From Cyanobium sp. Aljojuca 7A6 (GTDB taxonomy: Bacteria > Cyanobacteriota > Cyanobacteriia > PCC-6307 > Cyanobiaceae), in NCBI RefSeq assembly GCF_024346455.1, contig NZ_JAGQCY010000002.1, positions 62,001 to 126,000 on the forward strand: 64,000 nt of DNA, read 5' to 3'. Made by a program: the position numbers and the translations under genes. A model generated the notes under the pieces. It saw only the letters and a list, made by a program, of their open reading frames with translations, was not told where the DNA came from and did no database searches. Each line of letters begins with the position of its first letter. Position 1 is the first letter of the stretch. Positions 1 to 64,000 of this stretch are shown in pieces.

Positions 1-421
1 GTTCCTCCTCGATCGGCCAGTCCTCGTTCAGCCCGCCGATCACCAGCTCGGTGATCTCCAGCACGTCATTGTCGAGCTGTCGCAGGGCGTTGATCAGCAC
101 ATCGAGAGCCAGGGCATCGCTGGTGCCCAGGTCGACCCAGCAGCGCGCCCAGTCGTCCTGGTATTCCATTGGCCCCATGTTGTGCATCAGGGCCGGCAGG
201 CTTCGCTCGGCGGCCTCGGTGTCGTAAGGGAGCCAACCGAGATCCACACCCCCTTCATGGGTCTGCAGGTTCTCGGCGTTGAAGGCACCCAGCTTGCCCA
301 GGAAGAACCAGCTGTCGAGGGCCGTTTCCACGTAGCCCCGCTCAGCGCCACCGGGCTGGTCGGCGAAGTGCAGCCAGATCCAGCAGTTGAACGGATCCAC
401 CTCGCGAAATCGGACATCCAT
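1..421 (-). CDS. DUF3531 family protein (partial, C-terminus cut by window edge)
   Basis: The frame reads from an ATG at 421 through the left edge of the window without a stop, giving 140 residues of an incomplete protein. The N-terminus (MDVRFREVDPFNCWIWL) and the following segments (WFFLGKLGAFNAENLQ, GPMEYQDDWARCWVDLGT) resemble the DUF3531 family, which is found in cyanobacteria and plastids and has no defined biochemical role. No signal peptide or membrane span is visible, so a soluble protein is expected. It is transcribed divergently from the ABC ATPase gene at 501, with 79 bases between the two starts. Family assignment is from memory of the conserved WIWL/WARCW pattern. Confidence 0.75.
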   Translation of the reverse strand, partial: MDVRFREVDPFNCWIWLHFADQPGGAERGYVETALDSWFFLGKLGAFNAENLQTHEGGVDLGWLPYDTEAAERSLPALMHNMGPMEYQDDWARCWVDLGTSDALALDVLINALRQLDNDVLEITELVIGGLNEDWPIEEE

Positions 422-500
422 GGGGAAAGGGGCGAACGGCGCGCACGTCCCCCCATCCAACACGTTCCCCCGCCGCAGTGCCGGGCGGCATGCTGGTGCC

Positions 501-1154
501 ATGCTCGATGTCATCGGTCTGCGGTACCACCCCGCCACGGCGCCGGCTCCGGTGCTGGCGGACGTGTCGCTGCAGCTGACGGTGGGATCTCCGGCCCTGG
601 TGGCCGGCCGCAGCGGTAGTGGCAAGACGACGTTGCTGGAGGTGATCTGCGGCCTGGCCGAAGCCGATGCCGGCCGCTTCCTCTGGCAGGGCGAGGTCCT
701 CAGCAGCCGTCAGAGGCGCTGGCTGTGCGGACTGGTGTTCCAGTTCCCGGAACGCCATTTCCTTGGCCTGACGGTGGGTCAGGAATTGAAGCTGGGCCAG
801 CGCCGCCTCACCGCCGAGAAGGCCGAGGCCGTCCTGGAGCAGGTGGGCCTCGGCAGCCTCTCCCTGCAGCAGGCGCCTGAGCGCCTCAGCGGCGGCCAGC
901 AGCGCCGCCTGGCCCTGGCGGTCCAGCTGCTGCGTGAGGCCAGGGTGCTGTTGCTGGATGAACCCACCGCTGGCCTCGACTGGACCGTGCGGGAAGAGGT
1001 GCTCCAGTTACTGGGGGACCTCGCCAAGGAACGGGCCCTGCTGGTGGTCACCCACGAACCCGAACTGTTCCGGGGCGTCATCGACCGGGGTTGGCGTCTG
1101 GAGCAGGGAACCCTGAGGCCCCTGGAGGCGCTGCATTCCGGCTCCTTACGATGA
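501..1154 (+). CDS. ABC transporter ATP-binding protein, ECF/CbiO-like
   Basis: A single nucleotide-binding domain of 217 residues. It has a Walker A motif (GRSGSGKT, about residues 37-44), a Q-loop (FQFPE), a signature motif (LSGGQQRR), Walker B ([12 protein letters not shown]) and the switch histidine (VVTHEPE). The FQFPE Q-loop and short length resemble the ATPases of energy-coupling-factor vitamin and metal importers and the related plastid proteins. No permease or substrate-binding protein is adjacent, so the partner must be encoded elsewhere and the substrate cannot be read. The ATG at 501 is chosen because the domain begins immediately after it; the frame is open further upstream but that part has no family-like sequence. 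hslO starts 25 bases downstream on the same strand, so the two are probably cotranscribed. Confidence 0.85.
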
Positions 1155-1179
1155 CGACCGGATCACAGGGAACGGCTTG

Positions 1180-2097
1180 ATGGGGGATCGCTTGCTGAGG
1201 GCCACCGGTGCCGGTGGCGGCATTCGCATGGTGGCGGTCACCACCACGTCCGCCAGCCGCCAGGCCAGCCAACGCCATGGCCTCTCCTTCCTCACAACGG
1301 CCCTGCTGGGCAGGGCCATGAGCGCGGGCCTGCTGCTGGCCAGCTCGATGAAGGTGGCCCATGGCCGGGTCAACCTGCGCATTCAGTCCGATGGTCCCCT
1401 GCGCGGCCTGATGGTGGATGCGGGCCGGGATGGCACCGTGCGCGGCTACGTGGGCCGGCCCGAGCTGGAGCTGGATCTGCTGAGGGATGCGGCCGGGGGC
1501 CACCAGTTCGACTTCCGCCGCGCCACCGGCACCGGTTACCTGCACGTGGTGCGGGACCGGGGCCAGGGGGAACCCTTCAGCAGCACCGTGGAGCTGGTGA
1601 GCGGTGGCATCGGTGAGGACGTGGCCTCCTATCTGCTCCACTCCGAGCAGACCCCTTCGGCCCTGTTCGTGGGCGAGACGATCGACAGCACCGGCGTCCG
1701 TTGCGCCGGGGGTGTGCTGGTGCAGGTGTTGCCGAAAGCGGCGCGGGAACCGGCCCTGGTGGCCCTGCTGGAGGAGCGCTGCCGGGAAATCACCGGCTTC
1801 AGCGAGCGGCTCGCCGCCAATGCCGACCAGCTCCATGCCCTGTTCGAGGACATTTTTCCGGACCTTGATCCCCAGCCTCTCGAGGCCGGTTCGATCCAGC
1901 AGTCCGTCCAGTTCCACTGCCCCTGCAGCCGCCACCGCAGCGTCAGCGCCCTCAAGCTGCTGGGCCGCGACGAACTCACCGACATGCTCCATCAGGACGG
2001 CCAGGCGGAACTGACCTGCCATTTCTGCAATGAGGTGTACCGGGTGGAGGCCGCTGAGTTGCAGCAACTGATCGATGAGCTGGCCCCTGTGGCCTAG
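1180..2097 (+). CDS. hslO: Hsp33 redox-regulated holdase chaperone
   Basis: A 305-residue protein of the Hsp33 family, a cytoplasmic chaperone switched on by oxidation. The four zinc-binding cysteines are present as C247-x-C249 (CPC) and C280-x2-C283 (CHFC). In the family these release zinc and form disulfides under oxidative and unfolding stress, exposing the client-binding surface. The N-terminal core ([14 protein letters not shown], about 8-21) matches the family start. ATG 1180 is preferred over the overlapping TTG at 1177. Its stop overlaps the stop of the convergent CPP1-like gene by four bases. Oxidative-stress protection fits a phototroph. The identification is secure from the cysteine pattern and length. 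Confidence 0.95.
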
Positions 2098-2780
2098 GCG
2101 ATCAGCAGGGCGCCGAGCAGCAGCAGGAGGATGGCCGGGATGCTCTGCAGCTGCAGGGTGGTCACCGGCAGGGATTGGCTGAGGCTGGGGCCCAACCCGC
2201 TCGCCAGCAGACCGCCCAGGATCAGACCCAGGCAAAGCAGGGCGAAGGACCAGCCCACCGCTGCCAGGAACTTCCCACGGCGCCGCTGCAGGTTGAGCAG
2301 GGTGACCCCGGTGGCCAGCGCCGTCAGCAGTTCGGGGGCGGCTCCGGGCATCAGCACGAGCAACACCAGCAGCACGCCATCGGCGGCCAGGGGAAACCAG
2401 AGATCCCGGCCGGTGGCCAACTGCAGCTGGGGCAGGGAGAAGCTGGGACGGGGAAGGCGGGATGGGGGGAGCTGGGGCAGGCTCGGCAGGGCGGACAGGG
2501 CCGGACGGCTCGGTGGCGGTGAGGCCTGTTCCCTCTGGGAGGCGGAGCGGGCGGCGCTGCTGACCCGGCCCTGCTGGCGTTCCTTCAAGCGATCCATCAA
2601 CACCGCGTCATAGGCGGCCTCAATGCGGGAGCGAACCATGGGGTCGTCACCGGCCTCATCCAGCCGCGCCAGCTTGGCCTCCTGGACGGAGTCGAAGGAA
2701 GCATCAGGAGCGACTCCGAGCCGCTCATACGGATCGGAGGCGTCAGGGGACGGCTGGGCCAGGTCAGATCCTTGGTTCAT
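2094..2780 (-). CDS. CPP1-like (DUF3353) J-like membrane protein
   Basis: A 228-residue protein with a degenerate J-domain-like N-terminus ([21 protein letters not shown], about 16-36). A proline- and serine-rich linker follows (about 75-120), and then a hydrophobic C-terminal half with about three or four membrane spans. This arrangement matches the CPP1 family (chaperone-like protein of protochlorophyllide oxidoreductase), known in plants to stabilise POR; cyanobacterial members are assumed to act on thylakoid or chlorophyll enzymes. The HPD tripeptide of true DnaJ proteins is not present, as is usual in the family. The gene converges on hslO with a four-base overlap, so the two mRNAs have complementary 3' ends. 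Confidence 0.85.
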
Positions 2781-2804
2781 GCCACCGAGCGTATCGAGCC
2801 AGGA

Positions 2805-3086
2805 CTAAAAAAGCGGTTCACTGCGGTGATATCCCGCTTCCTGTTGCAGTCGGCGGGTGCAGGCCTCGGCTTCCTCGATGGCCAGCGAACGGCGACGTTT
2901 GAGCAGAGGCATCTGGGGCGGCAGGTGGCTGCCCTCACGCATCTCCACGGCCCCTTGCGAGGGCTGGAAACTGACGTAATCACTGCCCCCGTCACTGCGG
3001 GGACGCACCAGCCAGAGCTGGGATGGCGTCACGGATCGAGGCATCGCTGTGACCGTCCGTTGCGGCGTGACAAATTGTTGCTTCAT
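2805..3086 (-). CDS. Small hypothetical protein, 93 residues
   Basis: The frame starts at ATG 3086 (MKQQFVTPQRTVTAMPRSV) and ends just upstream of the CPP1-like gene. It contains a short WLVRPRSDGGSDYVSF segment, a QMPLLKRRRSLAIEEAEA stretch and a predicted helix toward the C-terminus, and no membrane span or signal peptide. I do not recognise the family; the pattern recalls small basic cyanobacterial proteins such as DUF1651, but I cannot confirm membership. An internal ATG (MPRSVTPSQLWLV) is an alternative start. It lies on the same strand between prfC upstream and the CPP1-like gene downstream, which suggests cotranscription. Confidence 0.55.
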   Translation of the reverse strand: MKQQFVTPQRTVTAMPRSVTPSQLWLVRPRSDGGSDYVSFQPSQGAVEMREGSHLPPQMPLLKRRRSLAIEEAEACTRRLQQEAGYHRSEPLF

Positions 3087-3151
3087 TCTGCCCCCTCCGA
3101 TCGCCTGGCGCGAGGGAGGGTTTCCTCCCGTGGCGCCGTCGGGACCCTGGC

Positions 3152-4804
3152 TCAGAGGGCGATGGGTTCCACGCCACTCACCACAGGCGCCACCCCGTGC
3201 AGCTCCAGCTGCGGATGGTCCTCCTGCAGCTGGTGCAGGTTCCAGTCGTTGCGGAACAGCAGCACCGGTCGGTCCCAGGCATCGCGAACCGTCTTGCAGT
3301 TGAACAGACGGCCGACGCTCTCGAGGGCCGGCCAACCGCCGCTCACCCAGCGGGCAACGCTGAATTCCAGCGGTTCCAGCCGGCTGGTGACGCCGTATTC
3401 GTTCTCCAGCCGATACTGAACCACCTCAAGCTGCAGCTGGCCCACCGCCGCCAGGATCGGATCCCGCTTGCTGGGGTCGGTGTCGTAGAGCACCTGAACG
3501 GCCCCCTCTTCGCGCAGCTCGTTCACCCCCTTGCGGAAGCTCTTGAAGGCCGAGGGATTGGGATTGCGCAGCCAGGCGAAGATCTCGGGCGAGAAGCAGG
3601 GAATGCCCTCGTATTCCACCCGGGAGCCGGTGTAGAGGGTGTCGCCGATCGCGAACATGCCGGGGTTGTTGAGGCCGATCACATCGCCGGGGTAGGCATC
3701 GTCCACCACCTCCCGGTCCTGGCCAAACAGCTTCTGTGGTCGCGACAGACGGATGGTGCGCCCACTGCGGGCGTGGCGCACGTTCATGTCCTTTTCGAAG
3801 CGGCCACTGCAGACCCGAACGAAGGCCACCCGGTCCCGGTGGCGCGGGTCCATGTTGGCTTGCAGCTTGAAGACGAAACCGCTGAACTCCGGCCGCAGCG
3901 GATCCACCGGCCCCTGGTCACTCTCCCTGGCCACCGGGGGCTGGGCCAGCCCCAGGAAGGCATCAAGAAAGGGACGCACCCCGAAATTGGTCATCGCCGA
4001 ACCGAAGAACACCGGACTCAGCTCACCGGCGTGCACCTGCTCCAGATCCAGGGCCGCTCCGGCGCCCTTCACCAGCTCCAGTTCCTCCAGGGCCTGCTCC
4101 AGCAACTCCGCTTCCACCCGCTGAGCGCGGTCGGGATCCCCGGGAGCCAGGCGTCGCTCCAGGCTCTGCCGGCCCCGTTCAGCCCGTTCGAACAGCAGCA
4201 GATCCTGGGAGCGCCTGTCGATCACGCCCCGGAAACGGTCGCCGCTGCCGATCGGCCAGTTGACCGGCCAGCAGGCCAGGCCCAGCTCCTGCTCGATCTC
4301 ATCAATCAGCTCCAAGGGGTCACGCCCCGGCCGGTCCATCTTGTTGACGAAGGTGAAGATCGGGATCCGCCGCATCCGGCAGACCTCGAACAGCTTGCGG
4401 GTCTGGGGTTCGAGACCCTTGGCCGCATCCACCAGCATCACGGCGTTGTCAGCGGCGGCCAGGGTCCGGTAGGTGTCCTCGGAGAAGTCCTGGTGGCCGG
4501 GTGTGTCGAGCAGGTTGATCGTGCTGCCGGCGTAGTCGAACTGGAGCACGGTGGAGGTGATCGAGATGCCGCGCTGCTTCTCCAGTTCCATCCAGTCGGA
4601 GGTCACCTTGCGCTGCTCCCCCTTGGCCTTCACCGCCCCGGCCTGCTGGATGGCACCGCCGTAGAGGAGCAGCTTCTCGGTGAGGGTGGTCTTGCCCGCA
4701 TCGGGGTGGGAAATGATCGCGAAATTGCGCCGCCGGCTGACCGCCGCCGCCAGGTCCGTGGCGTCGGAATCAGGTGCAGGGGCAGAAGAGGAGCTGGTGA
4801 CCAT
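3152..4804 (-). CDS. prfC: Peptide chain release factor 3 (RF3 GTPase)
   Basis: A 550-residue translational GTPase that recycles RF1/RF2 from the ribosome after peptide release. It has a G1 motif (HPDAGKTT, about residues 34-41), switch I (RGISITSTV), G3 ([16 protein letters not shown]) and G4 (NKMDRPGRD). The EDTYRTL sequence after the DTPGH box separates RF3 from EF-G, which has a different switch II. The C-terminal beta-barrel domains are complete for the family. Its ATG overlaps the TGA of the upstream methyltransferase by one base (TGATG), implying translational coupling. The first 27 residues are a low-complexity Ser/Ala extension. Confidence 0.96.
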
Positions 4805-5496
4805 CAGGACAGCCTGCCAGGCAGGCTGGGGCTCTGGATCTCCAGATAGCGGTCGTCCACCTCCAGCACCTGCAGGCCTTCAAGTCCGGCGGCCTCAAGT
4901 TGGCCCACCACCTCGGCGCAGGTGAAGGCGGCACGCAGGGAATGGGCGTAGTCCCGCCGTAAGACCTCCGGTGCCGAAGCGGCATGGCGGTGCACCAGGG
5001 CTTCCAGTTCAGTGTCGTTCGCGGGCCGCCGCAAATCCCTCACGTAGAGGCTCATGCCCGGTGCTGAGAGCTGCCGCACGCTCTGCCAGAACACGCCGGG
5101 GTCATGGAGATGGTGCAGCAGGCTGTTGCTGACGACGGCACTGAAGCGTCCCTCCAGCTGTGGGCTGGGCAGGACCAGTTGGCGGAACTGCAGGCGGCGC
5201 GTGCTGGCGGGATTGGCGCGCCGCCGCCGCTCGGCGATGGCCAGCATCGCGGCGGACCCATCGATGCCCACCACGCTGGCTTCGGGCCATCGCCGGGCCA
5301 GAAGAAAGGTGATGTTGCCAGGACCGCAGCCCAGATCCACAAAACTGAGACCCTCCCCGTCCCCTTCCCCCCGGGCAGCGAGCAGGGCTTCGATCCTGTC
5401 CAGGACCGCCTGGTCGCTGCCGGAGAAATCCGCCGCTGCATAGGCCTCGGCTTGCAGCGCCTCCTCCATCAGCTCCGGTTCGCAGCGTCGCTCCAT
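4804..5496 (-). CDS. Class I SAM-dependent methyltransferase
   Basis: A 230-residue Rossmann methyltransferase. Motif I is [20 protein letters not shown], motif II is [18 protein letters not shown], and the post-motif region is [13 protein letters not shown]. The LLHHLHDP sequence is typical of small-molecule O/C-methyltransferases of the UbiE/Tam type, but the substrate cannot be inferred. ATG 5496 ([24 protein letters not shown]) is chosen because an upstream extension to 5652 would consume the whole intergenic region shared with nrdJ and has no conserved features. The stop overlaps the prfC start by one base; RF1/RF2 methylation by PrmC is a tempting link to RF3, but the NPPY motif of PrmC is absent, so that is not supported. 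Confidence 0.85.
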
Positions 5497-5606
5497 CGAC
5501 CCAGCCTCCCAGTCCGCCGCTGCAGGCACCGTGGCTGGTGGGTGGGTGCCGTTGCAGACCCTACAGGTGGCGTTATGGTTTCCAGCACGCCTCGGCCGTA
5601 CCCACC

Positions 5607-7964
5607 GTGACCCTGTCCGCCGCCCGTCCAGCCACGCCCGCCATGGCGGCAATGTCTCCCGGAAGCGAAGGGATCATCACGCCGTCAGCCGATTTTCCGC
5701 TCACCGCCCCGGCGGCCTATCCGGTGTTCTATCGGACCTACAGCCGCAAGACCGCCAGCGGCGGTCGGGAGAGCTGGCATGAGGTGGCCGAACGCAACCT
5801 CGAAGGCCTGCGGGTGCTCGGCTCCCTCGCACCCGACGAGGTGGAGCTGATCCGGCGCATGCAACGCCATCAGATGGCCCTGCCGTCCGGGCGCTGGCTG
5901 TGGATCGGCGGCACTGAGTGGATCGAGCAACCCGAAAACTTCTCCGGTGCCTACAACTGCACCTCCACGAATCTGGTGGACTGGGAAGCCTTCGCCCTGA
6001 TGATGGATCTGGCGATGATGGGCTGTGGCACCGGCGCCATCATCGAGCCCCACCTGATCGCCCGTCTGCCGAAGGTGCGCAACACCCTCGTCATCGATGG
6101 GGTCACTGACATCGGCGTGACCCCGATCGGATCCCGTCAGCAGCAGACCAGCCACCGGATCGAGGGCCAGCAGGTCAGCGTGCGGGTGGGTGACACCCGA
6201 GCTGGCTGGGTGGAAAGCTACCGGCTGCTGCTCAATCTCTGCAGTGATGAGCGCTTCGACGGCCCCGTCCATGTGTCGGTGGACCTTTCCGATGTGCGTC
6301 CTGTGGGCGAAACGCTCAAGGGCTTTGGCGGCATGGCCAACCCCGTCAAGTTGAGGGATCTCTACGGCCGTGTCGCCCAGATTCTCAACAAGGCCAGGGG
6401 CCGCCAGCTCACCTCGGTGGAGTGCTGTCTGCTGATCGATGAAGCGGCAGTGACCATCGTGGCCGGCAACATCCGCCGCAGCGCCGGCATGCGCCAGTTC
6501 TGCGCCGACGATGATTCAGCTCTCGGTGCCAAGGAGAACCTCTGGCAACAGGACGGCCAGGGCAGCTGGCGCATCGATCCCGAGCGCGATGCCCTGCGCA
6601 TGGCCAACCACACCCGGGTGTTCCATGTCCGGCCCAGCCGCGAGGTGGTCCTAGAGGCGGTCAACAAACAGTTCCAGTCGGGGGAGGGAGCCATCCAGTT
6701 CGCCCCCGAGGCGATTGCCCGCTCCAATGCCGACCTGCTCACCACCCCCGAGTTGCGCACCGAGTTCATCGGCCTGTACTGCGACCAGGGCAAGGAGGAG
6801 GCCAGCCGCTGGCTGCAGCTGCACCATCCCCAGGTCAGCGACGCCGAGCTCGAACATCGGCTTGGCCGCTACGGACTCAACCCTTGCGGTGAGATTCTCG
6901 GGGCCGACTTCCACTGCAACCTGGCCGAGATCCACCTCAATCGGATCGATCCGCACGACCACCAGGCCCAGGCCGACGCCTTCAAGGCCGGAGGACTGGC
7001 CGTGGCCTGCCTGCTGAATCACCGCTTTGAGGTCGAGCGTTACCGCCAGAGCCGGGCCTGGGATCCGATCGTGGGTGTCAGCTTCACAGGTCTGTTCGAT
7101 TTCTTTGTGCATGCCTTCGGCACCCCTTGGCTGCAGTGGTGGGAAGCAGGCCGTCCTGACTCTGAAGAGGGGCGTGCCTTCCGGGCCGAGGAAGCGGCCT
7201 ATCTGTCGCGCTGGAAGCAGTGCGTGCACGACGCGGTGTGGGACTACTGCGATCGCCACGCCATGCGTCGCCCCAACCGCTGCACCACCGTCCAACCGGC
7301 AGGCACCAAGAGTCTTCTCACCGGCGCCAGCCCTGGCTGGCATCCCCCCAAGGCCCAGCGGTTCATTCGGCGCATCACCTTCCGTAAGAACGATCCGGTG
7401 GCCCTCGCCTGCATGGACTACGGCTACGCCATCGTTCCGTCCCAGTCGGACAAGGACGAGCAGGGGCGTCTGCTGAATGATCCGTTTGATCCGCGCTGCA
7501 CCGAATGGCTGGTGGAGATCCCCACCGAGGTCAGCTGGGCCAACCTGCCTGGTGCCGATCAGGTGGAGATCAACAATTTCTCCGCCCTGGCCCAGTTTGA
7601 TTTCTACATGCAGGTGCAACGCCACTTCACCACCCACAACACCTCCGCCACCGTGGAGTTTCGTGAGCATGAAATCGAGGCACTGGCCGCCGCGATCCAC
7701 CAGACCATCGAGAATGGGGAGGGATACATCTCCGCTGCTCTTCTGGCTCGGTTTGATGCCAATGCCACCTTCCCCCGATTGCCCTTTGAGCCGATTGATC
7801 AGGCCACCTATCACCAGATGGTCCTTGAGGTTGAGCAGCGTCGTCAGTGCGGTGATTTCTTCCTTGCTCTGCAGAAGTATGACGGAGGTGAGCTGGTTGA
7901 AGCCGGTCCTGCCGGTTGCGATTCTGATAAGTGCCTCCTACCTCTGGCCAAGCCAGAAAGTTGA
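5607..7964 (+). CDS. nrdJ: Adenosylcobalamin-dependent ribonucleoside-triphosphate reductase (class II, monomeric)
   Basis: A 785-residue class II ribonucleotide reductase making dNTPs with coenzyme B12 as radical generator. The thiyl-radical cysteine is C427 in NPCGEILG, the active-site redox pair is C118 (YNCTST) with C437 (FHCNL), and the C-terminal reducing pair is C771/C776 (CDSDKC). The N-terminal YRTYSRK and the [11 protein letters not shown] segment fit the single-chain Lactobacillus-type enzyme, and no intein interrupts it. The start is uncertain: GTG 5607, ATG 5643 and ATG 5652 are all possible, with recognisable sequence beginning near [19 protein letters not shown]. The 110-base gap from the divergent methyltransferase must hold both promoters; I see no clear cobalamin riboswitch in it. 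Confidence 0.95.
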
Positions 7965-7970
7965 GCGGAA

Positions 7971-8100
7971 GCCTTGGCGGCTGCAGCCCTGACGCACGGA
8001 ATCCTTTCCTCAGGCCAGCCGCCCGGTTCGCTCAGGTTTGAGGGGCGCTCCCTGGATGGTTCAGCCCAAAAATGACTCAATCAGTGCCAGCCGCCAAGGC
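7971..8100. repeat. 13-bp perfect inverted repeat spanning the nrdJ/siaD junction
   Basis: GCCTTGGCGGCTG at 7971-7983, just after the nrdJ stop, is exactly complementary to CAGCCGCCAAGGC at 8088-8100 inside the siaD 3' end, with 104 bases between. No T-tract follows either arm, so it is not a canonical intrinsic terminator. It may be a chance match or a trace of insertion of the adjacent AT-richer module. Confidence 0.45.
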
Positions 8101-8934
8101 GCTGATGACCCGGTGGCTGAGGGGATCGGCTGGGTCGATGACCACCAGCCTGTCGCGGCCATCGTTCTTGGCCATGAGCAGGGCTTTGTCAGCTCGCCGG
8201 AAAGTCGCGTCATAATTTTCATCGGACTTGTGCTCGGTCAGCCCCAAACTGGCCGTGAGATTCAATTCCATGTCGTCGATAGAAACGCGCATATTACGAA
8301 TATTGCTTAACATGCGCTTAGCCACTATTTCGGCCGTGGATAGATCGGCATCAATCAGCAAGGCCATGAATTCTTCGCCTCCCCATCTGGCAATGATGTC
8401 GTAGTGCCGCAAGCTGCTGGAGAGGGCCTTGACGAAGTCCACCAGCATCAGATCTCCAGTGGCATGGCCATACTCGTCGTTGATCAACTTGAAATGATCC
8501 ACATCCAGAATGATCATCGAGTAGGTGGAGCCATGTCTAGAGGCTCGCTGGTCTTCCTCAAGGCAGCGTTCTGCCATGAAACGTCGGTTGGAAACCCCCG
8601 TCAGTGAATCATGGGTAGAGGCCTCAAAGAGCGACAGATTAAGTTCCTTCAGTGAGGACTGATACAGATCTGAAATTTTAACTACACGTTTGATCTGCCG
8701 TAATTGCTTCTCGTAGCGATTCGCCAGACTGCGGTTACTTTCGAGAACATGTGACTGGTAAAGATCAGAGATATCAGCCACTCTCTCCAGCCGATCAACC
8801 TGTTCTTCGATGCGATGCCACAAGCGAGAAAGCAGATGACGTATGGGATCATTATCAAACCGGTGATCGGCTAGAACTGCCATCACCTCCTGCTCCAATT
8901 GATCGTCAGACTTTGAGAGGGAAGGGTCAACCAT
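8077..8934 (-). CDS. siaD: SiaD-like diguanylate cyclase (coiled-coil + GGDEF)
   Basis: A 285-residue cytoplasmic enzyme predicted to make cyclic di-GMP from two GTP. The GGDEF domain occupies about residues 105-270 with the active-site GGEEF at 185-189 and a product-inhibition I-site RHYD at 176-179, exactly five residues before it. The N-terminal third is helical and carries a duplicated segment: RLERVADISDLYQS (48-61) and QIKRVVKISDLYQS (80-93), spaced 32 residues, likely a coiled coil. Pseudomonas SiaD has the same plan and is activated by SiaC binding to this region. It is the last gene of a four-gene siaABCD-like operon; siaC ends one base before its ATG (TGA-G-ATG). No membrane span. 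Local G+C is about 40% in the line 8641-8700. Confidence 0.92.
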   Translation of the reverse strand: MVDPSLSKSDDQLEQEVMAVLADHRFDNDPIRHLLSRLWHRIEEQVDRLERVADISDLYQSHVLESNRSLANRYEKQLRQIKRVVKISDLYQSSLKELNLSLFEASTHDSLTGVSNRRFMAERCLEEDQRASRHGSTYSMIILDVDHFKLINDEYGHATGDLMLVDFVKALSSSLRHYDIIARWGGEEFMALLIDADLSTAEIVAKRMLSNIRNMRVSIDDMELNLTASLGLTEHKSDENYDATFRRADKALLMAKNDGRDRLVVIDPADPLSHRVISALAAGTD

Positions 8935-8935
8935 C

Positions 8936-9331
8936 TCAGGCGTTGATGGAGAGAATCAAGAATGGAAAGGTATAGTCTTCCTTAAACTCAGAGCCCAGTT
9001 CGGCGGAGCGGGGATTTCTGTCATCGAACATCCACTGAACCAAAACTTCTTTGCCACTTTCGAAGGCTGTTTGCAGCGAGTCAAAAATATCGATCATGAA
9101 TCGAATGCTGCTGGTATTGAGGTAGTTCAAATGCAGTTCAAGCGTAAGGGAGTGTTCAGCACTTGAAAGGTAGGATTCAATCCATTGAATCAACTGATCG
9201 TAAAGTTCAAAAGAATTCTCCGGATACGACTCGCCACTCATGACGACGACACCTGCTTTCCAATCCGCCCGAATCGATGGGCTGGATTGAGAGCCGGGCA
9301 CAGAGAGATTGAGTTCTTCGCTGCTGCTCAT
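8936..9331 (-). CDS. siaC: SiaC-like switch protein (DUF1987)
   Basis: A 131-residue protein of the DUF1987/SiaC family. In Pseudomonas aeruginosa SiaC is phosphorylated on a threonine by SiaB, dephosphorylated by SiaA, and in the unphosphorylated form binds and activates SiaD. Here the segment LHLNYLNTSSIRFMIDIFDSL contains the conserved N-T-S-S; the candidate phospho-threonine is T73. GESYPENSFELYDQLIQWI also fits the family. Start ATG 9331 lies four bases after the siaB stop; an ATG at 9388 in the same frame would overlap siaB and add a non-conserved tail. The gene is AT-richer than its surroundings (26 G/C in 9121-9180). Confidence 0.9.
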   Translation of the reverse strand: MSSSEELNLSVPGSQSSPSIRADWKAGVVVMSGESYPENSFELYDQLIQWIESYLSSAEHSLTLELHLNYLNTSSIRFMIDIFDSLQTAFESGKEVLVQWMFDDRNPRSAELGSEFKEDYTFPFLILSINA

Positions 9332-9335
9332 GGGA

Positions 9336-9884
9336 TCAGATGATGGCCCGAAGGCTGAAGAAGGCACGGCCTGGCTCAAGGGGATCAAGGGAGGCCTCCA
9401 CCGGTTGGCTCGAGCGCCTGGCGATTTCGATCAGTCCCAGGCCGGCTCCCTGGCCAGGGGTCTGGGTGTGGGGCTGGCGCAACTGCTGTTTATAGAGCAG
9501 CTTCAGCTGGGCCTTGTCGCAGTCTGCGAGTTCGTGGATCCGTTTCAGCAGGGCTTGACCATCCTCCATCTCTACGAGGTTACCTGCACACACGGCGTAA
9601 TGGCCAGCCTCGGCGGCTGCAATGACGACCGTGGCCGAGGACTCGGAATCGCTGAAGCCGTGGCTTGTTGCATAATTCCTGATATTCTGACTCATCTCGA
9701 TATAGACGCTGAACACATCCATGACCTCCAGTTCAGGAGCGTGGTTGGATTCAATGTGTTCCTTAAGGGCAGATCCGATCTCCCCAATCAGGTTGGTGGA
9801 GATGGGTCCGTTGAAGCAGATGAGGATCTGATGATTGCTGAAAAACTCTCTCAGCGAAATCAGACTGGTGGTGCTGATGGTCAT
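9336..9884 (-). CDS. siaB: SiaB-like anti-sigma-type protein kinase
   Basis: A 182-residue protein with the GHKL/HATPase fold expected of SiaB, the kinase that phosphorylates SiaC. An N-box-like EMSQNIRNYA (63-72) and a glycine-rich GQGAGLGLIEIARRS lid (144-158) are visible. ATG 9884 is the only start that gives the family's usual length without long overlap with siaA. It overlaps the TGA of a 26-codon frame by four bases (ATGA). The sequence upstream of this ATG has no good Shine-Dalgarno element, so translation probably depends on coupling to that small frame. Antagonism with SiaA would set the SiaC phosphorylation level. Confidence 0.88.
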   Translation of the reverse strand: MTISTTSLISLREFFSNHQILICFNGPISTNLIGEIGSALKEHIESNHAPELEVMDVFSVYIEMSQNIRNYATSHGFSDSESSATVVIAAAEAGHYAVCAGNLVEMEDGQALLKRIHELADCDKAQLKLLYKQQLRQPHTQTPGQGAGLGLIEIARRSSQPVEASLDPLEPGRAFFSLRAII

Positions 9885-9961
9885 CGCTTCAAGTCCGAGG
9901 CGGCCACTTGAGTTGTCGTGGTCAAAGCAGCCATGGGGGCGTTGTTGATCAGGTAGGACAT
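9881..9961 (-). CDS. 26-codon ORF linking siaA and siaB
   Basis: A reading frame of 26 residues (MSYLINNAPMAALTTTTQVA...SDLKR) lies exactly between siaA and siaB. Its ATG overlaps the siaA stop (TGATG) and its TGA overlaps the siaB start (ATGA). An AGGAG Shine-Dalgarno sequence sits eight bases upstream, inside the siaA 3' end. These junctions suggest it is translated. It may be a small protein or only a coupling leader that delivers ribosomes to siaB. No known family, no membrane span. Confidence 0.55.
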   Translation of the reverse strand: MSYLINNAPMAALTTTTQVAASDLKR

Positions 9962-11280
9962 CAAGGAATCTCCTGGGAGAAGCGGAAGGAGAGGATCGTG
10001 ATGTCGTCCCGCTGCGGGTGACGTCCACGAAACTCTTCCAGCGCATCGGCCAAGGCTTGACGCTGGTGTTCCAGGGGTTGGCGCGCCAGCTGAATCAACC
10101 ACTCCTTGAATTGCTGGGTGCCCAGTGAGAAACCGTCTTCGCCTCCTGATTGGTCGAGCAGGCCATCGGTGGTCAGGTAGTAGGTGCAGTCCGGCAGCAA
10201 CGGTATGTCGTGGTCCGTGTAGGCACCGACGCGTTGATCACAGATCGCCCGATGGTCTCCCCTGAGCATGTGCATGGTTTGCCCATCAGTCCAATAGAGA
10301 CTGATCTTTGCGCCAGCAAATCTAAGCGTTCTGGCTTCAAAGTCAAGGCGCACGAGTCCAATGTCCATGCTGGTCGCGATGGACTTGCTCATCCTGGCCC
10401 CATGCAGCAGTGTCCGCATGGCCGTATCGGTGCAGCTCAGGATGGCGGCAGGGGAGGTGATCCCCACTTCCATGATCGAACGATCAATCCCCGCCCTGGC
10501 GAGCATGGTCATCATGGCCCCTGAGACCCCATGCCCAGCGCAGTCGGCCACCCCAGCGAGGCAGTGCCCACCTTCGGAGTGGAAGATGTAGTAGTCACCT
10601 CCCACCGTGTCGCGTGGCAGCCAGAGGATGAAGTGATTGCTGCCGAAGGTGTCCTGGAGCTGGCGATCCGGAAGGATCGATCTCTGCAGCAGCCCGGCGT
10701 AGTTGATGGAGGCTTCGATCTGTCGATTGGCTTCCAGCAATTGCTGATTGCTGGCTTCTCCAGCCATGAGTGCCTGGCGCATCTTGACGAGCACCATGTT
10801 GAAGGTCTGGGCAAGCTTCGAGATTTCATCGTTGCTTCTGATCGTCAGCAGGCTCGTCCTGTCACCGCTCTCGATCTCACTGGCTTCGCGGACCAGTCGA
10901 GCGATCGGACGGATGATCCGCCTGGTGATGATCTGATAGGAGATGACCGCCAGGATGACCAGTAGCAGGGTGAGAATCAGTGAGACATAGATCTCCGCTG
11001 ATCGGGCACCGGAAACCATCAGCAGCTGGATAGCCGCAACGACCAAGTACAGCAACACGAGCCCATTGACAATGGCAATGAGAGTGAAGACCCGCTGAAT
11101 GGACGCCACCGTTCTTCTCGATGGCAGAGGCTGTCTGTTTGGTTCGTTCCGGGTGTTGGTGTTCGGTTCGGACTCCCCGGCATCAGGCGGCAGGACTGGG
11201 AGCGTCATTGCCTGGGGATTCTTTGGGCCCATGGAGGCCTGCAGGGTGTCGGGCAAACAGGAGAATGCTGCTGCAGACAT
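9961..11280 (-). CDS. siaA: SiaA-like membrane PP2C phosphatase with HAMP domain
   Basis: A 439-residue membrane phosphatase. Two membrane helices (about 65-89 and 97-118) are separated by only seven residues (SGARSAE). A HAMP domain (about 118-170), a helical linker and a PP2C/SpoIIE-type phosphatase domain follow, with VGGDYY (226-231), DCAGHGVSGA (246-255) and YLTTDGLLDQ holding the metal-binding aspartates. In Pseudomonas SiaA dephosphorylates SiaC; that protein has a large extracytoplasmic sensor, which is missing here. The start is uncertain: ATGs at 11280, 11232 and 11208 are all in frame before TM1. It heads the operon siaA-ORF26-siaB-siaC-siaD and is divergent from cax. Confidence 0.9.
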   Translation of the reverse strand: MSAAAFSCLPDTLQASMGPKNPQAMTLPVLPPDAGESEPNTNTRNEPNRQPLPSRRTVASIQRVFTLIAIVNGLVLLYLVVAAIQLLMVSGARSAEIYVSLILTLLLVILAVISYQIITRRIIRPIARLVREASEIESGDRTSLLTIRSNDEISKLAQTFNMVLVKMRQALMAGEASNQQLLEANRQIEASINYAGLLQRSILPDRQLQDTFGSNHFILWLPRDTVGGDYYIFHSEGGHCLAGVADCAGHGVSGAMMTMLARAGIDRSIMEVGITSPAAILSCTDTAMRTLLHGARMSKSIATSMDIGLVRLDFEARTLRFAGAKISLYWTDGQTMHMLRGDHRAICDQRVGAYTDHDIPLLPDCTYYLTTDGLLDQSGGEDGFSLGTQQFKEWLIQLARQPLEHQRQALADALEEFRGRHPQRDDITILSFRFSQEIP

Positions 11281-11434
11281 TCTGGGACGAAAGATCCTGG
11301 TGTGCCGTCTACCGCACGAAGGCGCCGGGAGTTGGCACCTCCCATCTCTGGTGTGTTCACGTGGCCGGCTCGCCTGGCCATGGCCCCATTGGTCAACAGT
11401 CGGTCACAATGAGTCACGCTGTTGGCGCTGCTCC

Positions 11435-12550
11435 ATGTCCGCTCGCTTGCGCCTCGCCATCAGCCTGCTGGCGATGCTGCCGGTCGCAGCGGCCGCTGAC
11501 CGGTTTCAGTGGGGCGATGGGATCGTCTTCGTCACCTCGATCCTTTCGATCGTGCCCTTGGCGATCCTTCTGAGTACCGCCACCGAGGAGCTGTCCCTCA
11601 CCCTCGGCCCCTCGATCGGGGCCCTGCTCAATGCCCTGTTCGGCAACGCCACCGAACTGATCATTGCCATCGCGGCCCTGCGGGCCGGCTTGGTGGACAT
11701 CGTCAAGGCCAGCATCACCGGCACGGTCATGGCCAACCTGCTGCTGGCCCTGGGTCTGTCGATGCTGGTGGGGGGCATCGGGCGCAGTGAGCAGCGTTTC
11801 CAGCCGGTGGTGGCACGGGTCAACGGCTCGGCCATGACCCTGGCCGTGCTGGCGATTCTGATCCCGAGCCTGCGGGGGATGGTGGGGGGAGAGGCCGGGG
11901 GGCTGGACGCGGCCGCCGCCGAGTCCTTTTCGCTGTTTGTGGCCTGGGTGCTGCTGGCGGTCTATGGCCTCACGCTGCTGTTCTCTCTGAAAACCCATCG
12001 CACGCTTTACGCGGTGGCAGAAGCGGACCTGATCGTCGATGCTGACGATCCCGGCCACGGCGCTGAACGTGCCCATCGGCCCCCCTTGCTCCCCTGGATC
12101 GCCGTGCTGCTGGCGGCCACCGTGGGGCTGGCCTATGCCTCGGAGCTTTTCGTCGGCGTCGTGGAGACCGTCACCGAGTCCCTCGGCCTCTCGGCCCTGT
12201 TCACCGGCGTGGTGCTGCTGCCCCTGCTGGGCGGCGCCGCCGAGTACCTCACGGCGGTGAGCATGGCGCGCAAGGACAAGATGGACCTGGCCGTCTCGGT
12301 GGCCCTCGGCTCCACCCTGCTGGTGGGTTTGCTGGTGGTGCCGGTGCTGCTGCTGGTGGCTCCCCTGCTGGGCCATCCCCTGGATCTCAGCTTCAACATC
12401 TATGAGGTGGTCGCGGTGGCCACGGCCGTTCTGGTGAGCAATCTGGTCAGTCTCGACGGACGCTCCGACTGGCTCGAGGGCGTGCTCCTGCTGGCGGCCT
12501 ACGCCATCCTCGCGGCTGGCTTTTTCTTCCAGAGCAGCCCCCTGCCATGA
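11435..12550 (+). CDS. cax: Calcium/proton (cation) antiporter, CAX family
   Basis: A 371-residue integral membrane antiporter that exports Ca2+ (possibly other divalent cations) in exchange for protons. Two homologous halves each carry the CAX acidic motif: GNATELIIAIAAL in the first and GGAAEYLTAVSMARKDKMDLAVSVALGS in the second. About eleven hydrophobic segments are visible. ATG 11435 gives a start directly before the first hydrophobic stretch. An in-frame extension upstream to 11099 runs antisense through the siaA 5' end and is rejected. The last four bases (ATGA) overlap the start of the pentapeptide-repeat gene, indicating coupled translation. Confidence 0.93.
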   Translation: MSARLRLAISLLAMLPVAAAADRFQWGDGIVFVTSILSIVPLAILLSTATEELSLTLGPSIGALLNALFGNATELIIAIAALRAGLVDIVKASITGTVMANLLLALGLSMLVGGIGRSEQRFQPVVARVNGSAMTLAVLAILIPSLRGMVGGEAGGLDAAAAESFSLFVAWVLLAVYGLTLLFSLKTHRTLYAVAEADLIVDADDPGHGAERAHRPPLLPWIAVLLAATVGLAYASELFVGVVETVTESLGLSALFTGVVLLPLLGGAAEYLTAVSMARKDKMDLAVSVALGSTLLVGLLVVPVLLLVAPLLGHPLDLSFNIYEVVAVATAVLVSNLVSLDGRSDWLEGVLLLAAYAILAAGFFFQSSPLP

Positions 12551-13728
12551 CCACGAAACCGGACGATCGCTCCTTCGCCGCGGCGGCTTCCCCGCCCCTT
12601 GCCCTGCGGGCGGGAGGTCCCTGGACGCGTCTGCGCCATGGGGCCGGCCTGCAGCTGCTGCTGACGCTCCTGATCCTGCAGGCGGCCCTGCTGGTGGGAC
12701 TGGCCTGGCTCGCCGTGCCGGCGGCCCTGCTGACCGTGGCCCTGGCCCTGCGCCAGTTGCTGCCACCCCTCTGGCAGGTGCTGGCTCGCCACCTGGAAGA
12801 CCCCCCCACCGTTCGCCTGGTGGCGGCCCTGTCCCTGGTCCTGGCCCTGGTGTCGATCCCCCTGGCCCTTGGCTGGCTCGACCCGCTGCTGGCGATCTAC
12901 CGCAATGGGGACTGGGAGGCGATCGGCGCCTTCGGGGAGGGGGTCATCGGTGCCGTCGGCCAGATCCTGGTGGCCCTGGTCGCTCTGATGATCGCCTGGC
13001 GCCAGGTGATGGTGGATCAGCGCCTCACCACCCAGCAGAACCGCATCACCCAGGCCCAGACCATCGACAGCTTCATCCATGGCATCTCCGAGCTGATCAG
13101 CGACGAGGAGGGCTTGCTGGAGGACTGGCCCCTGGAGCGGATGTTGGCGGAGGGCCGCCTGGCCGCCGTTCTGAGCAGCATCGATGGTGACGGCAAGGCC
13201 AGGATCCTGCGCTTTCTTTCCCACGCCAGGTTGCTCACCCCCCTGCGGCGTGACCAACGGCTGGGGCGCGCCATCCTCGACGGCGAAGGCAGCTACGAGG
13301 AGGACCGTTTGCGGGGAGTTCCTGTGATCCGCCTGCAGAGCATGCTGCGGGGCGCCGACCTTGCCGGCACCGACCTGCGCGCCATTGACTTCAACGGCGC
13401 TGATCTCTCCGGCGCCGATCTCTCCGGCGCCGACCTGGCCGAGGCCAATCTGGCGGCCGTGAATCTGGCTGGTGCCAATCTCCAGGGCGCCTGTCTGCAG
13501 GCCGCTCGGTTCTTCTACGGCGACGCCCTGGAGGCCACCCCGCACCAGGCCCAGATGGAGCCGGACCACGCCGGAGGCGCCGGCACCGGGGCCCAGGTGG
13601 AGAACGTCAATCTCAGCGGTGTGCGCCAGTTGGATCCGGACAATCGCGCCTACCTGGCGGCCTGGTCAGGCGCCCGTTCCCGCCAGACCCTTCCTGGAGG
13701 CTGTAAAGGGCTGCCCAACCAGCTGTAA
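12547..13728 (+). CDS. Membrane-anchored pentapeptide-repeat protein
   Basis: A 393-residue protein with about four hydrophobic segments in the first 160 residues (for example LQLLLTLLILQAALLVGLAWL and LVAALSLVLALVSIPLALGWL). A soluble middle region follows, then a run of about ten A(D/N)LxG pentapeptides (about residues 268-318) predicted to form a right-handed quadrilateral beta-helix. After a 30-residue Gly/Ala/Pro-rich insert there is one more NVNLSG unit. The molecular role of such proteins in cyanobacteria is mostly unknown. Its four-base overlap with cax suggests it acts with, or is at least made with, the antiporter. Confidence 0.85.
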   Translation: MTTKPDDRSFAAAASPPLALRAGGPWTRLRHGAGLQLLLTLLILQAALLVGLAWLAVPAALLTVALALRQLLPPLWQVLARHLEDPPTVRLVAALSLVLALVSIPLALGWLDPLLAIYRNGDWEAIGAFGEGVIGAVGQILVALVALMIAWRQVMVDQRLTTQQNRITQAQTIDSFIHGISELISDEEGLLEDWPLERMLAEGRLAAVLSSIDGDGKARILRFLSHARLLTPLRRDQRLGRAILDGEGSYEEDRLRGVPVIRLQSMLRGADLAGTDLRAIDFNGADLSGADLSGADLAEANLAAVNLAGANLQGACLQAARFFYGDALEATPHQAQMEPDHAGGAGTGAQVENVNLSGVRQLDPDNRAYLAAWSGARSRQTLPGGCKGLPNQL

Positions 13729-13747
13729 GGTCGGGGCCGTCCAGCCT

Positions 13748-13832
13748 GGAGGGGTGGTCGAGTGGTTGATGGCTCCGGTCTTGAAAACCGGCGAATCGAA
13801 AGATTCCGTGGGTTCGAATCCCACCCCCTCCG
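13748..13832 (+). tRNA. trnS-UGA: tRNA-Ser (anticodon UGA)
   Basis: An 85-nt class II tRNA. The acceptor stem is GGAGGGG (13748-13754) with CCCCTCC (13825-13831) and discriminator G13832. The anticodon stem-loop is CCGGT-CTTGAAA-ACCGG, giving anticodon TGA. A long variable arm follows, and the T-arm is GTGGG-TTCGAAT-CCCAC. CCA is not encoded. It lies between the pentapeptide-repeat gene and the convergent helicase gene. Confidence 0.97.
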
Positions 13833-13886
13833 TTGATCTCAGCAACCCAGTCTTTCCCCCCAGCCCAGGCCCTCGATCCCAGCGCC

Positions 13887-16445
13887 TCAGGGCCCCTCGG
13901 CCCGCTCCGCCTGTTGCCGCAGCTTCTGGAGCCGCTCCAGCAGTGATTCATTGCTCATCCGGTTATTGAGCCGCTCCGCCAGCAGCGGGAAGGCCAGCGG
14001 GCCGGGCCTTGGCAGGCGCCGCTGCAGCCATTCGCTCCCCTGCAGCCGCTGCAGGGTGCTGAGCAGGCGTCCGAGGTCGAGTTGCTCCTCCAGCACTTCA
14101 CGGCGGGCCTGGGCCAGCAGGAGGTTGCCGGGCTCGTGGCGCTCAAAGACATCGAACAGCAGGGCGGCGCTGATCTGCAGTTGGCCGCCGGAGCGGGCCT
14201 GGCCGGGATAGCCATTCACCACCAGCCCACTCACCTGGGCGATGGAGCGGAAGCGGCGGCGGCACAGCTCCGACAGGTTGATGGCGCGCTCCAGATCCTC
14301 CAGCAGGCCTCCAGGGTCCAGCAGGGCCGGGCCATGCATTTCCAGCAGCTCTTCAAAGGGATAGTCGCGGGCCGCCAGCAGCTCGAAGCCGTAGTCGTTC
14401 ACCGACACTGTGAAGGTGCCAGGACGGTGGCGGGCCAGCCGCCACGACCACAGAAAGCCCAGGCCCTCGTGCACGAAGCGTCCTTCGAAGGGAAAGGCGT
14501 AGAGGTGGCTGCCCTCCCGGGTGTGGCACACCTCCACCAGAAACTGCTGGCTACGGGGCAGGGCAGAGAGAAGCACCTGGCGCTCCAGCAGCGGCCGCAG
14601 GGCCTGGAGTTCCGCGGTGTCGAGCGCATAACCCTTCTCCCCGTCGAGGGCGCGGGCACAGCGATCCACCTCCGTGCGCAGGTGGACGCTGAGCAGATCC
14701 GAGAGGGCCATCTGGCCCCCGCCCCAGGCCGGCACCATGGCGCTGCGGCGCGTCGTGGCCTTCACCATCGCGGTCATCTCCCGCAGCCGCACGAACTCCA
14801 GCTGGCGGCCGGCGAAGAAGAAGACATCCCCCGGTTTGAGCCGGCCGATGAACACCTCCTCCACGTGACCGAGCACGGCCCCGCGCACGAAGCGCACGGT
14901 CACGGCCCGATCGGCGCTGATTGTGCCGATGTTGAGCCGGTGCAGGCGGGCCACGGCCTGCTCCCGAACCACGAAGCGCTGCTCGCCGTTTCCTGCGGGC
15001 TCGGCCGGCTCCCGCTCCAGCTTGCGGTAGCGCGGGTAGGCCCCCAGGCAGTCGCCCCCGTCCTCCAGAAAGCGCAGGCACCAATCCCAGCGGCTGCGCT
15101 CCAGTTGGCGGTAGCTCCAAGTGCGGCGCACGGCCTCCAAGGTGGCCTCGGGCTCGAAGCCCGGACCGCAGGCCAGGCTGACCAGGTGCTGCAGCAGCAC
15201 ATCGAGCGGTTCATGGGGTGGGCGGCGGTGTTCCACCAGCCCCTCGCCCAGCCCCCGGCGCATCGCTGAGACCTCCAGCAGTTCCAGAGCGTTGGTGGGC
15301 ATGAACAGCACCTGGGCCGTGCCGCCAGGCGCATGGGCCGAACGGCCTGCCCGCTGCAGCAGCCGGGCCAGGTTCTTGGCACTGCCGATCTGCACCACCC
15401 GCTCCACCGGCTGGAAGTCCACCCCCAGATCGAGGGAACTGGTGCAGACCACCCAGCGGATCGCGGCGGCCTTCACCCCTGCCTCGATGGCTTCGCGGGT
15501 GGCCCGGTCAATGGCGCTGTGGTGCAGGGCCAGGGTGCCTTCCATCTCCGGGCAGGCGAAGCGCAGGCACTGGTGCCAGCGTTCGGCCTGGTTGCGGGTG
15601 TTGGTGAACAGCAGCGTGGAGACATCGGGCTCCATGGCGGCCACCAGCTCCTCGTACATGCGCAGGCCCAGATGGCCGGCCCAGGGGAAGCCGTCGATCG
15701 TGTCGGGCAGCAGGCTGCGGATCTCCGTATCTCGCCGGATCCGGGCCGTGATGATGCGCGGCTCAACGCCGACGCCCACCGCAGCCCGGGCCGCCTCCTC
15801 GAGGTTGCCGATCGTGGCGCTGATCGCCCAGGTGCGCAGGGCCGGCCGCCGGCTGCGCAGCCAGCTCAGGCACAGCTCGCTCTGGGAGCCCCGCTTGCTG
15901 CCCATCAGCTCGTGCCATTCATCGACCACCACCGCCTTGAGGTCGGTGAACAGCGCCTCGGCCCGGGGGCCGGCCAGCAGCAGGGAAAGGGATTCGGGGG
16001 TGGTGATCAGGATCTGCGGCGGCGCCTTCAGCTGTTTGCCGCGTTCATGGCTGGTGGTGTCGCCGTTGCGCAGTCCCACCCGCAACGGCCAGCCCATGGT
16101 CTCGATCGGCTCCTGGATCGCCAGCAGCAGATCCCGGCTCAGGGCCCGCAGGGGCGTCAGCACCAGCAGCCGCAGGCCCCCCTCCGGCCCGGAGCCACCG
16201 TTCTCGGCCAGCATCGCCGCAATCGGCCCCATCACGGCGGCGTAGGTTTTCCCGCAGCCCGTGGGTACCTGGATCAGGCCGCTGGCCCCCTCCAGGTACG
16301 CCCGCCAGCACTGCCGCTGGAATGGCATTGGCCGCCAGCTGCGGCGGCTGAACCAGGCCTCGATCGGGCGCAGCGCTGCTGCGAAGGGTCGGGTCAACGG
16401 GGACGGCGGATCAGGTGGAGAGCACCGCCACCACCACGGCGGCAA
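13887..16445 (-). CDS. Ligase-associated DEXH-box DNA helicase (Lhr family)
   Basis: An 852-residue superfamily 2 helicase. Walker A is VPTGCGKT (K66), the DEXH box is VVVDEWHEL (D175-H178), motif III is SATI, and motif VI is RLLQRAGRSAHAPGG. The long C-terminal region resembles the Lhr-core winged-helix and beta-barrel domains. In many bacteria this helicase is encoded with an ATP-dependent ligase and an MBL-fold exonuclease in a DNA repair set; both occur here at 20.1-23.6 kb, separated by an unrelated module. The start is uncertain: ATG 16445 overlaps the DUF350 gene by 35 bases, while a TTG at 16397 would begin just after it. Confidence 0.9.
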   Translation of the reverse strand: MPPWWWRCSPPDPPSPLTRPFAAALRPIEAWFSRRSWRPMPFQRQCWRAYLEGASGLIQVPTGCGKTYAAVMGPIAAMLAENGGSGPEGGLRLLVLTPLRALSRDLLLAIQEPIETMGWPLRVGLRNGDTTSHERGKQLKAPPQILITTPESLSLLLAGPRAEALFTDLKAVVVDEWHELMGSKRGSQSELCLSWLRSRRPALRTWAISATIGNLEEAARAAVGVGVEPRIITARIRRDTEIRSLLPDTIDGFPWAGHLGLRMYEELVAAMEPDVSTLLFTNTRNQAERWHQCLRFACPEMEGTLALHHSAIDRATREAIEAGVKAAAIRWVVCTSSLDLGVDFQPVERVVQIGSAKNLARLLQRAGRSAHAPGGTAQVLFMPTNALELLEVSAMRRGLGEGLVEHRRPPHEPLDVLLQHLVSLACGPGFEPEATLEAVRRTWSYRQLERSRWDWCLRFLEDGGDCLGAYPRYRKLEREPAEPAGNGEQRFVVREQAVARLHRLNIGTISADRAVTVRFVRGAVLGHVEEVFIGRLKPGDVFFFAGRQLEFVRLREMTAMVKATTRRSAMVPAWGGGQMALSDLLSVHLRTEVDRCARALDGEKGYALDTAELQALRPLLERQVLLSALPRSQQFLVEVCHTREGSHLYAFPFEGRFVHEGLGFLWSWRLARHRPGTFTVSVNDYGFELLAARDYPFEELLEMHGPALLDPGGLLEDLERAINLSELCRRRFRSIAQVSGLVVNGYPGQARSGGQLQISAALLFDVFERHEPGNLLLAQARREVLEEQLDLGRLLSTLQRLQGSEWLQRRLPRPGPLAFPLLAERLNNRMSNESLLERLQKLRQQAERAEGP

Positions 16446-16620
16446 TGGCCAGGATCACGGCCCCCAGCACCACACCGGCGGCGATGTTGCCGCGGCGTAT
16501 TTCGGCGCGATAGTCGATCGGGGAGAGGCGATCGAAGAGCAGCAGCCCGAGGTAGATGAGGATGATGCCCAGAAAGGTCCAGCCGACCATCAGCAGCATC
16601 TGGAGCAGTGGTTTGACCAT
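16411..16620 (-). CDS. DUF350 small membrane protein
   Basis: A 69-residue protein with two hydrophobic helices (LLQMLLMVGWTFLGIILIYLGLLLF and AAGVVLGAVILAIAAVVVAVL) flanking a short charged segment, LSPIDYRAEIRRGNIAAG. The RRGNIAAGVVLGAVIL sequence matches the DUF350 family, to which E. coli YjfL belongs. Function is unknown. It is divergent from the 16675 gene with 54 bases between, and its 3' end overlaps the 5' end of the helicase. DUF350 proteins recur next to aminopropyltransferase-like and DUF4178 proteins, as in this locus, which suggests membership in the module on the opposite strand. Confidence 0.85.
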   Translation of the reverse strand: MVKPLLQMLLMVGWTFLGIILIYLGLLLFDRLSPIDYRAEIRRGNIAAGVVLGAVILAIAAVVVAVLST

Positions 16621-16674
16621 CCCCTCGTCACAACGCCGCCCCTACCGTAGGGATGCACAGGAGGCCAGCACCTG

Positions 16675-17709
16675 ATGGGCCCGTCTCCTCTGGGCGGGCG
16701 GCGCGATCCGGCGCTGCTGCTCTGGCCCCTGGCCAGTCTTTTGCTGCCGCTGTTGCCCCTTCTGGTGCTGCTGCTGTCAGCCCTGGAGGGGCCACGCCGT
16801 CTGGTGATGGTGGTGCCGGAGGGTCCACGGGTGCTGAGCGCCCCCTTCGAGCTGAAGGACGGCTGGCTGGGCAGCCCCCGGCTGGCGCTGACGGCCGACA
16901 TACCCCCCAACAGCACGATCGAGCTGGACGTCGCCCTCCTCGATGCCAGCGGCCGCACCGTGCTGAACCTCACCAAGGACGGCTGGCGCGCGAGCGGCAC
17001 CTGGTCGGAGGAGGGGGAGACCGGCACCTGGGAGGAAGCCGACGCGGCCCTGACGCTGGCCATGCGCCCTGGGCAGAGCGGCCTCTTCCAGCTGGCGGTT
17101 CAGCTGCAGGATCTTCTTGATGAAGCGGGCCAGCCGCTGCCCAATCCGGTTGTGGTGCGCGGCAGCGTCCGCAACCACAGCCTCGATGCTCCCCTGCTGC
17201 TGTTCACCGCCGCGCTGACGCTGGCGGTGGTCCAGGTGCTGCTGCTGGCCTGCTATGGCGTCAGCCGAGGCCGCTGGGTCCGGCGCAGCCAGGAGGCTGA
17301 CGCGGCGATCCGCTGTGAGGCCGGTGGCCCTGGACTGCTGCGGGTGGGCGTGGTGGCGCGTTGGGAGCTGCCCCATGACAATCCACCCCTGGGCCAGCCC
17401 CCGGAACCGGCGGCCCTGGAGCTGCGGGTGAGTGATGCCCTGGGGCGTCCTCGTCTGCGGCATCGGGGGATGGTGGTCGTGGCCCACCGCTCCGACGATG
17501 GCGACCACTGGTTGTCCGTTCGCCAGACCCTGCACCTGCGGCTCCCTGAGCGCGGCAGCTACCGCTTCCGGGTGAGAGTGCCGGAGGAGTTCCGCGTTGA
17601 TGGCGACGCCTGGGAGATGGAATGGCTGCAGCTCACCGTTGAGGACGGTCTGATGAGCGCCTGGCCGGTGGCTGTTCTGCCCCTGGATGGGGCGCTGGAG
17701 GCGCGTTGA
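16675..17709 (+). CDS. Two-span membrane protein of the DUF350/DUF4178 module
   Basis: A 344-residue protein with an N-terminal leucine-rich membrane helix (about 14-38), a predicted extracytoplasmic beta-rich domain of about 130 residues, a second helix (about 180-200, LLLFTAALTLAVVQVLLLACYGV), and a C-terminal cytoplasmic domain. I recognise no family by sequence. The outer domain has GETGTWEEADAALTLAMRPGQSGLFQLAVQ, reminiscent of immunoglobulin-like folds, but this is only an impression. It is the first of four tightly packed plus-strand genes (one base to the next), so it likely acts with the aminopropyltransferase-like and DUF4178 proteins. Confidence 0.7.
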   Translation: MGPSPLGGRRDPALLLWPLASLLLPLLPLLVLLLSALEGPRRLVMVVPEGPRVLSAPFELKDGWLGSPRLALTADIPPNSTIELDVALLDASGRTVLNLTKDGWRASGTWSEEGETGTWEEADAALTLAMRPGQSGLFQLAVQLQDLLDEAGQPLPNPVVVRGSVRNHSLDAPLLLFTAALTLAVVQVLLLACYGVSRGRWVRRSQEADAAIRCEAGGPGLLRVGVVARWELPHDNPPLGQPPEPAALELRVSDALGRPRLRHRGMVVVAHRSDDGDHWLSVRQTLHLRLPERGSYRFRVRVPEEFRVDGDAWEMEWLQLTVEDGLMSAWPVAVLPLDGALEAR

Positions 17710-17710
17710 G

Positions 17711-17944
17711 ATGGCCGATGAACGCGGGGTGCTGATGCTGCTGGCCGTGGCGGTGGTTGCCATCGGCACCGTCACGGCCGTGACCCGCCCGGGCCTCTGG
17801 CGCCTCGGCCAGGACGGCACCCCTGCCGCCGGCAGCGGTGTGCGCTACGGCGGCAGCTACCGCGCCGGGCGGTGGGTGCCGATGACGCCCCGCCGGCAGG
17901 ACTGGACCGGTTTCCAGGGGCGTGGTCCCGGTGCAGCCAAGTGA
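17711..17944 (+). CDS. Small membrane-anchored protein, 77 residues
   Basis: ATG 17711 begins one base after the stop of the preceding gene. One N-terminal membrane helix (GVLMLLAVAVVAIGTVTAV) is followed by a Gly/Arg/Trp-rich tail (GGSYRAGRWVPMTPRRQDWTGFQGRG). The stop overlaps a GTG start of the next gene (GTGA). Not recognised. The size, the single helix and the Gly/Arg-rich tail fit an accessory subunit of the neighbouring membrane enzyme. Confidence 0.65.
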   Translation: MADERGVLMLLAVAVVAIGTVTAVTRPGLWRLGQDGTPAAGSGVRYGGSYRAGRWVPMTPRRQDWTGFQGRGPGAAK

Positions 17945-19494
17945 CGCCTCGCCGCCTTGCGCCCCTGACACCCCTTCAGGTGCGGGTGCTGCTGGCGGCA
18001 GCAGCCATTTCCTCCAGCGTCAGCCTGGTACTCGAACTGATGCTCGCCACCCAGGCCAGCTACCTGCTGGGCGACCATGCCCTGGCCACCGGCGTGGTGA
18101 TCGGCACGTTTCTGGCCGCCATGGGCCTGGGCGCCTGGCTGAGCCAGTTTCTGGCCGCTGGCCCCGAGCCCGGCTTCGCCCTGCTGCAGTGGTTTCTGGC
18201 CGTGGAACTGGCCCTGGCCCCCCTGTGCCTGTTGGCGCCTTTGGCCCTGTTCGCCCTCTTCCGGCTGGGCGGGCCGGTGTGGCTGGGCCTGGTGATCTGC
18301 ACCGTGCTGGTGGGGGTGCTGGGTGGGATGGAGGTGCCGCTGCTGACCCGGCTGCTGGAGAGCGGCCAGCAGCTGCGGGTGGCCCTGGCGCGGGTGCTGG
18401 CCCTCGATTATCTGGGCGCCCTGGTGGGGGCCCTGCTGTTTCCCCTGGTGCTGCTGCCCTGGCTGGGTCTGCTGCCCACCGCCGGATGGCTGGCCCTGGT
18501 GCCCCTCGCCAGTTGTGTGGCCATCGCCACCACGTTTCCAGTGGGGCGCCCCTGGCGCGGCTCGATCGCCGTGGCCGTTCCGTTGATCGCCCTCTCTAGC
18601 TGGGGGCTCGTCCCCCTCGGGGATCGGATCGAGGATGGCCTCTACGACGATCCGGTGGTCAGTCGTCTCCAGAGCCGCCACCAGCGCATCGTGCTCACCC
18701 GCCGCCGCGACGACCTGCGCCTGTTTCTCGACGGCCAGCTGCAGTTCTCAAGCCTCGATGAGTACCGTTACCACGAGGCCCTTGTGCATCCGGCGATGGC
18801 GCTGCAGGGCCAGCCGCAGCGGGTGCTGCTGTTGGGGGCCGGCGATGGCCTGGCCCTGCGGGAGGTGCTGCGCTGGCCCGGGGTGCGGCAGGTGGATGTG
18901 GTGGAACTGGATCCAGCCGTGGTGCGCCTGGCCCGGGAGCAGCCGTTCCTGCGGCGCCTCAACGGCGCCAGCCTGGAGGACCGGCGGGTACGGCTTCTGA
19001 TCGGCGATGCCTTTGAGCGGGTGCGGCAGCTGCAGGGCACCTACGACGTGATCATTGCCGACTTTCCCGACCCGGCCACGCCGCCGCTGGCCCGCTTGTA
19101 TAGCGTCACCTTCTACGGGCGCCTGCTGCGGCGCCTCGCCCCGGACGGGATGCTGGTCACCCAGGCCTCGACCCCCTTCTTCAGCCCCAAGGTGCTGGCC
19201 TCCATCCAGGCCACCCTGGCTGAGTTGAACCTGGCCACCCGGCCCTACGGGGTGGATGTGCCGAGCTTCGGCCCCTGGGGCTTCGTGCTGGCCCACCGGG
19301 GCCAGCCACGTCAGCCCCAGCCCCAGGCGCCGCTTCCCTTCCAGGGCCGCTGGATCGACCAGGGCCAGCTCGATCGGCTCTTTCCCCTGAGCCGGGATCT
19401 GTCCCTGCCGCCGGGGGAGCGGGTGCTGCCGAATCGCCTGCACCGGCCGGTGCTGGCTGATTACCAGCGCCAGGGTCGCTGGCGGCAGAACTGA
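17941..19494 (+). CDS. Membrane-embedded spermidine-synthase-like (aminopropyltransferase-fold) protein
   Basis: A 517-residue protein. The first ~210 residues form about seven membrane helices. They are followed by a spermidine synthase-type Rossmann domain: DGQLQFSSLDEYRYHEALVHPAM (substrate entry), VLLLGAGDGLALREVL (motif I), VDVVELDPAVVRLAR, and IIADFPDPATPPLARLYS. The Q-x2-x-D-E-x-x-Y-H-E pattern and DFPDP match aminopropyltransferases; whether it uses decarboxylated SAM is not known. Start GTG 17941 overlaps the upstream stop by four bases. Fusions of a transporter-like N-terminus to this domain recur beside DUF350 and DUF4178 genes, as here. Confidence 0.85.
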   Translation: MTPRRLAPLTPLQVRVLLAAAAISSSVSLVLELMLATQASYLLGDHALATGVVIGTFLAAMGLGAWLSQFLAAGPEPGFALLQWFLAVELALAPLCLLAPLALFALFRLGGPVWLGLVICTVLVGVLGGMEVPLLTRLLESGQQLRVALARVLALDYLGALVGALLFPLVLLPWLGLLPTAGWLALVPLASCVAIATTFPVGRPWRGSIAVAVPLIALSSWGLVPLGDRIEDGLYDDPVVSRLQSRHQRIVLTRRRDDLRLFLDGQLQFSSLDEYRYHEALVHPAMALQGQPQRVLLLGAGDGLALREVLRWPGVRQVDVVELDPAVVRLAREQPFLRRLNGASLEDRRVRLLIGDAFERVRQLQGTYDVIIADFPDPATPPLARLYSVTFYGRLLRRLAPDGMLVTQASTPFFSPKVLASIQATLAELNLATRPYGVDVPSFGPWGFVLAHRGQPRQPQPQAPLPFQGRWIDQGQLDRLFPLSRDLSLPPGERVLPNRLHRPVLADYQRQGRWRQN

Positions 19495-19556
19495 TCGGAG
19501 CCAGCCTCCATAAGCTGAGCCAGCCGGCCTGGATGGTCCGGCCACCGAGCGCAACG

Positions 19557-20150
19557 ATGCCTGTCTGGTTTCTCCTGCCCCTGCTGCTGCTGGCCGCCGT
19601 TGCCCTGCTGCTGCTGCGGCGCGCCCGCCTGCGCCGCGGTGCCCCGCAGCTGCTGGGGCGCACCCTGTTCAACCTCACCACCGGCGACATCGTCCAGTAC
19701 GACGGCCGTGACTGGGTGGTGGAAGACCGGCTCCTCTATGACGACGAGGGCTTCCAGTGGCTGGAGTACCTGCTGCGCGACGGCAGCGATGGCCGCTGGC
19801 TCAGCGTCTGTGAGGACGACTGGCTGGAGGTGAGCTGGCTGGAGGACGCCCCGGCCTCTGAGCTGGAGGGTCTGACCGCCGACTTCCCCGATCACCTGCG
19901 CTGCCGCGGCCAGCTTTATCACCTCAAGGAAACGGGCCGGGCCTCGGTGAGCGCCGCCGCCCGGGTGATGAACCGGCGCCTGCAGGGCTGCCGCTTCGGT
20001 GACTACGAGGGGGCGGATGGTCGTGTGCTGTCCCTGGAGCGCTGGGAAGAGGGGGACGATCCCGGGCCGCCGGAGTTGAGTCTTGGCCGTCGCATCGACC
20101 CGGCCGCCCCGGTGCTCCTGCCCGGCGATGGCCGTACTGTCTATCGCTGA
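19557..20150 (+). CDS. DUF4178 domain protein, membrane anchored
   Basis: A 197-residue protein with one N-terminal membrane helix (FLLPLLLLAAVALLLLRRA) and a DUF4178 domain: LTTGDIVQYDGRDWVVEDRLLYDDEGFQWLEYLL, LSVCEDDWLEVSWLED, and later GCRFGDYEGADGRVLSLERW. Function is unknown. ATG 19557 is preferred to an upstream in-frame ATG at 19533 because the hydrophobic helix starts immediately after it. It closes the four-gene module and its stop overlaps that of the convergent DNA ligase by ten bases. Confidence 0.8.
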   Translation: MPVWFLLPLLLLAAVALLLLRRARLRRGAPQLLGRTLFNLTTGDIVQYDGRDWVVEDRLLYDDEGFQWLEYLLRDGSDGRWLSVCEDDWLEVSWLEDAPASELEGLTADFPDHLRCRGQLYHLKETGRASVSAAARVMNRRLQGCRFGDYEGADGRVLSLERWEEGDDPGPPELSLGRRIDPAAPVLLPGDGRTVYR

Positions 20151-21805
20151 AAAGCTGATCGCTGAGCCGCTGGATCCTCCAGCAGGGCCAGGGCGCTGGT
20201 GAGGCTGTCGGCCGACTCGGGGGTGCGGTCGCGACGCCAGCGCAGGATGCGCGGGAAGCGCACGGCCAGGCCGCTGCGGTGACGGCTGGAGAGTTGCAGG
20301 CCCTCAAAGCCCAGGCTGAAAACCTGCAGTGGCTCGACGGCCCGCACCGGACCGAAGCGCTCGGTGGTGTGGCGGCGGATCCAGCGGTCCAGCTCGGTGA
20401 TCTCGCTGTCGTCGAGCCCCGAATAGGCCTTGGCGAAGGTGACCAGGCGGCCCTCCCCGTCCCAGAGGCCGAAGGTGTAGTCGGTGTAGAGGTTGGCGCG
20501 GCGGCCGCTGCCGGCCTGGGCGTAGAGCAACACCGCATCGAGCTCCATCGGCTCGAGCTTGTGCTTCCACCACAGCCCGCGGCGCCGGCCGACGCCATAG
20601 GCCGAATCGAGCGCCTTGAGCATCAGCCCTTCGGCGCCCACGGAGCGGGCCTGCTGCCGCAGCGCTTCAAGCGCGTCCCAGCCTCCTAGCGGTAAAACCG
20701 GGGAGAGGCGCAGGAGCCCGGTGGCGGGGGTGGCAACCGCCTCCGTCAGCCCCTGCAGCAGATCCTCCAGGGCGGCGCGGCGCCGGCTCAGGGGCTCGGG
20801 GCGCAGATCCTGGCCCCCCCTTTCCAGCAGGTCGTAGGCCACGAAGGCCGCCGGGCACTCCCGCAGCAGGGCGGCGCCGGGCTTGTGCCGCCCCAGCCGC
20901 CGCTGCAGGGGGCCGAAGCCGGCCGGCTGGGGCGCCTGCGGCAGCCAGACGGTCAGCTCGCCATCCAGCACCGTGCCCGGCGGCAACCCCTCGGCCATCC
21001 CAACCAGCTCGGGGAAGCTGGCATTGATCAGCTCCTCGCCGCGGCTCCACAGAAAGGTCTGGCCGCTGCGCCGGATCAGCTGGGCGCGGATCCCGTCCCA
21101 CTTCCACTCCAGCTGCCAGCCGGTGGGGTCGGTGGCGGCCAGGCGCTCCGCCTCCAGCGGGGAGGCCAGGCAGAAGGGATAGGGACGGCTGATCGGGGCG
21201 GCCGCTCCGGCCTCCAGGGGTGCCAGCAGGGCCTGCATCGCCGCGGCGGAGGGCTCGAAACCGCCCATCAGCCGGTGGGCCAGCTCCGCCTCCTCCAGCC
21301 CTGACACCTGGGCCAGCGCCCGGGTGACCAGGCCTGCGGCCACCCCCACCCGGAAGCCGCCGGTGAGCAGCTTGTTGAACAGGAAGCACTGGCCGTCGGG
21401 CAGGGCCGCCCAGATCGCCAGCACCGCCTGCGCCTGCACCTCGGCCTCCAGGGCGGCCAAGGCCGGCAGCCGCGTTTCCATCCATTCGGCCAGGGGCAGC
21501 TCCAGGGGCGGGGCCGGCGGCAGGGCCAGCTGGGGGAGCAACAGGGCGATCGTCTCTGCCGAGTCCCCCACCTGGGCGTGGCAGGCATCGAACAACCACT
21601 CCGGCAGCCCCGAGCGCTCCAGGCAGATCTGCCGCAGCCGCCGGCCGGTGATCAGCCGCCGGCGCTGCTTGCCCAGCAGCAGGGCCAGGGCCCAGGCGCC
21701 ATCGGCCCCGTCGGCCGCCTGGAGATGGGCAGCCAGCGCCGCCACCCGGTCCTTCGTGCCGGGGCTGCGCTCCAGCTGCTGGATCAGGTCGGCGAAGGCC
21801 TGCAT
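20141..21805 (-). CDS. ATP-dependent DNA ligase (Lhr/Exo-associated type)
   Basis: A 554-residue ATP-dependent DNA ligase. After an N-terminal helical DNA-binding domain comes the adenylation domain with catalytic K235 in EWKWDGIRAQLI, then motif III-like AFVAYDLLE and EGLMLKALDSAYGVGRR. The C-terminal OB domain has WWKHKLEPMELDAVLLYAQAG near its start. Cyanobacteria replicate with an NAD-dependent ligase, so this is a second, repair-type enzyme. It is the third gene of exonuclease-coq4-ligase, starting four bases after the Coq4-like stop. The Lhr helicase 3.7 kb away completes the usual partner set; the PdeM endonuclease sometimes found with them is not seen here. Confidence 0.93.
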   Translation of the reverse strand: MQAFADLIQQLERSPGTKDRVAALAAHLQAADGADGAWALALLLGKQRRRLITGRRLRQICLERSGLPEWLFDACHAQVGDSAETIALLLPQLALPPAPPLELPLAEWMETRLPALAALEAEVQAQAVLAIWAALPDGQCFLFNKLLTGGFRVGVAAGLVTRALAQVSGLEEAELAHRLMGGFEPSAAAMQALLAPLEAGAAAPISRPYPFCLASPLEAERLAATDPTGWQLEWKWDGIRAQLIRRSGQTFLWSRGEELINASFPELVGMAEGLPPGTVLDGELTVWLPQAPQPAGFGPLQRRLGRHKPGAALLRECPAAFVAYDLLERGGQDLRPEPLSRRRAALEDLLQGLTEAVATPATGLLRLSPVLPLGGWDALEALRQQARSVGAEGLMLKALDSAYGVGRRRGLWWKHKLEPMELDAVLLYAQAGSGRRANLYTDYTFGLWDGEGRLVTFAKAYSGLDDSEITELDRWIRRHTTERFGPVRAVEPLQVFSLGFEGLQLSSRHRSGLAVRFPRILRWRRDRTPESADSLTSALALLEDPAAQRSAFQR

Positions 21806-21809
21806 GGGC

Positions 21810-22544
21810 TCAGGGCAGGGGCGATTCCGGCAATCCCAGTTCCCGGCGCCAGTCGGCCAGGGGTCGCTCCCAGCCCTCTTCGAGTTTGGCGGTGATCAGG
21901 CAGCGGGCCGACAGACCCAGCTCGAAGCCGCGGGCCAGGGCGCGCAACAGGGGTTCGAGGGGCTCGTCGTCCTGGAGGGTGCCGAGCAGGCCGCCGAAGA
22001 TCAGCAGCACCGCCAGGGGTGAGCGCACCTGGGCCAGGTTGAAGGCCTGCAGCCCCAGTTCCCCGGGGCCATCGATGCCGAAGCCGGTGAGCACGTGCAC
22101 GATGTCGTGGGTTTCCCGCAGCCTGTGGGTGATGTACTCCGCCGGGGTGGTGATCGGCCGGGGATCGATCAGGCTCTCGGGCGTCAGATTCAGACGCATC
22201 AGTTGCTCGGCATAGGTGCGGCCCAGGCTGCCCTCGGGCAGGGCCGCCAGAGCGGCCATGTCGATCGGGGCTGGCCGCCAGCCCTCCGCCACCAGGGCCG
22301 CCATGGCTGGCTTTTCCAGCAGGTGACGCTGCATCTGGGTGGCCAGGGGGCTGCCCTGGAGGCTGCGTGCCACGCCGAAGACGCTGTCCAGCTCCGAGGG
22401 GTTTTTCAGGAAGGCGGCGAGGCTGGCCACCATCCGCAGTGACTGCAGACGTTGCTTCAGGTTGATGAACACGGAGGCGACCACAGCGGAATGGCTGGGC
22501 CAGTCTCGGTCCCAGGCCTCGACGGTGGTCGTCGCCGCTGTCAT
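21810..22544 (-). CDS. Coq4-family protein
   Basis: A 244-residue soluble protein of the Coq4 family. The zinc-binding motif HDxxH is present as H146-D147-I-V-H150 in RETHDIVHVLTGFG, preceded by YAEQLMRLNLTPESL. In yeast and humans Coq4 organises, and has been reported to catalyse, a step of ubiquinone ring modification; cyanobacteria make plastoquinone instead, so the substrate here is unknown. Its ATG overlaps the exonuclease TGA (TGATG), and the ligase follows after four bases, so it is translated as part of a DNA repair operon. That placement is unusual for a quinone protein. Confidence 0.88.
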   Translation of the reverse strand: MTAATTTVEAWDRDWPSHSAVVASVFINLKQRLQSLRMVASLAAFLKNPSELDSVFGVARSLQGSPLATQMQRHLLEKPAMAALVAEGWRPAPIDMAALAALPEGSLGRTYAEQLMRLNLTPESLIDPRPITTPAEYITHRLRETHDIVHVLTGFGIDGPGELGLQAFNLAQVRSPLAVLLIFGGLLGTLQDDEPLEPLLRALARGFELGLSARCLITAKLEEGWERPLADWRRELGLPESPLP

Positions 22545-23611
22545 CAGGACGCCGCTTCGGGGGAGGCCACCGCTGTCGCCGCCGCCGCGCCCACCTCCCC
22601 CTCCTCGCTGCGCTCCACCTCAAAGGCCCGCCCCAACGGTTCGGCCGCCAGGCCCTGCTCTTCGCGCAGGTAGCGGGCCAGACCGTCGCTGTTGCCGTGG
22701 GTCACATACACCTGCCGGGCGCCGCAGTCGCGGACGGTGCGCAGCAGGCCGTCCCAGTCGGCGTGGTCGCTGAGGGCAAAGCCACGCTCAAACCCCCGCC
22801 GCCGCCTGGCCCCCCGCACCGCCATCCAGCCGCTGACGAAGGCCGTCTGGGGATTGACGAATCGCTTCATCCAGGGGGAGCGGTGGGCCGATGGGGGCGC
22901 GATCACCAGGCGCCCCGCCAGCGATTCGCTGCGGGGGAGCTCACTCACCGGCCGCGTCGGGGGCAGCACCACCCCTTCGCTCCGGTAGGGCGCCATCAGC
23001 ATTTGCACGGCCCCGTGCAACAGCACCTCCTCGTCCACCCCCAGCGCTGAGAGCTCCGCCAGCAGTCGCTGGGCCTTGCCGAAGGCATAGGCGAACAGCA
23101 GCGAGGGTCGCTGGGGGGCCGCACGCCACCAGGCCAGGATCTCGGCCGCCACCTCCCGACCGGGGCGCCAGCGGTAGATCGGCAGCCCGAAGGTGGCTTC
23201 GGTGATCAGCACGTCGGCGGCCACCGGCTCGAATGGGGCGCAGCTGGGGTCGGCATCCCGCTTGTAGTCGCCACTGATCAGCCAGGTTTCGCCGCCGGCG
23301 CTGATCCGGATCTGGGCCGAGCCCAGCACGTGCCCGGCGGAATGGAAGGACACCAGCGCCCCGCCGAGGCGGCGTTCCTGGCCGTAGCCCACCCCCGTCA
23401 GGGTGATGCCGGCCCCCAGCCGTTGCCGCAACACGCCCTCGCCCGCTGCCACCGCCCAGTATTCGCCGCAGCCCGGCCGGGCGTGGTCGGCGTGGCCGTG
23501 GGTGATCAGGGCCCGGCTCACCGGCCGCCAGGGGTCGATCCAGGCATCGGCGGCCGGACAGTAAAGCCCTTCAGGGGTGAGTTGGATCAGGCCATCGCCC
23601 GGCAGGACCAT
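22544..23611 (-). CDS. Ligase-associated MBL-fold DNA exonuclease
   Basis: A 355-residue metallo-beta-lactamase-fold protein of the type paired with Lhr helicase and ATP-dependent ligase. The metal motif is THGHADHARPG (H38, H40, D42, H43), with further ligands in FHSAGHVLGSAQI, ISGDYKRD and FALSDHADWDGL, and a beta-CASP-like segment ending in YVTHGNSDGLARYL. The family is predicted to be a DNA 3' exonuclease, related to SNM1/Artemis. ATG 23611 is chosen; a longer frame to 23875 would overlap the aldolase and its promoter. The last ~25 residues are an Ala/Glu-rich tail. First gene of exo-coq4-ligase. Confidence 0.88.
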   Translation of the reverse strand: MVLPGDGLIQLTPEGLYCPAADAWIDPWRPVSRALITHGHADHARPGCGEYWAVAAGEGVLRQRLGAGITLTGVGYGQERRLGGALVSFHSAGHVLGSAQIRISAGGETWLISGDYKRDADPSCAPFEPVAADVLITEATFGLPIYRWRPGREVAAEILAWWRAAPQRPSLLFAYAFGKAQRLLAELSALGVDEEVLLHGAVQMLMAPYRSEGVVLPPTRPVSELPRSESLAGRLVIAPPSAHRSPWMKRFVNPQTAFVSGWMAVRGARRRRGFERGFALSDHADWDGLLRTVRDCGARQVYVTHGNSDGLARYLREEQGLAAEPLGRAFEVERSEEGEVGAAAATAVASPEAAS

Positions 23612-23729
23612 GGTGCACGCAGGCCGCGGTGGCACCGCTGGCGGGATGAGTTCGCATCCTGGCGAGCCTGGCCCGTTGACGGCGACGGCGCTCCTCCCTA
23701 GCCATGGGGAACACATCTCCAACGGCCCC

Positions 23730-24815
23730 ATGACACTCGACAGCCACCGCGAGGAACTGGAAGCCACCGCCATGGCCCTGGCCCGGCCCGGCACCGGTCT
23801 GCTGGCCGCCGATGAATCCACCGGCACCATCGGCAAGCGCTTCGAGGCGATCGGCCTCGACAACACGGAGGACAACCGCCGCGCCTATCGCACCCTGCTG
23901 GCCACCGCCCCCGGCCTCGGCGAGACGATCAGCGGCGTGATCCTCTACGAGGAGACGCTGTTTCAGGAGGCCGCCGCAGTGCCGGGCCAGCCGGGTGGAT
24001 CGATCCTCGAGCTCTTTGCGGCCCAGGGGCTGGTGGCGGGGATCAAGCTGGATCTGGGCGTGGAACCCCTGGCGGGCGGCCTGCCCGGTGAGACCTGGTG
24101 CACCGGACTCAAGGGGCTGCGTGAGCGGGCCGCCCACGCCTACGCCCGCGGCGCCCGTTTCGCCAAATGGCGGGCAGTGCTGCGGATCAGCGCCGATGGC
24201 TGCCCCTCGGAGCTGTGTGTGCGTGAGAACGCCTGGGGGCTGGCCCGCTACGCCCGCACCGCCCAGGAGGAGGGACTGGTGCCCATCGTGGAGCCGGAGA
24301 TCCTGATGGACGGCGACCACGACATCCTCACCACAGCTGCGGTGCAGGAGTGGGTGCTGCGCAGCGTCTACGAGGCCCTGGGCCAGAACGGGGTCTTTCT
24401 GGAGGGCACCCTGCTCAAGCCCTCGATGACCCTCCCCGGCGCCGACGGCCCGGAGCGTCCCAGTCCCGAGCAGGTGGCCGCCTTCAGCGTGCGCACCCTG
24501 CGGCGAAGCGTGCCGCCGGCCGTGCCGGCGATCCTGTTTCTCTCCGGCGGCCTGGGGGAGGAGGAGGCCAGTGTCTTCCTTTCAGCCATCCATCACGCCG
24601 CCCCCGACGCCCCCTGGCACCTGGGCTTCTCCTACGGCCGGGCCCTGCAGCACTCCTGCCTCAGCCACTGGAAGGGGACCGACATGGCGGCGGGTCAGGC
24701 GGCCCTGCTGGCCCGCGCCCGGGCCAATGGGGCGGCCGCCCGGGGGACCTACGTGCCTGGCTCCGAACCCTCTGACGATGCCGCTTCCCTGTTCGTGGCC
24801 AACTACAGCTACTGA
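23730..24815 (+). CDS. fda: Class I fructose-bisphosphate aldolase
   Basis: A 361-residue Schiff-base aldolase of the plant/animal type, acting in glycolysis and in the Calvin cycle. Conserved segments are LLAADESTGTIGKRF (25-38), GIKLDLGVEPL, FAKWRAVLRI, the catalytic lysine K230 in LEGTLLKPSM, and FLSGGLGEEEA. The C-terminus ends in NYSY, the flexible tyrosine tail typical of class I enzymes. ATG 23730 starts directly before the conserved N-terminus. It is divergent from the exonuclease gene with 118 bases between the starts and converges on nadA. Confidence 0.95.
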   Translation: MTLDSHREELEATAMALARPGTGLLAADESTGTIGKRFEAIGLDNTEDNRRAYRTLLATAPGLGETISGVILYEETLFQEAAAVPGQPGGSILELFAAQGLVAGIKLDLGVEPLAGGLPGETWCTGLKGLRERAAHAYARGARFAKWRAVLRISADGCPSELCVRENAWGLARYARTAQEEGLVPIVEPEILMDGDHDILTTAAVQEWVLRSVYEALGQNGVFLEGTLLKPSMTLPGADGPERPSPEQVAAFSVRTLRRSVPPAVPAILFLSGGLGEEEASVFLSAIHHAAPDAPWHLGFSYGRALQHSCLSHWKGTDMAAGQAALLARARANGAAARGTYVPGSEPSDDAASLFVANYSY

Positions 24816-24848
24816 GTCACGATCCTCCCTAGAGCCAGGGCCCGTGCC

Positions 24849-25895
24849 TCAGGCACTCATGGCCAGCATGCGCTCGATCGGCACCAAGGCCCGCCGGCGG
24901 ATCTCTTCGTCGAGTTCGAGGGCCGGAGCCATGGTGTGCAGGCACTGCCACAGTTTTTCCAGCGTGTTCAGCCGCATGTAGGGGCAGGCGTTGCAGCTGC
25001 AGCCATCGGCTCCGGGAACTTCATAGAGTGTTTTGGTGGGAGAGCGGCGGCGCATCTGGTGCAGGATGCCCGGCTCGGTGAGCACAATGAACGCGGGGGC
25101 CGCACTGGTTTCGGTGCGCTGCAGCAGCTTGCTGGTGGAGCCGATGAAGTCGGCCAGATCCAGCAGGTGCTGTTGACATTCCGGATGGGCGATCACCTCG
25201 GCTTCGGGGTGCTCCTGGCGCAGCCGCAGCAGGGCCTGCTCACTGAAGGTTTCATGGACGATGCAGCTGCCCGGCCAGAGGGTCAGCTCCCGGCCGCTCT
25301 GGCGGGCGACCCAGCGACCCAGGTTCTGGTCGGGGGCGAACAGGATCGGCCGATCGGCAGGCAGCTGCTGAACCAGGTGCACGGCGTTACTGCTGGTGCA
25401 GATCAGGTCGCTCTGGGCCTTCACGGCGGCCGAGCAGTTGATGTAGCTGACAACGATGTGGTCCGGGTGCCGGCGGCGGAAGTCGGCGAAGGCGTCGGCA
25501 GGGCAGGCATCGGCCAGGCTGCAGCCGGCTTCCAGATCGGGCAGCAACACGGTTTTGCCCGGGTTGAGGATCTTGGCGGTCTCCGCCATGAAGTGAACCC
25601 CGCAGAACACGATCACGTCGGCGTCGGTGCTGGCCGCCTTACGGGAAAGCTCGAGGGAATCGCCGATGAAATCGGCGCCATCCTGGATGGCGTCGTCCTG
25701 GTAGTAATGGGCCAGGATGATCGCGTTGCGTTCTTTTTTGAGTGTTTTGATCGCGGCGGCCAGCTCGTGGCGCGGCGGACAGGTCCCTGGAGCAGCGACA
25801 GACGGATCCAAGCGGTTGCCCGATTCCCGGCCATGCTGGCCAGGGGACTGGGTCAGCGTCTGCGTGAAGACCAACCGATACCCCGTCCCATGCAC
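24849..25895 (-). CDS. nadA: Quinolinate synthase A
   Basis: A 348-residue enzyme condensing iminoaspartate with dihydroxyacetone phosphate to quinolinate in NAD biosynthesis. Family segments are [72 protein letters not shown], and the C-terminal [16 protein letters not shown]. Cysteines in these segments bind the 4Fe-4S cluster. About 45 N-terminal residues before [13 protein letters not shown] are not conserved, so a later start is possible. The gene is divergent from the metallophosphoesterase gene, with only about 29 bases between them. Confidence 0.96.
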
Positions 25896-25924
25896 GATGA
25901 TCCGAGTCTAGGAAGCGGTTGGTA

Positions 25925-26800
25925 TTGGCTGAGCTGAACATCGCCATCGCGGGGGATCTTCACGATCAGTGGGATCGCAGCGACCATGACGTGCTGGATC
26001 TGATCCGTCCGGATGCCCTGCTGCTGGTGGGAGATTTCAGTGACGGCAAGAGCCGCATCCCCGAGTTGCTCGCCACGTTGGAGCTGCCGTTGGCCTGTGT
26101 GCTCGGCAACCACGATGCGGGCAAGGACGGCAGCGGCCGCACCCTGCGGCACCAGCTGGAGTTGTTGGGCGAACGGCACTGCGGCTGGGGCCTCAGGGAG
26201 CTGCGTCCCCCGGGTCTGGCCGTCGTGGGGGCCCGTCCCGGAACCGCCGGCGGTGGCTACCACCTGTCGAAGGCCGTCCGGGCCGTCTATGGGCCGGTGG
26301 GCCTGCAGGAGTCCGCCGAACGCATCACCCGGGCGGCCCTGTCCGCCGATCCCCAGCTGCCACTGGTGCTGTTGGCCCATTCGGGCCCCAGTGGTCTGGG
26401 CACCCAGGTGGACGACCTCTGTGCCCGCGACTGGAAGGCCCCCGCCTGCGACTGGGGCGATCAGGATCTGGCCCTGGCGGTGGAGCAGATCCGCCGCCGC
26501 CGCCCCCTGCCACTGGTGATCTTCGGCCACATGCACCATGCCCTGTGCCACCACCAGGGGGAACGGCTCAGCTTCCGGCGCGACGCCCAGGGCACCGCGT
26601 TCCTCAACACCGCCTCCGTTCCCCGCCATGGCGTGGACCAGCAGGGTCGGGCCCTGCGCCACTTCAGCTGGGTTGTCTTCGACAACGGCGACCTGCGCCA
26701 CATCAGCCACCGCTGGTATGGCCTCGACGGTGCCCTCCACTACGAGCAGACCCTCTGGACGGCGGCCCTGCCGGCGGCGGGTGTGCTGAGCCCTTGCTGA
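25925..26800 (+). CDS. Calcineurin-like metallophosphoesterase (TIGR04168-type)
   Basis: A 291-residue phosphoesterase. The metal-binding motifs are GDLHDQWD, LLVGDFSDG, VLGNHDAGKDG, LLAHSGPSG and FGHMHHAL, matching the calcineurin-like fold. The family is shared by cyanobacteria and plants and its substrate is unknown. No ATG is available at the 5' end; TTG at 25925 or 25919 is the likely start since the GDLH motif follows within 15 residues. The 3' end overlaps the start of the glycosyltransferase-like gene by seven bases, so the two are probably coupled. Confidence 0.85.
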   Translation: MAELNIAIAGDLHDQWDRSDHDVLDLIRPDALLLVGDFSDGKSRIPELLATLELPLACVLGNHDAGKDGSGRTLRHQLELLGERHCGWGLRELRPPGLAVVGARPGTAGGGYHLSKAVRAVYGPVGLQESAERITRAALSADPQLPLVLLAHSGPSGLGTQVDDLCARDWKAPACDWGDQDLALAVEQIRRRRPLPLVIFGHMHHALCHHQGERLSFRRDAQGTAFLNTASVPRHGVDQQGRALRHFSWVVFDNGDLRHISHRWYGLDGALHYEQTLWTAALPAAGVLSPC

Positions 26801-27894
26801 TTCACGCCTGCATCAGCAGCCATGGCTTCGGCCACGGCTCCCGCACGGCGTCGGTGCTCTGTGAACTGGCCGCCCTGAAGCCCGACTGGCGTCTGGTGCT
26901 CTCCACTGGACTGCCGGAAGCGTTCCTGAAGCTCTCCCTGGGTGCGGTGCCCTTCGAGCAGCGTCAATGCCGCTGGGACGTGGGCGTGATCCAGGCGGAT
27001 GCCCTGGGGGCCGACGCGGCCGCCACCCTGGCGGCCCTCCATGACCTCGAGGGGAGCCTGCCGGGGCTGGTCGAGGCCGAAGCCACCTGGCTGGAGGCCC
27101 AGAACCAGCCGATCCTGGTGCTGGGGGATGTGCCACCGGCAGCGGCTCTGCTGGCCAGGCGGCTGAGGGTGCCGCTGGTGTGGCTGGCCAGCTTCGGCTG
27201 GGACACGATTCATGCCCCCATGGGCCCGGACTTTCAGCCCTTCGTCGACCGTCACCGTCAGCTGTATGCCCAGGGGGATCTGCTGCTGCGTTGCCCCCTC
27301 TCCCTGCCGATGGACTGGGGTCTGCAGGAGGTGCGGCTGGGCCTGACGAGCTCCAGGCCCCGGCTCGACCTGGAGCGCCTGGCCTCGGATCTGGCCCTGC
27401 CGCCGGATCGGGAGCAGGTGGTGCTGGTGAGCTTCGGGGGCCTCGGGATGGCCATCGACCCGGCCCTGCTGGCTCGCTGGCCCGAGCACGTGTTCGTCGG
27501 TCCGGAGCCGGCGCTGGCCTCGGTGGCCAATGGTCGTTGCTTGCCGGCCGGGGTGAGGCCCCTCGACCTGATGCCCCTGACGGGACGGCTGATCACCAAG
27601 CCCGGCTACAGCAGTTTCTGCGAGGCCTTCAGCCAGGGGGTGGGAATCCATCTGGTGCACCGGAGCGGATTTGCAGAAGCGCCGGTACTGGAGGAGGACC
27701 TGCGCAACCACGGCTGGCATCGGTTGCTCAGCCAGCAGGCCTTCCGCCGCGGCGAGTGGCAGCTGGATCAGCCGCTGGAGCCCCCCCGGGGCGGCCCCCT
27801 GCCGCTGGATGGGGCCACAACCGCTGCGCGGGCGATCGTTGCGGTGCTGGAAGGACGATCAGCACTCCCTATGGGGCCTGGCTTCAGGATTTGA
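26794..27894 (+). CDS. GT-B-fold glycosyltransferase-like protein
   Basis: A 366-residue protein whose N-terminus, LLIHACISSHGFGHGSRTASVL, resembles the glycine-rich start of MurG-like glycosyltransferases and of the plant L-arabinokinase N-terminal domain. The C-terminal half has a second Rossmann-like unit (VVLVSFGGLGMAIDP) and LITKPGYSSFCEAFSQGVGIHLVHR, which fits a donor-binding site. Acceptor and sugar are unknown. No ATG precedes the motif; TTG at 26794 is the only reasonable start and overlaps the phosphoesterase stop. This points to coupled translation and perhaps a shared sugar-phosphate pathway. Confidence 0.75.
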   Translation: MLIHACISSHGFGHGSRTASVLCELAALKPDWRLVLSTGLPEAFLKLSLGAVPFEQRQCRWDVGVIQADALGADAAATLAALHDLEGSLPGLVEAEATWLEAQNQPILVLGDVPPAAALLARRLRVPLVWLASFGWDTIHAPMGPDFQPFVDRHRQLYAQGDLLLRCPLSLPMDWGLQEVRLGLTSSRPRLDLERLASDLALPPDREQVVLVSFGGLGMAIDPALLARWPEHVFVGPEPALASVANGRCLPAGVRPLDLMPLTGRLITKPGYSSFCEAFSQGVGIHLVHRSGFAEAPVLEEDLRNHGWHRLLSQQAFRRGEWQLDQPLEPPRGGPLPLDGATTAARAIVAVLEGRSALPMGPGFRI

Positions 27895-28171
27895 ACATCT
27901 GTTCATCGACAGCGATGATTTTCAGTGCCTGGCTGTAACTGGAATGCAAAGCGTCATTCTTGATACCAGTGGACAGTTGTTCGACCGTCACTAACAGCGA
28001 ATCGTTTGGCCTGATTCATCGGCAAATTACCGCGAAGTCTCGTCGCAGGAAATTTCTTTTCCTCGCCATGGGATCACTGGCTCTTCCTGATGTCGTTCCC
28101 CAGAAGACCTGGTCACACCAAGCACATCCAGTCGGAATAATTCCGTTGCCCATCTAGCGGATTTTCCCCAT
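27895..28171. other. AT-richer intergenic region with a palindrome
   Basis: About 277 bases without a supported gene, visibly AT-richer than the flanks. A 65-codon frame at 27960-28157 has no ribosome-binding site or recognisable sequence and is not called. A palindrome CGGAATAATTCCG sits at 28133-28145, 26 bases before the muramidase start, and could be an operator. A weaker AGGAAA...TTTTCCT inverted repeat lies near 28048-28064. Confidence 0.4.
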
Positions 28172-28948
28172 TTGTCCTTCACGACCTTTTTTCTCTTGCC
28201 GAACCTTCAGCAGCGCCACCTCGTCCTCGCCTTTGCCGGCCTGAGCCTGAGCCTGGCTGGGCCAGCCGGTGCCGCCGAAACCCCTAGTGCCTGGCAGTTG
28301 GGTCCTGAAGCCCGTGTGGCCCCCGTGCGGGTCTCGATGCTGACGCCGCTGCCGGCCGCGCCCCGGGTCTTCGCGATCACGCCGGAGCGACGGGCTCTGC
28401 TCAACACCATCCGCTACGCCGAAGGCACCTGGGCCAACGGCCAGGAGGTCGGCTATCGCATTCTTTTTGGCGGCAGCCTCTTCCAGTCCCTTGATCGCCA
28501 TCCCAACCGGGTGATGCGCACCGCCCGCTACGCCAGTGCGGCGGCGGGCGCCTACCAGTTCATGCCCTTCACCTGGGACATGGTCAACCGGGCCCTGGGC
28601 ATGCCTGATTTCGGCCCGGAGTCCCAGGACCAGGCCGCCCTGTTCCTGGTGCAGCGCCGCGGAGCCCTGCACCTGGCCGATCGTGGTGAGCTGAGCCCCG
28701 ACCTGGTGGCCCGTTTGGCGCCGGAATGGGCCTCCTTCCCCACCCTGGCCGGCCGCAGCTTCTACGGTCAGCCGGTCAAGCGCCTCAACGACCTGCGTCG
28801 CTTCTACGAGCAGAACCTGGCCCAGCTGCGCAACGAAGCCGCCACGGTCTGGGAAGACGTGGCCATTCGCCAGAAACCCCCGGCCTGCAGCGATGACAGC
28901 CTTTCCTGCCAGCTGGAAAGGGCGAGCCGGCCGTCAACCGCCCCCTGA
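28172..28948 (+). CDS. Secreted lysozyme-like muramidase (GH104, lambda endolysin type)
   Basis: A 258-residue exported protein with an N-terminal signal peptide (HLVLAFAGLSLSLAGPAGAAE, cleavage near 35) and a lysozyme-fold domain. The segment ALLNTIRYAEGTWANGQEVGYRILFGG contains the likely catalytic E84. ASAAAGAYQFMPFTWDMVNRALGMPDFGPESQDQAALFLVQRRGAL follows the pattern of phage lambda R protein and its cellular relatives, which cleave peptidoglycan. No phage genes are nearby, so it is probably a cell-wall remodelling enzyme. The start is a TTG at 28172 (28196 is an alternative TTG). The C-terminal ~60 residues contain two cysteines (CSDDSLSC) that may form a disulfide. Confidence 0.82.
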   Translation: MSFTTFFLLPNLQQRHLVLAFAGLSLSLAGPAGAAETPSAWQLGPEARVAPVRVSMLTPLPAAPRVFAITPERRALLNTIRYAEGTWANGQEVGYRILFGGSLFQSLDRHPNRVMRTARYASAAAGAYQFMPFTWDMVNRALGMPDFGPESQDQAALFLVQRRGALHLADRGELSPDLVARLAPEWASFPTLAGRSFYGQPVKRLNDLRRFYEQNLAQLRNEAATVWEDVAIRQKPPACSDDSLSCQLERASRPSTAP

Positions 28949-28978
28949 GCCGGGTCGGCGAATCTCGGGGCGATCAGA

Positions 28979-29890
28979 TCAGCTCTCGCCCTTGCCCTGC
29001 GGGCGCACACCTCCGAGGGTTTTCTGGGCGATCAGATAGGCCACCACTGAAGCTCCGAGGAACCCCAGCACGTTGCGCAGCAACGGCAGCACGTCGTTGG
29101 TCCGGGTGATGATCGGCCCCATCCCAAGGGCCACGAACAGGATCACCCACAAGGGAGAGAGCAGCAGCACCCAGGTCCATTCCACCCGGCGACCCTCCTG
29201 ACGCGGAAAGGCGGCGAATCCCACCACCAGGCCGCCCAGGATCGAGGTGCAGAGCGTCAGGATCCACTGCTCCTGGGGCAGTCCCGGCACCACCTGGCAA
29301 CCACCAATGGCCAGGCACCCCTTGACGGCATGGATGGCCGACAGGATCGAGCCGTCCTCACCGTGGTCGCGAACGTAAAACTGATTGCCGTACCGGGTCT
29401 GGAGTTCCACCCAGAAGGTCCGGGGCATCAGGGCGAACAGGGCCTCGCCCACGTTGAAGTTGAGCAGGTTGCCCCCCCGGGGATCGGCCACCAGCAGCAG
29501 GCTGCGCTCGTCCAGGTCCCAGAAGCCCTTGACTGCCAGCCCTGGCGTGCGCTCGTACTGGGTCAGCACCCTCAGCTTCCAGCCGCTGCTGGCTTCGAAA
29601 CTCTCCAGTTCGGCCTCCAGCTCCCCCCGTTCGCCATCGGTGAGGGCCTTGGCCAGATCGATCACAGGGGTGGGGTGATCGGGCAACAGCTGGGGGTTGT
29701 CTGCCGCGAAGGCCGCCGCCCCCAGTCCCGGCGCCAGCCAGGTGACCAGCACAAGGCTGAGGGTGGCCAGACCTGCCCCCAGCCTCCGCCCCAGCCCGCC
29801 ACGCCGGCCTGCCCATCGGCGATCTCGTGGTGCTCCTGCCGGTCCCGCTGCCGGTGCAGCCATCGCCATTGCCATCGCTCGTGCTCCCAT
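28979..29890 (-). CDS. TPM-domain thylakoid/membrane protein, Psb32-like
   Basis: A 303-residue protein. A basic N-terminus and signal helix (LATLSLVLVTWLAPGLGAAAFAA) lead to a TPM domain (PVIDLAKALTDGERGELEAELESFEASSGWKLRVLTQYERTPG and LLLVADPRGGNLLNFNVGEALFALMP). About three C-terminal membrane helices follow. This architecture matches the Psb32 family, involved in PSII repair and protection. Several in-frame ATGs (29890, 29875, 29869, 29863) make the exact start uncertain. It is divergent from the MidA-type methyltransferase with 35 bases between them. Confidence 0.82.
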   Translation of the reverse strand: MGARAMAMAMAAPAAGPAGAPRDRRWAGRRGGLGRRLGAGLATLSLVLVTWLAPGLGAAAFAADNPQLLPDHPTPVIDLAKALTDGERGELEAELESFEASSGWKLRVLTQYERTPGLAVKGFWDLDERSLLLVADPRGGNLLNFNVGEALFALMPRTFWVELQTRYGNQFYVRDHGEDGSILSAIHAVKGCLAIGGCQVVPGLPQEQWILTLCTSILGGLVVGFAAFPRQEGRRVEWTWVLLLSPLWVILFVALGMGPIITRTNDVLPLLRNVLGFLGASVVAYLIAQKTLGGVRPQGKGES

Positions 29891-29925
29891 CGGTCAGCAT
29901 TCTCCCTGAGTCCCCCTGACGCCGC

Positions 29926-31116
29926 GTGCTGAGCCCCCCTCCCGACTCCCCGGCGGTTCCCGAGTGGCTCGCGGAGCGGTTGCGGGCCGCGGGCGGGTCG
30001 GTGCCGTTCCTCGACTACATGGACTGGGTCCTGCATGATCCCGAGCACGGCGCCTACGGGAGCGGCCGGCTGGTGATCGGCCCCCGGGGGGACTTCGTGA
30101 CCTCCCCCTCGATGGGGCAGGACTTCGCCCAGCTGCTCGCCCCCCAGGTGGCCGAGTGGCTGGCCCTGCTGCCGGCCGAGGCCCCCCTGACCCTGGTGGA
30201 GACAGGGCCGGGGGAGGGACAGCTGGCCCAGCAGCTGGCCGAGGCCCTCCACGCCGGTTGGCCCTCCCTGGCCGGACGCACCGAACTGGTGCTGGTGGAG
30301 CCGAACGCCGGCATGGCCCAGCGGCAGCGGCAGCGTCTCAGCGCCTGCCCGTTGCCGGTGCGCTGGAGCGACTTCGCGGGTCTGGCCAGCGCCCCGCTGC
30401 GGGGCGTGGTGCTGGCCCACGAGGTGCTCGACGCCCTGGCCATCGAACGCATCGAGCGCCGTGACGACCACTGGTGCCGCCAACGGGTCGTTCTGCGCGG
30501 GGATCACTTGAGCCTGGAGGCGGCCGAGCCCCTGGCCGGACCTTTGCTTGATCAGCTGGATGGCCTTGGCCTTCTTCCCCTGGATGACAGCCGCCCCGAG
30601 GGTTGGTCCACGGAGCTCCATCCCGGCCTGGAACCCTGGCTGGCCGCCTGTGCCGGCGCGCTGTCCGAGGGGTGGCTGCTGGTGATCGATTACGCCCACG
30701 AGGCGCACCGCTATTACGCGCCCCAGCGTTCAGCCGGCACCCTGATGGCCTATCGGCGCCAGCAGGCCAGCGACAACCCACTGCGGGAGCCAGGTCTGTG
30801 GGACCTGACGGCCCACCTCTGCCTGGAGAGCCTGGAGGCGGCGGCCCGGGCCGGTGGCTGGCAGCCCTTGGGCGGATGCCGCCAGGGTGAGGCGTTGCTG
30901 GCCCTCGGTCTGGCCAGGCGCCTGCATGAGCTTCAGCAGGAGCCGGCATCTCGACTGGCGGAGCTGCTGCAACGTCGGGAGACCCTGTTGCGGCTGGTGG
31001 ATCCCGCCAGTCTTGGCAATTTCCGCTGGCTGGCTTTCCACCGGGATTCAACCTCTGCTCGCTCTCCAGCAACGCCTCAGCCAGAGCCCCTGTTTTTGAG
31101 CGTGCCGTCGCCCTGA
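29926..31116 (+). CDS. MidA/NDUFAF7-family SAM-dependent methyltransferase
   Basis: A 396-residue protein of the family whose mitochondrial member NDUFAF7 methylates an arginine of complex I. Conserved segments are PFLDYMDWVLHDPEHGAYG, GDFVTSPSMGQDFAQLLAPQVAEWL, the SAM motif LVETGPGEGQLA, VLAHEVLDALAIERI, and DYAHEAHRYYAPQRSAGTLMAYRR. In cyanobacteria the target could be the NDH-1 complex, but this is inference. GTG 29926 is the start nearest the conserved N-terminus. The tail beyond residue ~370 is not conserved. Confidence 0.9.
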   Translation: MLSPPPDSPAVPEWLAERLRAAGGSVPFLDYMDWVLHDPEHGAYGSGRLVIGPRGDFVTSPSMGQDFAQLLAPQVAEWLALLPAEAPLTLVETGPGEGQLAQQLAEALHAGWPSLAGRTELVLVEPNAGMAQRQRQRLSACPLPVRWSDFAGLASAPLRGVVLAHEVLDALAIERIERRDDHWCRQRVVLRGDHLSLEAAEPLAGPLLDQLDGLGLLPLDDSRPEGWSTELHPGLEPWLAACAGALSEGWLLVIDYAHEAHRYYAPQRSAGTLMAYRRQQASDNPLREPGLWDLTAHLCLESLEAAARAGGWQPLGGCRQGEALLALGLARRLHELQQEPASRLAELLQRRETLLRLVDPASLGNFRWLAFHRDSTSARSPATPQPEPLFLSVPSP

Positions 31117-31151
31117 TCAACAGCCATCGCTTTACATCTCCACATGAAAGC

Positions 31152-31169
31152 TTGAGCATTCCTGCTCAA
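31152..31169 (+). promoter_or_regulatory. Perfect hairpin in the leader of the twin-CX3C gene
   Basis: TTGAGCA (31152-31158), loop TTCC, TGCTCAA (31163-31169). It ends just before the GGAGGAG ribosome-binding site and 20 bases before the ATG at 31190. It could be an operator or an mRNA hairpin controlling access to the ribosome-binding site; there is no T-tract to suggest a terminator. Confidence 0.45.
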
Positions 31170-31189
31170 TCCTGGAGGAGAAAACGGCA

Positions 31190-31477
31190 ATGAAGGTTAG
31201 GGTGAAAATCCAATCAGAAGGTGCGGTGATGGCAACGCCAATGGGCAACGTTTTCGGCAGCCCTACGGAATTCGGCCACCGTGCGGAAGATCCATTGTTT
31301 GGGGCAACGTTTCATCTGGATACCGGATCTTCAAGTGGTGACGATGGTCTGAACGTCGATGTTGAGCTGATCAACGTCGATCCCGTCGAGACCTACTTCG
31401 CCTGCATCACCACCTGCTCCCTTGACGACGGTGACTGCATTACCATCTGCACCGAACAACTGCGGGAGAGCCACTGA
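31190..31477 (+). CDS. Small acidic protein with C-terminal CX3C-x6-CX3C motif
   Basis: A 95-residue protein preceded by a strong ribosome-binding site (GGAGGAG, ten bases upstream of ATG 31190). The N-terminal part is Gly/Ser/Asp-rich without a membrane helix. The C-terminus holds four cysteines in two near-identical units, ACITTC (C72, C76) and DCITIC (C83, C87). The spacing fits a helical-hairpin disulfide or metal site; it also superficially recalls the Cys/Thr/Ser-rich core of a modified peptide, but no modification enzyme or Gly-Gly leader site is present. I recognise no family. G+C is lower than in neighbours (32 of 60 in 31201-31260), and a perfect hairpin lies in the leader. Confidence 0.7.
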   Translation: MKVRVKIQSEGAVMATPMGNVFGSPTEFGHRAEDPLFGATFHLDTGSSSGDDGLNVDVELINVDPVETYFACITTCSLDDGDCITICTEQLRESH

Positions 31478-31485
31478 GCCCTGGC

Positions 31486-32577
31486 TTAGAACCACTCCGA
31501 CTGGGCTTCATCCTTGGGATTGACGTTGGCGTGGGGTGTCGTGCGGCGGAACTCCATGGTGATGCTGCGCTTCTGCTCGCCATCGGCGGCCAGGGCCTCG
31601 ATCGGGTAGAGCTGCTGGCCATCCCGGAAGGGAACCTGCAGGCGGAAGGTGCCGTCGGCGGAGAGGGGAACTTCTTCACCACCGATGCTCAACCGGGCAG
31701 AGGGGTCGGTGGCGCCGTAAACAATCAGTTCGGCATCGGCCACAAGCCAGAAGGAACGCTGGCGAGCGGCCACCCCGCCGATGCCGGAGCCGCTGCGGCC
31801 GGAGGCCCAGGGGCCTGCACCGGAGGCGGAGAAGTCGTTGTGGCCCTGCAGACCAGCGGCGGAATCGCTTTCGTGGAAGGCCTCCGAACCTCGGCCGAGG
31901 CGGCGCCAGGGGTTGGTTGCGCTCTGATACAGCCGCTCATGCAGGTCGTTGATGATCTCCCTGGACGGAACTGGAGCCGGCGCCCCTTGGATCGCGGGCG
32001 GCATGGAGAAGGCCACGAAGGGATCGGGCACGGACACGGCCGGGCTGTCCAGGACGGGGACGTGGGCGGTGGCGGAGAAGGCCAGGGAGATCCAGCCGCC
32101 GCTGCCGCCCTTGCGGAAACCGAGCTCCACCCTGTAATCACGACCGGACAGGGGCACCGGCAAGTACCACTCGCTGGCCTGGCTTTCAACCACCACCTCC
32201 TGCAGGGTGTGGGGGTGGGTGGACCCCCCGTCCAGTCCAGTCACGTCGGCGACACGAAGACAGAGCTGGGTGGCGCCATCGGCCTGGGCCTGGCTCCTGT
32301 CGGCCGGCGAGATGGCCCAGCGCACCTGGGACCACTGGGGATCGCGAGGGAGGAAGGCCACCCAGGAGGCGTCACCACCGCCGATTGGGGGGGCTTCCGC
32401 AGCGCTGGTTGCGGCCATGGCCTGGGCTGGTGCCGCAGGGGAGGGTTCCTGAGCGGGCGATGGCTCCGGCCCCGCCGAATCGTCCCGGCCGCCGAGACCG
32501 ATGGTTCTGGCCAGGGCTCCGAGTCGTCGCAGGGGCTGGCTCAGGATGTCTTTGAACCGGCTGGGACGACTTCTCAT
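31486..32577 (-). CDS. DUF4912 domain protein
   Basis: A 363-residue soluble protein. After a low-complexity Ala/Pro/Ser N-terminus comes the DUF4912 domain, with aromatic-rich segments DASWVAFLPRDPQWSQVRWAIS, TLQEVVVESQASEWYLPVPLSGRDYRVELGF and WISLAFSATAHVPV. A Ser/Gly-rich linker follows, then a second beta-rich unit (LIVYGATDPSARLSIGGEEVPLSADGTFRLQVPFRDG) resembling a carbohydrate-binding or Ig-like repeat. Function is unknown. The gene ends eight bases from the convergent twin-CX3C gene. Confidence 0.82.
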   Translation of the reverse strand: MRSRPSRFKDILSQPLRRLGALARTIGLGGRDDSAGPEPSPAQEPSPAAPAQAMAATSAAEAPPIGGGDASWVAFLPRDPQWSQVRWAISPADRSQAQADGATQLCLRVADVTGLDGGSTHPHTLQEVVVESQASEWYLPVPLSGRDYRVELGFRKGGSGGWISLAFSATAHVPVLDSPAVSVPDPFVAFSMPPAIQGAPAPVPSREIINDLHERLYQSATNPWRRLGRGSEAFHESDSAAGLQGHNDFSASGAGPWASGRSGSGIGGVAARQRSFWLVADAELIVYGATDPSARLSIGGEEVPLSADGTFRLQVPFRDGQQLYPIEALAADGEQKRSITMEFRRTTPHANVNPKDEAQSEWF

Positions 32578-32672
32578 GGGCCGTGGTGAATAAAACCTTC
32601 CGGTGATGGTCTCCGATCCGGGGGGTTCACGCCTTCCCTGTCAGCGAAAGACCACGATGGAAGCCCGCTCCT

Positions 32673-32688
32673 GCGGGGCGATCCCCGC
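32673..32688 (-). terminator. GC hairpin downstream of aroB
   Basis: GCGGGG (32673-32678), loop CGAT, CCCCGC (32683-32688), about 25 bases past the aroB stop. A longer alternative stem (GCCCGC/GCGGGC) overlaps it. No T-tract follows on the minus strand, so this may be only a pausing or processing structure. Confidence 0.3.
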
Positions 32689-32713
32689 GGGCCCTCCGGA
32701 TCGGTCCGCTTTG

Positions 32714-33853
32714 TCAGGGGGCCCCGATCGATGCGGCGACCGCGAGGGCGGCCCTGATCGTGCCTGGGTCAACGTCGTCGCGGATGGTGACCGACCCCAC
32801 GCCGGTGGGCAGCACGAAGCGCACCTTCCCCTGGCGCACCTTCTTGTCCGCCTGCAGGGAGGTCAGCACCGCTTCGGGATCGAGGGCCGGCCAGGCCATG
32901 GGCAGCCCAGCGGCCGCGATCAGCCGCCGTTGCCTGTCCTGATCGGTCCGGCTCCACAGACCCATCGCCACGGCAATCTCGCCGGCGGCGACCATGCCCA
33001 GGCCCACGGCCTCCCCATGCAACCAGGTGCCGTAGCCGCTGAGGTTCTCCACCGCATGGCCCAGGGTGTGGCCGTAGTTGAGGATCGCCCGCAGCCCCCC
33101 TTCCCGTTCGTCGGCCGCCACCACCCTGGCCTTGGCGGCGGCGGAGCGCTCCAGCAGCCGTTGCATCAGATCCGCTCCGATGGCTTCGCGGCTGGCCAGG
33201 GCTCCCTTGGCATCCCGCCTGGCCGCTGCCTCCAGGTCGCTGAAGAGCTCTTCATCGCCGATCACGGCGTACTTGATCACCTCGGCCATGCCGGCGCGGA
33301 ACTCCCGCTCCGGCAGGGAGGCCAGCACCTGAGGGTCGATCAGCACCAGCTTCGGCTGGTGGAAGGCGCCGATCAGGTTCTTTCCGCCCGGGTGGTTCAC
33401 CCCCGTCTTGCCGCCGATGGCGGCGTCCACCATGGCCAGCAGGGTGGTGGGCACCTGCACCACGGCGATGCCCCGCAGCCAGGTGGCGGCGGCGAAGCCG
33501 GCCATGTCCCCCACCACACCGCCGCCGAGGGCGACGATCAGGGAGCTGCGCTCCAGGCGGTGGGCGAAGGCGGCGTCGTGGATGGCCGCCACCGTGGCGG
33601 GGGTCTTGCGCTCCTCGCCGGCCTCCAGCACCAGGCTCTGCACGGCGAATCCGCTGGCCTCGAGGCTCCTCAGCGCCTCGGCACCATGGAACCCCTGCAC
33701 GTCAGGGTTGGTCACCACCAGCACCCGGGTGCCGCTCTGGATGCCGCGCTCGATCAGGAAGGTACCCAGATGGCCGAGCAGGCCGTCACCGATCAGGATC
33801 GGATAGGGATCGGCGGCCAGGGACACCGTGATGGTGCGGTAGTCCTGCGGCAC
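32714..33853 (-). CDS. aroB: 3-Dehydroquinate synthase
   Basis: A 379-residue enzyme for the second step of the shikimate pathway, converting DAHP to 3-dehydroquinate with NAD and a divalent metal. Family segments are [84 protein letters not shown], and [13 protein letters not shown] (metal-binding histidines). Length is normal. It follows recQ on the same strand with a 27-base gap, so the two are likely cotranscribed from the recQ promoter. Confidence 0.97.
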
Positions 33854-33880
33854 GGACGGCTCATCAAGGGTGGACTGAGG

Positions 33881-35716
<1,836 letters not shown>

Positions 35717-35798
35717 CGGAATGGCGGATCGAACCGCATCGGTGGCCTCCAGCCTCGATTCCGATTGTGCATCGCCTCACGTCCGGCAGGATGCACCC

Positions 35799-36695
35799 AT
35801 GGCCACACCCATCCCTTCCGCGCCTGTGCCCAGCCGCTCCGCCTGGGCGTTTCTGGCCCCCGCCCTGCTGCTGCTGGCGGTGTCGGTGCTGATCCCGGCA
35901 GCCATGGCCCTGGTGATCAGCTTCACCCGCACGGGGCTGGATGTGAGTGAGCCGCTCACCTTCGTGGGCCTGGCCAATTTCCGCCGCCTGCTGGCTGATC
36001 CGATGCTGCTGCGGGTGACCGGCACCACCTTTCTTTATCTGGTTGGGGTGGTGCCGCCGATCGTCCTCGGTGCCCTCGGCCTGGCGGTGCTGGTCAACCG
36101 TCAGCTGCCGGGCATCCATTGGTTTCGCGGCGCCTTCTACACCCCGGTCCTGGTGTCCCTGGTGGTGGCGGCGATTGCCTTCCGCTGGCTCTACGCGGAA
36201 AACGGGCTTGTCAATGGCTGGCTCGGGGCCCTGCTGGGTGATCGCTTCACACCGATCGGCTTTCTCACCTCCACCGGCCTGGCCCTGCCCTCGGTGATGC
36301 TGGTCACCCTGTGGAAGGGCCTTGGCTATTACATGGTCATCTTTGTGGCCGGCCTGCAGGGGATCTCCGCCGATCTCTACGAGGCGGCGGCCCTCGACGG
36401 CAGCGAGGGTTGGCGTCGCCATCTCGACATCACCCTGCCCCTGTTGAGGCCCTACATCACGCTGGTGGCGGTGATTTCGGCCATCGGGGCCACCAAGGTG
36501 TTTGAGGAGGTGTACCTGATGACCCAGGGGGGGCCGGCGGACAGCACCCGCACCATCGTCTACTACGTCTACGACCAGGCTTTTTCTGAGCTGGAGATCA
36601 GCTATGCCTGCACGGTGGGGTTGGCCCTGTTCCTGATCGTGCTGCTGCTCAGCCTGCTCCGTTACGCGTTCGCCGCCGAGAACCCTCTGCAGTGA
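35799..36695 (+). CDS. Sugar ABC transporter permease, MalF-like (orphan)
   Basis: A 298-residue six-helix permease of the carbohydrate-uptake type 1 family. The EAA loop that contacts the ATPase is YEAAALDGSEGWRRHLDITLPLLRP, and the C-terminal TQGGPADSTRTIVYYVYDQAF is typical of MalF/UgpA-like subunits. No binding protein, second permease or ATPase is adjacent; the ABC importer at 59.3-63.3 kb has its own two permeases. ATG 35799 is chosen because conserved sequence starts soon after; a frame upstream to 35721 is possible. Confidence 0.9.
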   Translation: MATPIPSAPVPSRSAWAFLAPALLLLAVSVLIPAAMALVISFTRTGLDVSEPLTFVGLANFRRLLADPMLLRVTGTTFLYLVGVVPPIVLGALGLAVLVNRQLPGIHWFRGAFYTPVLVSLVVAAIAFRWLYAENGLVNGWLGALLGDRFTPIGFLTSTGLALPSVMLVTLWKGLGYYMVIFVAGLQGISADLYEAAALDGSEGWRRHLDITLPLLRPYITLVAVISAIGATKVFEEVYLMTQGGPADSTRTIVYYVYDQAFSELEISYACTVGLALFLIVLLLSLLRYAFAAENPLQ

Positions 36696-36770
36696 GGACC
36701 CTCCCGGCTCTGAGGTTGGGGGTTGACGCCCTGGTGGCAGGCTGGACCACGGTTCGAACAACCTTCCAGG

Positions 36771-38051
36771 GTGCAGACCATCCCTGACCCCGATCCCCAG
36801 GCCAGTCCCACCGCGATCGATGCCATCGGCATCGTGGGGGGCGGCCAGCTGGCCTGGATGCTGGCCCAGGCCGCCCGGGAGCTTGGCGTGGCCCTGCATG
36901 TGCAGACACCCGGCGCCGACGATCCGGCCACCCGAGAGGCGGCCAGTGTGGTCCTGGCCCCCGTCGATGACGTGGCCGCCACCCGAGAGCTGGCCAGCCG
37001 CTGCCACGCCATCAGCTTTGAAAACGAGTGGATTCCCATCGAGGCCCTGCAGGCGCTTGAGGGTCCTGGCCTCCGGTTCCTGCCGGGACTCGAGGCCCTG
37101 CAACCCCTTGTCAGCAAGGAAGGCCAGCGGCGCCTTCTGGCCGACCTGCACCTGCCGTCCCCCCGTTGGTTCCCCCTGGCCGACGTCCTCCCCCCCGCCA
37201 CGTCCACGGCCGTGGATGGGGGACAGGCCTCCATGCCGGCGCGTTTGTCGCTCCCCCTGCGATCACCTGCCGCTCCCTGCCTTCCCGAGGGCTTCGGCTT
37301 TCCAATGATGGCTAAGGCCAGCCGCGGGGGCTACGACGGCCGGGGCACGATTCCCCTGGCCGATCTGGCTGCTCTGGAGAGTCTGCTGGCCACAGTCGAC
37401 CCCAAGGACTGGATCCTCGAGGAGCTGGTGCGTTTCGAGCAGGAGCTGGCACTGGTGGCCTGCCGCGACCGGCATGGCGCGGTGGCTTGCTATCCGTTGG
37501 TGCAGACACACCAGCACCGCCGCGTCTGCGACTGGGTGCTCTTCCCCGCGCCGGTGGACCACCGGGTCGAGGTGTTCGCCCGCAACGTGGCCGTTTCCCT
37601 GCTCACCGCCCTCGACTATGTGGGCGTGCTGTCGATCGAGTTCTTTTACGGGCCCTCGGGTCTGCAGGTCAACGAGCTGGCCCCCCGCACCCACAACTCC
37701 GGCCACCTGACGATCGAGGCTTGCCAGACCAGCCAGTTCTCCCAGCAGGTGCGCATCGTCGCCGGGCTGCCGATGGGCGCCACCGACGCCGTGGTGCCGG
37801 GTGCCTTGATGGTCAACCTGCTCGCACCGGAGGGTGGCGATGCCGACCAGCTGGAACGGCGCCGCGCCCTTGAGGCGCTTCCGGGCTCCCACCTGCACTG
37901 GTACGGCAAGCAAGGCGGTGGGACCGGCCGCAAGCTGGGCCACCTCACCCTGCTGCTCGAAGGCCAAAACGACGCCGAGCGTGAGCTCGAGAAACAGCGC
38001 CGGCTGGCGGAGGTGCGCGCCATCTGGCCGCTGCCAGACGAACCCACTTAG
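36771..38051 (+). CDS. purK: N5-carboxyaminoimidazole ribonucleotide synthase
   Basis: A 426-residue ATP-grasp enzyme of purine synthesis, carboxylating AIR to N5-CAIR. The N-terminal IGIVGGGQLAWMLAQAARELG, the central ATP-grasp region (FGFPMMAKASRGGYDGRGT, WILEELVRFEQELALVACR), YVGVLSIEFFYGPSGLQVNELAPRTHNSGHLTIEACQTSQF and the C-terminal HWYGKQG are all typical. GTG 36771 is chosen; an upstream TTG at 36723 is in frame but its codons are not conserved. An insert of about 25 residues between the N-terminal and ATP-grasp domains is low complexity. A 6S RNA follows directly, a linkage known in other cyanobacteria. Confidence 0.95.
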   Translation: MQTIPDPDPQASPTAIDAIGIVGGGQLAWMLAQAARELGVALHVQTPGADDPATREAASVVLAPVDDVAATRELASRCHAISFENEWIPIEALQALEGPGLRFLPGLEALQPLVSKEGQRRLLADLHLPSPRWFPLADVLPPATSTAVDGGQASMPARLSLPLRSPAAPCLPEGFGFPMMAKASRGGYDGRGTIPLADLAALESLLATVDPKDWILEELVRFEQELALVACRDRHGAVACYPLVQTHQHRRVCDWVLFPAPVDHRVEVFARNVAVSLLTALDYVGVLSIEFFYGPSGLQVNELAPRTHNSGHLTIEACQTSQFSQQVRIVAGLPMGATDAVVPGALMVNLLAPEGGDADQLERRRALEALPGSHLHWYGKQGGGTGRKLGHLTLLLEGQNDAERELEKQRRLAEVRAIWPLPDEPT

Positions 38052-38057
38052 GATTGG

Positions 38058-38240
38058 AATGGACTGCTGTGTTGGTGACTGCCTTTCACAGTTTTCTGAT
38101 CTGACTCCCTTTCGACGCGGGGAGTCTTCAGCGACGGCAACGTATACCGGCCTCACGGCCGGAAACGAAGCCCCGCCCCTGACTCCCCACCTGGTTCATC
38201 CAGGTCGAACACTGGGGCAAGACGGCACGGCGGTCCACCC
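38058..38240 (+). ncRNA. ssrS: 6S RNA (regulator of RNA polymerase)
   Basis: About 183 nt directly downstream of purK, the location known for 6S RNA in cyanobacteria. The fold read by eye is: a closing stem GGACTGCTGTG (38061-38071) with CACGGCGGTCC (38226-38236), 11 bp including G-T pairs; a central bubble with a small hairpin ACCTGG-TTCAT-CCAGGT (38189-38205) on its 3' side; an upper stem GGGGAGTC (38119-38126) with GACTCCCC (38181-38188); and an apical hairpin built from GGC, CGT and CCGGCC steps around loop TCAC (38136-38172). This is the 6S architecture that mimics an open promoter. A second GACTCCC at 38103-38109 can pair with the same GGGGAGTC strand, giving an alternative fold. Exact ends are estimated. 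Confidence 0.85.
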
Positions 38241-38267
38241 CCTTTCTGCTTCGACAACCGGTTTTGA

Positions 38268-38937
38268 TCAGATCGTCTCGATCAGATCCCCCGCCGAATA
38301 GCGCACCTTTGCGAGGGCTGCCTAGCGGTCCTCGGCGTCGCGGTAACCCGCTGCACAGACCACGCAGCTCCGGTAGGGGCTGCTCTCAAGCTTGAGAATC
38401 CTGTCGTAGTCGGCAGGAGACAAGCCTTCGATCGGGCTGGTGTCCACGGACAGCAGGGCCGCTGCCGTCAGAAAGGTGCCGAGGGCGATGGACACCTGAT
38501 TGCTGGCCCAGCGATCGATCACCGCGCTGCGGGGACCATGGATCAGATCTTTTTCCATCATTCCCCGGTAGGGGGCCAGTTGCTCCGGGTTCAGCCCCCT
38601 GGCTTCGGCTGTGGCCTGGATCAGCCGATCCAGATCGGCGGCCTCAATCGTGCGCGGGCCAGAAAAACCACCAGGTGGGAGCAGTCCGTGATCTGGGATT
38701 GCTCCCAGGAGTGGGGTTTCAGGGACGAGCGCAGGGCTGGGTCCTCGATCACAAGGAACGTCCAGGGCTGCAGCCCGTAGCTGGAAGGGCTCTGAACCGG
38801 GCGTCCTCCAGGGCAGACCAGGTGGCTGACGGGATCCTGGCTCCGGCCTTGAAACTCTTGGTGGCGTAGCGCCAGCGCAGGGCTTCGGCGAGGTCCTCAG
38901 GGGTGAAGGCTATAAGAAGGGGGCTGGGAACCCGCAT
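38268..38937 (-). pseudogene. Decayed nitroreductase-family gene
   Basis: The three frames together read as one NfsB-like nitroreductase. The N-terminal part starts at ATG 38937 (FTPEDLAEALRWRYATKSFKAG, PSATWSALEDA). Near 38790 the frame shifts, and the next frame continues with QSPSSYGLQPWTFLVIEDPALR and HLVVFLARAR. Near 38665 it shifts again to TIEAADLDRLIQATAEARGLNPEQLAPYRGMM and on to VIDRWASNQVSIALGTFL. An in-frame TAG at 38322-38324 then interrupts the tail, after which AALAKVRYSAGDLIETI continues to a natural stop at 38268. Two frameshifts and one nonsense codon make a functional product very unlikely. Family members are FMN-dependent NAD(P)H oxidoreductases. Confidence 0.88.
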
Positions 38938-38960
38938 CAGGGCGGGCTCATCAGGCAGGC

Positions 38961-39437
38961 ATGCTGGTGGGGCGTCCATCCGCCGCCGTGATCAGCGAGC
39001 TTCCGAGCTTCCAGTCGTCGTTCGAGCGCCTCCTGGCCCGCGCCCCGGGTCCCGTCTTCCCCCGTGCCCGGGCGCTCTATCTGCAGAAGTATCCCCTGGA
39101 AGGGGACAGCCAGGGTGACTTCCGCACGTTTCTGCTGGAGGAGGACATCCAGGAGAGCCCTGCCGGTGCTGTGCGGATCCGGGCCCTGGCCCTGGCGGTG
39201 GTGGCCTGGGGTCAACCCTGTTTCGATGCGGTGGCTGCGACCGCCTACCTCGAGCGACGCTGGGGGCTGCGCCCCCACGATCTTCAGGAGGTGGAAGGGG
39301 CGAGCTGGTTCCGGGAGGGTGGCGCCTACGGCCGCTTCGGTACCACGGCGGTTTACGAGCGGGCCGCCCCCACCAGCCTGCTCAGCTCGTCAGCCGATCC
39401 AGTGCCTCCTGCAGCTGATCCCGGCTCAGGCGAGTGA
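38961..39437 (+). CDS. Hypothetical cyanobacterial protein, 158 residues
   Basis: A soluble protein with segments FPRARALYLQKYPLEGDSQGDFRTFLLEEDIQ, FDAVAATAYLERRWGLRPHDLQEVEGASWFREGGAYGRFGTTAVYE. I do not recognise a named family; the compact core suggests a conserved cyanobacterial protein. The last ~20 residues are Ser/Pro/Ala-rich and read antisense through the end of the DUF2103 gene, a 56-base overlap, so the tail may have been gained by loss of an earlier stop. ATG 38961 is the first start before conserved-looking sequence. Confidence 0.6.
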   Translation: MLVGRPSAAVISELPSFQSSFERLLARAPGPVFPRARALYLQKYPLEGDSQGDFRTFLLEEDIQESPAGAVRIRALALAVVAWGQPCFDAVAATAYLERRWGLRPHDLQEVEGASWFREGGAYGRFGTTAVYERAAPTSLLSSSADPVPPAADPGSGE

Positions 39438-39657
39438 CCACAAAGACCTCCTGAGCCGTGCTGCCTCTCCGGGCCAGCAGCTTGTGGCCCCCGGTGATCG
39501 GGCTCGAAACCCGCAGCCGCAAACCGACGCTGCGCCCCTTCACCCGAGCGATGACCGCCGGCGTGATCGTGTCGATGTCCGGCACGGTGGCCAGCCGCCG
39601 CAGCAGCGGGATGAGGCCCTCCACGTAGGTGCTGTGGGTGATCACAAGCCGGGCCAT
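39382..39657 (-). CDS. DUF2103 family protein
   Basis: A 91-residue protein beginning MARLVITHSTYVEGLIPLLRRL, with TPAVIARVKGRS and SSPITGGHKLLARRGSTAQEVFVVT. This matches the small DUF2103 family of cyanobacteria, described as predicted metal binding; function unknown. It lies eight bases downstream of clpS on the same strand and overlaps the 3' end of the convergent hypothetical gene by 56 bases. The pairing with clpS suggests cotranscription. Confidence 0.8.
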   Translation of the reverse strand: MARLVITHSTYVEGLIPLLRRLATVPDIDTITPAVIARVKGRSVGLRLRVSSPITGGHKLLARRGSTAQEVFVVTRLSRDQLQEALDRLTS

Positions 39658-39665
39658 GGCGTGCC

Positions 39666-39959
39666 TCAGCCCTGGCCAAGCGGTGCCATGGTCAGCCCTT
39701 CGGCGCTGAGCAGCTGGTGGTAGAGCTCCCCTTGTTCCAGGGGACCGCTCCAGACCACCGCCGAACCCTCCCCATCGATCCGATGGGCCAGATCCCAGGC
39801 CTGATCGGGCTGCATGCCGGGCAGGTGCCGTACGAGGGCCTCCACGACGTGCTGAAAGGTGTTGACGTCGTCGTCGAGGACGATGACGTTCACATTGGGG
39901 TAGCGCTCCTGGAGGCGCTGGCCTGCCTGGGCGAGACTTCTGGATGGTGCGACGACCAT
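39666..39959 (-). CDS. clpS: ClpS-type adaptor of the Clp protease
   Basis: A 97-residue adaptor that delivers N-degron substrates to ClpC/ClpP. The core NVIVLDDDVNTFQHVVEALVRHLPGM followed by AWDLAHRIDGEGSAVVWSGPLEQGELYHQLL is the ClpS fold; the D-D-x-x-T-F segment lines the N-terminal-residue pocket. Cyanobacteria carry two forms, ClpS1 and ClpS2; the divergent core suggests the second, but this is tentative. It is divergent from petN with 63 bases between the starts. Confidence 0.87.
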   Translation of the reverse strand: MVVAPSRSLAQAGQRLQERYPNVNVIVLDDDVNTFQHVVEALVRHLPGMQPDQAWDLAHRIDGEGSAVVWSGPLEQGELYHQLLSAEGLTMAPLGQG

Positions 39960-40022
39960 GGGCCTTCAGCGGCTGCCGGTCACCAGCGTAGGTAACATGC
40001 GCTCACCCATGAATCGGGCTCG

Positions 40023-40124
40023 ATGTTGATCACCCTCGGTTGGTCCGCCCTGGCGGCCATCTTCACCTTCTCGATCGCCATGGTGGTGTGGGGCCGCAAC
40101 GGTGACAACAGCATCGGTTTCTGA
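40023..40124 (+). CDS. petN: Cytochrome b6f complex subunit PetN
   Basis: A 33-residue single-helix protein, [20 protein letters not shown]...VVWGRNGD. The [12 protein letters not shown] motif is the signature of PetN (subunit VIII), essential for stability of the cytochrome b6f complex in the thylakoid. The start is ATG 40023. The last 23 bases overlap the start of another small membrane ORF in a different frame. Confidence 0.93.
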
Positions 40125-40269
40125 TCTGGCCTTCCCCACCACCACCCTGCTGGCGGGTCTGGCCTCCGCTCTGCTCCTGTTTGTGAGCGTCGGCGTCATC
40201 TACCTGTCCACCGTCGAATGGCGTGACAAGCGCCGCCGTCGCTCGACCGAAGGGCGCCCCCGCCCCTGA
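40102..40269 (+). CDS. 55-residue single-helix membrane protein overlapping petN
   Basis: A frame starting at GTG 40102 within the petN 3' end gives one membrane helix ([21 protein letters not shown]) and a basic C-terminus ([18 protein letters not shown]). The helix followed by a positive tail is typical of small thylakoid or plasma-membrane subunits. I do not recognise it as a named photosystem or b6f subunit. The overlap with petN, and the absence of another start before the helix, suggest coupled expression. Confidence 0.65.
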
Positions 40270-40362
40270 GCCCCTCCGCTGGCCCGGGTCATGGCCCGTG
40301 ACCGGCCTGGGGATAAGGGGGGCAACGCATCTCCACCGAGGCCGAACCTTGCCGGCGTTTCC

Positions 40363-41751
40363 ATGAGCCGTCCGTTCGATCGTCTGCGACGTTCGCTGCT
40401 GGCACCGGCCCAGGCGAGGTTGTCCCAGCCACTGCCCCTGGCGCTGCTTCCGCTGCCGGCCACCACGGCCACGCTGCTGTTGTTGCTCCTGCTGCCGAGC
40501 CTGTTCCTGTGGCGCTGGCCCAGGCCCCGGGCCCAGGGACTGGAGCAACTGATGGCGGTGAGCAGCCTGCTGCAGAGCTTTCCGGCCAGTCCGGAGAGGC
40601 CCGTGCCGGCCCTCTGGCAGGAACGCTTCGGGGCAGTTCCGGCCACCCGGCGCTGGCGAGAGCAACGGCGCATCTGGTGGCAGTTCTGGGGCCCCCATGC
40701 CGATGGGGGTGCCTTCCTGGCGGTCCAGGACGGCACCGGTGGTGGATCCCAGCGTCCGTTGCCCGCCAATGCCCTGCGGGTGGGAAACCTGCTGGTGGTA
40801 GCTCCGGATCCGCTTTCACGGCGCTTGCTGCAGGACCAGTTACGGCCTGATCAGCGGGCCGGGCGTGGGTTGTACAGCGCCTGTCTGCCGCGGCTGGAAA
40901 GCGGACAAGGGGTGTTCTGGAATCCATCCGGCCTCGGTGCCCTGGTGGGGCCCCTGGCCCCGTTGCTGGAGGCCTACCAGGAGGGCTGCCTCTCTCTGTC
41001 GCTAGAGGACTCCGAGCTGCGCTGGCGGGGCGAAGCCACCGACCGTGCCGTTGCGGTCGGTCCCGGGCCATCGATTCGGGCTCCTGAAGTCCCGGCCTCA
41101 TCCCTGCCGCCTCTGGCGGCCGACCTGCTGCTGGAACTGCAGGGGACCTCCCTGGAGCAGCTGTTTCGTGGCTTGCTGGGACGCCAGCTGATCCGGGATC
41201 CCCTGGCGGCGCGCTACGGCATCGACACGAAGGGCCTGGCCCTGCTGCGCCGATCTCCTTTCCGTCTGAGGCTGCAACCCCAGGCCAGTGGCCCCTTCCA
41301 AGCCTCGCTCGAGCTCCAGGTGGCCGTGGGGCCCGACCGCCAGGCCTGGCGCCAGCTGTTGCTCGGCCTGGCCCGCTCCCTGCAGGCCCAGGCCCTTCAG
41401 GACGTGCCTGCCGGCGGATCGTCCCAGGCCCAGACGGCCACCTGGCGCCGGGAGGATGGCGTGGTGCTGGGGGGGTGGCGCTGGATCGGAGACGCCGGCC
41501 CCGCGCCCCAGTTGCTGTTGTTCCTCGGCCCGGTGCCGGCTCGCTTGCAGGCAATGGCCATCGCAGGGGAGCAGGCCCCCGCCTCCGGTGCACTGTGGTT
41601 GCGGGTCCGCCCCCAGGGCCTCGATCAGCTGGGCCTGTTACCCGAACCCTTGCCGGAACTGGTGCGCCGTGCCGACCAGCTCACCATGCAAGCTGTTCCT
41701 GGCGGCGCTGGGGTCAGCTGGCTGAAGGGACGCCTTCGGGTGATCCCGTGA
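40363..41751 (+). CDS. Hypothetical membrane-anchored protein, 462 residues
   Basis: One N-terminal membrane helix (LALLPLPATTATLLLLLLLPSLFLW, about 26-50) precedes a large domain without recognisable motifs. Leu/Arg/Gln-rich composition and repeated LxxLLxxLL patterns suggest helical and beta segments as in DUF3352-like cyanobacterial proteins, but I cannot assign a family. ATG 40363 is preferred over 40291, whose extra residues are not conserved-looking. Its stop overlaps the convergent thf1 gene by 38 bases. Confidence 0.65.
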   Translation: MSRPFDRLRRSLLAPAQARLSQPLPLALLPLPATTATLLLLLLLPSLFLWRWPRPRAQGLEQLMAVSSLLQSFPASPERPVPALWQERFGAVPATRRWREQRRIWWQFWGPHADGGAFLAVQDGTGGGSQRPLPANALRVGNLLVVAPDPLSRRLLQDQLRPDQRAGRGLYSACLPRLESGQGVFWNPSGLGALVGPLAPLLEAYQEGCLSLSLEDSELRWRGEATDRAVAVGPGPSIRAPEVPASSLPPLAADLLLELQGTSLEQLFRGLLGRQLIRDPLAARYGIDTKGLALLRRSPFRLRLQPQASGPFQASLELQVAVGPDRQAWRQLLLGLARSLQAQALQDVPAGGSSQAQTATWRREDGVVLGGWRWIGDAGPAPQLLLFLGPVPARLQAMAIAGEQAPASGALWLRVRPQGLDQLGLLPEPLPELVRRADQLTMQAVPGGAGVSWLKGRLRVIP

Positions 41752-42409
41752 TCTGCTGCCGTTCGCGACGTCGCCGTTCGGCGGCGACGGTTTCCTCCAT
41801 GAGCTCGACGGCCATGGTCATCTTTTCAAGGTTGCTCGCGTAAAGCGAAAGGTCCTTGTCGAGCCGGTCGCGCAGCAGGCCGATCGACGCACCGATCTCG
41901 TGGGCGAGCTGCCGCAGGGCCTGGGGTTCCATGGCGTCGTCGGCGAGGGCCTGCTCCAGCAGGGCCAGCAGGCCGACCGCCATCAGGCGGGAGTAGTGGA
42001 AATCAGGCCGGCGGATGCTGGCCAGGGCCGTGGCCACCGGAGCTGGCGCCCCCTCCCCCTGCGCTTCGATCCACTGGCGCACCTCCTGCTGGCTGTGGCG
42101 CCCCATGGCCGCCAGGGCGTCATCGCTCTGGCGGCGCAGGCCGGGGCCGTTGAAGCCGGAGGAGGAGCACAGGGCCTCAAACAGGGGCCGCTTCTGCTCC
42201 TCGGGGCGATAGCCGCGGGCGAAGCCGTCAAACACCTGAACGAGTCCAACGGCGAAGAGGGGATCACCCTGGAAGCCCTTCTGGCGGCTCAGCAGATGGA
42301 GCTCCACCAGCAACTCGTCGACCATGCGCCGGTAGAGGGGACCGATGACATGGGGGAAGGCGCCGTGGAAGGCACGCTTGCTGTCAGCGACGGTGAGAGC
42401 AGCGCTCAC
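41714..42409 (-). CDS. thf1: Thf1/Psb29, photosystem II biogenesis protein
   Basis: A 231-residue largely helical protein, known in cyanobacteria as Psb29/Psp29 and in plants as THYLAKOID FORMATION1. It is needed for PSII assembly and FtsH stability. Segments [58 protein letters not shown] and [18 protein letters not shown] are diagnostic. The start is GTG 42409; a longer frame to 42487 lacks conservation. A C-terminal coiled segment is rich in Glu/Arg. ftsH, whose product Thf1 stabilises, lies 0.8 kb away, which is suggestive. Confidence 0.92.
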
Positions 42410-42504
42410 GCGGTTGGATTCTTCGTTGCAGCGACCATAGCGCTGCAGACACTCGACCCGATCGGCGGCTGGGTAGGATCGATTCAATCGCCTGTCTGGA
42501 GCCC

Positions 42505-43095
42505 ATGATCCCGATCGTCATCGAGGAGTCGGGTCGCGGTGAAAGAGCCTTCGACATCTATTCCCGCCTGCTGCGGGAGAGGATTATCTTCCTCGGAGAA
42601 CCGGTCACAGCCGAATCCGCCAACCGTGTGGTGGCCCAGTTGCTGTTTCTGGAAGCGGAGGATCCCGAGAAGGATATCTTCCTGTATGTCAATTCCCCGG
42701 GAGGTTCTGTCTACGACGGTCTCGGCATCTTCGACACCATGCAGCACATCAAACCTGATGTGCAGACCGTCTGCGTGGGTCTGGCGGCCAGCATGGGCGC
42801 CTTTCTGCTCTGCGCCGGTGCCAAGGGCAAGCGCAGCAGCCTGACCCATTCGCGGATCATGATCCACCAGCCCCTGGGTGGGGCCCGGGGCCAGGCCAGC
42901 GATATCCGCATCCAGGCCGATGAAATCCTCTATCTCAAGGACAAGCTCAACCGTGAGCTGGCCAGCCGAACGGGGCGTGATCTCGAGCAGATCCAGATCG
43001 ACACCGACCGGGACTTCTTCATGTCCCCGGCCGAAGCCATGGCCTACGGCCTCATCGACAAAGTGATCGAGAAACGGCCCATCCGTCCGGTCTGA
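42505..43095 (+). CDS. clpP: ATP-dependent Clp protease proteolytic subunit
   Basis: A 196-residue serine protease subunit forming the Clp barrel. The catalytic triad is S96 ([11 protein letters not shown]), H121 ([11 protein letters not shown]) and D170 ([12 protein letters not shown]). The N-terminal [23 protein letters not shown] is short, so no long propeptide. Cyanobacteria have several ClpP paralogues; which one this is cannot be decided from the sequence alone. It is divergent from thf1 and convergent with ftsH, with a shared bidirectional terminator between. Confidence 0.95.
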
Positions 43096-43151
43096 GGCTG
43101 GGAGGCCGCCAAGGCCATGGCCATCGATCAAGCATTCGATTTCACCACAAA

Positions 43152-43175
43152 AAAGGCCTGCGTCAGCAGGCCTTT
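43152..43175. terminator. Bidirectional intrinsic terminator between clpP and ftsH
   Basis: AAAGGCCTGC (43152-43161), loop GTCA, GCAGGCCTTT (43166-43175): a perfect 10-bp stem. On the minus strand the stem is followed by TTTTTTTGT, so it terminates ftsH; on the plus strand it ends in TTT for clpP. Confidence 0.85.
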
Positions 43176-43194
43176 GCATGGGAATCGGCAATCT

Positions 43195-43230
43195 GGCTTC
43201 AGGAGGCTTCAGGAGGCTTCAGGAGGCTTC
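43195..43230. repeat. 10-bp tandem repeat at the ftsH stop codon
   Basis: Three exact copies of AGGAGGCTTC (43201-43230) preceded by a partial copy (GGCTTC, 43195-43200). The ftsH stop TGA (43219-43221) lies inside the array. Confidence 0.9.
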
Positions 43231-45216
43231 GGCAGGATCGGCAACTGCTGCTTCCTGGTGGGTAGTGGTCGCCAGATCAGCAGCCGTGAGCAAGGGGGAG
43301 AAACGGTCCTTGTCGGGAATGGACGCAAACTCCGAGACGATCAGCCGGAACTCATCACCATCGAGACTTTCCTTCTCGATCAGCAGCTCCACCAGCCTGT
43401 CCATGCAGGCGCGATGCTCGGCCACCAACTTGACGGTGTCGGTGTAACAGCCTTGGACGATATGCCGAACAGCTTCATCGATCTTGTGGGCGATGGCGTC
43501 GGAAACATCGCTGCGGGTCATCAGGTCGCGGCCCAGGAACACCTCCTGGTTGCCAGCCTCCAGGGACATCGGACCCAGCTCGCTCATGCCGAAGCGGGTG
43601 ACCATCTGGCGGGCCATGGAGGCTACCTGCTGAATGTCACCGCCGGCACCGGTGGTGACCTCCGAATGGCCGAACACCACGTCCTCTGCGGCCCTGCCGC
43701 CGAGGGCTCCCATGATGCGGGCCCGCAGTTGGGCCCGGCTCACCAGCATCTGCTCTTCGTCGGGGGCAAACCAGGTGAGGCCCTGGGCCTGGCCCCTGGG
43801 AATCAGAGTGACTTTCTGGACGGGGTCGTGCTGCTTCACCAGGGTGCCCACCAGGGCGTGGCCCACTTCGTGATAGGCGATCAGCCGTTTGCTGCGGCCG
43901 TCGGTGAGCGGCTTGCCCTCCATCCCGGCAATGATCCGATCAACGGCGTCGTCGATCTCCGCCAAGCCGGTGGCCTCTTTTCGCCGTCTTGCGGTGAGGA
44001 TCGCTGCCTCGTTGAGCAGGTTGGCCAGATCGGCCCCAGTGAAACCGGGAGTGCGGCGGGCCACCATCTCGAGAGAAACATCATCGGCCAGTTTCTTGTT
44101 GCGGCTGTGCACCTTGAGGATCGAAAGGCGTCCCTTGATGTCTGGGGCATCCACCTGGACCTGGCGATCGAAACGGCCCGGACGCATCAGGGCTGAATCG
44201 AGAACATCAGGGCGGTTGGTGGCCGCGATGATGATGATGCCGCTGTTGCCCTCAAACCCATCCATCTCGGTGAGGAGCTGATTGAGCGTCTGCTCGCGTT
44301 CGTCGTTGCCGCCGCCAATGCCGGCACCACGCTGTCGACCGACAGCGTCGATCTCATCGATGAAGATCAGGCAGGGGCTGTTTTCCTTGGCCCGCTTGAA
44401 GAGGTCGCGGACACGGCTGGCGCCGACACCCACGAACATCTCGACGAATTCAGAGCCTGACAGGGAGAAGAAGGGCACGCCGGCCTCGCCGGCGATGGCC
44501 TTGGCCAGCAGGGTCTTGCCGGTGCCGGGGGGGCCCACCAGCAGCACACCGCGGGGGATCTTGGCCCCCACGGACGTGAAACGCTCTGGGGTCTTCAGGA
44601 AGGTCACCACCTCCTGAAGGTCCTGCTTGGCTTCCTCAACGCCGGCCACATCATCAAACTTGACGCCGGTTTCCGCTTCCATGGCGAAACGGGCCTTGGT
44701 TTTGCCGAACTGCATCGCCTGACCAGGCCCGCCGGGCATGCCCGAGGAGCGCCGGGCCAGGAAAATCAGGGATCCGATCAGCAGCAGTGGGAACAGCAGG
44801 TTGCCCAGCAGGCCCAGGGCGGGCGGAGTTGATTTGGGAGGGTGGACATCGAAGCTGATGCCCTGGTCCTTGAGCTTGTTGATCAGCTCGGGGGCAACAC
44901 CGGGTAGATCCACGCGCAGCCGTTGCACCCGGTTATCGAGGTCGGGATCCACCGCTTCGATCACGGCCGTACGGCCACCGTCGTAGATGTCGACCGCCGT
45001 GACCCGGCCCGCTTCGACGTAATCGAGGAAGCGGCCATAGCTCATCCGGGCCACCGCGGCGTTACGGGGCGCGGTGGTGTCACCGGTGGGCCCGGGCGCC
45101 AACCGTCCTCCCGAACTCAGCAACTGCCAGCCCAGGAACAGGGCCACGGCGACCGGCAACAGCCACAGGGCAAGGACACGCCAGCGCTGATTCATGGTTG
45201 TGAAGCTTTTGAACAA
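43219..45216 (-). CDS. ftsH: FtsH membrane AAA+ zinc metalloprotease
   Basis: A 665-residue thylakoid or plasma-membrane protease that degrades damaged proteins such as PSII D1. One N-terminal helix ([19 protein letters not shown]), a lumenal domain and a second helix ([21 protein letters not shown]) precede the AAA domain, with Walker A GPPGTGKT, Walker [16 protein letters not shown] and SRH region [21 protein letters not shown]. The protease site is HEVGHALV. The C-terminus ends in a short Glu/Ala-rich tail encoded by a 10-bp tandem repeat. Confidence 0.97.
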
Positions 45217-45294
45217 CCTTAAGAGCGGGGGGTCCGGCTCCGGGAGCCTTCCGGCGTCAAGGTTGACGTCTTCGTCGGCTGGCTCCGGCCCTGA

Positions 45295-45597
45295 TCAGCT
45301 GGCCTGGAGCCAGGGGTTGGCCTCGATGCCACCCACAGCAGCTTCGTGGACGGGGGCGGATTCCATGATCAACTCGCGGGACTCGATGGACTCGATCAGC
45401 TCGGGGCCACCGAGTCCATGGGTCCAGATCTCCACTTCGCTCCCGGCCGGACAGCGAAAGGTCAGGAGTTCAAAAGGAAAGACGACCCGTTCAAGGAAGA
45501 ACTGTTCCGGCCCGATGCAGCGCAGGATGATCATGCGATCGGATCCATTCCGGTAGCCGCAATCCACCTGTTCCGTCCTGGCCAACTGTTCCAACAC
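45295..45597 (-). CDS. DUF1830 family protein
   Basis: A 100-residue protein with CGYRNGSDRMIILRCIGPEQFFLERVVFPFELLTFRCPAGSEVEIWTHG, matching the DUF1830 family of cyanobacteria. Function unknown. No membrane helix or signal peptide. It lies between ftsH and the MacB-like permease on the same strand. A 12-bp palindrome sits about 75 bases upstream of its ATG. Confidence 0.82.
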   Translation of the reverse strand: MLEQLARTEQVDCGYRNGSDRMIILRCIGPEQFFLERVVFPFELLTFRCPAGSEVEIWTHGLGGPELIESIESRELIMESAPVHEAAVGGIEANPWLQAS

Positions 45598-45670
45598 CTT
45601 CGTCCGGCGGCTTCTCTACCATCAAGACAGTCCGGCTGTGGGGATTTGGTGACGAAGGCGACGGATTGCC

Positions 45671-45682
45671 AGTCTTAAGACT
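45671..45682. promoter_or_regulatory. 12-bp perfect palindrome upstream of DUF1830 gene
   Basis: AGTCTTAAGACT, 74 bases upstream of the ATG at 45597. It could be an operator; no promoter elements were clearly identified around it. Confidence 0.3.
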
Positions 45683-45710
45683 TTCTTCTGTTATTGGCGG
45701 GATTTTCCAG

Positions 45711-45738
45711 GCTCACCCGGCTGGGATCGGCCGTGAGC
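45711..45738 (-). terminator. Possible hairpin after the MacB-like permease gene
   Basis: GCTCAC (45711-45716) pairs with GTGAGC (45733-45738), with further GGC/GCC pairing inside. It lies ten bases past the permease stop. No T-tract, so termination is uncertain. Confidence 0.3.
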
Positions 45739-45747
45739 GCTTGGCGA

Positions 45748-46977
45748 TCAAAGGCTCCTCAAGGCCGCGATCGGATCCAGCCGCGCCGCCCGCCGCGCCG
45801 GCACCACCCCGAAGAACAGGCCGATCGAACCCGATAGACCCACCGTCAGCAGCACCGTGCTGGCCTCGATCGTGGCGGGCAGCGGGGTAAGGGCCCCAAC
45901 CATGGCCACGGTGCCGAGCCCGAGGGCACTGCCGATGACGCCTCCGAGGCTGGCCAGCACCAGCGACTCCACCAGGAACTGCAGCAGCACGTCGCTGCTG
46001 CGGGCGCCGAGGGCCTTGCGCAGGCCGATCTCCTCGGTGCGCTCGCTCACCGACACCAACATGATGTTCATGATGCCGATCCCTCCCACCAGCAGGGACA
46101 CCGCACCGATGGCCCCCAGCATCAGGGTGAGGCCGCCGGTGATCGTGCCGACGATGGTGAGGGCATCCTTCTGGGAGCGCACGGCGAAGTCGTCCTCCCG
46201 CAGCAGCCGGTGGCGCTGACGCAGCAGGTTGGTGATCTGGAAAGCGGCCGCACCGGTGCTGGCTTCGTCGCGGGCCTCGACGCTGATGAACGTGAGGCTG
46301 ATGCCAAACGTTGGATCCCGCCCACTCAGCTGGCTCACCATGGTGGTGAGGGGGATGTAGGCGTTCTCGTCCTGGTTGGAGCCGAACACGGCCCCCTTCG
46401 GTGCCAGCACACCGATCACCTCAAATGATTTGTCGCGGATGCGCAGCTGGCGCCCCAGGGCTTCGCCGGTGGGCATCAGCTTCTCCTGCAGGTCCGGACC
46501 GATCACCACCACGTTGCGTGCGCCCTGCACGTCACGGTTGTCGATGAAGCGCCCCCTGGCCACCTCAAAGCTGCGCACCGGCAGGAATTCCGGCGTCACC
46601 CCCGACACCGAGACCGAGGAGCTGAAGCCGCCGGCCTGGGCCACTTCATTGAGGGTGATCTGTGGCGCGACCCGGCGCACGCTCGGTACCTGTTCGGCAA
46701 TGGCCTTGGCGTCCTCGAGCACCAGGGTGCGGGGCATCTCGATCCCCTGGCGCCGGGTGTCGTTGTTGCCGGGCACCACGAACAGCACATTGGCGCCCAG
46801 GGTGCTGAGCTGGCTCTCGGCCAGGTTCTGGGCGCCCCGTCCCACCCCCACCAAGGTGATCACCGAGGCGTTGCCGATGACGATGCCCAGCATGGTGAGC
46901 AGGCTCCGCAGCCGATTCGAGCGCAGCGTCAACAACGCCATGGCCACCGTTTCGCTCAGGGGCAGCTTGGAGGCCAT
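45748..46977 (-). CDS. MacB-like ABC transporter permease
   Basis: A 409-residue permease of the MacB/FtsX type. An N-terminal helix (SLLTMLGIVIGNASVITLVGVGRGAQ) is followed by a large extracytoplasmic MacB-type domain (STLGANVLFVVPGNNDTRRQG through the middle). Three C-terminal helices contain LLVGGIGIMNIMLVSVSERTEEIGLRKALGAR. The RTEEIGLRKALGA segment contacts the ATPase, which is not encoded here. Likely substrates are exported peptides, lipids or glycolipids, as in DevBCA. It starts 27 bases after pyk, so the two are likely cotranscribed. Confidence 0.92.
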   Translation of the reverse strand: MASKLPLSETVAMALLTLRSNRLRSLLTMLGIVIGNASVITLVGVGRGAQNLAESQLSTLGANVLFVVPGNNDTRRQGIEMPRTLVLEDAKAIAEQVPSVRRVAPQITLNEVAQAGGFSSSVSVSGVTPEFLPVRSFEVARGRFIDNRDVQGARNVVVIGPDLQEKLMPTGEALGRQLRIRDKSFEVIGVLAPKGAVFGSNQDENAYIPLTTMVSQLSGRDPTFGISLTFISVEARDEASTGAAAFQITNLLRQRHRLLREDDFAVRSQKDALTIVGTITGGLTLMLGAIGAVSLLVGGIGIMNIMLVSVSERTEEIGLRKALGARSSDVLLQFLVESLVLASLGGVIGSALGLGTVAMVGALTPLPATIEASTVLLTVGLSGSIGLFFGVVPARRAARLDPIAALRSL

Positions 46978-47004
46978 GGCGGCGCAGCCGGAAGAGCTTC
47001 GGTT

Positions 47005-48789
47005 CTAGAGGAAGGAGGGCACCGCCGAGGGATGGGTGCTCTGGGGACCACGGTGCACCACTCCTTCCTGCACTTCCAGGGTGACCACTTCCCCCATGCG
47101 CAGTTCGAGGGTGGCATTGGCCACACCCACGATCACGGGCACCCCCAGACGCTCGGCGATCACGGCCGCATGGCTCTGGCGTCCCTCCTCCTCGGCGATC
47201 ACCCCACGGGCCTTGCGGATCGCCTCCAGGTAGGCCGCACTGGTTTCGCGCACCACCAGGATCTCGCCGACCTCCAGGCGGGACGCCTCCTCCGGGGTGC
47301 TGGCCAGCCGCACCTTGCCGCTCACGGTGCCGCTGCCGATGCCGACACCGCGGCCCATGACCGCGGAGACGATGCCCACCTTGACCAGGTCAGTGGAGCC
47401 ACTCACCCCTTCGAGGGTGCCGGCGGTCTGGACCACCAGATCGCCGGCACCCAGGAGCCCCTGCTCCTGTGCGGCCGCCATGGCGACGCTGAAGGTGCGG
47501 CTGCTGCTCGGCTCATCGTGGATCAGCAGGGGGTTGACCCCCCAGACCAGCTGCAGCTGGCGGGCCACGGTGACATCGGAGGTGATCGCCAGGATCGGTG
47601 TGCTGGGGCGGAACTTGCTGACACTGCGCGCCGTGGAACCGGTCTTGGTGAGGGGGAGGATCGCCGCAGCGTTGAGCTGGCGGGCGATGCTGCTGACCGC
47701 CTGGCAGATGGCGTTGGGGATGGTGGTGGCCATGTGGCTGTCCAGCACCCGTTGGGGGTAGTCGCGCTCAATGCGGCGGGCGATCTGATCCATCGTGGCC
47801 ACGGCTTCGACCGGGAAGTCGCCCACGGCGGTCTCGTTGGAGAGCATCACCGCGTCGGTGCCGTCGAGGATGGCGTTGGCCACATCGCTCACCTCGGCCC
47901 TGGTGGGCCGGGGGCAGGAGGCCATCGAATCCAGCATCTGGGTGGCCGTGATGATCGGGATGCCGAGGCTGTTGGCTTTGCGGATCAGCTCCTTCTGCAA
48001 CAGGGGCACCTCCTCGGCGGGCATCTCCACCCCGAGGTCGCCCCGGGCCACCATCACCCCGTCGCAGAGGGGAAGGATGGCGTCGATGGCGTCAATCGCC
48101 TCGAACTTCTCGATCTTGGCCACTACCGGGGTGTTGTGGCCCTGGCTGCGGATCAGCTCGCGGATCTCGAGCATGTCGGAGGGATTTCGCACGAAGCTGA
48201 GGGCCACCCAGTCGACCCCCTGCTGCAGACCGAAGCTCAGGTCGCGGCGGTCCTTGGGGGTCAGGGCCCGGATGGAGAGCTGGACGTCGGGGAAGTTGAC
48301 CCCCTTGTTGTTCGAGAGCACCCCACCCACGGTGACCCTGCACTTGAGGGTCTGTCCGGGGCCGTCGACCTCCACCACCACCATCTCCACCCGGCCGTCG
48401 TCGAGCAGGATGCGGCTGCCGCAGGCCACCTCATCCGCCAGGCGTTCGTAGGTGACCGTGGCGATGCTGTTGTCGCAGTTGACGGCGCGGGAGGTGAGCG
48501 AGAACAGGTCTCCCTTGGCCAGGGTGATCGGACCGGCCTGGAAACGCCCCAGGCGGATCTTGGGGCCCTGAAGATCCTGAAGAATGCCGATGTGCACGCC
48601 AAGTTCGTGGGCCACCTGGCGGATGGTGGCGATCCGATCGGCGTGATCGCTGTGATCGCCGTGGGAAAAGTTGAGACGGAAGGTGGTGGCTCCGGCGTTG
48701 ATCAGCTGCCGCAGCACCTCTGGTGACTCGGTGGCAGGTCCGATCGTGGCCACGATCTTTGTGCGACGCATGAGATCGTGAGGGGCCAT
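47005..48789 (-). CDS. pyk: Pyruvate kinase with C-terminal PEP-utiliser domain
   Basis: A 594-residue pyruvate kinase, the last step of glycolysis. The core has TKIVATIGPATESPE, FRLNFSHGDHSDH, LQDLQGPKIRLG, VALSFVRNPSDM, VVAKIEKFEAI, GVMVARGDLGVEMPAEEVPLLQK and ITATQMLDSM. A C-terminal extension of about 110 residues, with EGRQSHAAVIAERLGVPVIVGV, is the PEP-utilising mobile domain found in many cyanobacterial and Gram-positive enzymes. ATG 48789 is chosen; the frame is open to 49278 but that part is antisense to the MazG-like and secreted-protein genes. Confidence 0.96.
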   Translation of the reverse strand: MAPHDLMRRTKIVATIGPATESPEVLRQLINAGATTFRLNFSHGDHSDHADRIATIRQVAHELGVHIGILQDLQGPKIRLGRFQAGPITLAKGDLFSLTSRAVNCDNSIATVTYERLADEVACGSRILLDDGRVEMVVVEVDGPGQTLKCRVTVGGVLSNNKGVNFPDVQLSIRALTPKDRRDLSFGLQQGVDWVALSFVRNPSDMLEIRELIRSQGHNTPVVAKIEKFEAIDAIDAILPLCDGVMVARGDLGVEMPAEEVPLLQKELIRKANSLGIPIITATQMLDSMASCPRPTRAEVSDVANAILDGTDAVMLSNETAVGDFPVEAVATMDQIARRIERDYPQRVLDSHMATTIPNAICQAVSSIARQLNAAAILPLTKTGSTARSVSKFRPSTPILAITSDVTVARQLQLVWGVNPLLIHDEPSSSRTFSVAMAAAQEQGLLGAGDLVVQTAGTLEGVSGSTDLVKVGIVSAVMGRGVGIGSGTVSGKVRLASTPEEASRLEVGEILVVRETSAAYLEAIRKARGVIAEEEGRQSHAAVIAERLGVPVIVGVANATLELRMGEVVTLEVQEGVVHRGPQSTHPSAVPSFL

Positions 48790-48848
48790 GGGTCGACCTT
48801 GTACAGGGGCGGAAACTACCATCCGGACTTGCCCGGAGCGCGCTTGAA

Positions 48849-49178
48849 ATGGACTTTCAGGACTATCAGACCCGCTCCCGTGAGACGGCGCGCTACCCGG
48901 ATATCGGGGCCAACATCCTCTACCCCACGCTGGGGTTGTGCGGTGAAGCCGGCGAGGTGGCCGACAAGGTGAAGAAGGTGCTGCGTGATCGGGGCGGCGA
49001 CTTCGGCCCCGATGTCCGCGACGACCTGCGGCTGGAGCTGGGGGACGTGCTCTGGTACGTGGCCCAGCTGGCCACGGAGCTGGGTCTCGACCTCGACGAT
49101 GTGGCCGGGGCCAATCTCGCCAAACTGGCCAGCCGCGCGGACCGTAACGTGATCGGAGGCAGTGGCGATCGGCGGTGA
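48849..49178 (+). CDS. MazG-like nucleotide pyrophosphohydrolase
   Basis: A 109-residue all-alpha NTP pyrophosphatase. LCGEAGEVADKVKKVLRDRGG and LRLELGDVLWYVAQLATELGLDLDDVAGANLAKLASR carry the E-x2-E and E-x2-D metal sites of the MazG family. Likely a house-cleaning nucleotide hydrolase; the exact substrate is unknown. Its TGA overlaps the GTG start of the next gene (GTGA). Confidence 0.88.
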   Translation: MDFQDYQTRSRETARYPDIGANILYPTLGLCGEAGEVADKVKKVLRDRGGDFGPDVRDDLRLELGDVLWYVAQLATELGLDLDDVAGANLAKLASRADRNVIGGSGDRR

Positions 49179-49681
49179 AGCAGCGAAGATCCCTCGCGAC
49201 GCATTTCGCCCGGCTGGCCTCCGGTCTGCTTCTGGGGCTTTTGCTTCTGCTCACTGGCCCCGCCTCAGCGGCCGCCACCGACCTGAAGGTGTCGGAGGTG
49301 GTGCTCGAGCCCTGCCCCGCCGGTGATCAGGGCACGCAGCCGGAGCTGGCCCGCCCTAGCGGTGCCAGCTGCTGGGCCCTGCGGGGGGTGGTGGTGAACC
49401 CCGGAACAAAGGCCGTCATGGACACCGATGTCTTCGGGCTGATCCTCGATGCCAGCGGTGAGCCGGTGCTTCCCAACCGCACCAGGGTGGGATCGATCGG
49501 CGACGTGCCGCCTGGCCGCTCCGACTTTGCCCTGAGGCTGGCGGTGCCGGCCGGCACCCCCGGCCCGCTCGGCACTCGCAGCGTCAAGGCAAGGGGATTC
49601 AGTTCCCCGGTGCGCACCCGGGCCGGGGTGGACGATGAACTCCTGCCCCTGGAAGAGGCCCTGGGCGCCCCCGACGCCTAG
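49175..49681 (+). CDS. Secreted hypothetical protein, 168 residues
   Basis: GTG 49175 overlaps the stop of the MazG-like gene. A signal peptide (ASGLLLGLLLLLTGPASAAA, cleavage near 35) leads to a beta-rich domain (DLKVSEVVLEPCPAGDQ, SCWALRGVVVNPGTKAVMDTDVFGLILDASGEPVLPNRTRVGSIGDVPPGRSDFALRLAVPAG). Two cysteines could form a disulfide in the periplasm or lumen. Function not recognised; the fold recalls FxLYD-type or copper-chaperone-like beta sandwiches, without motif support. Confidence 0.65.
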   Translation: MKQRRSLATHFARLASGLLLGLLLLLTGPASAAATDLKVSEVVLEPCPAGDQGTQPELARPSGASCWALRGVVVNPGTKAVMDTDVFGLILDASGEPVLPNRTRVGSIGDVPPGRSDFALRLAVPAGTPGPLGTRSVKARGFSSPVRTRAGVDDELLPLEEALGAPDA

Positions 49682-49686
49682 TTCCC

Positions 49687-49980
49687 TCAGTAGGGCAGGC
49701 CGCCGGAGGAGAGGGTGGCGATCGAGGCCCCCAGCAGGCTCTGGGCCAGCTGCAGGGCAATGAAGGCCACCAGGGCCGAGAGATCCAGCCCACCCAGGGG
49801 CGGAATCAGGCCCCGGAAGGCGTTGAGATACGGGTCGGTGATGGCACTGACGCTGGAGAGCAGGGGGTTGCTCCAGTCAAGATTGGGGAACCAGCTCAGC
49901 AGCACCCGGACCAGCAGCACCAGGAGGTAGATGCTGAGGGTCTGGGCCAGCACCTGGAGCAGGAAAACGAGGATATTCAT
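49687..49980 (-). CDS. YggT/Ycf19 family membrane protein
   Basis: A 97-residue protein with two hydrophobic helical regions (LVFLLQVLAQTLSIYLLVLLVRVLLSWFPNLDW and SALVAFIALQLAQSLLG) and the conserved ITDPYLNAFRGLIPPLGGLDLS. This matches YggT/Ycf19, implicated in chloroplast and cyanobacterial membrane organisation. ATG 49980 is chosen over 50019. Adjacent to scpB, as is common for DNA-segregation neighbourhoods. Confidence 0.88.
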   Translation of the reverse strand: MNILVFLLQVLAQTLSIYLLVLLVRVLLSWFPNLDWSNPLLSSVSAITDPYLNAFRGLIPPLGGLDLSALVAFIALQLAQSLLGASIATLSSGGLPY

Positions 49981-50021
49981 GGAAGAGGTCGAGGGGGTGG
50001 GGCTGCAACCGCCAGCCAACT

Positions 50022-50588
50022 CTATGGATCCGTTTCATCCTCGGGCGTCAGCGGACGCGCGTCTGTCTCGGCCGCCTCCAGGCGCGAGCCCAGGGCCGCC
50101 AGGTCGTCCGCCTTCAGCGAGAAGGTGCGGTGGAACTTTTCGCTCAGGCTGAGCCAGTAGGAACGCCCGTCACTCTGGCGGCGTCGTTCGATGAAGTCCT
50201 GGGCCAGCAGCTCCTTGATGTGCTCGTAGGCCCCCGAGCCGCGCAGCTCCACCAGTTCCGACTGCAGCAGCCGCTTCTTGAGGGCGATCGTGGCCAGGGT
50301 GCGCAGGGAGGCGATCGACAGGTCCACCGGCAGCAGGTTCTGCACCAGATCCCCCAGGCCAGCGCGCAGCTGCAACGCATAGCGCTGGCCGTCCTGGTGG
50401 ATCTCCAGGGCGGTGTCCCGGTGGGCGTAGTCGGCCATCAGGGTGATCAGGGCCAGCTCGGTGGCGTCCCGTTCGATGCCGGCGATGGCGGCCAGTTCCC
50501 CCAGCTCCAGCGGCCGCCCCTTGAGGTACAGGATCGCTTCCAGCCGCGCCGGCAGGGACAGTCCGCAGAAGGGATCGGGTTCAGCCAT
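50022..50588 (-). CDS. scpB: Segregation and condensation protein B
   Basis: A 188-residue winged-helix protein of the SMC-ScpAB complex for chromosome condensation. LPARLEAILYLKGRPLELGELAAIAGI at the start and LVELRGSGAYEHIKELLAQDFIERRRQSDGRSYWLSLSEKFHRTFSL are diagnostic. ATG 50588 or 50594 begins inside the ilvA stop region, an eight- or fourteen-base overlap, so translation is probably coupled to ilvA. Confidence 0.92.
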   Translation of the reverse strand: MAEPDPFCGLSLPARLEAILYLKGRPLELGELAAIAGIERDATELALITLMADYAHRDTALEIHQDGQRYALQLRAGLGDLVQNLLPVDLSIASLRTLATIALKKRLLQSELVELRGSGAYEHIKELLAQDFIERRRQSDGRSYWLSLSEKFHRTFSLKADDLAALGSRLEAAETDARPLTPEDETDP

Positions 50589-52194
50589 GGGCATGGGCGG
50601 CGCCCTGTGGCAGAAGGGTTTGTCCCACCTCCCCCAGGAACAGCCGGTAGGCGGGGTTGTTGGTCTCCTCCCAATTCTGGTAGGGGAGATCGGCGAGGAA
50701 GGCCTGCCAGGCCTCCAGCTCCGCCGGCGGCACCTGCACCCCCACCACGATGCGCCCCACGTCGGCACCGTGGTTGCGGTAGTGAAAGATGCTGATGTTC
50801 CAGCTGGGATGCAGGGCGCTCACGAAGGCCATCAGGGCCCCGGGCCGCTCCGGGAACACGAAGCGATAGAGGCGCTCTTCCCCCTGGTTCAGGGCCGAAC
50901 CGGCACTGGCCGGCAGCCGTCCTCCCACCATGTGGCAGAGATGCAGCTTGGCCAGCTCGTCGCCGCTGAGGTCGAGGCAGGGGAAGCCGTGGGCCTCCAG
51001 GGCCTCCATCAACCGGCGGGTGTCCTGGTGGCCGCTGATCTGCACGCCCACGAAGATGTGGGCCAGCTGGGGGTCGGCCAGGCGATAGCTGAACTCGGTG
51101 AGGCTGCGCTGGCCGAGGACGGCGCAGAACCGCGCCAGGCTGCCGGGTCGCTCCGGGATCTCCACCGCCAGGAGGGCTTCGCGCTCCTCGCCCAGCTCGG
51201 CCCGTTCCGCCACGAAGGCCAGTCGGTCGAAGTTCATGTTGGCGCCACAGGCCACCGCCACCAGCGTCCGGTCCCGCAGCTGACGCTGGGCCACGTCCTT
51301 CTTCATCCCCGCCACCGAGAGGGCGCCCGCCGGCTCCAGGATCGATCGGGTGTCTTCGAAGACATCCTTGATGGCGGCGCAGATCTCATCGGTGTCCACC
51401 GTGACCATGCGATCAACGCAGCGCTGGGCCAGGGCGAAGGTGTGCTCACCCACCTGGCGCACGGCCACGCCATCGGCGAACAGGCCCACCTGGTCGAGCC
51501 GCACCCGCTGGCCTGCGGCCAGGGAACGGGTCATGGCATCGGCATCGCTGGGCTCGACACCCACCACCTCCACCTGGGGCCAGAGGCTCTTGACGTAGGC
51601 GCCGATGCCCGCGATCAGCCCGCCACCGCCCACCGCCACGTAGATCGCATCGGGGGGATCGGAGCACTGGCGCAGGATCTCCAGGCCGATCGTGCCCTGC
51701 CCGGCGATCACGTCCGGGTCGTCGAAGGGATGGATGAAGGTGAGTCCCCGCTGCCGCTGCAACCGGTGGGCTTCCTCGCAGGCCTCATCGTAGGTGTCGC
51801 CGTGCAGCACAACTTCGGCCCCCCGGGCCGCCACCGAGCGCACCTTCATCTCCGGTGTGGTGACCGGCATCACGATCACGGCGGTGCAGCCGAGCCGCTG
51901 GGCGGCCAGGGCCACCCCCTGGGCATGGTTGCCGGCGCTGGCGGCGATCACGCCACGATCGAGCTCCGCACGCTCCAGGCCCACCATTTTGTTGTAGGCG
52001 CCGCGCAATTTGAAGCTGAACACGGGCTGGAGATCCTCCCGCTTGAGCAGCACCTGGTTGAGCAGCCGGCGGGAGAGGTTGGGGGCGGGATCGAGGGGGG
52101 ATTCGATGGCCACGTCGTACACCCGGGCCCGCAGGATCCGCTGCAGGTAGGCGGTCGCCTCAGGGAAGGCGTCGTCGTGGTCGGCCAAGGTCAT
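50581..52194 (-). CDS. ilvA: Threonine ammonia-lyase, biosynthetic
   Basis: A 537-residue PLP enzyme forming 2-oxobutanoate for isoleucine. The PLP lysine is K62 in VFSFKLRGAYNKM, the phosphate-binding loop is VGGGGLIAGIGAYVK, and there are two C-terminal ACT-like regulatory domains (VEIPERPGSLARFCAVLG, FVFPERPGALMAFVSAL). Start ATG 52194; the frame upstream to 52773 is antisense to dxs and rejected. Divergent from dxs with 96 bases between, enough for two promoters. Confidence 0.96.
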   Translation of the reverse strand: MTLADHDDAFPEATAYLQRILRARVYDVAIESPLDPAPNLSRRLLNQVLLKREDLQPVFSFKLRGAYNKMVGLERAELDRGVIAASAGNHAQGVALAAQRLGCTAVIVMPVTTPEMKVRSVAARGAEVVLHGDTYDEACEEAHRLQRQRGLTFIHPFDDPDVIAGQGTIGLEILRQCSDPPDAIYVAVGGGGLIAGIGAYVKSLWPQVEVVGVEPSDADAMTRSLAAGQRVRLDQVGLFADGVAVRQVGEHTFALAQRCVDRMVTVDTDEICAAIKDVFEDTRSILEPAGALSVAGMKKDVAQRQLRDRTLVAVACGANMNFDRLAFVAERAELGEEREALLAVEIPERPGSLARFCAVLGQRSLTEFSYRLADPQLAHIFVGVQISGHQDTRRLMEALEAHGFPCLDLSGDELAKLHLCHMVGGRLPASAGSALNQGEERLYRFVFPERPGALMAFVSALHPSWNISIFHYRNHGADVGRIVVGVQVPPAELEAWQAFLADLPYQNWEETNNPAYRLFLGEVGQTLLPQGAAHAHG

Positions 52195-52290
52195 GGCCCC
52201 AGTGTCGCAACCCGACCCTGGAACAGTGGCGTTCGCCGCCGTGGGTCGGGGCGAACGCCGTAGATTGGCCATCTGGAAGCAAGGAAGGGC

Positions 52291-54210
52291 ATGCATCTGA
52301 GCGAGCTGAGCCATCCGAATCAGCTGCACGGCCTGAGCATCGCTGAACTCGAGGCCATGGCTCGCCAGATCCGCGAGAAGCACCTGGAGGTGGTGGCCAC
52401 CAGTGGTGGTCACCTGGGTCCGGGGCTGGGGGTCGTCGAACTCACCCTGGCCCTCTACCAAACCCTCGACCTCGACCATGACCGGGTGGTGTGGGATGTG
52501 GGCCACCAGGCTTACCCCCACAAGTTGGTCACCGGTCGCTACAAGGATTTCCATACCTTGCGCCAGCAGGGCGGGGTGGCTGGCTATCTGAAGCGCAGCG
52601 AGAGCCGCTTCGACCACTTCGGCGCCGGCCACGCCTCCACCAGCATCTCGGCGGCCCTGGGCATGGCCCTGGCCCGCGACCGCCGCGGCGAAGACTTCAA
52701 ATGCGTCGCCGTGATCGGCGATGGAGCGCTCACCGGTGGCATGGCCCTGGAGGCGATCAACCATGCCGGCCACCTGCCGCGCACCAAGTTGCTGGTGGTC
52801 CTGAACGACAACGACATGTCGATCTCAGCGCCGGTGGGGGCCCTCTCCACCCACCTCAACCGCATGCGGCTCAGCAAGCCGGTGCAATTTCTCTCCGGCA
52901 GCGCCGAGGAGGCGGTGAAGCACCTCCCCTTCCTGCATGGAGAGCTGCCCACCGAGCTCAAGACCCTCAAAGAGAGCATGAAGCGGCTGGCGGTGCCCAA
53001 GGTGGGCGCCGTGTTCGAGGAACTGGGCTTCACTTATGTGGGCCCGATCGACGGCCACGACATTCCCGAGATGGTGCGCACCTTCCAGGCGGCCCACCGC
53101 TGTGAAGGCCCGGTTCTGGTGCACGTGGCGACCACCAAGGGCAAGGGCTATCCCTACGCCGAAGCCGACCAGGTGGGCTACCACGCCCAGTCGGCCTTCG
53201 ACCTGGCCACCGGCAAGGCCTATCCCTCCAGCAAGCCCAAGCCGCCCAGCTGGAGCAAGGTGTTCGGCCAGACCCTCGTCAAGATCTGTGAGCAGGATTC
53301 CAGGGTGGTGGGCATCACCGCCGCCATGGCCACCGGCACGGGCCTGGATTTGCTCGAGAAGGCGCTGCCCCACCAGTACTTCGACGTCGGCATCGCCGAG
53401 CAGCACGCCGTCACGATGGCGGCGGGCATGGCCTGCGAGGGCCTGCGGCCGGTGGTCGCCATCTACAGCACCTTCCTGCAGCGCGCCTACGACCAGCTCA
53501 TCCATGACGTTGGCATCCAGAAGCTGCCGGTCACCTTCGTGCTCGACCGGGCAGGCCTTGTGGGCGCCGATGGTCCCACCCACCAGGGCCAGTACGACAT
53601 CAGCTACCTGCGGGCCGTGCCGAATTTCACGGTGATGGCCCCGAAGGACGAAGCCGAACTGCAGCGCATGCTCGTCACCTCGATCGCCCACGACGGCCCC
53701 TGCGCCATCCGCATCCCCCGGGGAGAAGGGGAAGGGGTGCCCCTGATGGACGAGGGCTGGCAGCCCCTGGAGATCGGCCGTGGCGAACTGCTCACCGACG
53801 GCGATGACGTGCTGATCGTGGCCTACGGCGCCATGGTGGCGCCCGCGATGGCCACCGCCGGCCTGCTCCAGGAGAGGGGACTCCGGGCTGCCGTGGTGAA
53901 TGCCCGGTTCCTGCGGCCCCTTGATGAGGCCCTGATCCTGCCCCTGGCGCGGCGCATCGGCCGGGTTGTGACCATGGAGGAAGGCGCCCTCGCCGGTGGC
54001 TTCGGGGCCGCCGTGGTGGAAACGCTCAACGACCACGAGCTGGCCGTCCCCGTCCTGCGCATCGGCATCCCGGACGTGCTGGTCGATCACGCCAGTCCCG
54101 ACCAGAGCAAGGAACGCCTGGGGCTCACCCCCGGCCAGATGGCCGATCGCATCTACCAACGCTTCGGCCCTGTCTTTCGCGCCACCGTCCCCACCGCCCT
54201 TGCCGTCTGA
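52291..54210 (+). CDS. dxs: 1-Deoxy-D-xylulose-5-phosphate synthase
   Basis: A 639-residue TPP enzyme opening the MEP isoprenoid pathway for chlorophyll, carotenoid and quinone side chains. TPP-binding [38 protein letters not shown], and the C-terminal [22 protein letters not shown] with [23 protein letters not shown] are all present. Length is normal. An FAD-dependent geranylgeranyl-reductase-like gene begins inside its last codons, coupling two isoprenoid-related steps. Confidence 0.97.
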
Positions 54211-55441
54211 GAGCTCTCTCCGCTGCCAGGTTCTGGTGGTGGGGGCCGGGCCGGCCGGCGGCGACCTGGCGCGGCGTCTGGCCCTTCAGGGGGTGGACGT
54301 CGTCCTGGTGGACCGCCTTTCCGACCTGAGCCGCTCCGCCTTCAGCAGCGCCGCCCTGCCGATCGAAACCATGGAAGCCTTCGGCCTGCCGGCGGAGGTG
54401 GTGGGCAGCCGCTGGCGGCAATGGCAGCTGATCGGGCCCGGCAACGCCAGCCGCTCCTGGGCCTCGCCCCAACCCCTTGGGGTGGTGCTGGATTTCGCCG
54501 CCCTGCGCCATTGGCAGGCTGAGCAGTGCCGTCGCTGGGGCGGGCGGGTGCAGCTGGGGCTCCACGCCTGCTCCAGCCACCAGGAGGGCGAGCGGATGGT
54601 CACGGTGTTGCGCCGCTCTGATGGCACCACCCTGTCCGTCAGCAGCGACTGGACCGTGGACGCCAGCGGCCAGGCGCGGGCCCTGCTGGGGGATCCGCCC
54701 CCAGCGCAACGGCCGCGGGATGGGCTGGTGGGGGCCGCCGGCCTGGAGTGGCTGCTGCGGGTGTCCCCGGCCTGCTGGGAGCGCTGGGCCGATCGGCTCA
54801 GCTTCTGCCTGGGCAGCGACTGGGTGCCCCAGGGCTATGGCTGGATCTTTCCGATGCAGCCGGGGGTGCTGAAGCTCGGGGTGTGCCGGCTGGTGGATCC
54901 CCAGCGCCGACAGCCTCCCCTGGGGGGCCTGATCATGGAGCTGGGCCGACGCCTGCTGGAGCCCGGAACGGGTGGAGCGGCCTTCGAGGTCCTCGACCGC
55001 CATGGCGGGCTCGTGCGCAGCACGATCCGCCGACGCGAACCCCATCAACGGGGCCGTCTGGTGGGACTGGGCGACGTGGTCAGCACGGCCAACCTGCTGG
55101 GCGGCGAAGGCATCCGCCACGCCCTGACCAGCAGCGCCGTGCTGGCTCCCCTGCTGCAACAGGCCCTGGCAGCCAGCCAGGGCCAGACATCAGCGAAACG
55201 GGCGCTGGAGGATTACGCACCCCAGCTGAGGCGCGCCCTGGGCTGGCGCTGGTCCCTCAGCGGCCGGCTGGCGCGCCGCACCTGGCTCGGCCTGCACGGG
55301 CCGCAGGCCGATGGCCGGCTGGACCAGGTGCTCCGGGGGCTGGAACGTCGCAGGGCGGAGGATCTCTCGGCCCTGCTCTTCGGCTATCGCTTCGAGCGCT
55401 ACGGCCTCAGGGCCATGCCGTACCTGCTCGGCTGGCGCTGA
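54200..55441 (+). CDS. FAD-dependent oxidoreductase, geranylgeranyl-reductase/lycopene-cyclase-like
   Basis: A 413-residue flavoprotein. The FAD motif is [29 protein letters not shown] (GxGxxG near residue 14); the second motif is [27 protein letters not shown] substrate region ([18 protein letters not shown]) resembles the geranylgeranyl reductase family. The substrate may be an isoprenoid, supported by overlap with dxs, but this is inference. No ATG is available; TTG 54200 overlaps the dxs 3' end by 11 bases. Confidence 0.85.
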
Positions 55442-55445
55442 GTTC

Positions 55446-55703
55446 TCAGAGGACGCCGCGGGAGGCCAGACCCAGGATCGCGCCCATGCCGAGGATGTGA
55501 CCCAGGCTGGTGGTGCCGAGCATGGCGCCGTGGCTGAAGCCACCGAAGAAGGAGTTGTTGGGCAGCTGCAGTCCGACGTTCTGCTGCTGGATGGTGGCCT
55601 TGCCGATGGCGATGGCGATGACGTTGCAGACGATCATGACCAGGGCCACCTTGGGAGACCAGCTGATCGAAGCGGGAGCCATGGCCAGGAGGGGAGCGAT
55701 CAT
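55446..55703 (-). CDS. psaK: Photosystem I subunit PsaK
   Basis: An 85-residue thylakoid protein with two helices (KVALVMIVCNVIAIAIGKATI and FGGFSHGAMLGTTSLGHILGMGAILGLA) joined by a loop (QQQNVGLQLPNNS). The SHGAMLGTTSLGHILGMGAILGL stretch identifies PsaK, which sits at the PSI edge and helps bind antenna chlorophyll. Convergent with the flavoprotein gene, four bases between the stops. Confidence 0.95.
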   Translation of the reverse strand: MIAPLLAMAPASISWSPKVALVMIVCNVIAIAIGKATIQQQNVGLQLPNNSFFGGFSHGAMLGTTSLGHILGMGAILGLASRGVL

Positions 55704-55769
55704 GATGCACTTGCTGACGCCCCATCTTCCGGGTCAGGGCGAGCTGTGCCCCGCCCCCTTAAGACTTGT

Positions 55770-56114
55770 TCACCTGGGGCTGTCGGGTGGCTCCTGTTCC
55801 TCGGCCTGCTTTGGCCGAAATCCGAGCAGCACCACCAGGTTGCTCAGGGTCAGGAACGCTTCGGCACCACCGTGGAGGGGATCCACATCCGCCAGCTGCC
55901 GGCCATACCCCAGCTGGGCCACAACGGCGGCGGCAATGGTCACGGCCACGAACAGCAACGTCAGCTGGAATCCCCGAAACGCCAGCCGCGGAAAGGCCCG
56001 CACCTTCTGGGCCCACCACAGAAACGCCAGGTAGGGCAGCAGCGAGAGCACAAAGAACGGTCCCGGATCGATGCCGCCGAGGCGCTCAAACCAGTCGGCC
56101 AGGGGCAGGCTCAC
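55770..56114 (-). CDS. DUF3593 membrane protein
   Basis: A 114-residue protein from GTG 56114 with about three helices (FFVLSLLPYLAFLWWAQKV, GFQLTLLFVAVTIAAAVVAQL, AFLTLSNLVVLLGF). The PFFVLSLLPYLAFLWW pattern and adjacency to a DUF2499 gene match the cyanobacterial/plastid DUF3593 family of unknown function. Its start overlaps the DUF2499 stop (GTGA). Confidence 0.85.
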   Translation of the reverse strand: MSLPLADWFERLGGIDPGPFFVLSLLPYLAFLWWAQKVRAFPRLAFRGFQLTLLFVAVTIAAAVVAQLGYGRQLADVDPLHGGAEAFLTLSNLVVLLGFRPKQAEEQEPPDSPR

Positions 56115-56428
56115 GGGGTCCCGTCCTCCGGCTCCAGCCGCTGCAGGCGCAACAGATTCCAGGCGGCCAGGGCCAGGGCCCCGTTGCCCAGGGCGGTGAG
56201 GCCGGCCTGCAGGACCACCAGCCCCTTGAGGGCCTCGCTGTTGTCGAACAGATGCCAGGTGCAGGCGGCCATGGCGCTCACCAGGGCCGGCAGCATGGCC
56301 AGGGCCAGCCAGCGCCAGCCCCCTTCCCGCCGCAGCCGCCCGTAGGCCTGTACGGCGAGGATCGCCAGCATCCACTCGAGCACCGAGGTGATGTGGATCC
56401 ACCAGGTGGGCAGCGAGAGCGCGTGCAT
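56111..56428 (-). CDS. DUF2499 membrane protein
   Basis: A 105-residue protein with three helices, starting MHALSLPTWWIHITSVLEWMLAI and including CTWHLFDNSEALKGLVVLQAGLTALGN. The WWIHxxSVxEW and CTWHxFxN patterns are the DUF2499 signature. Found paired with DUF3593 in cyanobacteria and chloroplast-targeted plant proteins; role unknown, probably thylakoid. Divergent from csaB with 55 bases between. Confidence 0.88.
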   Translation of the reverse strand: MHALSLPTWWIHITSVLEWMLAILAVQAYGRLRREGGWRWLALAMLPALVSAMAACTWHLFDNSEALKGLVVLQAGLTALGNGALALAAWNLLRLQRLEPEDGTP

Positions 56429-56483
56429 GGAGAAGGCCTGGTGCGATCCGTAATGTACGGAGCCGGAACCACCGCTGCGTCGG

Positions 56484-57515
56484 ATGCGTGCACTGATCTG
56501 CGGGTACTACGGCGAGCACAACCTCGGCGATGACGCCCTGCTGGCGGTGCTGCTGGACCAGCTTCCCGCCAACTGCCTGCCTGTGGTCACGGCCCATGAC
56601 CAGGCTCTTGTCCGCAAGCAGTTCGGGGTCGAGACCACCGACCGCCGCCGGCTCGGGGCGGTGCTGGCGGCCCTCGGCCGTTGCCAGGCCCTGGTGCTCG
56701 GCGGCGGCAGCCTGCTGCAGGACAGCACCAGCTTCCAGAGCCTGCTCTATTACGGCGCCCTGATGCTGGCGGCCAGGGTCCGGGGTCAGCCTGTGATTCT
56801 CTGGGGCCAGGGGCTGGGTCCCCTGCGCCGCCGCCGCAGCCGGGCCCTGGTGCGGGGCTTGCTGCCCCTGGCCACGGCGATCAGCTGGCGGGACGCCGCT
56901 TCCGCCGGCCAGGCGAGGGCCTGGGGGGTGGAGGCCCCCGTCGGCAGTGATCCGGTGTGGGCCCTGAGCGCCCAGCGCTGGAGCGGCCATGGCGGACCGA
57001 TCGTGCTCTGCTTCCGGCCGGTGCACCAGCTCAGCGGCGCGGCCTGGTCCCCTTACCTGCAGGCCCTCGAACATCTGGCGCTGGCGGCCGACCGGGAGGT
57101 GCTCTGGCTGCCCTTCCACCAGGACCAGGACCGGGGTCTGCTGGCGAGCCTCCTCCGGCAGGGTCTGGTGGGTGAGGCCCTCGCCCGCCGCAGCCGGGAA
57201 CTGCTGGTGCAGACCCCCGCGCAGGCCATGGAGGCCTTCCGCCAGGCGGGTCTGGTGCTGGCCATGCGCCTGCATGGGCTGATCCTGGCGGCGTTGGCCG
57301 GCAGTCCCTGCGCCGCCCTCAGTTACGACCCCAAGGTGGCCGCCGCCGCCGCAGGGATCGGCTGCCCCTGCCAGGAGCTTGAAGCCCCGCCGCCCGAATC
57401 CCTCCAGGCCACCTGGGCCACCGCGCTCGACACGCCGCCGGATTCCAGCGGCATCGCCGCCCTGCAGCGGGACAGCCAGGTGCACCGCGGGGTGCTGGCC
57501 GCTCTGGACGTTTGA
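56484..57515 (+). CDS. csaB: Polysaccharide pyruvyl transferase
   Basis: A 343-residue enzyme transferring pyruvate ketals onto cell-envelope polysaccharide, helping anchor S-layer proteins. ICGYYGEHNLGDDALLAVLLDQL, VLGGGSLLQDSTSFQSLLYYGALMLAARVRGQPVILWGQGLGPL and LAMRLHGLILAALAGSPCAALSYDPKVAAAA are diagnostic of CsaB. Length is normal. It stands alone between DUF2499 and the phosphatase. Confidence 0.92.
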   Translation: MRALICGYYGEHNLGDDALLAVLLDQLPANCLPVVTAHDQALVRKQFGVETTDRRRLGAVLAALGRCQALVLGGGSLLQDSTSFQSLLYYGALMLAARVRGQPVILWGQGLGPLRRRRSRALVRGLLPLATAISWRDAASAGQARAWGVEAPVGSDPVWALSAQRWSGHGGPIVLCFRPVHQLSGAAWSPYLQALEHLALAADREVLWLPFHQDQDRGLLASLLRQGLVGEALARRSRELLVQTPAQAMEAFRQAGLVLAMRLHGLILAALAGSPCAALSYDPKVAAAAAGIGCPCQELEAPPPESLQATWATALDTPPDSSGIAALQRDSQVHRGVLAALDV

Positions 57516-57532
57516 TCTCCGCCCGGGGAGTT

Positions 57533-58390
57533 TCAGTCGGGCCGCAGCAGCTCGACCCGGTCGAGGCGACGCCCCTGGCTGTCCCAGGCCTCGATGCGCA
57601 GCCGCTCGGGGGTGACGCTGACTTCAGCGAAGCCATAGGAACTCAGGGCCCGGGCGGTGTTGGCGTTGGGAAGCACGGTTCGCAGCTGGGCGCCGCCGTT
57701 GCCCACCGTGAGGTATGTGGTGCCATCGATCGGGTGGGTGCGCTCGTAGTGGTGGTCATGGCCATTGATGTAAAGCTGCACGCCGTAGCGGTGGAACAGG
57801 GGCGTGAGCCGGGCGATGGCGGCCGGGTCGTCGCCATACAAGCCGCCCGACCGCATCGGATGGTGCCCCACCACCACCTTCCAGGGGGCCGTGCTCGCAG
57901 CCAGGGCCTTCTGCAGCCAGGGCCGCTGATGCTGCCAGGGGGCGTTGCCGTTGGTGTCCAGCAGGAAGAACTGCACCGGTCCGCGCCGCAGGGTGTACCA
58001 GCGGCCCTTCATGCCGAAGGGGGCGTAGGCGATCTGCCGGGCGCCGTTGGCGATGCGGATGTCGTGGTTGCCGAGCACGGCATGGAAGGGCACCCCGTCC
58101 TGCAGCAGGGCGCTGTAGGGACGCTGAAAAGCGCTTTCAACCAGGGCCAGGTCGCCGTCGGGGTAGATGTTGTCGCCGGCCATGAGCACCAGATCCACCG
58201 GCGCGCGCCGATGGGCCTCGCCCATGCGCTGGCCCACGGCCCGCTGGTGGGCATTGCCGCTGCCGCTGTCGCCGGTGGCCAGGAAGCGCAGCCGCTCCGG
58301 GGAGGGGTTGACCTGGGCTGGTGAGGCCAGCAGCGGCAGCCCCAGGGCAGCGGCTCCAACCAGGCCCAGGAGCTGCCTGGGCCGGATCAC
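57533..58390 (-). CDS. Secreted metallophosphoesterase (purple-acid-phosphatase-like)
   Basis: A 285-residue phosphatase from GTG 58390, with a signal peptide (LLGLVGAAALGLPLLASPAQ). Metal ligands are in FLATGDSGSGN, LVLMAGDNIYPDGD, VLGNHDIR, VVVGHHPMRSG and YINGHDHHYER. The GDxG-GDNxY-GNHD-HxP-GHDHxYER pattern is that of tartrate-resistant/purple acid phosphatases. Likely periplasmic phosphate scavenging. Its start overlaps the peroxiredoxin stop (GTGA). Confidence 0.9.
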   Translation of the reverse strand: MIRPRQLLGLVGAAALGLPLLASPAQVNPSPERLRFLATGDSGSGNAHQRAVGQRMGEAHRRAPVDLVLMAGDNIYPDGDLALVESAFQRPYSALLQDGVPFHAVLGNHDIRIANGARQIAYAPFGMKGRWYTLRRGPVQFFLLDTNGNAPWQHQRPWLQKALAASTAPWKVVVGHHPMRSGGLYGDDPAAIARLTPLFHRYGVQLYINGHDHHYERTHPIDGTTYLTVGNGGAQLRTVLPNANTARALSSYGFAEVSVTPERLRIEAWDSQGRRLDRVELLRPD

Positions 58391-58956
58391 AGCGCCGTGT
58401 CCCCCTGCAGTCGGGACAGCTCCGCCAGCACCTCCTGGCTGTGGCCGGAGGGCCTGACCGCCACCCAGCTCGCCTGCAGCACCCCGTCCGGGTCGATCAG
58501 GAAGGTATGGCGAGCCGAGAACGGGGCCAGCCAGGAGCCGTAGCGCCGGCTGACGAGCCCGCCGGGATCGGAGAGCAAGGGGTAGGCCAGCCCCTCGCTG
58601 CCGCAGAAGGAGAGGTGGGCGTCGGTGTCATCGGCACTGACGCCGACCACCTCGGCCTTCTGGGCGTGGAAGCTGGCCAGATCCCTCTGGAAGCCGCGGG
58701 CCTCCAGGGTGCAGCCGCTGGTGAAATCCTTGGGATAAAAGTAAAGGGCGACCCAGCGGCCGCGGAAGTCTTCTGTGGCCAGGTGGGTTTCCCGCACCGT
58801 GGCATCGGCCCCCGGGGCCACACCATCGAGATCAAACAGGGGGGCTGGTTGACCGATCTCCGGCAACGTGCCCCCCAGGGCCGCCGCCCGGGCCGGACGC
58901 AACAGAAGGGGGATGGTGGCCAGAAGGGTTCCAGCCAGAAACGCTCGACGCTCCAC
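58387..58956 (-). CDS. PrxQ/BCP-type peroxiredoxin with Tat-like signal
   Basis: A 189-residue peroxidase. The N-terminus ERRAFLAGTLLATIPLLLRPARAAA is a twin-arginine-like signal, implying lumen or periplasm. The peroxidatic cysteine is C82 in YFYPKDFTSGCTLEARGFQRD. The usual PrxQ resolving cysteine five residues later is replaced by R87; another cysteine (LSFCGSEG) may serve or the enzyme may be 1-Cys. Coupled to the phosphatase downstream by a GTGA overlap. Confidence 0.9.
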   Translation of the reverse strand: MERRAFLAGTLLATIPLLLRPARAAALGGTLPEIGQPAPLFDLDGVAPGADATVRETHLATEDFRGRWVALYFYPKDFTSGCTLEARGFQRDLASFHAQKAEVVGVSADDTDAHLSFCGSEGLAYPLLSDPGGLVSRRYGSWLAPFSARHTFLIDPDGVLQASWVAVRPSGHSQEVLAELSRLQGDTAL

Positions 58957-59028
58957 GCGCTCGACTGCATCAGGCGCGGACCCTAGCGATGCTGCCGACC
59001 GAAACCGTGCGGGGCGATCAGCGGGCGA

Positions 59029-59265
59029 TCAGATCTTGGCCAGGTTGACGCCCAGCTCCTTGGCATAGGCGCCGAGACCTTTCTTCAGGATGGTCTTGAG
59101 AGCCTTGGTGGACACACGCAGCTTGATGAAGCGATTCCCCTCGGCCCACCACAGCCGACGCTCCTGCAGATTCACCTGCTGCAGCTTCTTGGTGCGCACG
59201 TGGGAGTGGCTGACGGCCATGCCGTTGTTGGCGCGCTTGCCGGTGAGCTGACAGACCCGGGACAT
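59029..59265 (-). CDS. rpmB: 50S ribosomal protein L28
   Basis: A 78-residue ribosomal protein. [27 protein letters not shown] and [24 protein letters not shown] are diagnostic of L28. Stands on the minus strand between the ABC importer operon and the peroxiredoxin. The 83-base gap upstream presumably holds its promoter; no clear elements were identified. Confidence 0.96.
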
Positions 59266-59348
59266 GACGTTGTGACGACGGTGGACGATGCAGGCCTGAG
59301 CCAGCCTGAGAGCTTAACAAATAGGGCCCAGCGGCAGGTCGTGGTCCA

Positions 59349-60344
59349 TCAGGGACGCAGTCTGGCGCCGCTCTGGGGATCAAACCAGAGCTCGTGCTGT
59401 CGCTGCCAGCTGAGGCGCGGTTCGCGGGGTGTCGGCACCTCCGGGGCGGTGAGCACCCGCAAGGTGCCCCACGGGGTGTCGAGCCAGAGGAGTTGCTGGT
59501 GGCCCCACCATTCGCGGCGCAGCAACCGGGCCGCCACGGCCCCGTCGTCGCCGAGATCCAGGTGCTCGGGCCGCAGGCCGAGTTGACGCCCGGGCTCCAT
59601 CGCCAGCAGGTTGATCGCCGGCCGGCCCAGAAAGGAGGCCACGAATCGGTTGGCGGGGTTGGTGGAGAGCTCCCGCGGGCTGCCCACCTGCTGCAGCCGA
59701 CCGGCGTCGAGCAGGGCGATGCGATCGGCCATCCCCACGGCCTCCTGCTGGTCGTGGGTCACGTAGATCACCGGCTGCTCGTGGCCGCACAGCAGCCGCC
59801 GCAGTTCCGGCCGTAGCTCCTCCCGCAGTTGGGCGTCGAGGTTGCTCATCGGCTCATCGAGCAGCACGATCCGCGGTTGGCGCAGCAGGGCCCGGGCCAG
59901 GGCCACCCGCTGGCGCTGGCCGCCGGAGAGCTGGGCGGGCCGGCGCTGGCGCAACTCTCCGAGCTGCAGCAGCTCAAGGGTGGCCTCGATGCGCCGCTGG
60001 CGTTCACGGGGGGCCATGCCGCGCACCTTCAGTCCCAGCTCCAGGTTGCCGGCCACGCTGAGGTGGGGGTAGAGGGCATAGCTCTGGAACACCATCGCCA
60101 CCTGCCGTTCGCCGGGGTCCTGGTCGCTGAGATCCACCCCGTCCAGCAGCACCTGTCCGCCACTTGCTGGATCCAGTCCTGCCACCAGCCGCAGGGTGGT
60201 GGATTTGCCGCAGCCGCTGGGTCCGAGAAGGGCGACGCATTCGCCGGGGGCGACGTGCAGATCGAGCTGATCCAGCAGGCGCCGATCCCCCACTTCCCGG
60301 CAGAGCTGCCGCAGTTCCAGACCGGCGCCGGCGCTGGGGCTCAT
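59349..60344 (-). CDS. Sugar/osmolyte ABC transporter ATPase (MalK/UgpC/GgtA-like)
   Basis: A 331-residue ATPase. Walker A is [26 protein letters not shown]-loop [14 protein letters not shown], signature [15 protein letters not shown], Walker [17 protein letters not shown], switch [17 protein letters not shown]-terminal OB-type regulatory domain is shortened. It is the last gene of binding protein - permease - permease - ATPase, each pair overlapping by four bases (ATGA). The gene order recalls the glucosylglycerol/sucrose/trehalose Ggt system of cyanobacteria, but the substrate is not certain. Confidence 0.93.
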
Positions 60345-61135
60345 CCCTTCACCGCCCCGCGGGTGAGGCCCGAGACGATCGACCTTTGGGCCAGCAACAC
60401 CAGCAGCAGCAGGGGCAGGCTGCCCAGCACGGTGGCAGCGGCGAAGGCTCCGTAGGGGATGGTGAACACCGAGCCGCCACCGAGCCGGGCAATGGCGATC
60501 GGCAGGGTGAGCAGATCGTTGCGGCTGATCCAGGTGAGGGCGATGGCGTACTCGTTCCAGCTGGCCAGGAAGACCAGGATCGCCGTGCTGGCCAGGCCAG
60601 GCCCGAGCAGCGGCAGAAGCACGTGTTTCAGGCGCTGGCCGAGCTTCAGGCCTTCCAACCGCGCCGCATCCTCCAGCTCCCCAGGGAGATCGGCGAAGGC
60701 GGCCCGCAGCAGCAGCACGGCCAGGGGCAGGGACAAGGCCGTGTACGGCAGGCTGAGGCTGAGCAGGTTATTGGCCAGGCCGAAGCTGCGGGCAATCTCC
60801 AGTAGCGCCAAAAACAGCAACACGGTGGGGAACATGGCGGCCGCCACCAGAGCCAGCCCCACCCCCCAGCGCACGGGACCCCGTTCTTTGTGCAAGCCGT
60901 AGGCGCAGGGCACCGCCAGCAGCAGGGTGAGCACGGTGGTGGCCAGACCCACCAGGGTGCTGTTGCCCAGGTAGCGCCAGAAGGGGGGATCTCCGGAGAG
61001 CACCAGCTGGTAGTTGGCCAGCGTCCAGGGGTTGCCCTCGAGCAGCGGCGCCACCAGGGCCTCAGGCCGCAGCATGGAGGTGCGCAGCTGCCAGAGCAGG
61101 GGCCCCAGGCTCCAGAGCAGCACTAGCAATCTCAT
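60341..61135 (-). CDS. Sugar ABC transporter permease, MalG-like
   Basis: A 264-residue permease with about six helices. The EAA loop LPGELEDAARLEGLKLGQRLKHVLLPLLGPG follows the MalG pattern, and the N-terminus is preceded by RLLVLLWSLGPLLWQLRTS. Both ends overlap neighbours by four bases. Second permease of the importer. Confidence 0.93.
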   Translation of the reverse strand: MRLLVLLWSLGPLLWQLRTSMLRPEALVAPLLEGNPWTLANYQLVLSGDPPFWRYLGNSTLVGLATTVLTLLLAVPCAYGLHKERGPVRWGVGLALVAAAMFPTVLLFLALLEIARSFGLANNLLSLSLPYTALSLPLAVLLLRAAFADLPGELEDAARLEGLKLGQRLKHVLLPLLGPGLASTAILVFLASWNEYAIALTWISRNDLLTLPIAIARLGGGSVFTIPYGAFAAATVLGSLPLLLLVLLAQRSIVSGLTRGAVKG

Positions 61136-62019
61136 GCCGGCCGCTCCGAGGTGCGCTCCAGGCCAGCGCGCCGCAGCAGCAGCCAGCCGCCGCCGAGCGA
61201 CACCAGCAACAGCAGGAAGGTGGCGAGCATCACGGTGCTGGCGTAGCCGAAGTCGAGGAAACGCATGGCATTGAGATAGGCATACAGGGCCAGACTCTCG
61301 GTGCTGCCGGCCGGCCCACCGCCCGTGAGCACCTGGATCAGGTCGAACACCCCCAGGGCCTGGGCGAGCCGGAACAGCACGGCCAGGCTGATGTAGGGCA
61401 CCAGCAGGGGCAGGGTGAGGCGGCGCAGGATCTGGAGGCGGTTGGCCCCCTCCAGGCGCAGGGCCTCCTCCAGGTCCGCTGGAATCGTCTGCAACCCCGC
61501 CAGCAACAGCAGGGCCACGAACGGCATCGTCTTCCAGACATCCGCCAGCACCACGAAGAACCAGGTGGTGGCCGGGGTGGAGAGGAAGCCGTAGCTGCTG
61601 CCGCCCAGGGAGCGGAGGGCGGCGTTGAGCGGACCGTGGGGATCGTTGAGGATCCAGCGCCAGCCGAGGGCCATCACCGTGGTGGGCAGGGCCCAGGGCA
61701 GCAGGGTCAGGGCCCGCAGGGGTCCCCGGCCGCGCAGGGGGCGGTTCAGCAGCAGGGCCAGGGCCAGGCCCCCCACCAGTTCCAGGGCCACCGAGCAGAG
61801 GGCGAAGCGCAGGGTCTGGCCCGCCTCCGTCCAGAAACGGGCGTCATCCAGCAGCCGCCCCCAGTTGGCGCCTCCATTCGGGACGGGCACCAGCCCGGTG
61901 AGCACCGAGCTGGCATGGAGGCTCAGCCAGCTGTAGCGCAGCAGGGGGTAGAGGAACACCGCCGCCAGCAGCAGCAGGGCCGGCAGCATCAGCAGCAGGG
62001 AACTGGTGCGGGTGCTCAT
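61132..62019 (-). CDS. Sugar ABC transporter permease, MalF-like
   Basis: A 295-residue permease with six helices. The EAA loop is IPADLEEALRLEGANRLQILRRLTLPLLVP, followed by LTGGGPAGSTESLALYAYLNAMRFLDFGYAS as in MalF/UgpA proteins. ATGA overlaps with both neighbours. First permease of the importer. Confidence 0.93.
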   Translation of the reverse strand: MSTRTSSLLLMLPALLLLAAVFLYPLLRYSWLSLHASSVLTGLVPVPNGGANWGRLLDDARFWTEAGQTLRFALCSVALELVGGLALALLLNRPLRGRGPLRALTLLPWALPTTVMALGWRWILNDPHGPLNAALRSLGGSSYGFLSTPATTWFFVVLADVWKTMPFVALLLLAGLQTIPADLEEALRLEGANRLQILRRLTLPLLVPYISLAVLFRLAQALGVFDLIQVLTGGGPAGSTESLALYAYLNAMRFLDFGYASTVMLATFLLLLVSLGGGWLLLRRAGLERTSERPA

Positions 62020-63341
62020 CGGTTTTGCTGAGGCCTGCCTGGGGTGCCCGCCACGGAGCGCAGCACCTGCAGGCTCTGGCGCTGGGCGGTGGCCATGGTC
62101 TGTTCGGGCCCCGCCTGGCCGGTGAGCATGCCGTTCACCTGCCGGGCCAGCAGGTCGCTGAGCTGGGCATAGGCGGGCGTGAGTGGCCGTAGCTGGGGGT
62201 GCTGCAGGGCCTGCCGCTGCACCGCCAGCAGCGGGGCTTGCCGTTGCAGGTCGGGGTCGTCGTAGAGCTGGCTCCAGGTGGGGGCGTAGCCCTGCTCAAT
62301 GGCGAGCTGGCGCTGCACGACGGGGCCAGTGAGCCAGCGGATCACCGCCACCGCCTCCTCGGGATGGGGGCTGCCCTTGATCAAGGAGAGGCCCCAGGTG
62401 CCCAGGGTGCCGCCTCCCTGTTCCCCAGGGGCCCCCACCATCGGCGTCACGCCCACCTTGCCCTTCACCGGGCCTTCGCCTTTCTCGATCTCCCGCCAGG
62501 CATAGGGCCAGTTGCGCAGGAAGGCGGCCTCACCGGCGGCAAAGGACTGCAGGGCATCGTTCTCGGCGTAATTGGCCACCGCCCTGGGGCTGACCCCGTC
62601 GCGCAGCAGGGCATCGAGCCAGGAGGCCGCCGCGACCGCTCCGGGGCTGTCGAGCACCGTGCTGGCCGTGGAGGCCTCCCACCAGCGGGCGCCGAAGGCC
62701 TGCAGCATTTCCACCATCACGCAGCTCAGCCCCTCGTACTGGCGCCCCTGCCAGAGGTAGCCCCAACGCACCTTGCCGCGGCGCTGCAGATCGCGGGAGA
62801 TGGCCACCAGCTCCGCCGTGTCTCTGGGCGGGCGCGGCATCAGATCGGTGCGCCAGTAGAGCAGACCGGTGTCGCCGGTGAGGGGCATGCGCCAGAGGTG
62901 TTGACCCAGGCCATTGCCGAGGCGGGCGCCGGGTTCCATGGCCGCCAGCACCTGGGGGCCGAACCAGCGCTCCAACGGCACGAACCAGCCGGCGGCCACG
63001 TACTTGGCCAGCCAGCTGACATCCACCAACAACAGATCGAAGGGGGCCTCCCCCAGCAACAGGCTGCTGATCGCCAGATCGGAGATGGTCTCGGTGTCCA
63101 GGGGGCCGCGGATCACCTCCACCGCCACGCCGGAGTTGCTGGCGTTGAAGCGCGCCACCGGACCTGCCACCGCGTCGGCGAGGGGGGCGGGCATCAGCAC
63201 CCGGATCGGCACCGGCTCCGCCGCGACCGCCTGCACGGCCCTCAGGCCGTTGCCGGTGAGCAGCACCAGCAGCAGAACCGCGAGCAGCCCGAGGACAGCG
63301 GGCTGCTGCCGCAGGCTGGAGAGAAGGGGGCGGGCCGCCAT
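62016..63341 (-). CDS. Extracellular solute-binding protein of a sugar/osmolyte importer
   Basis: A 441-residue periplasmic binding protein (family 1). A signal peptide (PAVLGLLAVLLLVLLTGNGLRAVQAVAAE) is followed by VEVIRGPLDTETISDLAISSLLLGEAPFDLLLVDVSWLAKYVAAGWFVPLERWF, GDTGLLYWRTDLM, FAAGEAAFLRNWPYAWREIE and GGGTLGTWGLSLIKGSPHPEEAVAVIRWLTG, typical of sugar-binding proteins. No lipobox cysteine is evident, so it may be anchored by the uncleaved helix. First gene of the four-gene operon; htpG ends 23 bases upstream. Confidence 0.9.
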   Translation of the reverse strand: MAARPLLSSLRQQPAVLGLLAVLLLVLLTGNGLRAVQAVAAEPVPIRVLMPAPLADAVAGPVARFNASNSGVAVEVIRGPLDTETISDLAISSLLLGEAPFDLLLVDVSWLAKYVAAGWFVPLERWFGPQVLAAMEPGARLGNGLGQHLWRMPLTGDTGLLYWRTDLMPRPPRDTAELVAISRDLQRRGKVRWGYLWQGRQYEGLSCVMVEMLQAFGARWWEASTASTVLDSPGAVAAASWLDALLRDGVSPRAVANYAENDALQSFAAGEAAFLRNWPYAWREIEKGEGPVKGKVGVTPMVGAPGEQGGGTLGTWGLSLIKGSPHPEEAVAVIRWLTGPVVQRQLAIEQGYAPTWSQLYDDPDLQRQAPLLAVQRQALQHPQLRPLTPAYAQLSDLLARQVNGMLTGQAGPEQTMATAQRQSLQVLRSVAGTPGRPQQNR

Positions 63342-63363
63342 CGGCCAACGTTACGCGGCCCGT

Positions 63364-64000
63364 TCAGAGCCCCCGCTGCATCAGCTGGCCCATCAGGTCG
63401 GAGCTGCGCTGCTGGAAGCCGGCCAGCTGGTTGGGCTCCAGACCCCCCACGGCCAGGCGGGCCACCTCATAGATGTGGCGGCTGAGGTCCTCCGCCAGCT
63501 GGCGGCTGGGGGAAGTGGTGTCGGAGCCGGTGATGACGGCGCCGGCCGAGAGCTTGAGCAGACCCTCCACCAGGGGATGGCGGCGGTTCACCAGCAGCAC
63601 GTGGTGGTCGGGCAGGCCCGGCAGCCGTTGCTCCATCAAGGCCCCCATGTCGTTGAGACGGCGCATCTGCTCCGGCAGCAGGATCAGGGCCGCCGGTGAG
63701 CCCTCCCCCTTCAGCGACTGCACCTGGATGGTGATCTTGTTGTCATCGAGGGCGGCCCTGAACAGGTCGCGCAGTTTCTCGCCGCTGTCCTTGCCTTCGG
63801 CGTCGGCCAGCTCGCTCTCGGGCTCATGCAGGCTGGCGTCCAGCTCGGCATCGACCCGCTGGAAGCGCAGGTCGCCGTGGCGGGCCTCCAGCCAGGGGAT
63901 GAACTGGGAATCGATCAGGGTGTCGGCCAGCAACACCTCAGCGCCTTGTCCCTTCCACAGGGCCAGGGCGCCGGCCTGCCCGGCTTCATCGGTGCAATAA
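63364..64000 (-). CDS. htpG: Hsp90 chaperone HtpG (partial, N-terminus beyond window)
   Basis: The frame enters from the right edge and ends at 63364, giving about 211 C-terminal residues. GQGAEVLLADTLIDSQFIPWLEARHGDLRFQRVDAE (middle domain end) and a C-terminal dimerisation region with HPLVEGLLKLSAGAVITG match bacterial HtpG. It is read on the minus strand, upstream of the ABC importer. Confidence 0.9.
   Translation of the reverse strand, partial: YCTDEAGQAGALALWKGQGAEVLLADTLIDSQFIPWLEARHGDLRFQRVDAELDASLHEPESELADAEGKDSGEKLRDLFRAALDDNKITIQVQSLKGEGSPAALILLPEQMRRLNDMGALMEQRLPGLPDHHVLLVNRRHPLVEGLLKLSAGAVITGSDTTSPSRQLAEDLSRHIYEVARLAVGGLEPNQLAGFQQRSSDLMGQLMQRGL

Follow-up and report, generated by a model that had tools for sequence, protein, structure and literature searches.

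The closest described counterpart of the locus analysed here is the SiaABCD system of Pseudomonas aeruginosa, in which siaB is PA0171 and the other sia genes presumably lie within PA0172 to PA0169. According to the accessible part of one report, P. aeruginosa SiaA responds to SDS and cold through membrane perturbation, and the cold response was lost when CusS residues took the place of its first 336 (PMC12834913). The exchanged residues span both transmembrane helices and the large region between them, so that in the accessible text membrane perturbation is the cue while the part of SiaA that reads it is not settled. In Synechocystis, the icfG cluster and RsbW-type switches likewise combine a phosphatase, an Rsb/Spo-like kinase and phosphoproteins, but they are tied to sigma-factor control and the available part of the source names no diguanylate cyclase (PMC11863333). 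Among the matches listed in a search of open-licence papers by title and start of abstract, none dealt with a Sia module in cyanobacteria. To our knowledge, there is no biochemistry on any cyanobacterial Sia protein.

In the 64,000-nucleotide stretch of Cyanobium sp. Aljojuca 7A6 DNA that was analysed (the window), siaA, siaB, siaC and siaD are four adjacent minus-strand genes at 8077-11280 in the conserved order, as an earlier note on this sequence had proposed. Gene content, gene order and family matches bear out its placing of a siaABCD module in a picocyanobacterium, and its description of the module as complete holds for the presence of all four genes but not for SiaA, which lacks the sensor region. 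The mechanical ORF starts of siaA, siaB and siaC are too early. For siaA (9961..11280), a 439-aa ORF encoding a membrane PP2C phosphatase with the layout transmembrane helix, short loop, transmembrane helix, HAMP and PP2C, the true start probably lies at 11232 or 11208, since six relatives have a closed frame ahead of query residue 9. The siaB gene (9336..9884) encodes a SiaB-family kinase of SiaC, with 182 aa from the likely start at 9884. The regulatory phosphoprotein gene siaC (8936..9331) most likely starts at 9331, giving 131 aa and therefore numbering the phosphorylated threonine as T73, in agreement with the earlier note. A 285-aa diguanylate cyclase with a SiaC-binding stalk is encoded by siaD (8077..8934). 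Measured from the likely starts, the gaps are 76 nt between siaA and siaB, 4 nt between siaB and siaC, and 1 nt between siaC and siaD. In a promoter and terminator scan, four promoter-like sites were found against 1.8 expected and one terminator-like site against 3.1 expected, with neither type before siaA on its own strand. Outside the switch, siaD converges with a plus-strand gene (5538..7964, PF21995) that we take to be nrdJ, for a B12-dependent ribonucleotide reductase, and whose annotated start may be too early. On the other side, siaA diverges from a plus-strand gene labelled chaA (11099..12550, PF01699, Na/Ca exchanger family), whose true start lies downstream of the annotated one.

Among PDB sequences, each of the four proteins matched a solved P. 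aeruginosa Sia protein best: 6k4e for SiaA (E 1.8e-89), 6kko chain A for SiaB (E 2.9e-58), 6k4f and 6kko chain C for SiaC (E about 7e-39), and 7e6g for SiaD (E 1.5e-70). When the proteins were held against the NCBIfam equivalogs, SiaB (DUF6272; NF038264, 246.7 bits, cut-off 225), SiaC (Pfam SiaC family, called DUF1987 in PDB entry names; NF038265, 186 bits, cut-off 150) and SiaD (GGDEF; NF038266, 299.7 bits, cut-off 290) scored above their cut-offs, whereas SiaA did not. Its top NCBIfam match was indeed SiaA, at 418.5 bits, and Pfam recognized HAMP and SpoIIE/PP2C domains, but the 700-bit cut-off of NF038263 was missed because only profile positions 287-657 of 658 were aligned. The protein is thus a sensor-less variant and no full equivalog member. 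In a Foldseek search with a predicted SiaA model of moderate confidence (mean pLDDT 68.8), the top hits were 6k4e_B and 6k4e_A, the two chains in the structure of the P. aeruginosa SiaA PP2C domain. Judged from these matches, a chance resemblance of the locus to the Sia families is excluded. The slr1658/slr1659 regulators of cyanobacteria (NCBIfam superfamilies) share weak similarity with SiaB (15.9 bits) and SiaC (18.9 bits), but these scores fall far under the 100-bit cut-off, and no slr1659-type protein was found elsewhere in the genome.

The missing part of SiaA lies between its two transmembrane helices. Helix 1 (residues 64-82, 11035..11091, minus strand; model helix 61-88) and helix 2 (residues 95-113, 10942..10998, minus strand; model helix 95-137), both assigned by hydropathy, are separated by only 12 residues, where relatives have a long sensor region. 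They are followed by the HAMP domain (residues 118-162, 10795..10929, minus strand; PF00672, 46.6 bits) and the PP2C/SpoIIE phosphatase domain (Pfam stretch at residues 237-434, 9979..10572, minus strand; PF07228, 74.2 bits), the latter with its metal-binding residues present. The long inter-helix region was present in 60 of 62 proteobacterial SiaA proteins; it measures about 190-310 aa in these relatives and is weakly Cache-like in the three tested. L133, considered as a short proteobacterial SiaA, was rejected as a long SiaA with a broken frame, and the SiaA of L115 is cut by the end of its contig. Among cyanobacteria, the region was absent from all 17 full-length proteins in the hydropathy set and from all 30 full-length matches in the family. 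Across 400 family genomes, every SiaA match (32/32) started at profile position 260 or later and none exceeded the NCBIfam SiaA cut-off. The cyanobacterial SiaA is a natural variant of the known Sia system without the outside sensor region. Residues S60-I61-Q62, directly before helix 1, and N72 within it were invariant in 13 of 13 cyanobacterial SiaA sequences, suggesting from conservation that the hairpin itself is constrained.

Since the sensor region is absent, the input to SiaA must differ from that in P. aeruginosa, and for the same reason the two-helix hairpin and the HAMP domain would be what sets the phosphatase, most simply through the state of the membrane. Taken alone, this membrane-state input is a tentative proposal to which we give somewhat less than even confidence. 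In our analysis it fits the accessible account of P. aeruginosa SiaA (PMC12834913); because the CusS exchange abolished the cold response there, signalling may need the very region that is missing in cyanobacteria. The same source, as far as available, offers a possible parallel in Bacillus subtilis DesK, where polar residues in a transmembrane helix read membrane state, but DesK is a sensor kinase and homology to SiaA is not claimed. Alternatively, SiaA may no longer be a sensor and may act as a membrane-tethered constant phosphatase, with the switch set by SiaB, by the ATP/GTP level or by operon expression. The loss of the sensor region throughout both full-length cyanobacterial sets speaks for this reading, which we rate clearly below even odds, as a mere tether would need neither the HAMP domain nor a hairpin with invariant residues. 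The retention of helices and HAMP without the sensor region could also reflect a split receptor, in which the signal is delivered by a second protein of the membrane or periplasm that is encoded elsewhere and binds to the hairpin. This is unlikely: at six loci no constant candidate neighbour was seen upstream of siaA, where 7 of 10 ORFs went without a Pfam match and the rest comprised one transposase, one polyphosphate kinase and one alkyl sulfatase.

The remainder of the switch is closely preserved. Functional residues from the available parts of PMC8457831 and PMC7647112 were mapped by alignment onto 17 cyanobacterial rows. SiaA D457, D474, G477, D600, G601, D604, G611, F612 and D653 were kept in all 17 rows, with R618 replaced by Q in nine; SiaB E61 (E117 of the 236-aa siaB ORF) and N65 were likewise kept in 17/17. 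SiaC retained Y65, N67-T68-S69, D79, R103, E110 and D114 in every row, while D29 was uniformly replaced by E and M75 by I. The phosphorylated threonine is thus kept, as the earlier note had stated: T73 (codon 9113..9115, minus strand), within N-T-S-S, aligns with P. aeruginosa T68. For the SiaC contacts on the SiaD stalk, taken from the available part of PMC8457831, I81, S82, D83, Y85 and Q86 were kept in 17/17 rows and S50 and Q54 in 16/17, the first stalk motif being absent in one row; R84 was changed to L in 11/17 and M88 to S in 11/17, and R74 was kept in only 2/17. R125 (the paper's numbering) aligns to serine here and was left out of the comparison. Both stalk motifs read ISDLYQ in the window, at residues 55-60 (8755..8772, counterpart of S50-Q54) and 87-92 (8659..8676, counterpart of S82-Q86), on the minus strand. 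The GGEEF active-site signature of SiaD (8368..8382, minus strand) is preceded by an RxxD motif (RHYD, 8398-8409, minus strand) five residues upstream, where the product-inhibition site usually lies. The cyanobacterial module therefore shares with P. aeruginosa SiaABCD the gene order, the four families, the catalytic residues, the phosphorylated threonine in N-T-S and both SiaC-binding stalk motifs, and differs from it in the SiaA without an inter-helix region, scoring under the NCBIfam cut-off, and in its neighbour genes.

With families, catalytic residues and most contact residues kept, the phosphorylation-controlled cyclase of the earlier note stands as the best reading, and the locus probably encodes an active SiaABCD partner switch, its biochemistry being modelled on P. 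aeruginosa. SiaB would phosphorylate SiaC on T73 and so hold it off SiaD; active SiaA would take the phosphate off; and free SiaC would bind both ISDLYQ motifs on the stalk of the SiaD dimer, turning on synthesis of the biofilm messenger c-di-GMP, perhaps with attachment or aggregation as the output. SiaC is structurally similar to an anti-sigma factor antagonist (PMC7647112, in its available part), so SiaC could act on another target besides or in place of SiaD, such as a sigma-factor partner switch, but this is very unlikely given that the main SiaD-SiaC contact residues are kept on both proteins and that only 1 nt separates their genes.

In a survey of relatives of the kind the earlier note had called for, SiaC was present in 19 and absent from 23 of the 42 genus genomes, and present in 32 of 400 family genomes, exactly the same 32 that carried SiaA, so the module is a lineage trait and no isolated case. 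Records that carry it include those of Synechococcus sp. CCY 0621, Cyanobium sp. Cruz-8D1 and Aphanothece cf. minutissima CCALA 015. The siaD gene adjoined nrdJ in 28 of these 32 genomes, and a chaA-labelled gene directly adjoined nrdJ in three genomes without sia. In a tree with 61 proteobacterial rows, drawn from the best 62 of at least 552 relatives of all kinds, the cyanobacterial Sia copies formed one clade. An nrdJ tree of 38 rows (24 with sia, 14 without) required at least five changes of sia presence and does not separate gain from loss. Both trees were quick ones, built without bootstrap or mixture model and midpoint-rooted for drawing, and their agreement was judged by eye only. Long-branch warnings in the Sia tree concerned L108 with L129 and, among cyanobacteria, L064 and L067; L077, L085 and L120 were excluded and G008 was also absent. 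The module is dispensable, as broken or partial copies occur in three genomes and SiaC is missing from the 23 genomes of the genus.

Where it is retained, the sia genes are, on codon-based comparison, under purifying selection: dN/dS ranged from 0.006 to 0.153 in the 30 defined comparisons of 32, many with saturated dS values (>1), and was 0.06-0.15 against the nearest relative, at a dS of only 0.12-0.28. The kept residues, the low dN/dS, the single clade, the nrdJ neighbour and the common sensor loss indicate an old, selected and inherited variant. A newly imported module, or one in decay that serves no function in this strain, is what the GC of 0.527 (8001-10000) against 0.678 for the whole window and the broken copies elsewhere might suggest; this reading is already largely refuted and most improbable, since each sia gene is lower in GC than its locus in 17/17 cyanobacterial copies, which marks the low GC as old, nrdJ adjoins siaD in 28/32 genomes, the sensor loss is common to 30/30 full-length proteins, and the window copy has intact reading frames within a single clade under purifying selection.

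A more specific history, in which a Cyanobiaceae ancestor acquired a proteobacterial Sia module, lost the SiaA sensor once and kept the bare hairpin as a minimal device for reading the state of the membrane, is offered as a speculation that we consider somewhat doubtful. If true, SiaA would be a natural minimal receptor, with the transmembrane part alone able to drive it. Temperature, surfactant and light-driven lipid change are forms that such a membrane state might take. Cyanobacteria in any case provide a natural, selected deletion of the SiaA sensor region with the remaining switch intact. This allows a direct test of whether the hairpin or the sensor region reads the signal, and it offers a specific candidate pathway by which membrane or surface conditions could act on c-di-GMP in small cyanobacteria.

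The genome contains 8 EAL and 6 PilZ matches together with 19 GGDEF matches, so that c-di-GMP signalling as such is not unusual in this strain, a point on which the earlier note overstated its case; a ComFB-type receptor was not found in the genome. One of the GGDEF matches is SiaD and two are adjoining halves, leaving about 17 further GGDEF domains, and SiaD was accordingly rejected as the sole cyclase.

On its minus strand, at 8077-11280, the window carries siaA (encoding a TM-TM-HAMP-PP2C protein), siaB (DUF6272), siaC (SiaC family) and siaD (GGDEF), in this order. The earlier note had recognized a siaABCD module here; the observation was right, and the identification stands. When the Sia families were checked by profile, SiaB, SiaC and SiaD passed their NCBIfam equivalog cut-offs (246.7 bits versus 225, 186 versus 150, and 299.7 versus 290). 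SiaA was the best NCBIfam match of its protein but stayed below its cut-off (418.5 versus 700 bits), aligning only to positions 287-657 of the 658-position profile. The closest PDB sequences of all four proteins were the solved P. aeruginosa Sia proteins.

In contrast to that of P. aeruginosa, the cyanobacterial SiaA has no sensor region, the long stretch between its two transmembrane helices; this sensor-less SiaA, common to the whole lineage examined, is the new element. By hydropathy, the two helices lay 12-23 residues apart in 17 full-length cyanobacterial SiaA proteins, versus at least 292 residues before HAMP in 60 of the 62 proteobacterial open frames (one of the 60, L076, had a single helix called). 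Of the two exceptions, L115 is truncated at the end of its contig and L133 has a broken frame. In three proteobacterial SiaA proteins tested, the extra region gave a weak dCache_1 match under the Pfam cut-off. When 400 genomes of the window's family were searched by profile, 32 contained SiaA, the identical set to those bearing SiaC, and no match was over the NCBIfam cut-off. Thirty of these matches started at profile positions 260-316 and lay in open frames of 392-483 aa; those of G231 and G213 were broken or cut. An AlphaFold2 model of the window SiaA (13 sequences, mean pLDDT 68.8) placed helices at 61-88 and 95-137, joined by a six-residue turn, and its best PDB matches were the two chains of the PP2C domain solved from P. 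aeruginosa SiaA.

In P. aeruginosa, SiaC is phosphorylated by SiaB on T68 and dephosphorylated by SiaA, and unphosphorylated SiaC binds two stalk motifs of SiaD, whose inactive pentamer is thereby replaced by an active 2:4 complex (PMC8457831, PMC7647112). The functional residues described in these two sources were located by alignment in the window, in 16 cyanobacterial relatives (L054-L069) and in 62 proteobacterial loci; the broken L077 and the cut L085 were excluded from the count. In P. aeruginosa numbering, all 17 cyanobacterial rows retained D457, D474, G477, D600, G601, D604 and D653 of SiaA, the predicted catalytic E61 of SiaB, N67-T68-S69 of SiaC, and S82, D83, Y85 and Q86 of the second SiaD motif, while S50 and Q54 of the first motif were kept in 16 of 17. 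Changes comprised D29 to E and M75 to I in SiaC (both 17/17), R84 to L (11/17), M88 to S (11/17) and R74 to other residues (15/17) in SiaD, and R618 to Q (9/17) and D534 to E (one row) in SiaA. Because the key residues for phosphorylation, dephosphorylation and SiaD activation are kept, the cyanobacterial core very likely operates as in P. aeruginosa: SiaB would phosphorylate SiaC at the counterpart of T68, SiaA would reverse this, and free SiaC would bind both SiaD stalk motifs to give an active cyclase.

The input to SiaA cannot be the same in full. P. aeruginosa SiaA responds when cold or SDS perturbs the membrane, and once its first 336 residues were replaced by those of CusS, biofilm at room temperature no longer reached its high level; polar residues in a transmembrane sequence were put forward by the authors as a possible gauge (PMC12834913). 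S60, I61, Q62, F65 and N72 (numbered on the window's SiaA) were invariant across 13 aligned cyanobacterial SiaA proteins, and it would fit that this hairpin, with its invariant polar residues, acts as a membrane gauge without a sensor region.

A survey of the window's genus, along the lines proposed in the earlier note, found SiaC in 19 of 42 genomes. Across the family it occurred in 32 of 400 genomes and 6 of 59 genera, and in a phylum-wide draw in 7 of 386, the two outside the family being borderline at 24.5 and 20.6 bits against a cut-off of 24.5. Of at least 552 relatives met in a scan of genome contigs, the 80 best were 62 proteobacterial loci and 18 cyanobacterial ones (Cyanobium, Synechococcus, Aphanothece and uncultured cyanobacteria). 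When the four proteins were joined and a quick tree was built (78 rows), the 17 cyanobacterial rows fell on one side of a branch with an SH-aLRT of 100. On the nrdJ tree, sia presence changed at least five times, gain and loss within the family being indistinguishable. Most simply, the module would have been acquired once from Proteobacteria long ago, have lost its sensor region once, and then have been inherited, with losses; the direction of transfer is drawn from the rarity of sia in cyanobacteria and its breadth in Proteobacteria, not from a rooted tree.

GC3 was 0.55 for siaC and 0.60 for siaD (8077-9388), in a window of 0.678 overall GC. Each sia gene was below the GC of its locus in all 17 cyanobacterial copies, so the low GC has persisted. 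Between the window and eight relatives, dN/dS ranged from 0.006 to 0.153, with 30 of 32 comparisons defined and dS saturated in many.

In the window, nrdJ and a chaA-like gene flank the locus. siaD adjoined nrdJ in 28 of 32 genomes; the others were G026, G176, G213, whose contig is short, and G094, in which siaD is still close to prfC. Twelve nrdJ surroundings were compared, one from G026 and 11 from genomes without SiaC. Among these 11, nrdJ was followed directly by the chaA-like gene in three (G029, G030 and G034), as expected of an empty site, and neither sia nor a chaA-like gene was found adjoining nrdJ in seven. The remaining one, G001, carried a frame-broken siaD remnant beside nrdJ (L181, 11543-12246), in two frames and with an altered active-site signature; between this remnant and the helicase gene, neither siaA-siaC nor the chaA-like or pentapeptide gene had a match. 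In G231, a Cyanobium MAG (L077, 6207-8384), SiaC was interrupted by an internal stop and had alanine at the phosphosite (N-A-S-S instead of N-T-S-S), and siaA lay in two frames; this module is either decaying or an assembly error. In G063, siaC was split across two frames (L190, 8167-8549). As G001 and G231 are drafts, unlike the single-contig G063, sequencing errors could lie behind at least these two cases. Near the G063 locus, a second GGDEF-like match lay between a methyltransferase gene and prfC (L190, 12942-13436). In another relative, an alkyl sulfatase gene lay about 2 kb upstream of siaA (L065, 2309-4069), a single case and perhaps chance; the Sia system was first discovered through aggregation in answer to SDS, an alkyl sulfate (PMC12834913).

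Among the openly licensed papers listed, none was found by title or abstract start to treat a cyanobacterial Sia module, and a review of cyanobacterial Ser/Thr phosphorylation (PMC11863333) has, in its main text, no word starting with "Sia". Another review (PMC4284465) describes c-di-GMP domains as missing, among surveyed genomes, only in Prochlorococcus, some Synechococcus and UCYN-A; in Table 1 of that review, 61 of 83 have GGDEF. ComFB gave no match in the window's genome, which held 19 GGDEF matches including SiaD (two adjoining, probably one domain), 8 EAL and 6 PilZ, and thus putative enzymes able to remove c-di-GMP and proteins able to read it. c-di-GMP itself is therefore unsurprising here; the surprise lies in the Sia route of control. 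At G000:C32:120700-121160 in the same genome, a pair of GGDEF half-matches, side by side but in different frames, suggests a frame-broken cyclase gene.
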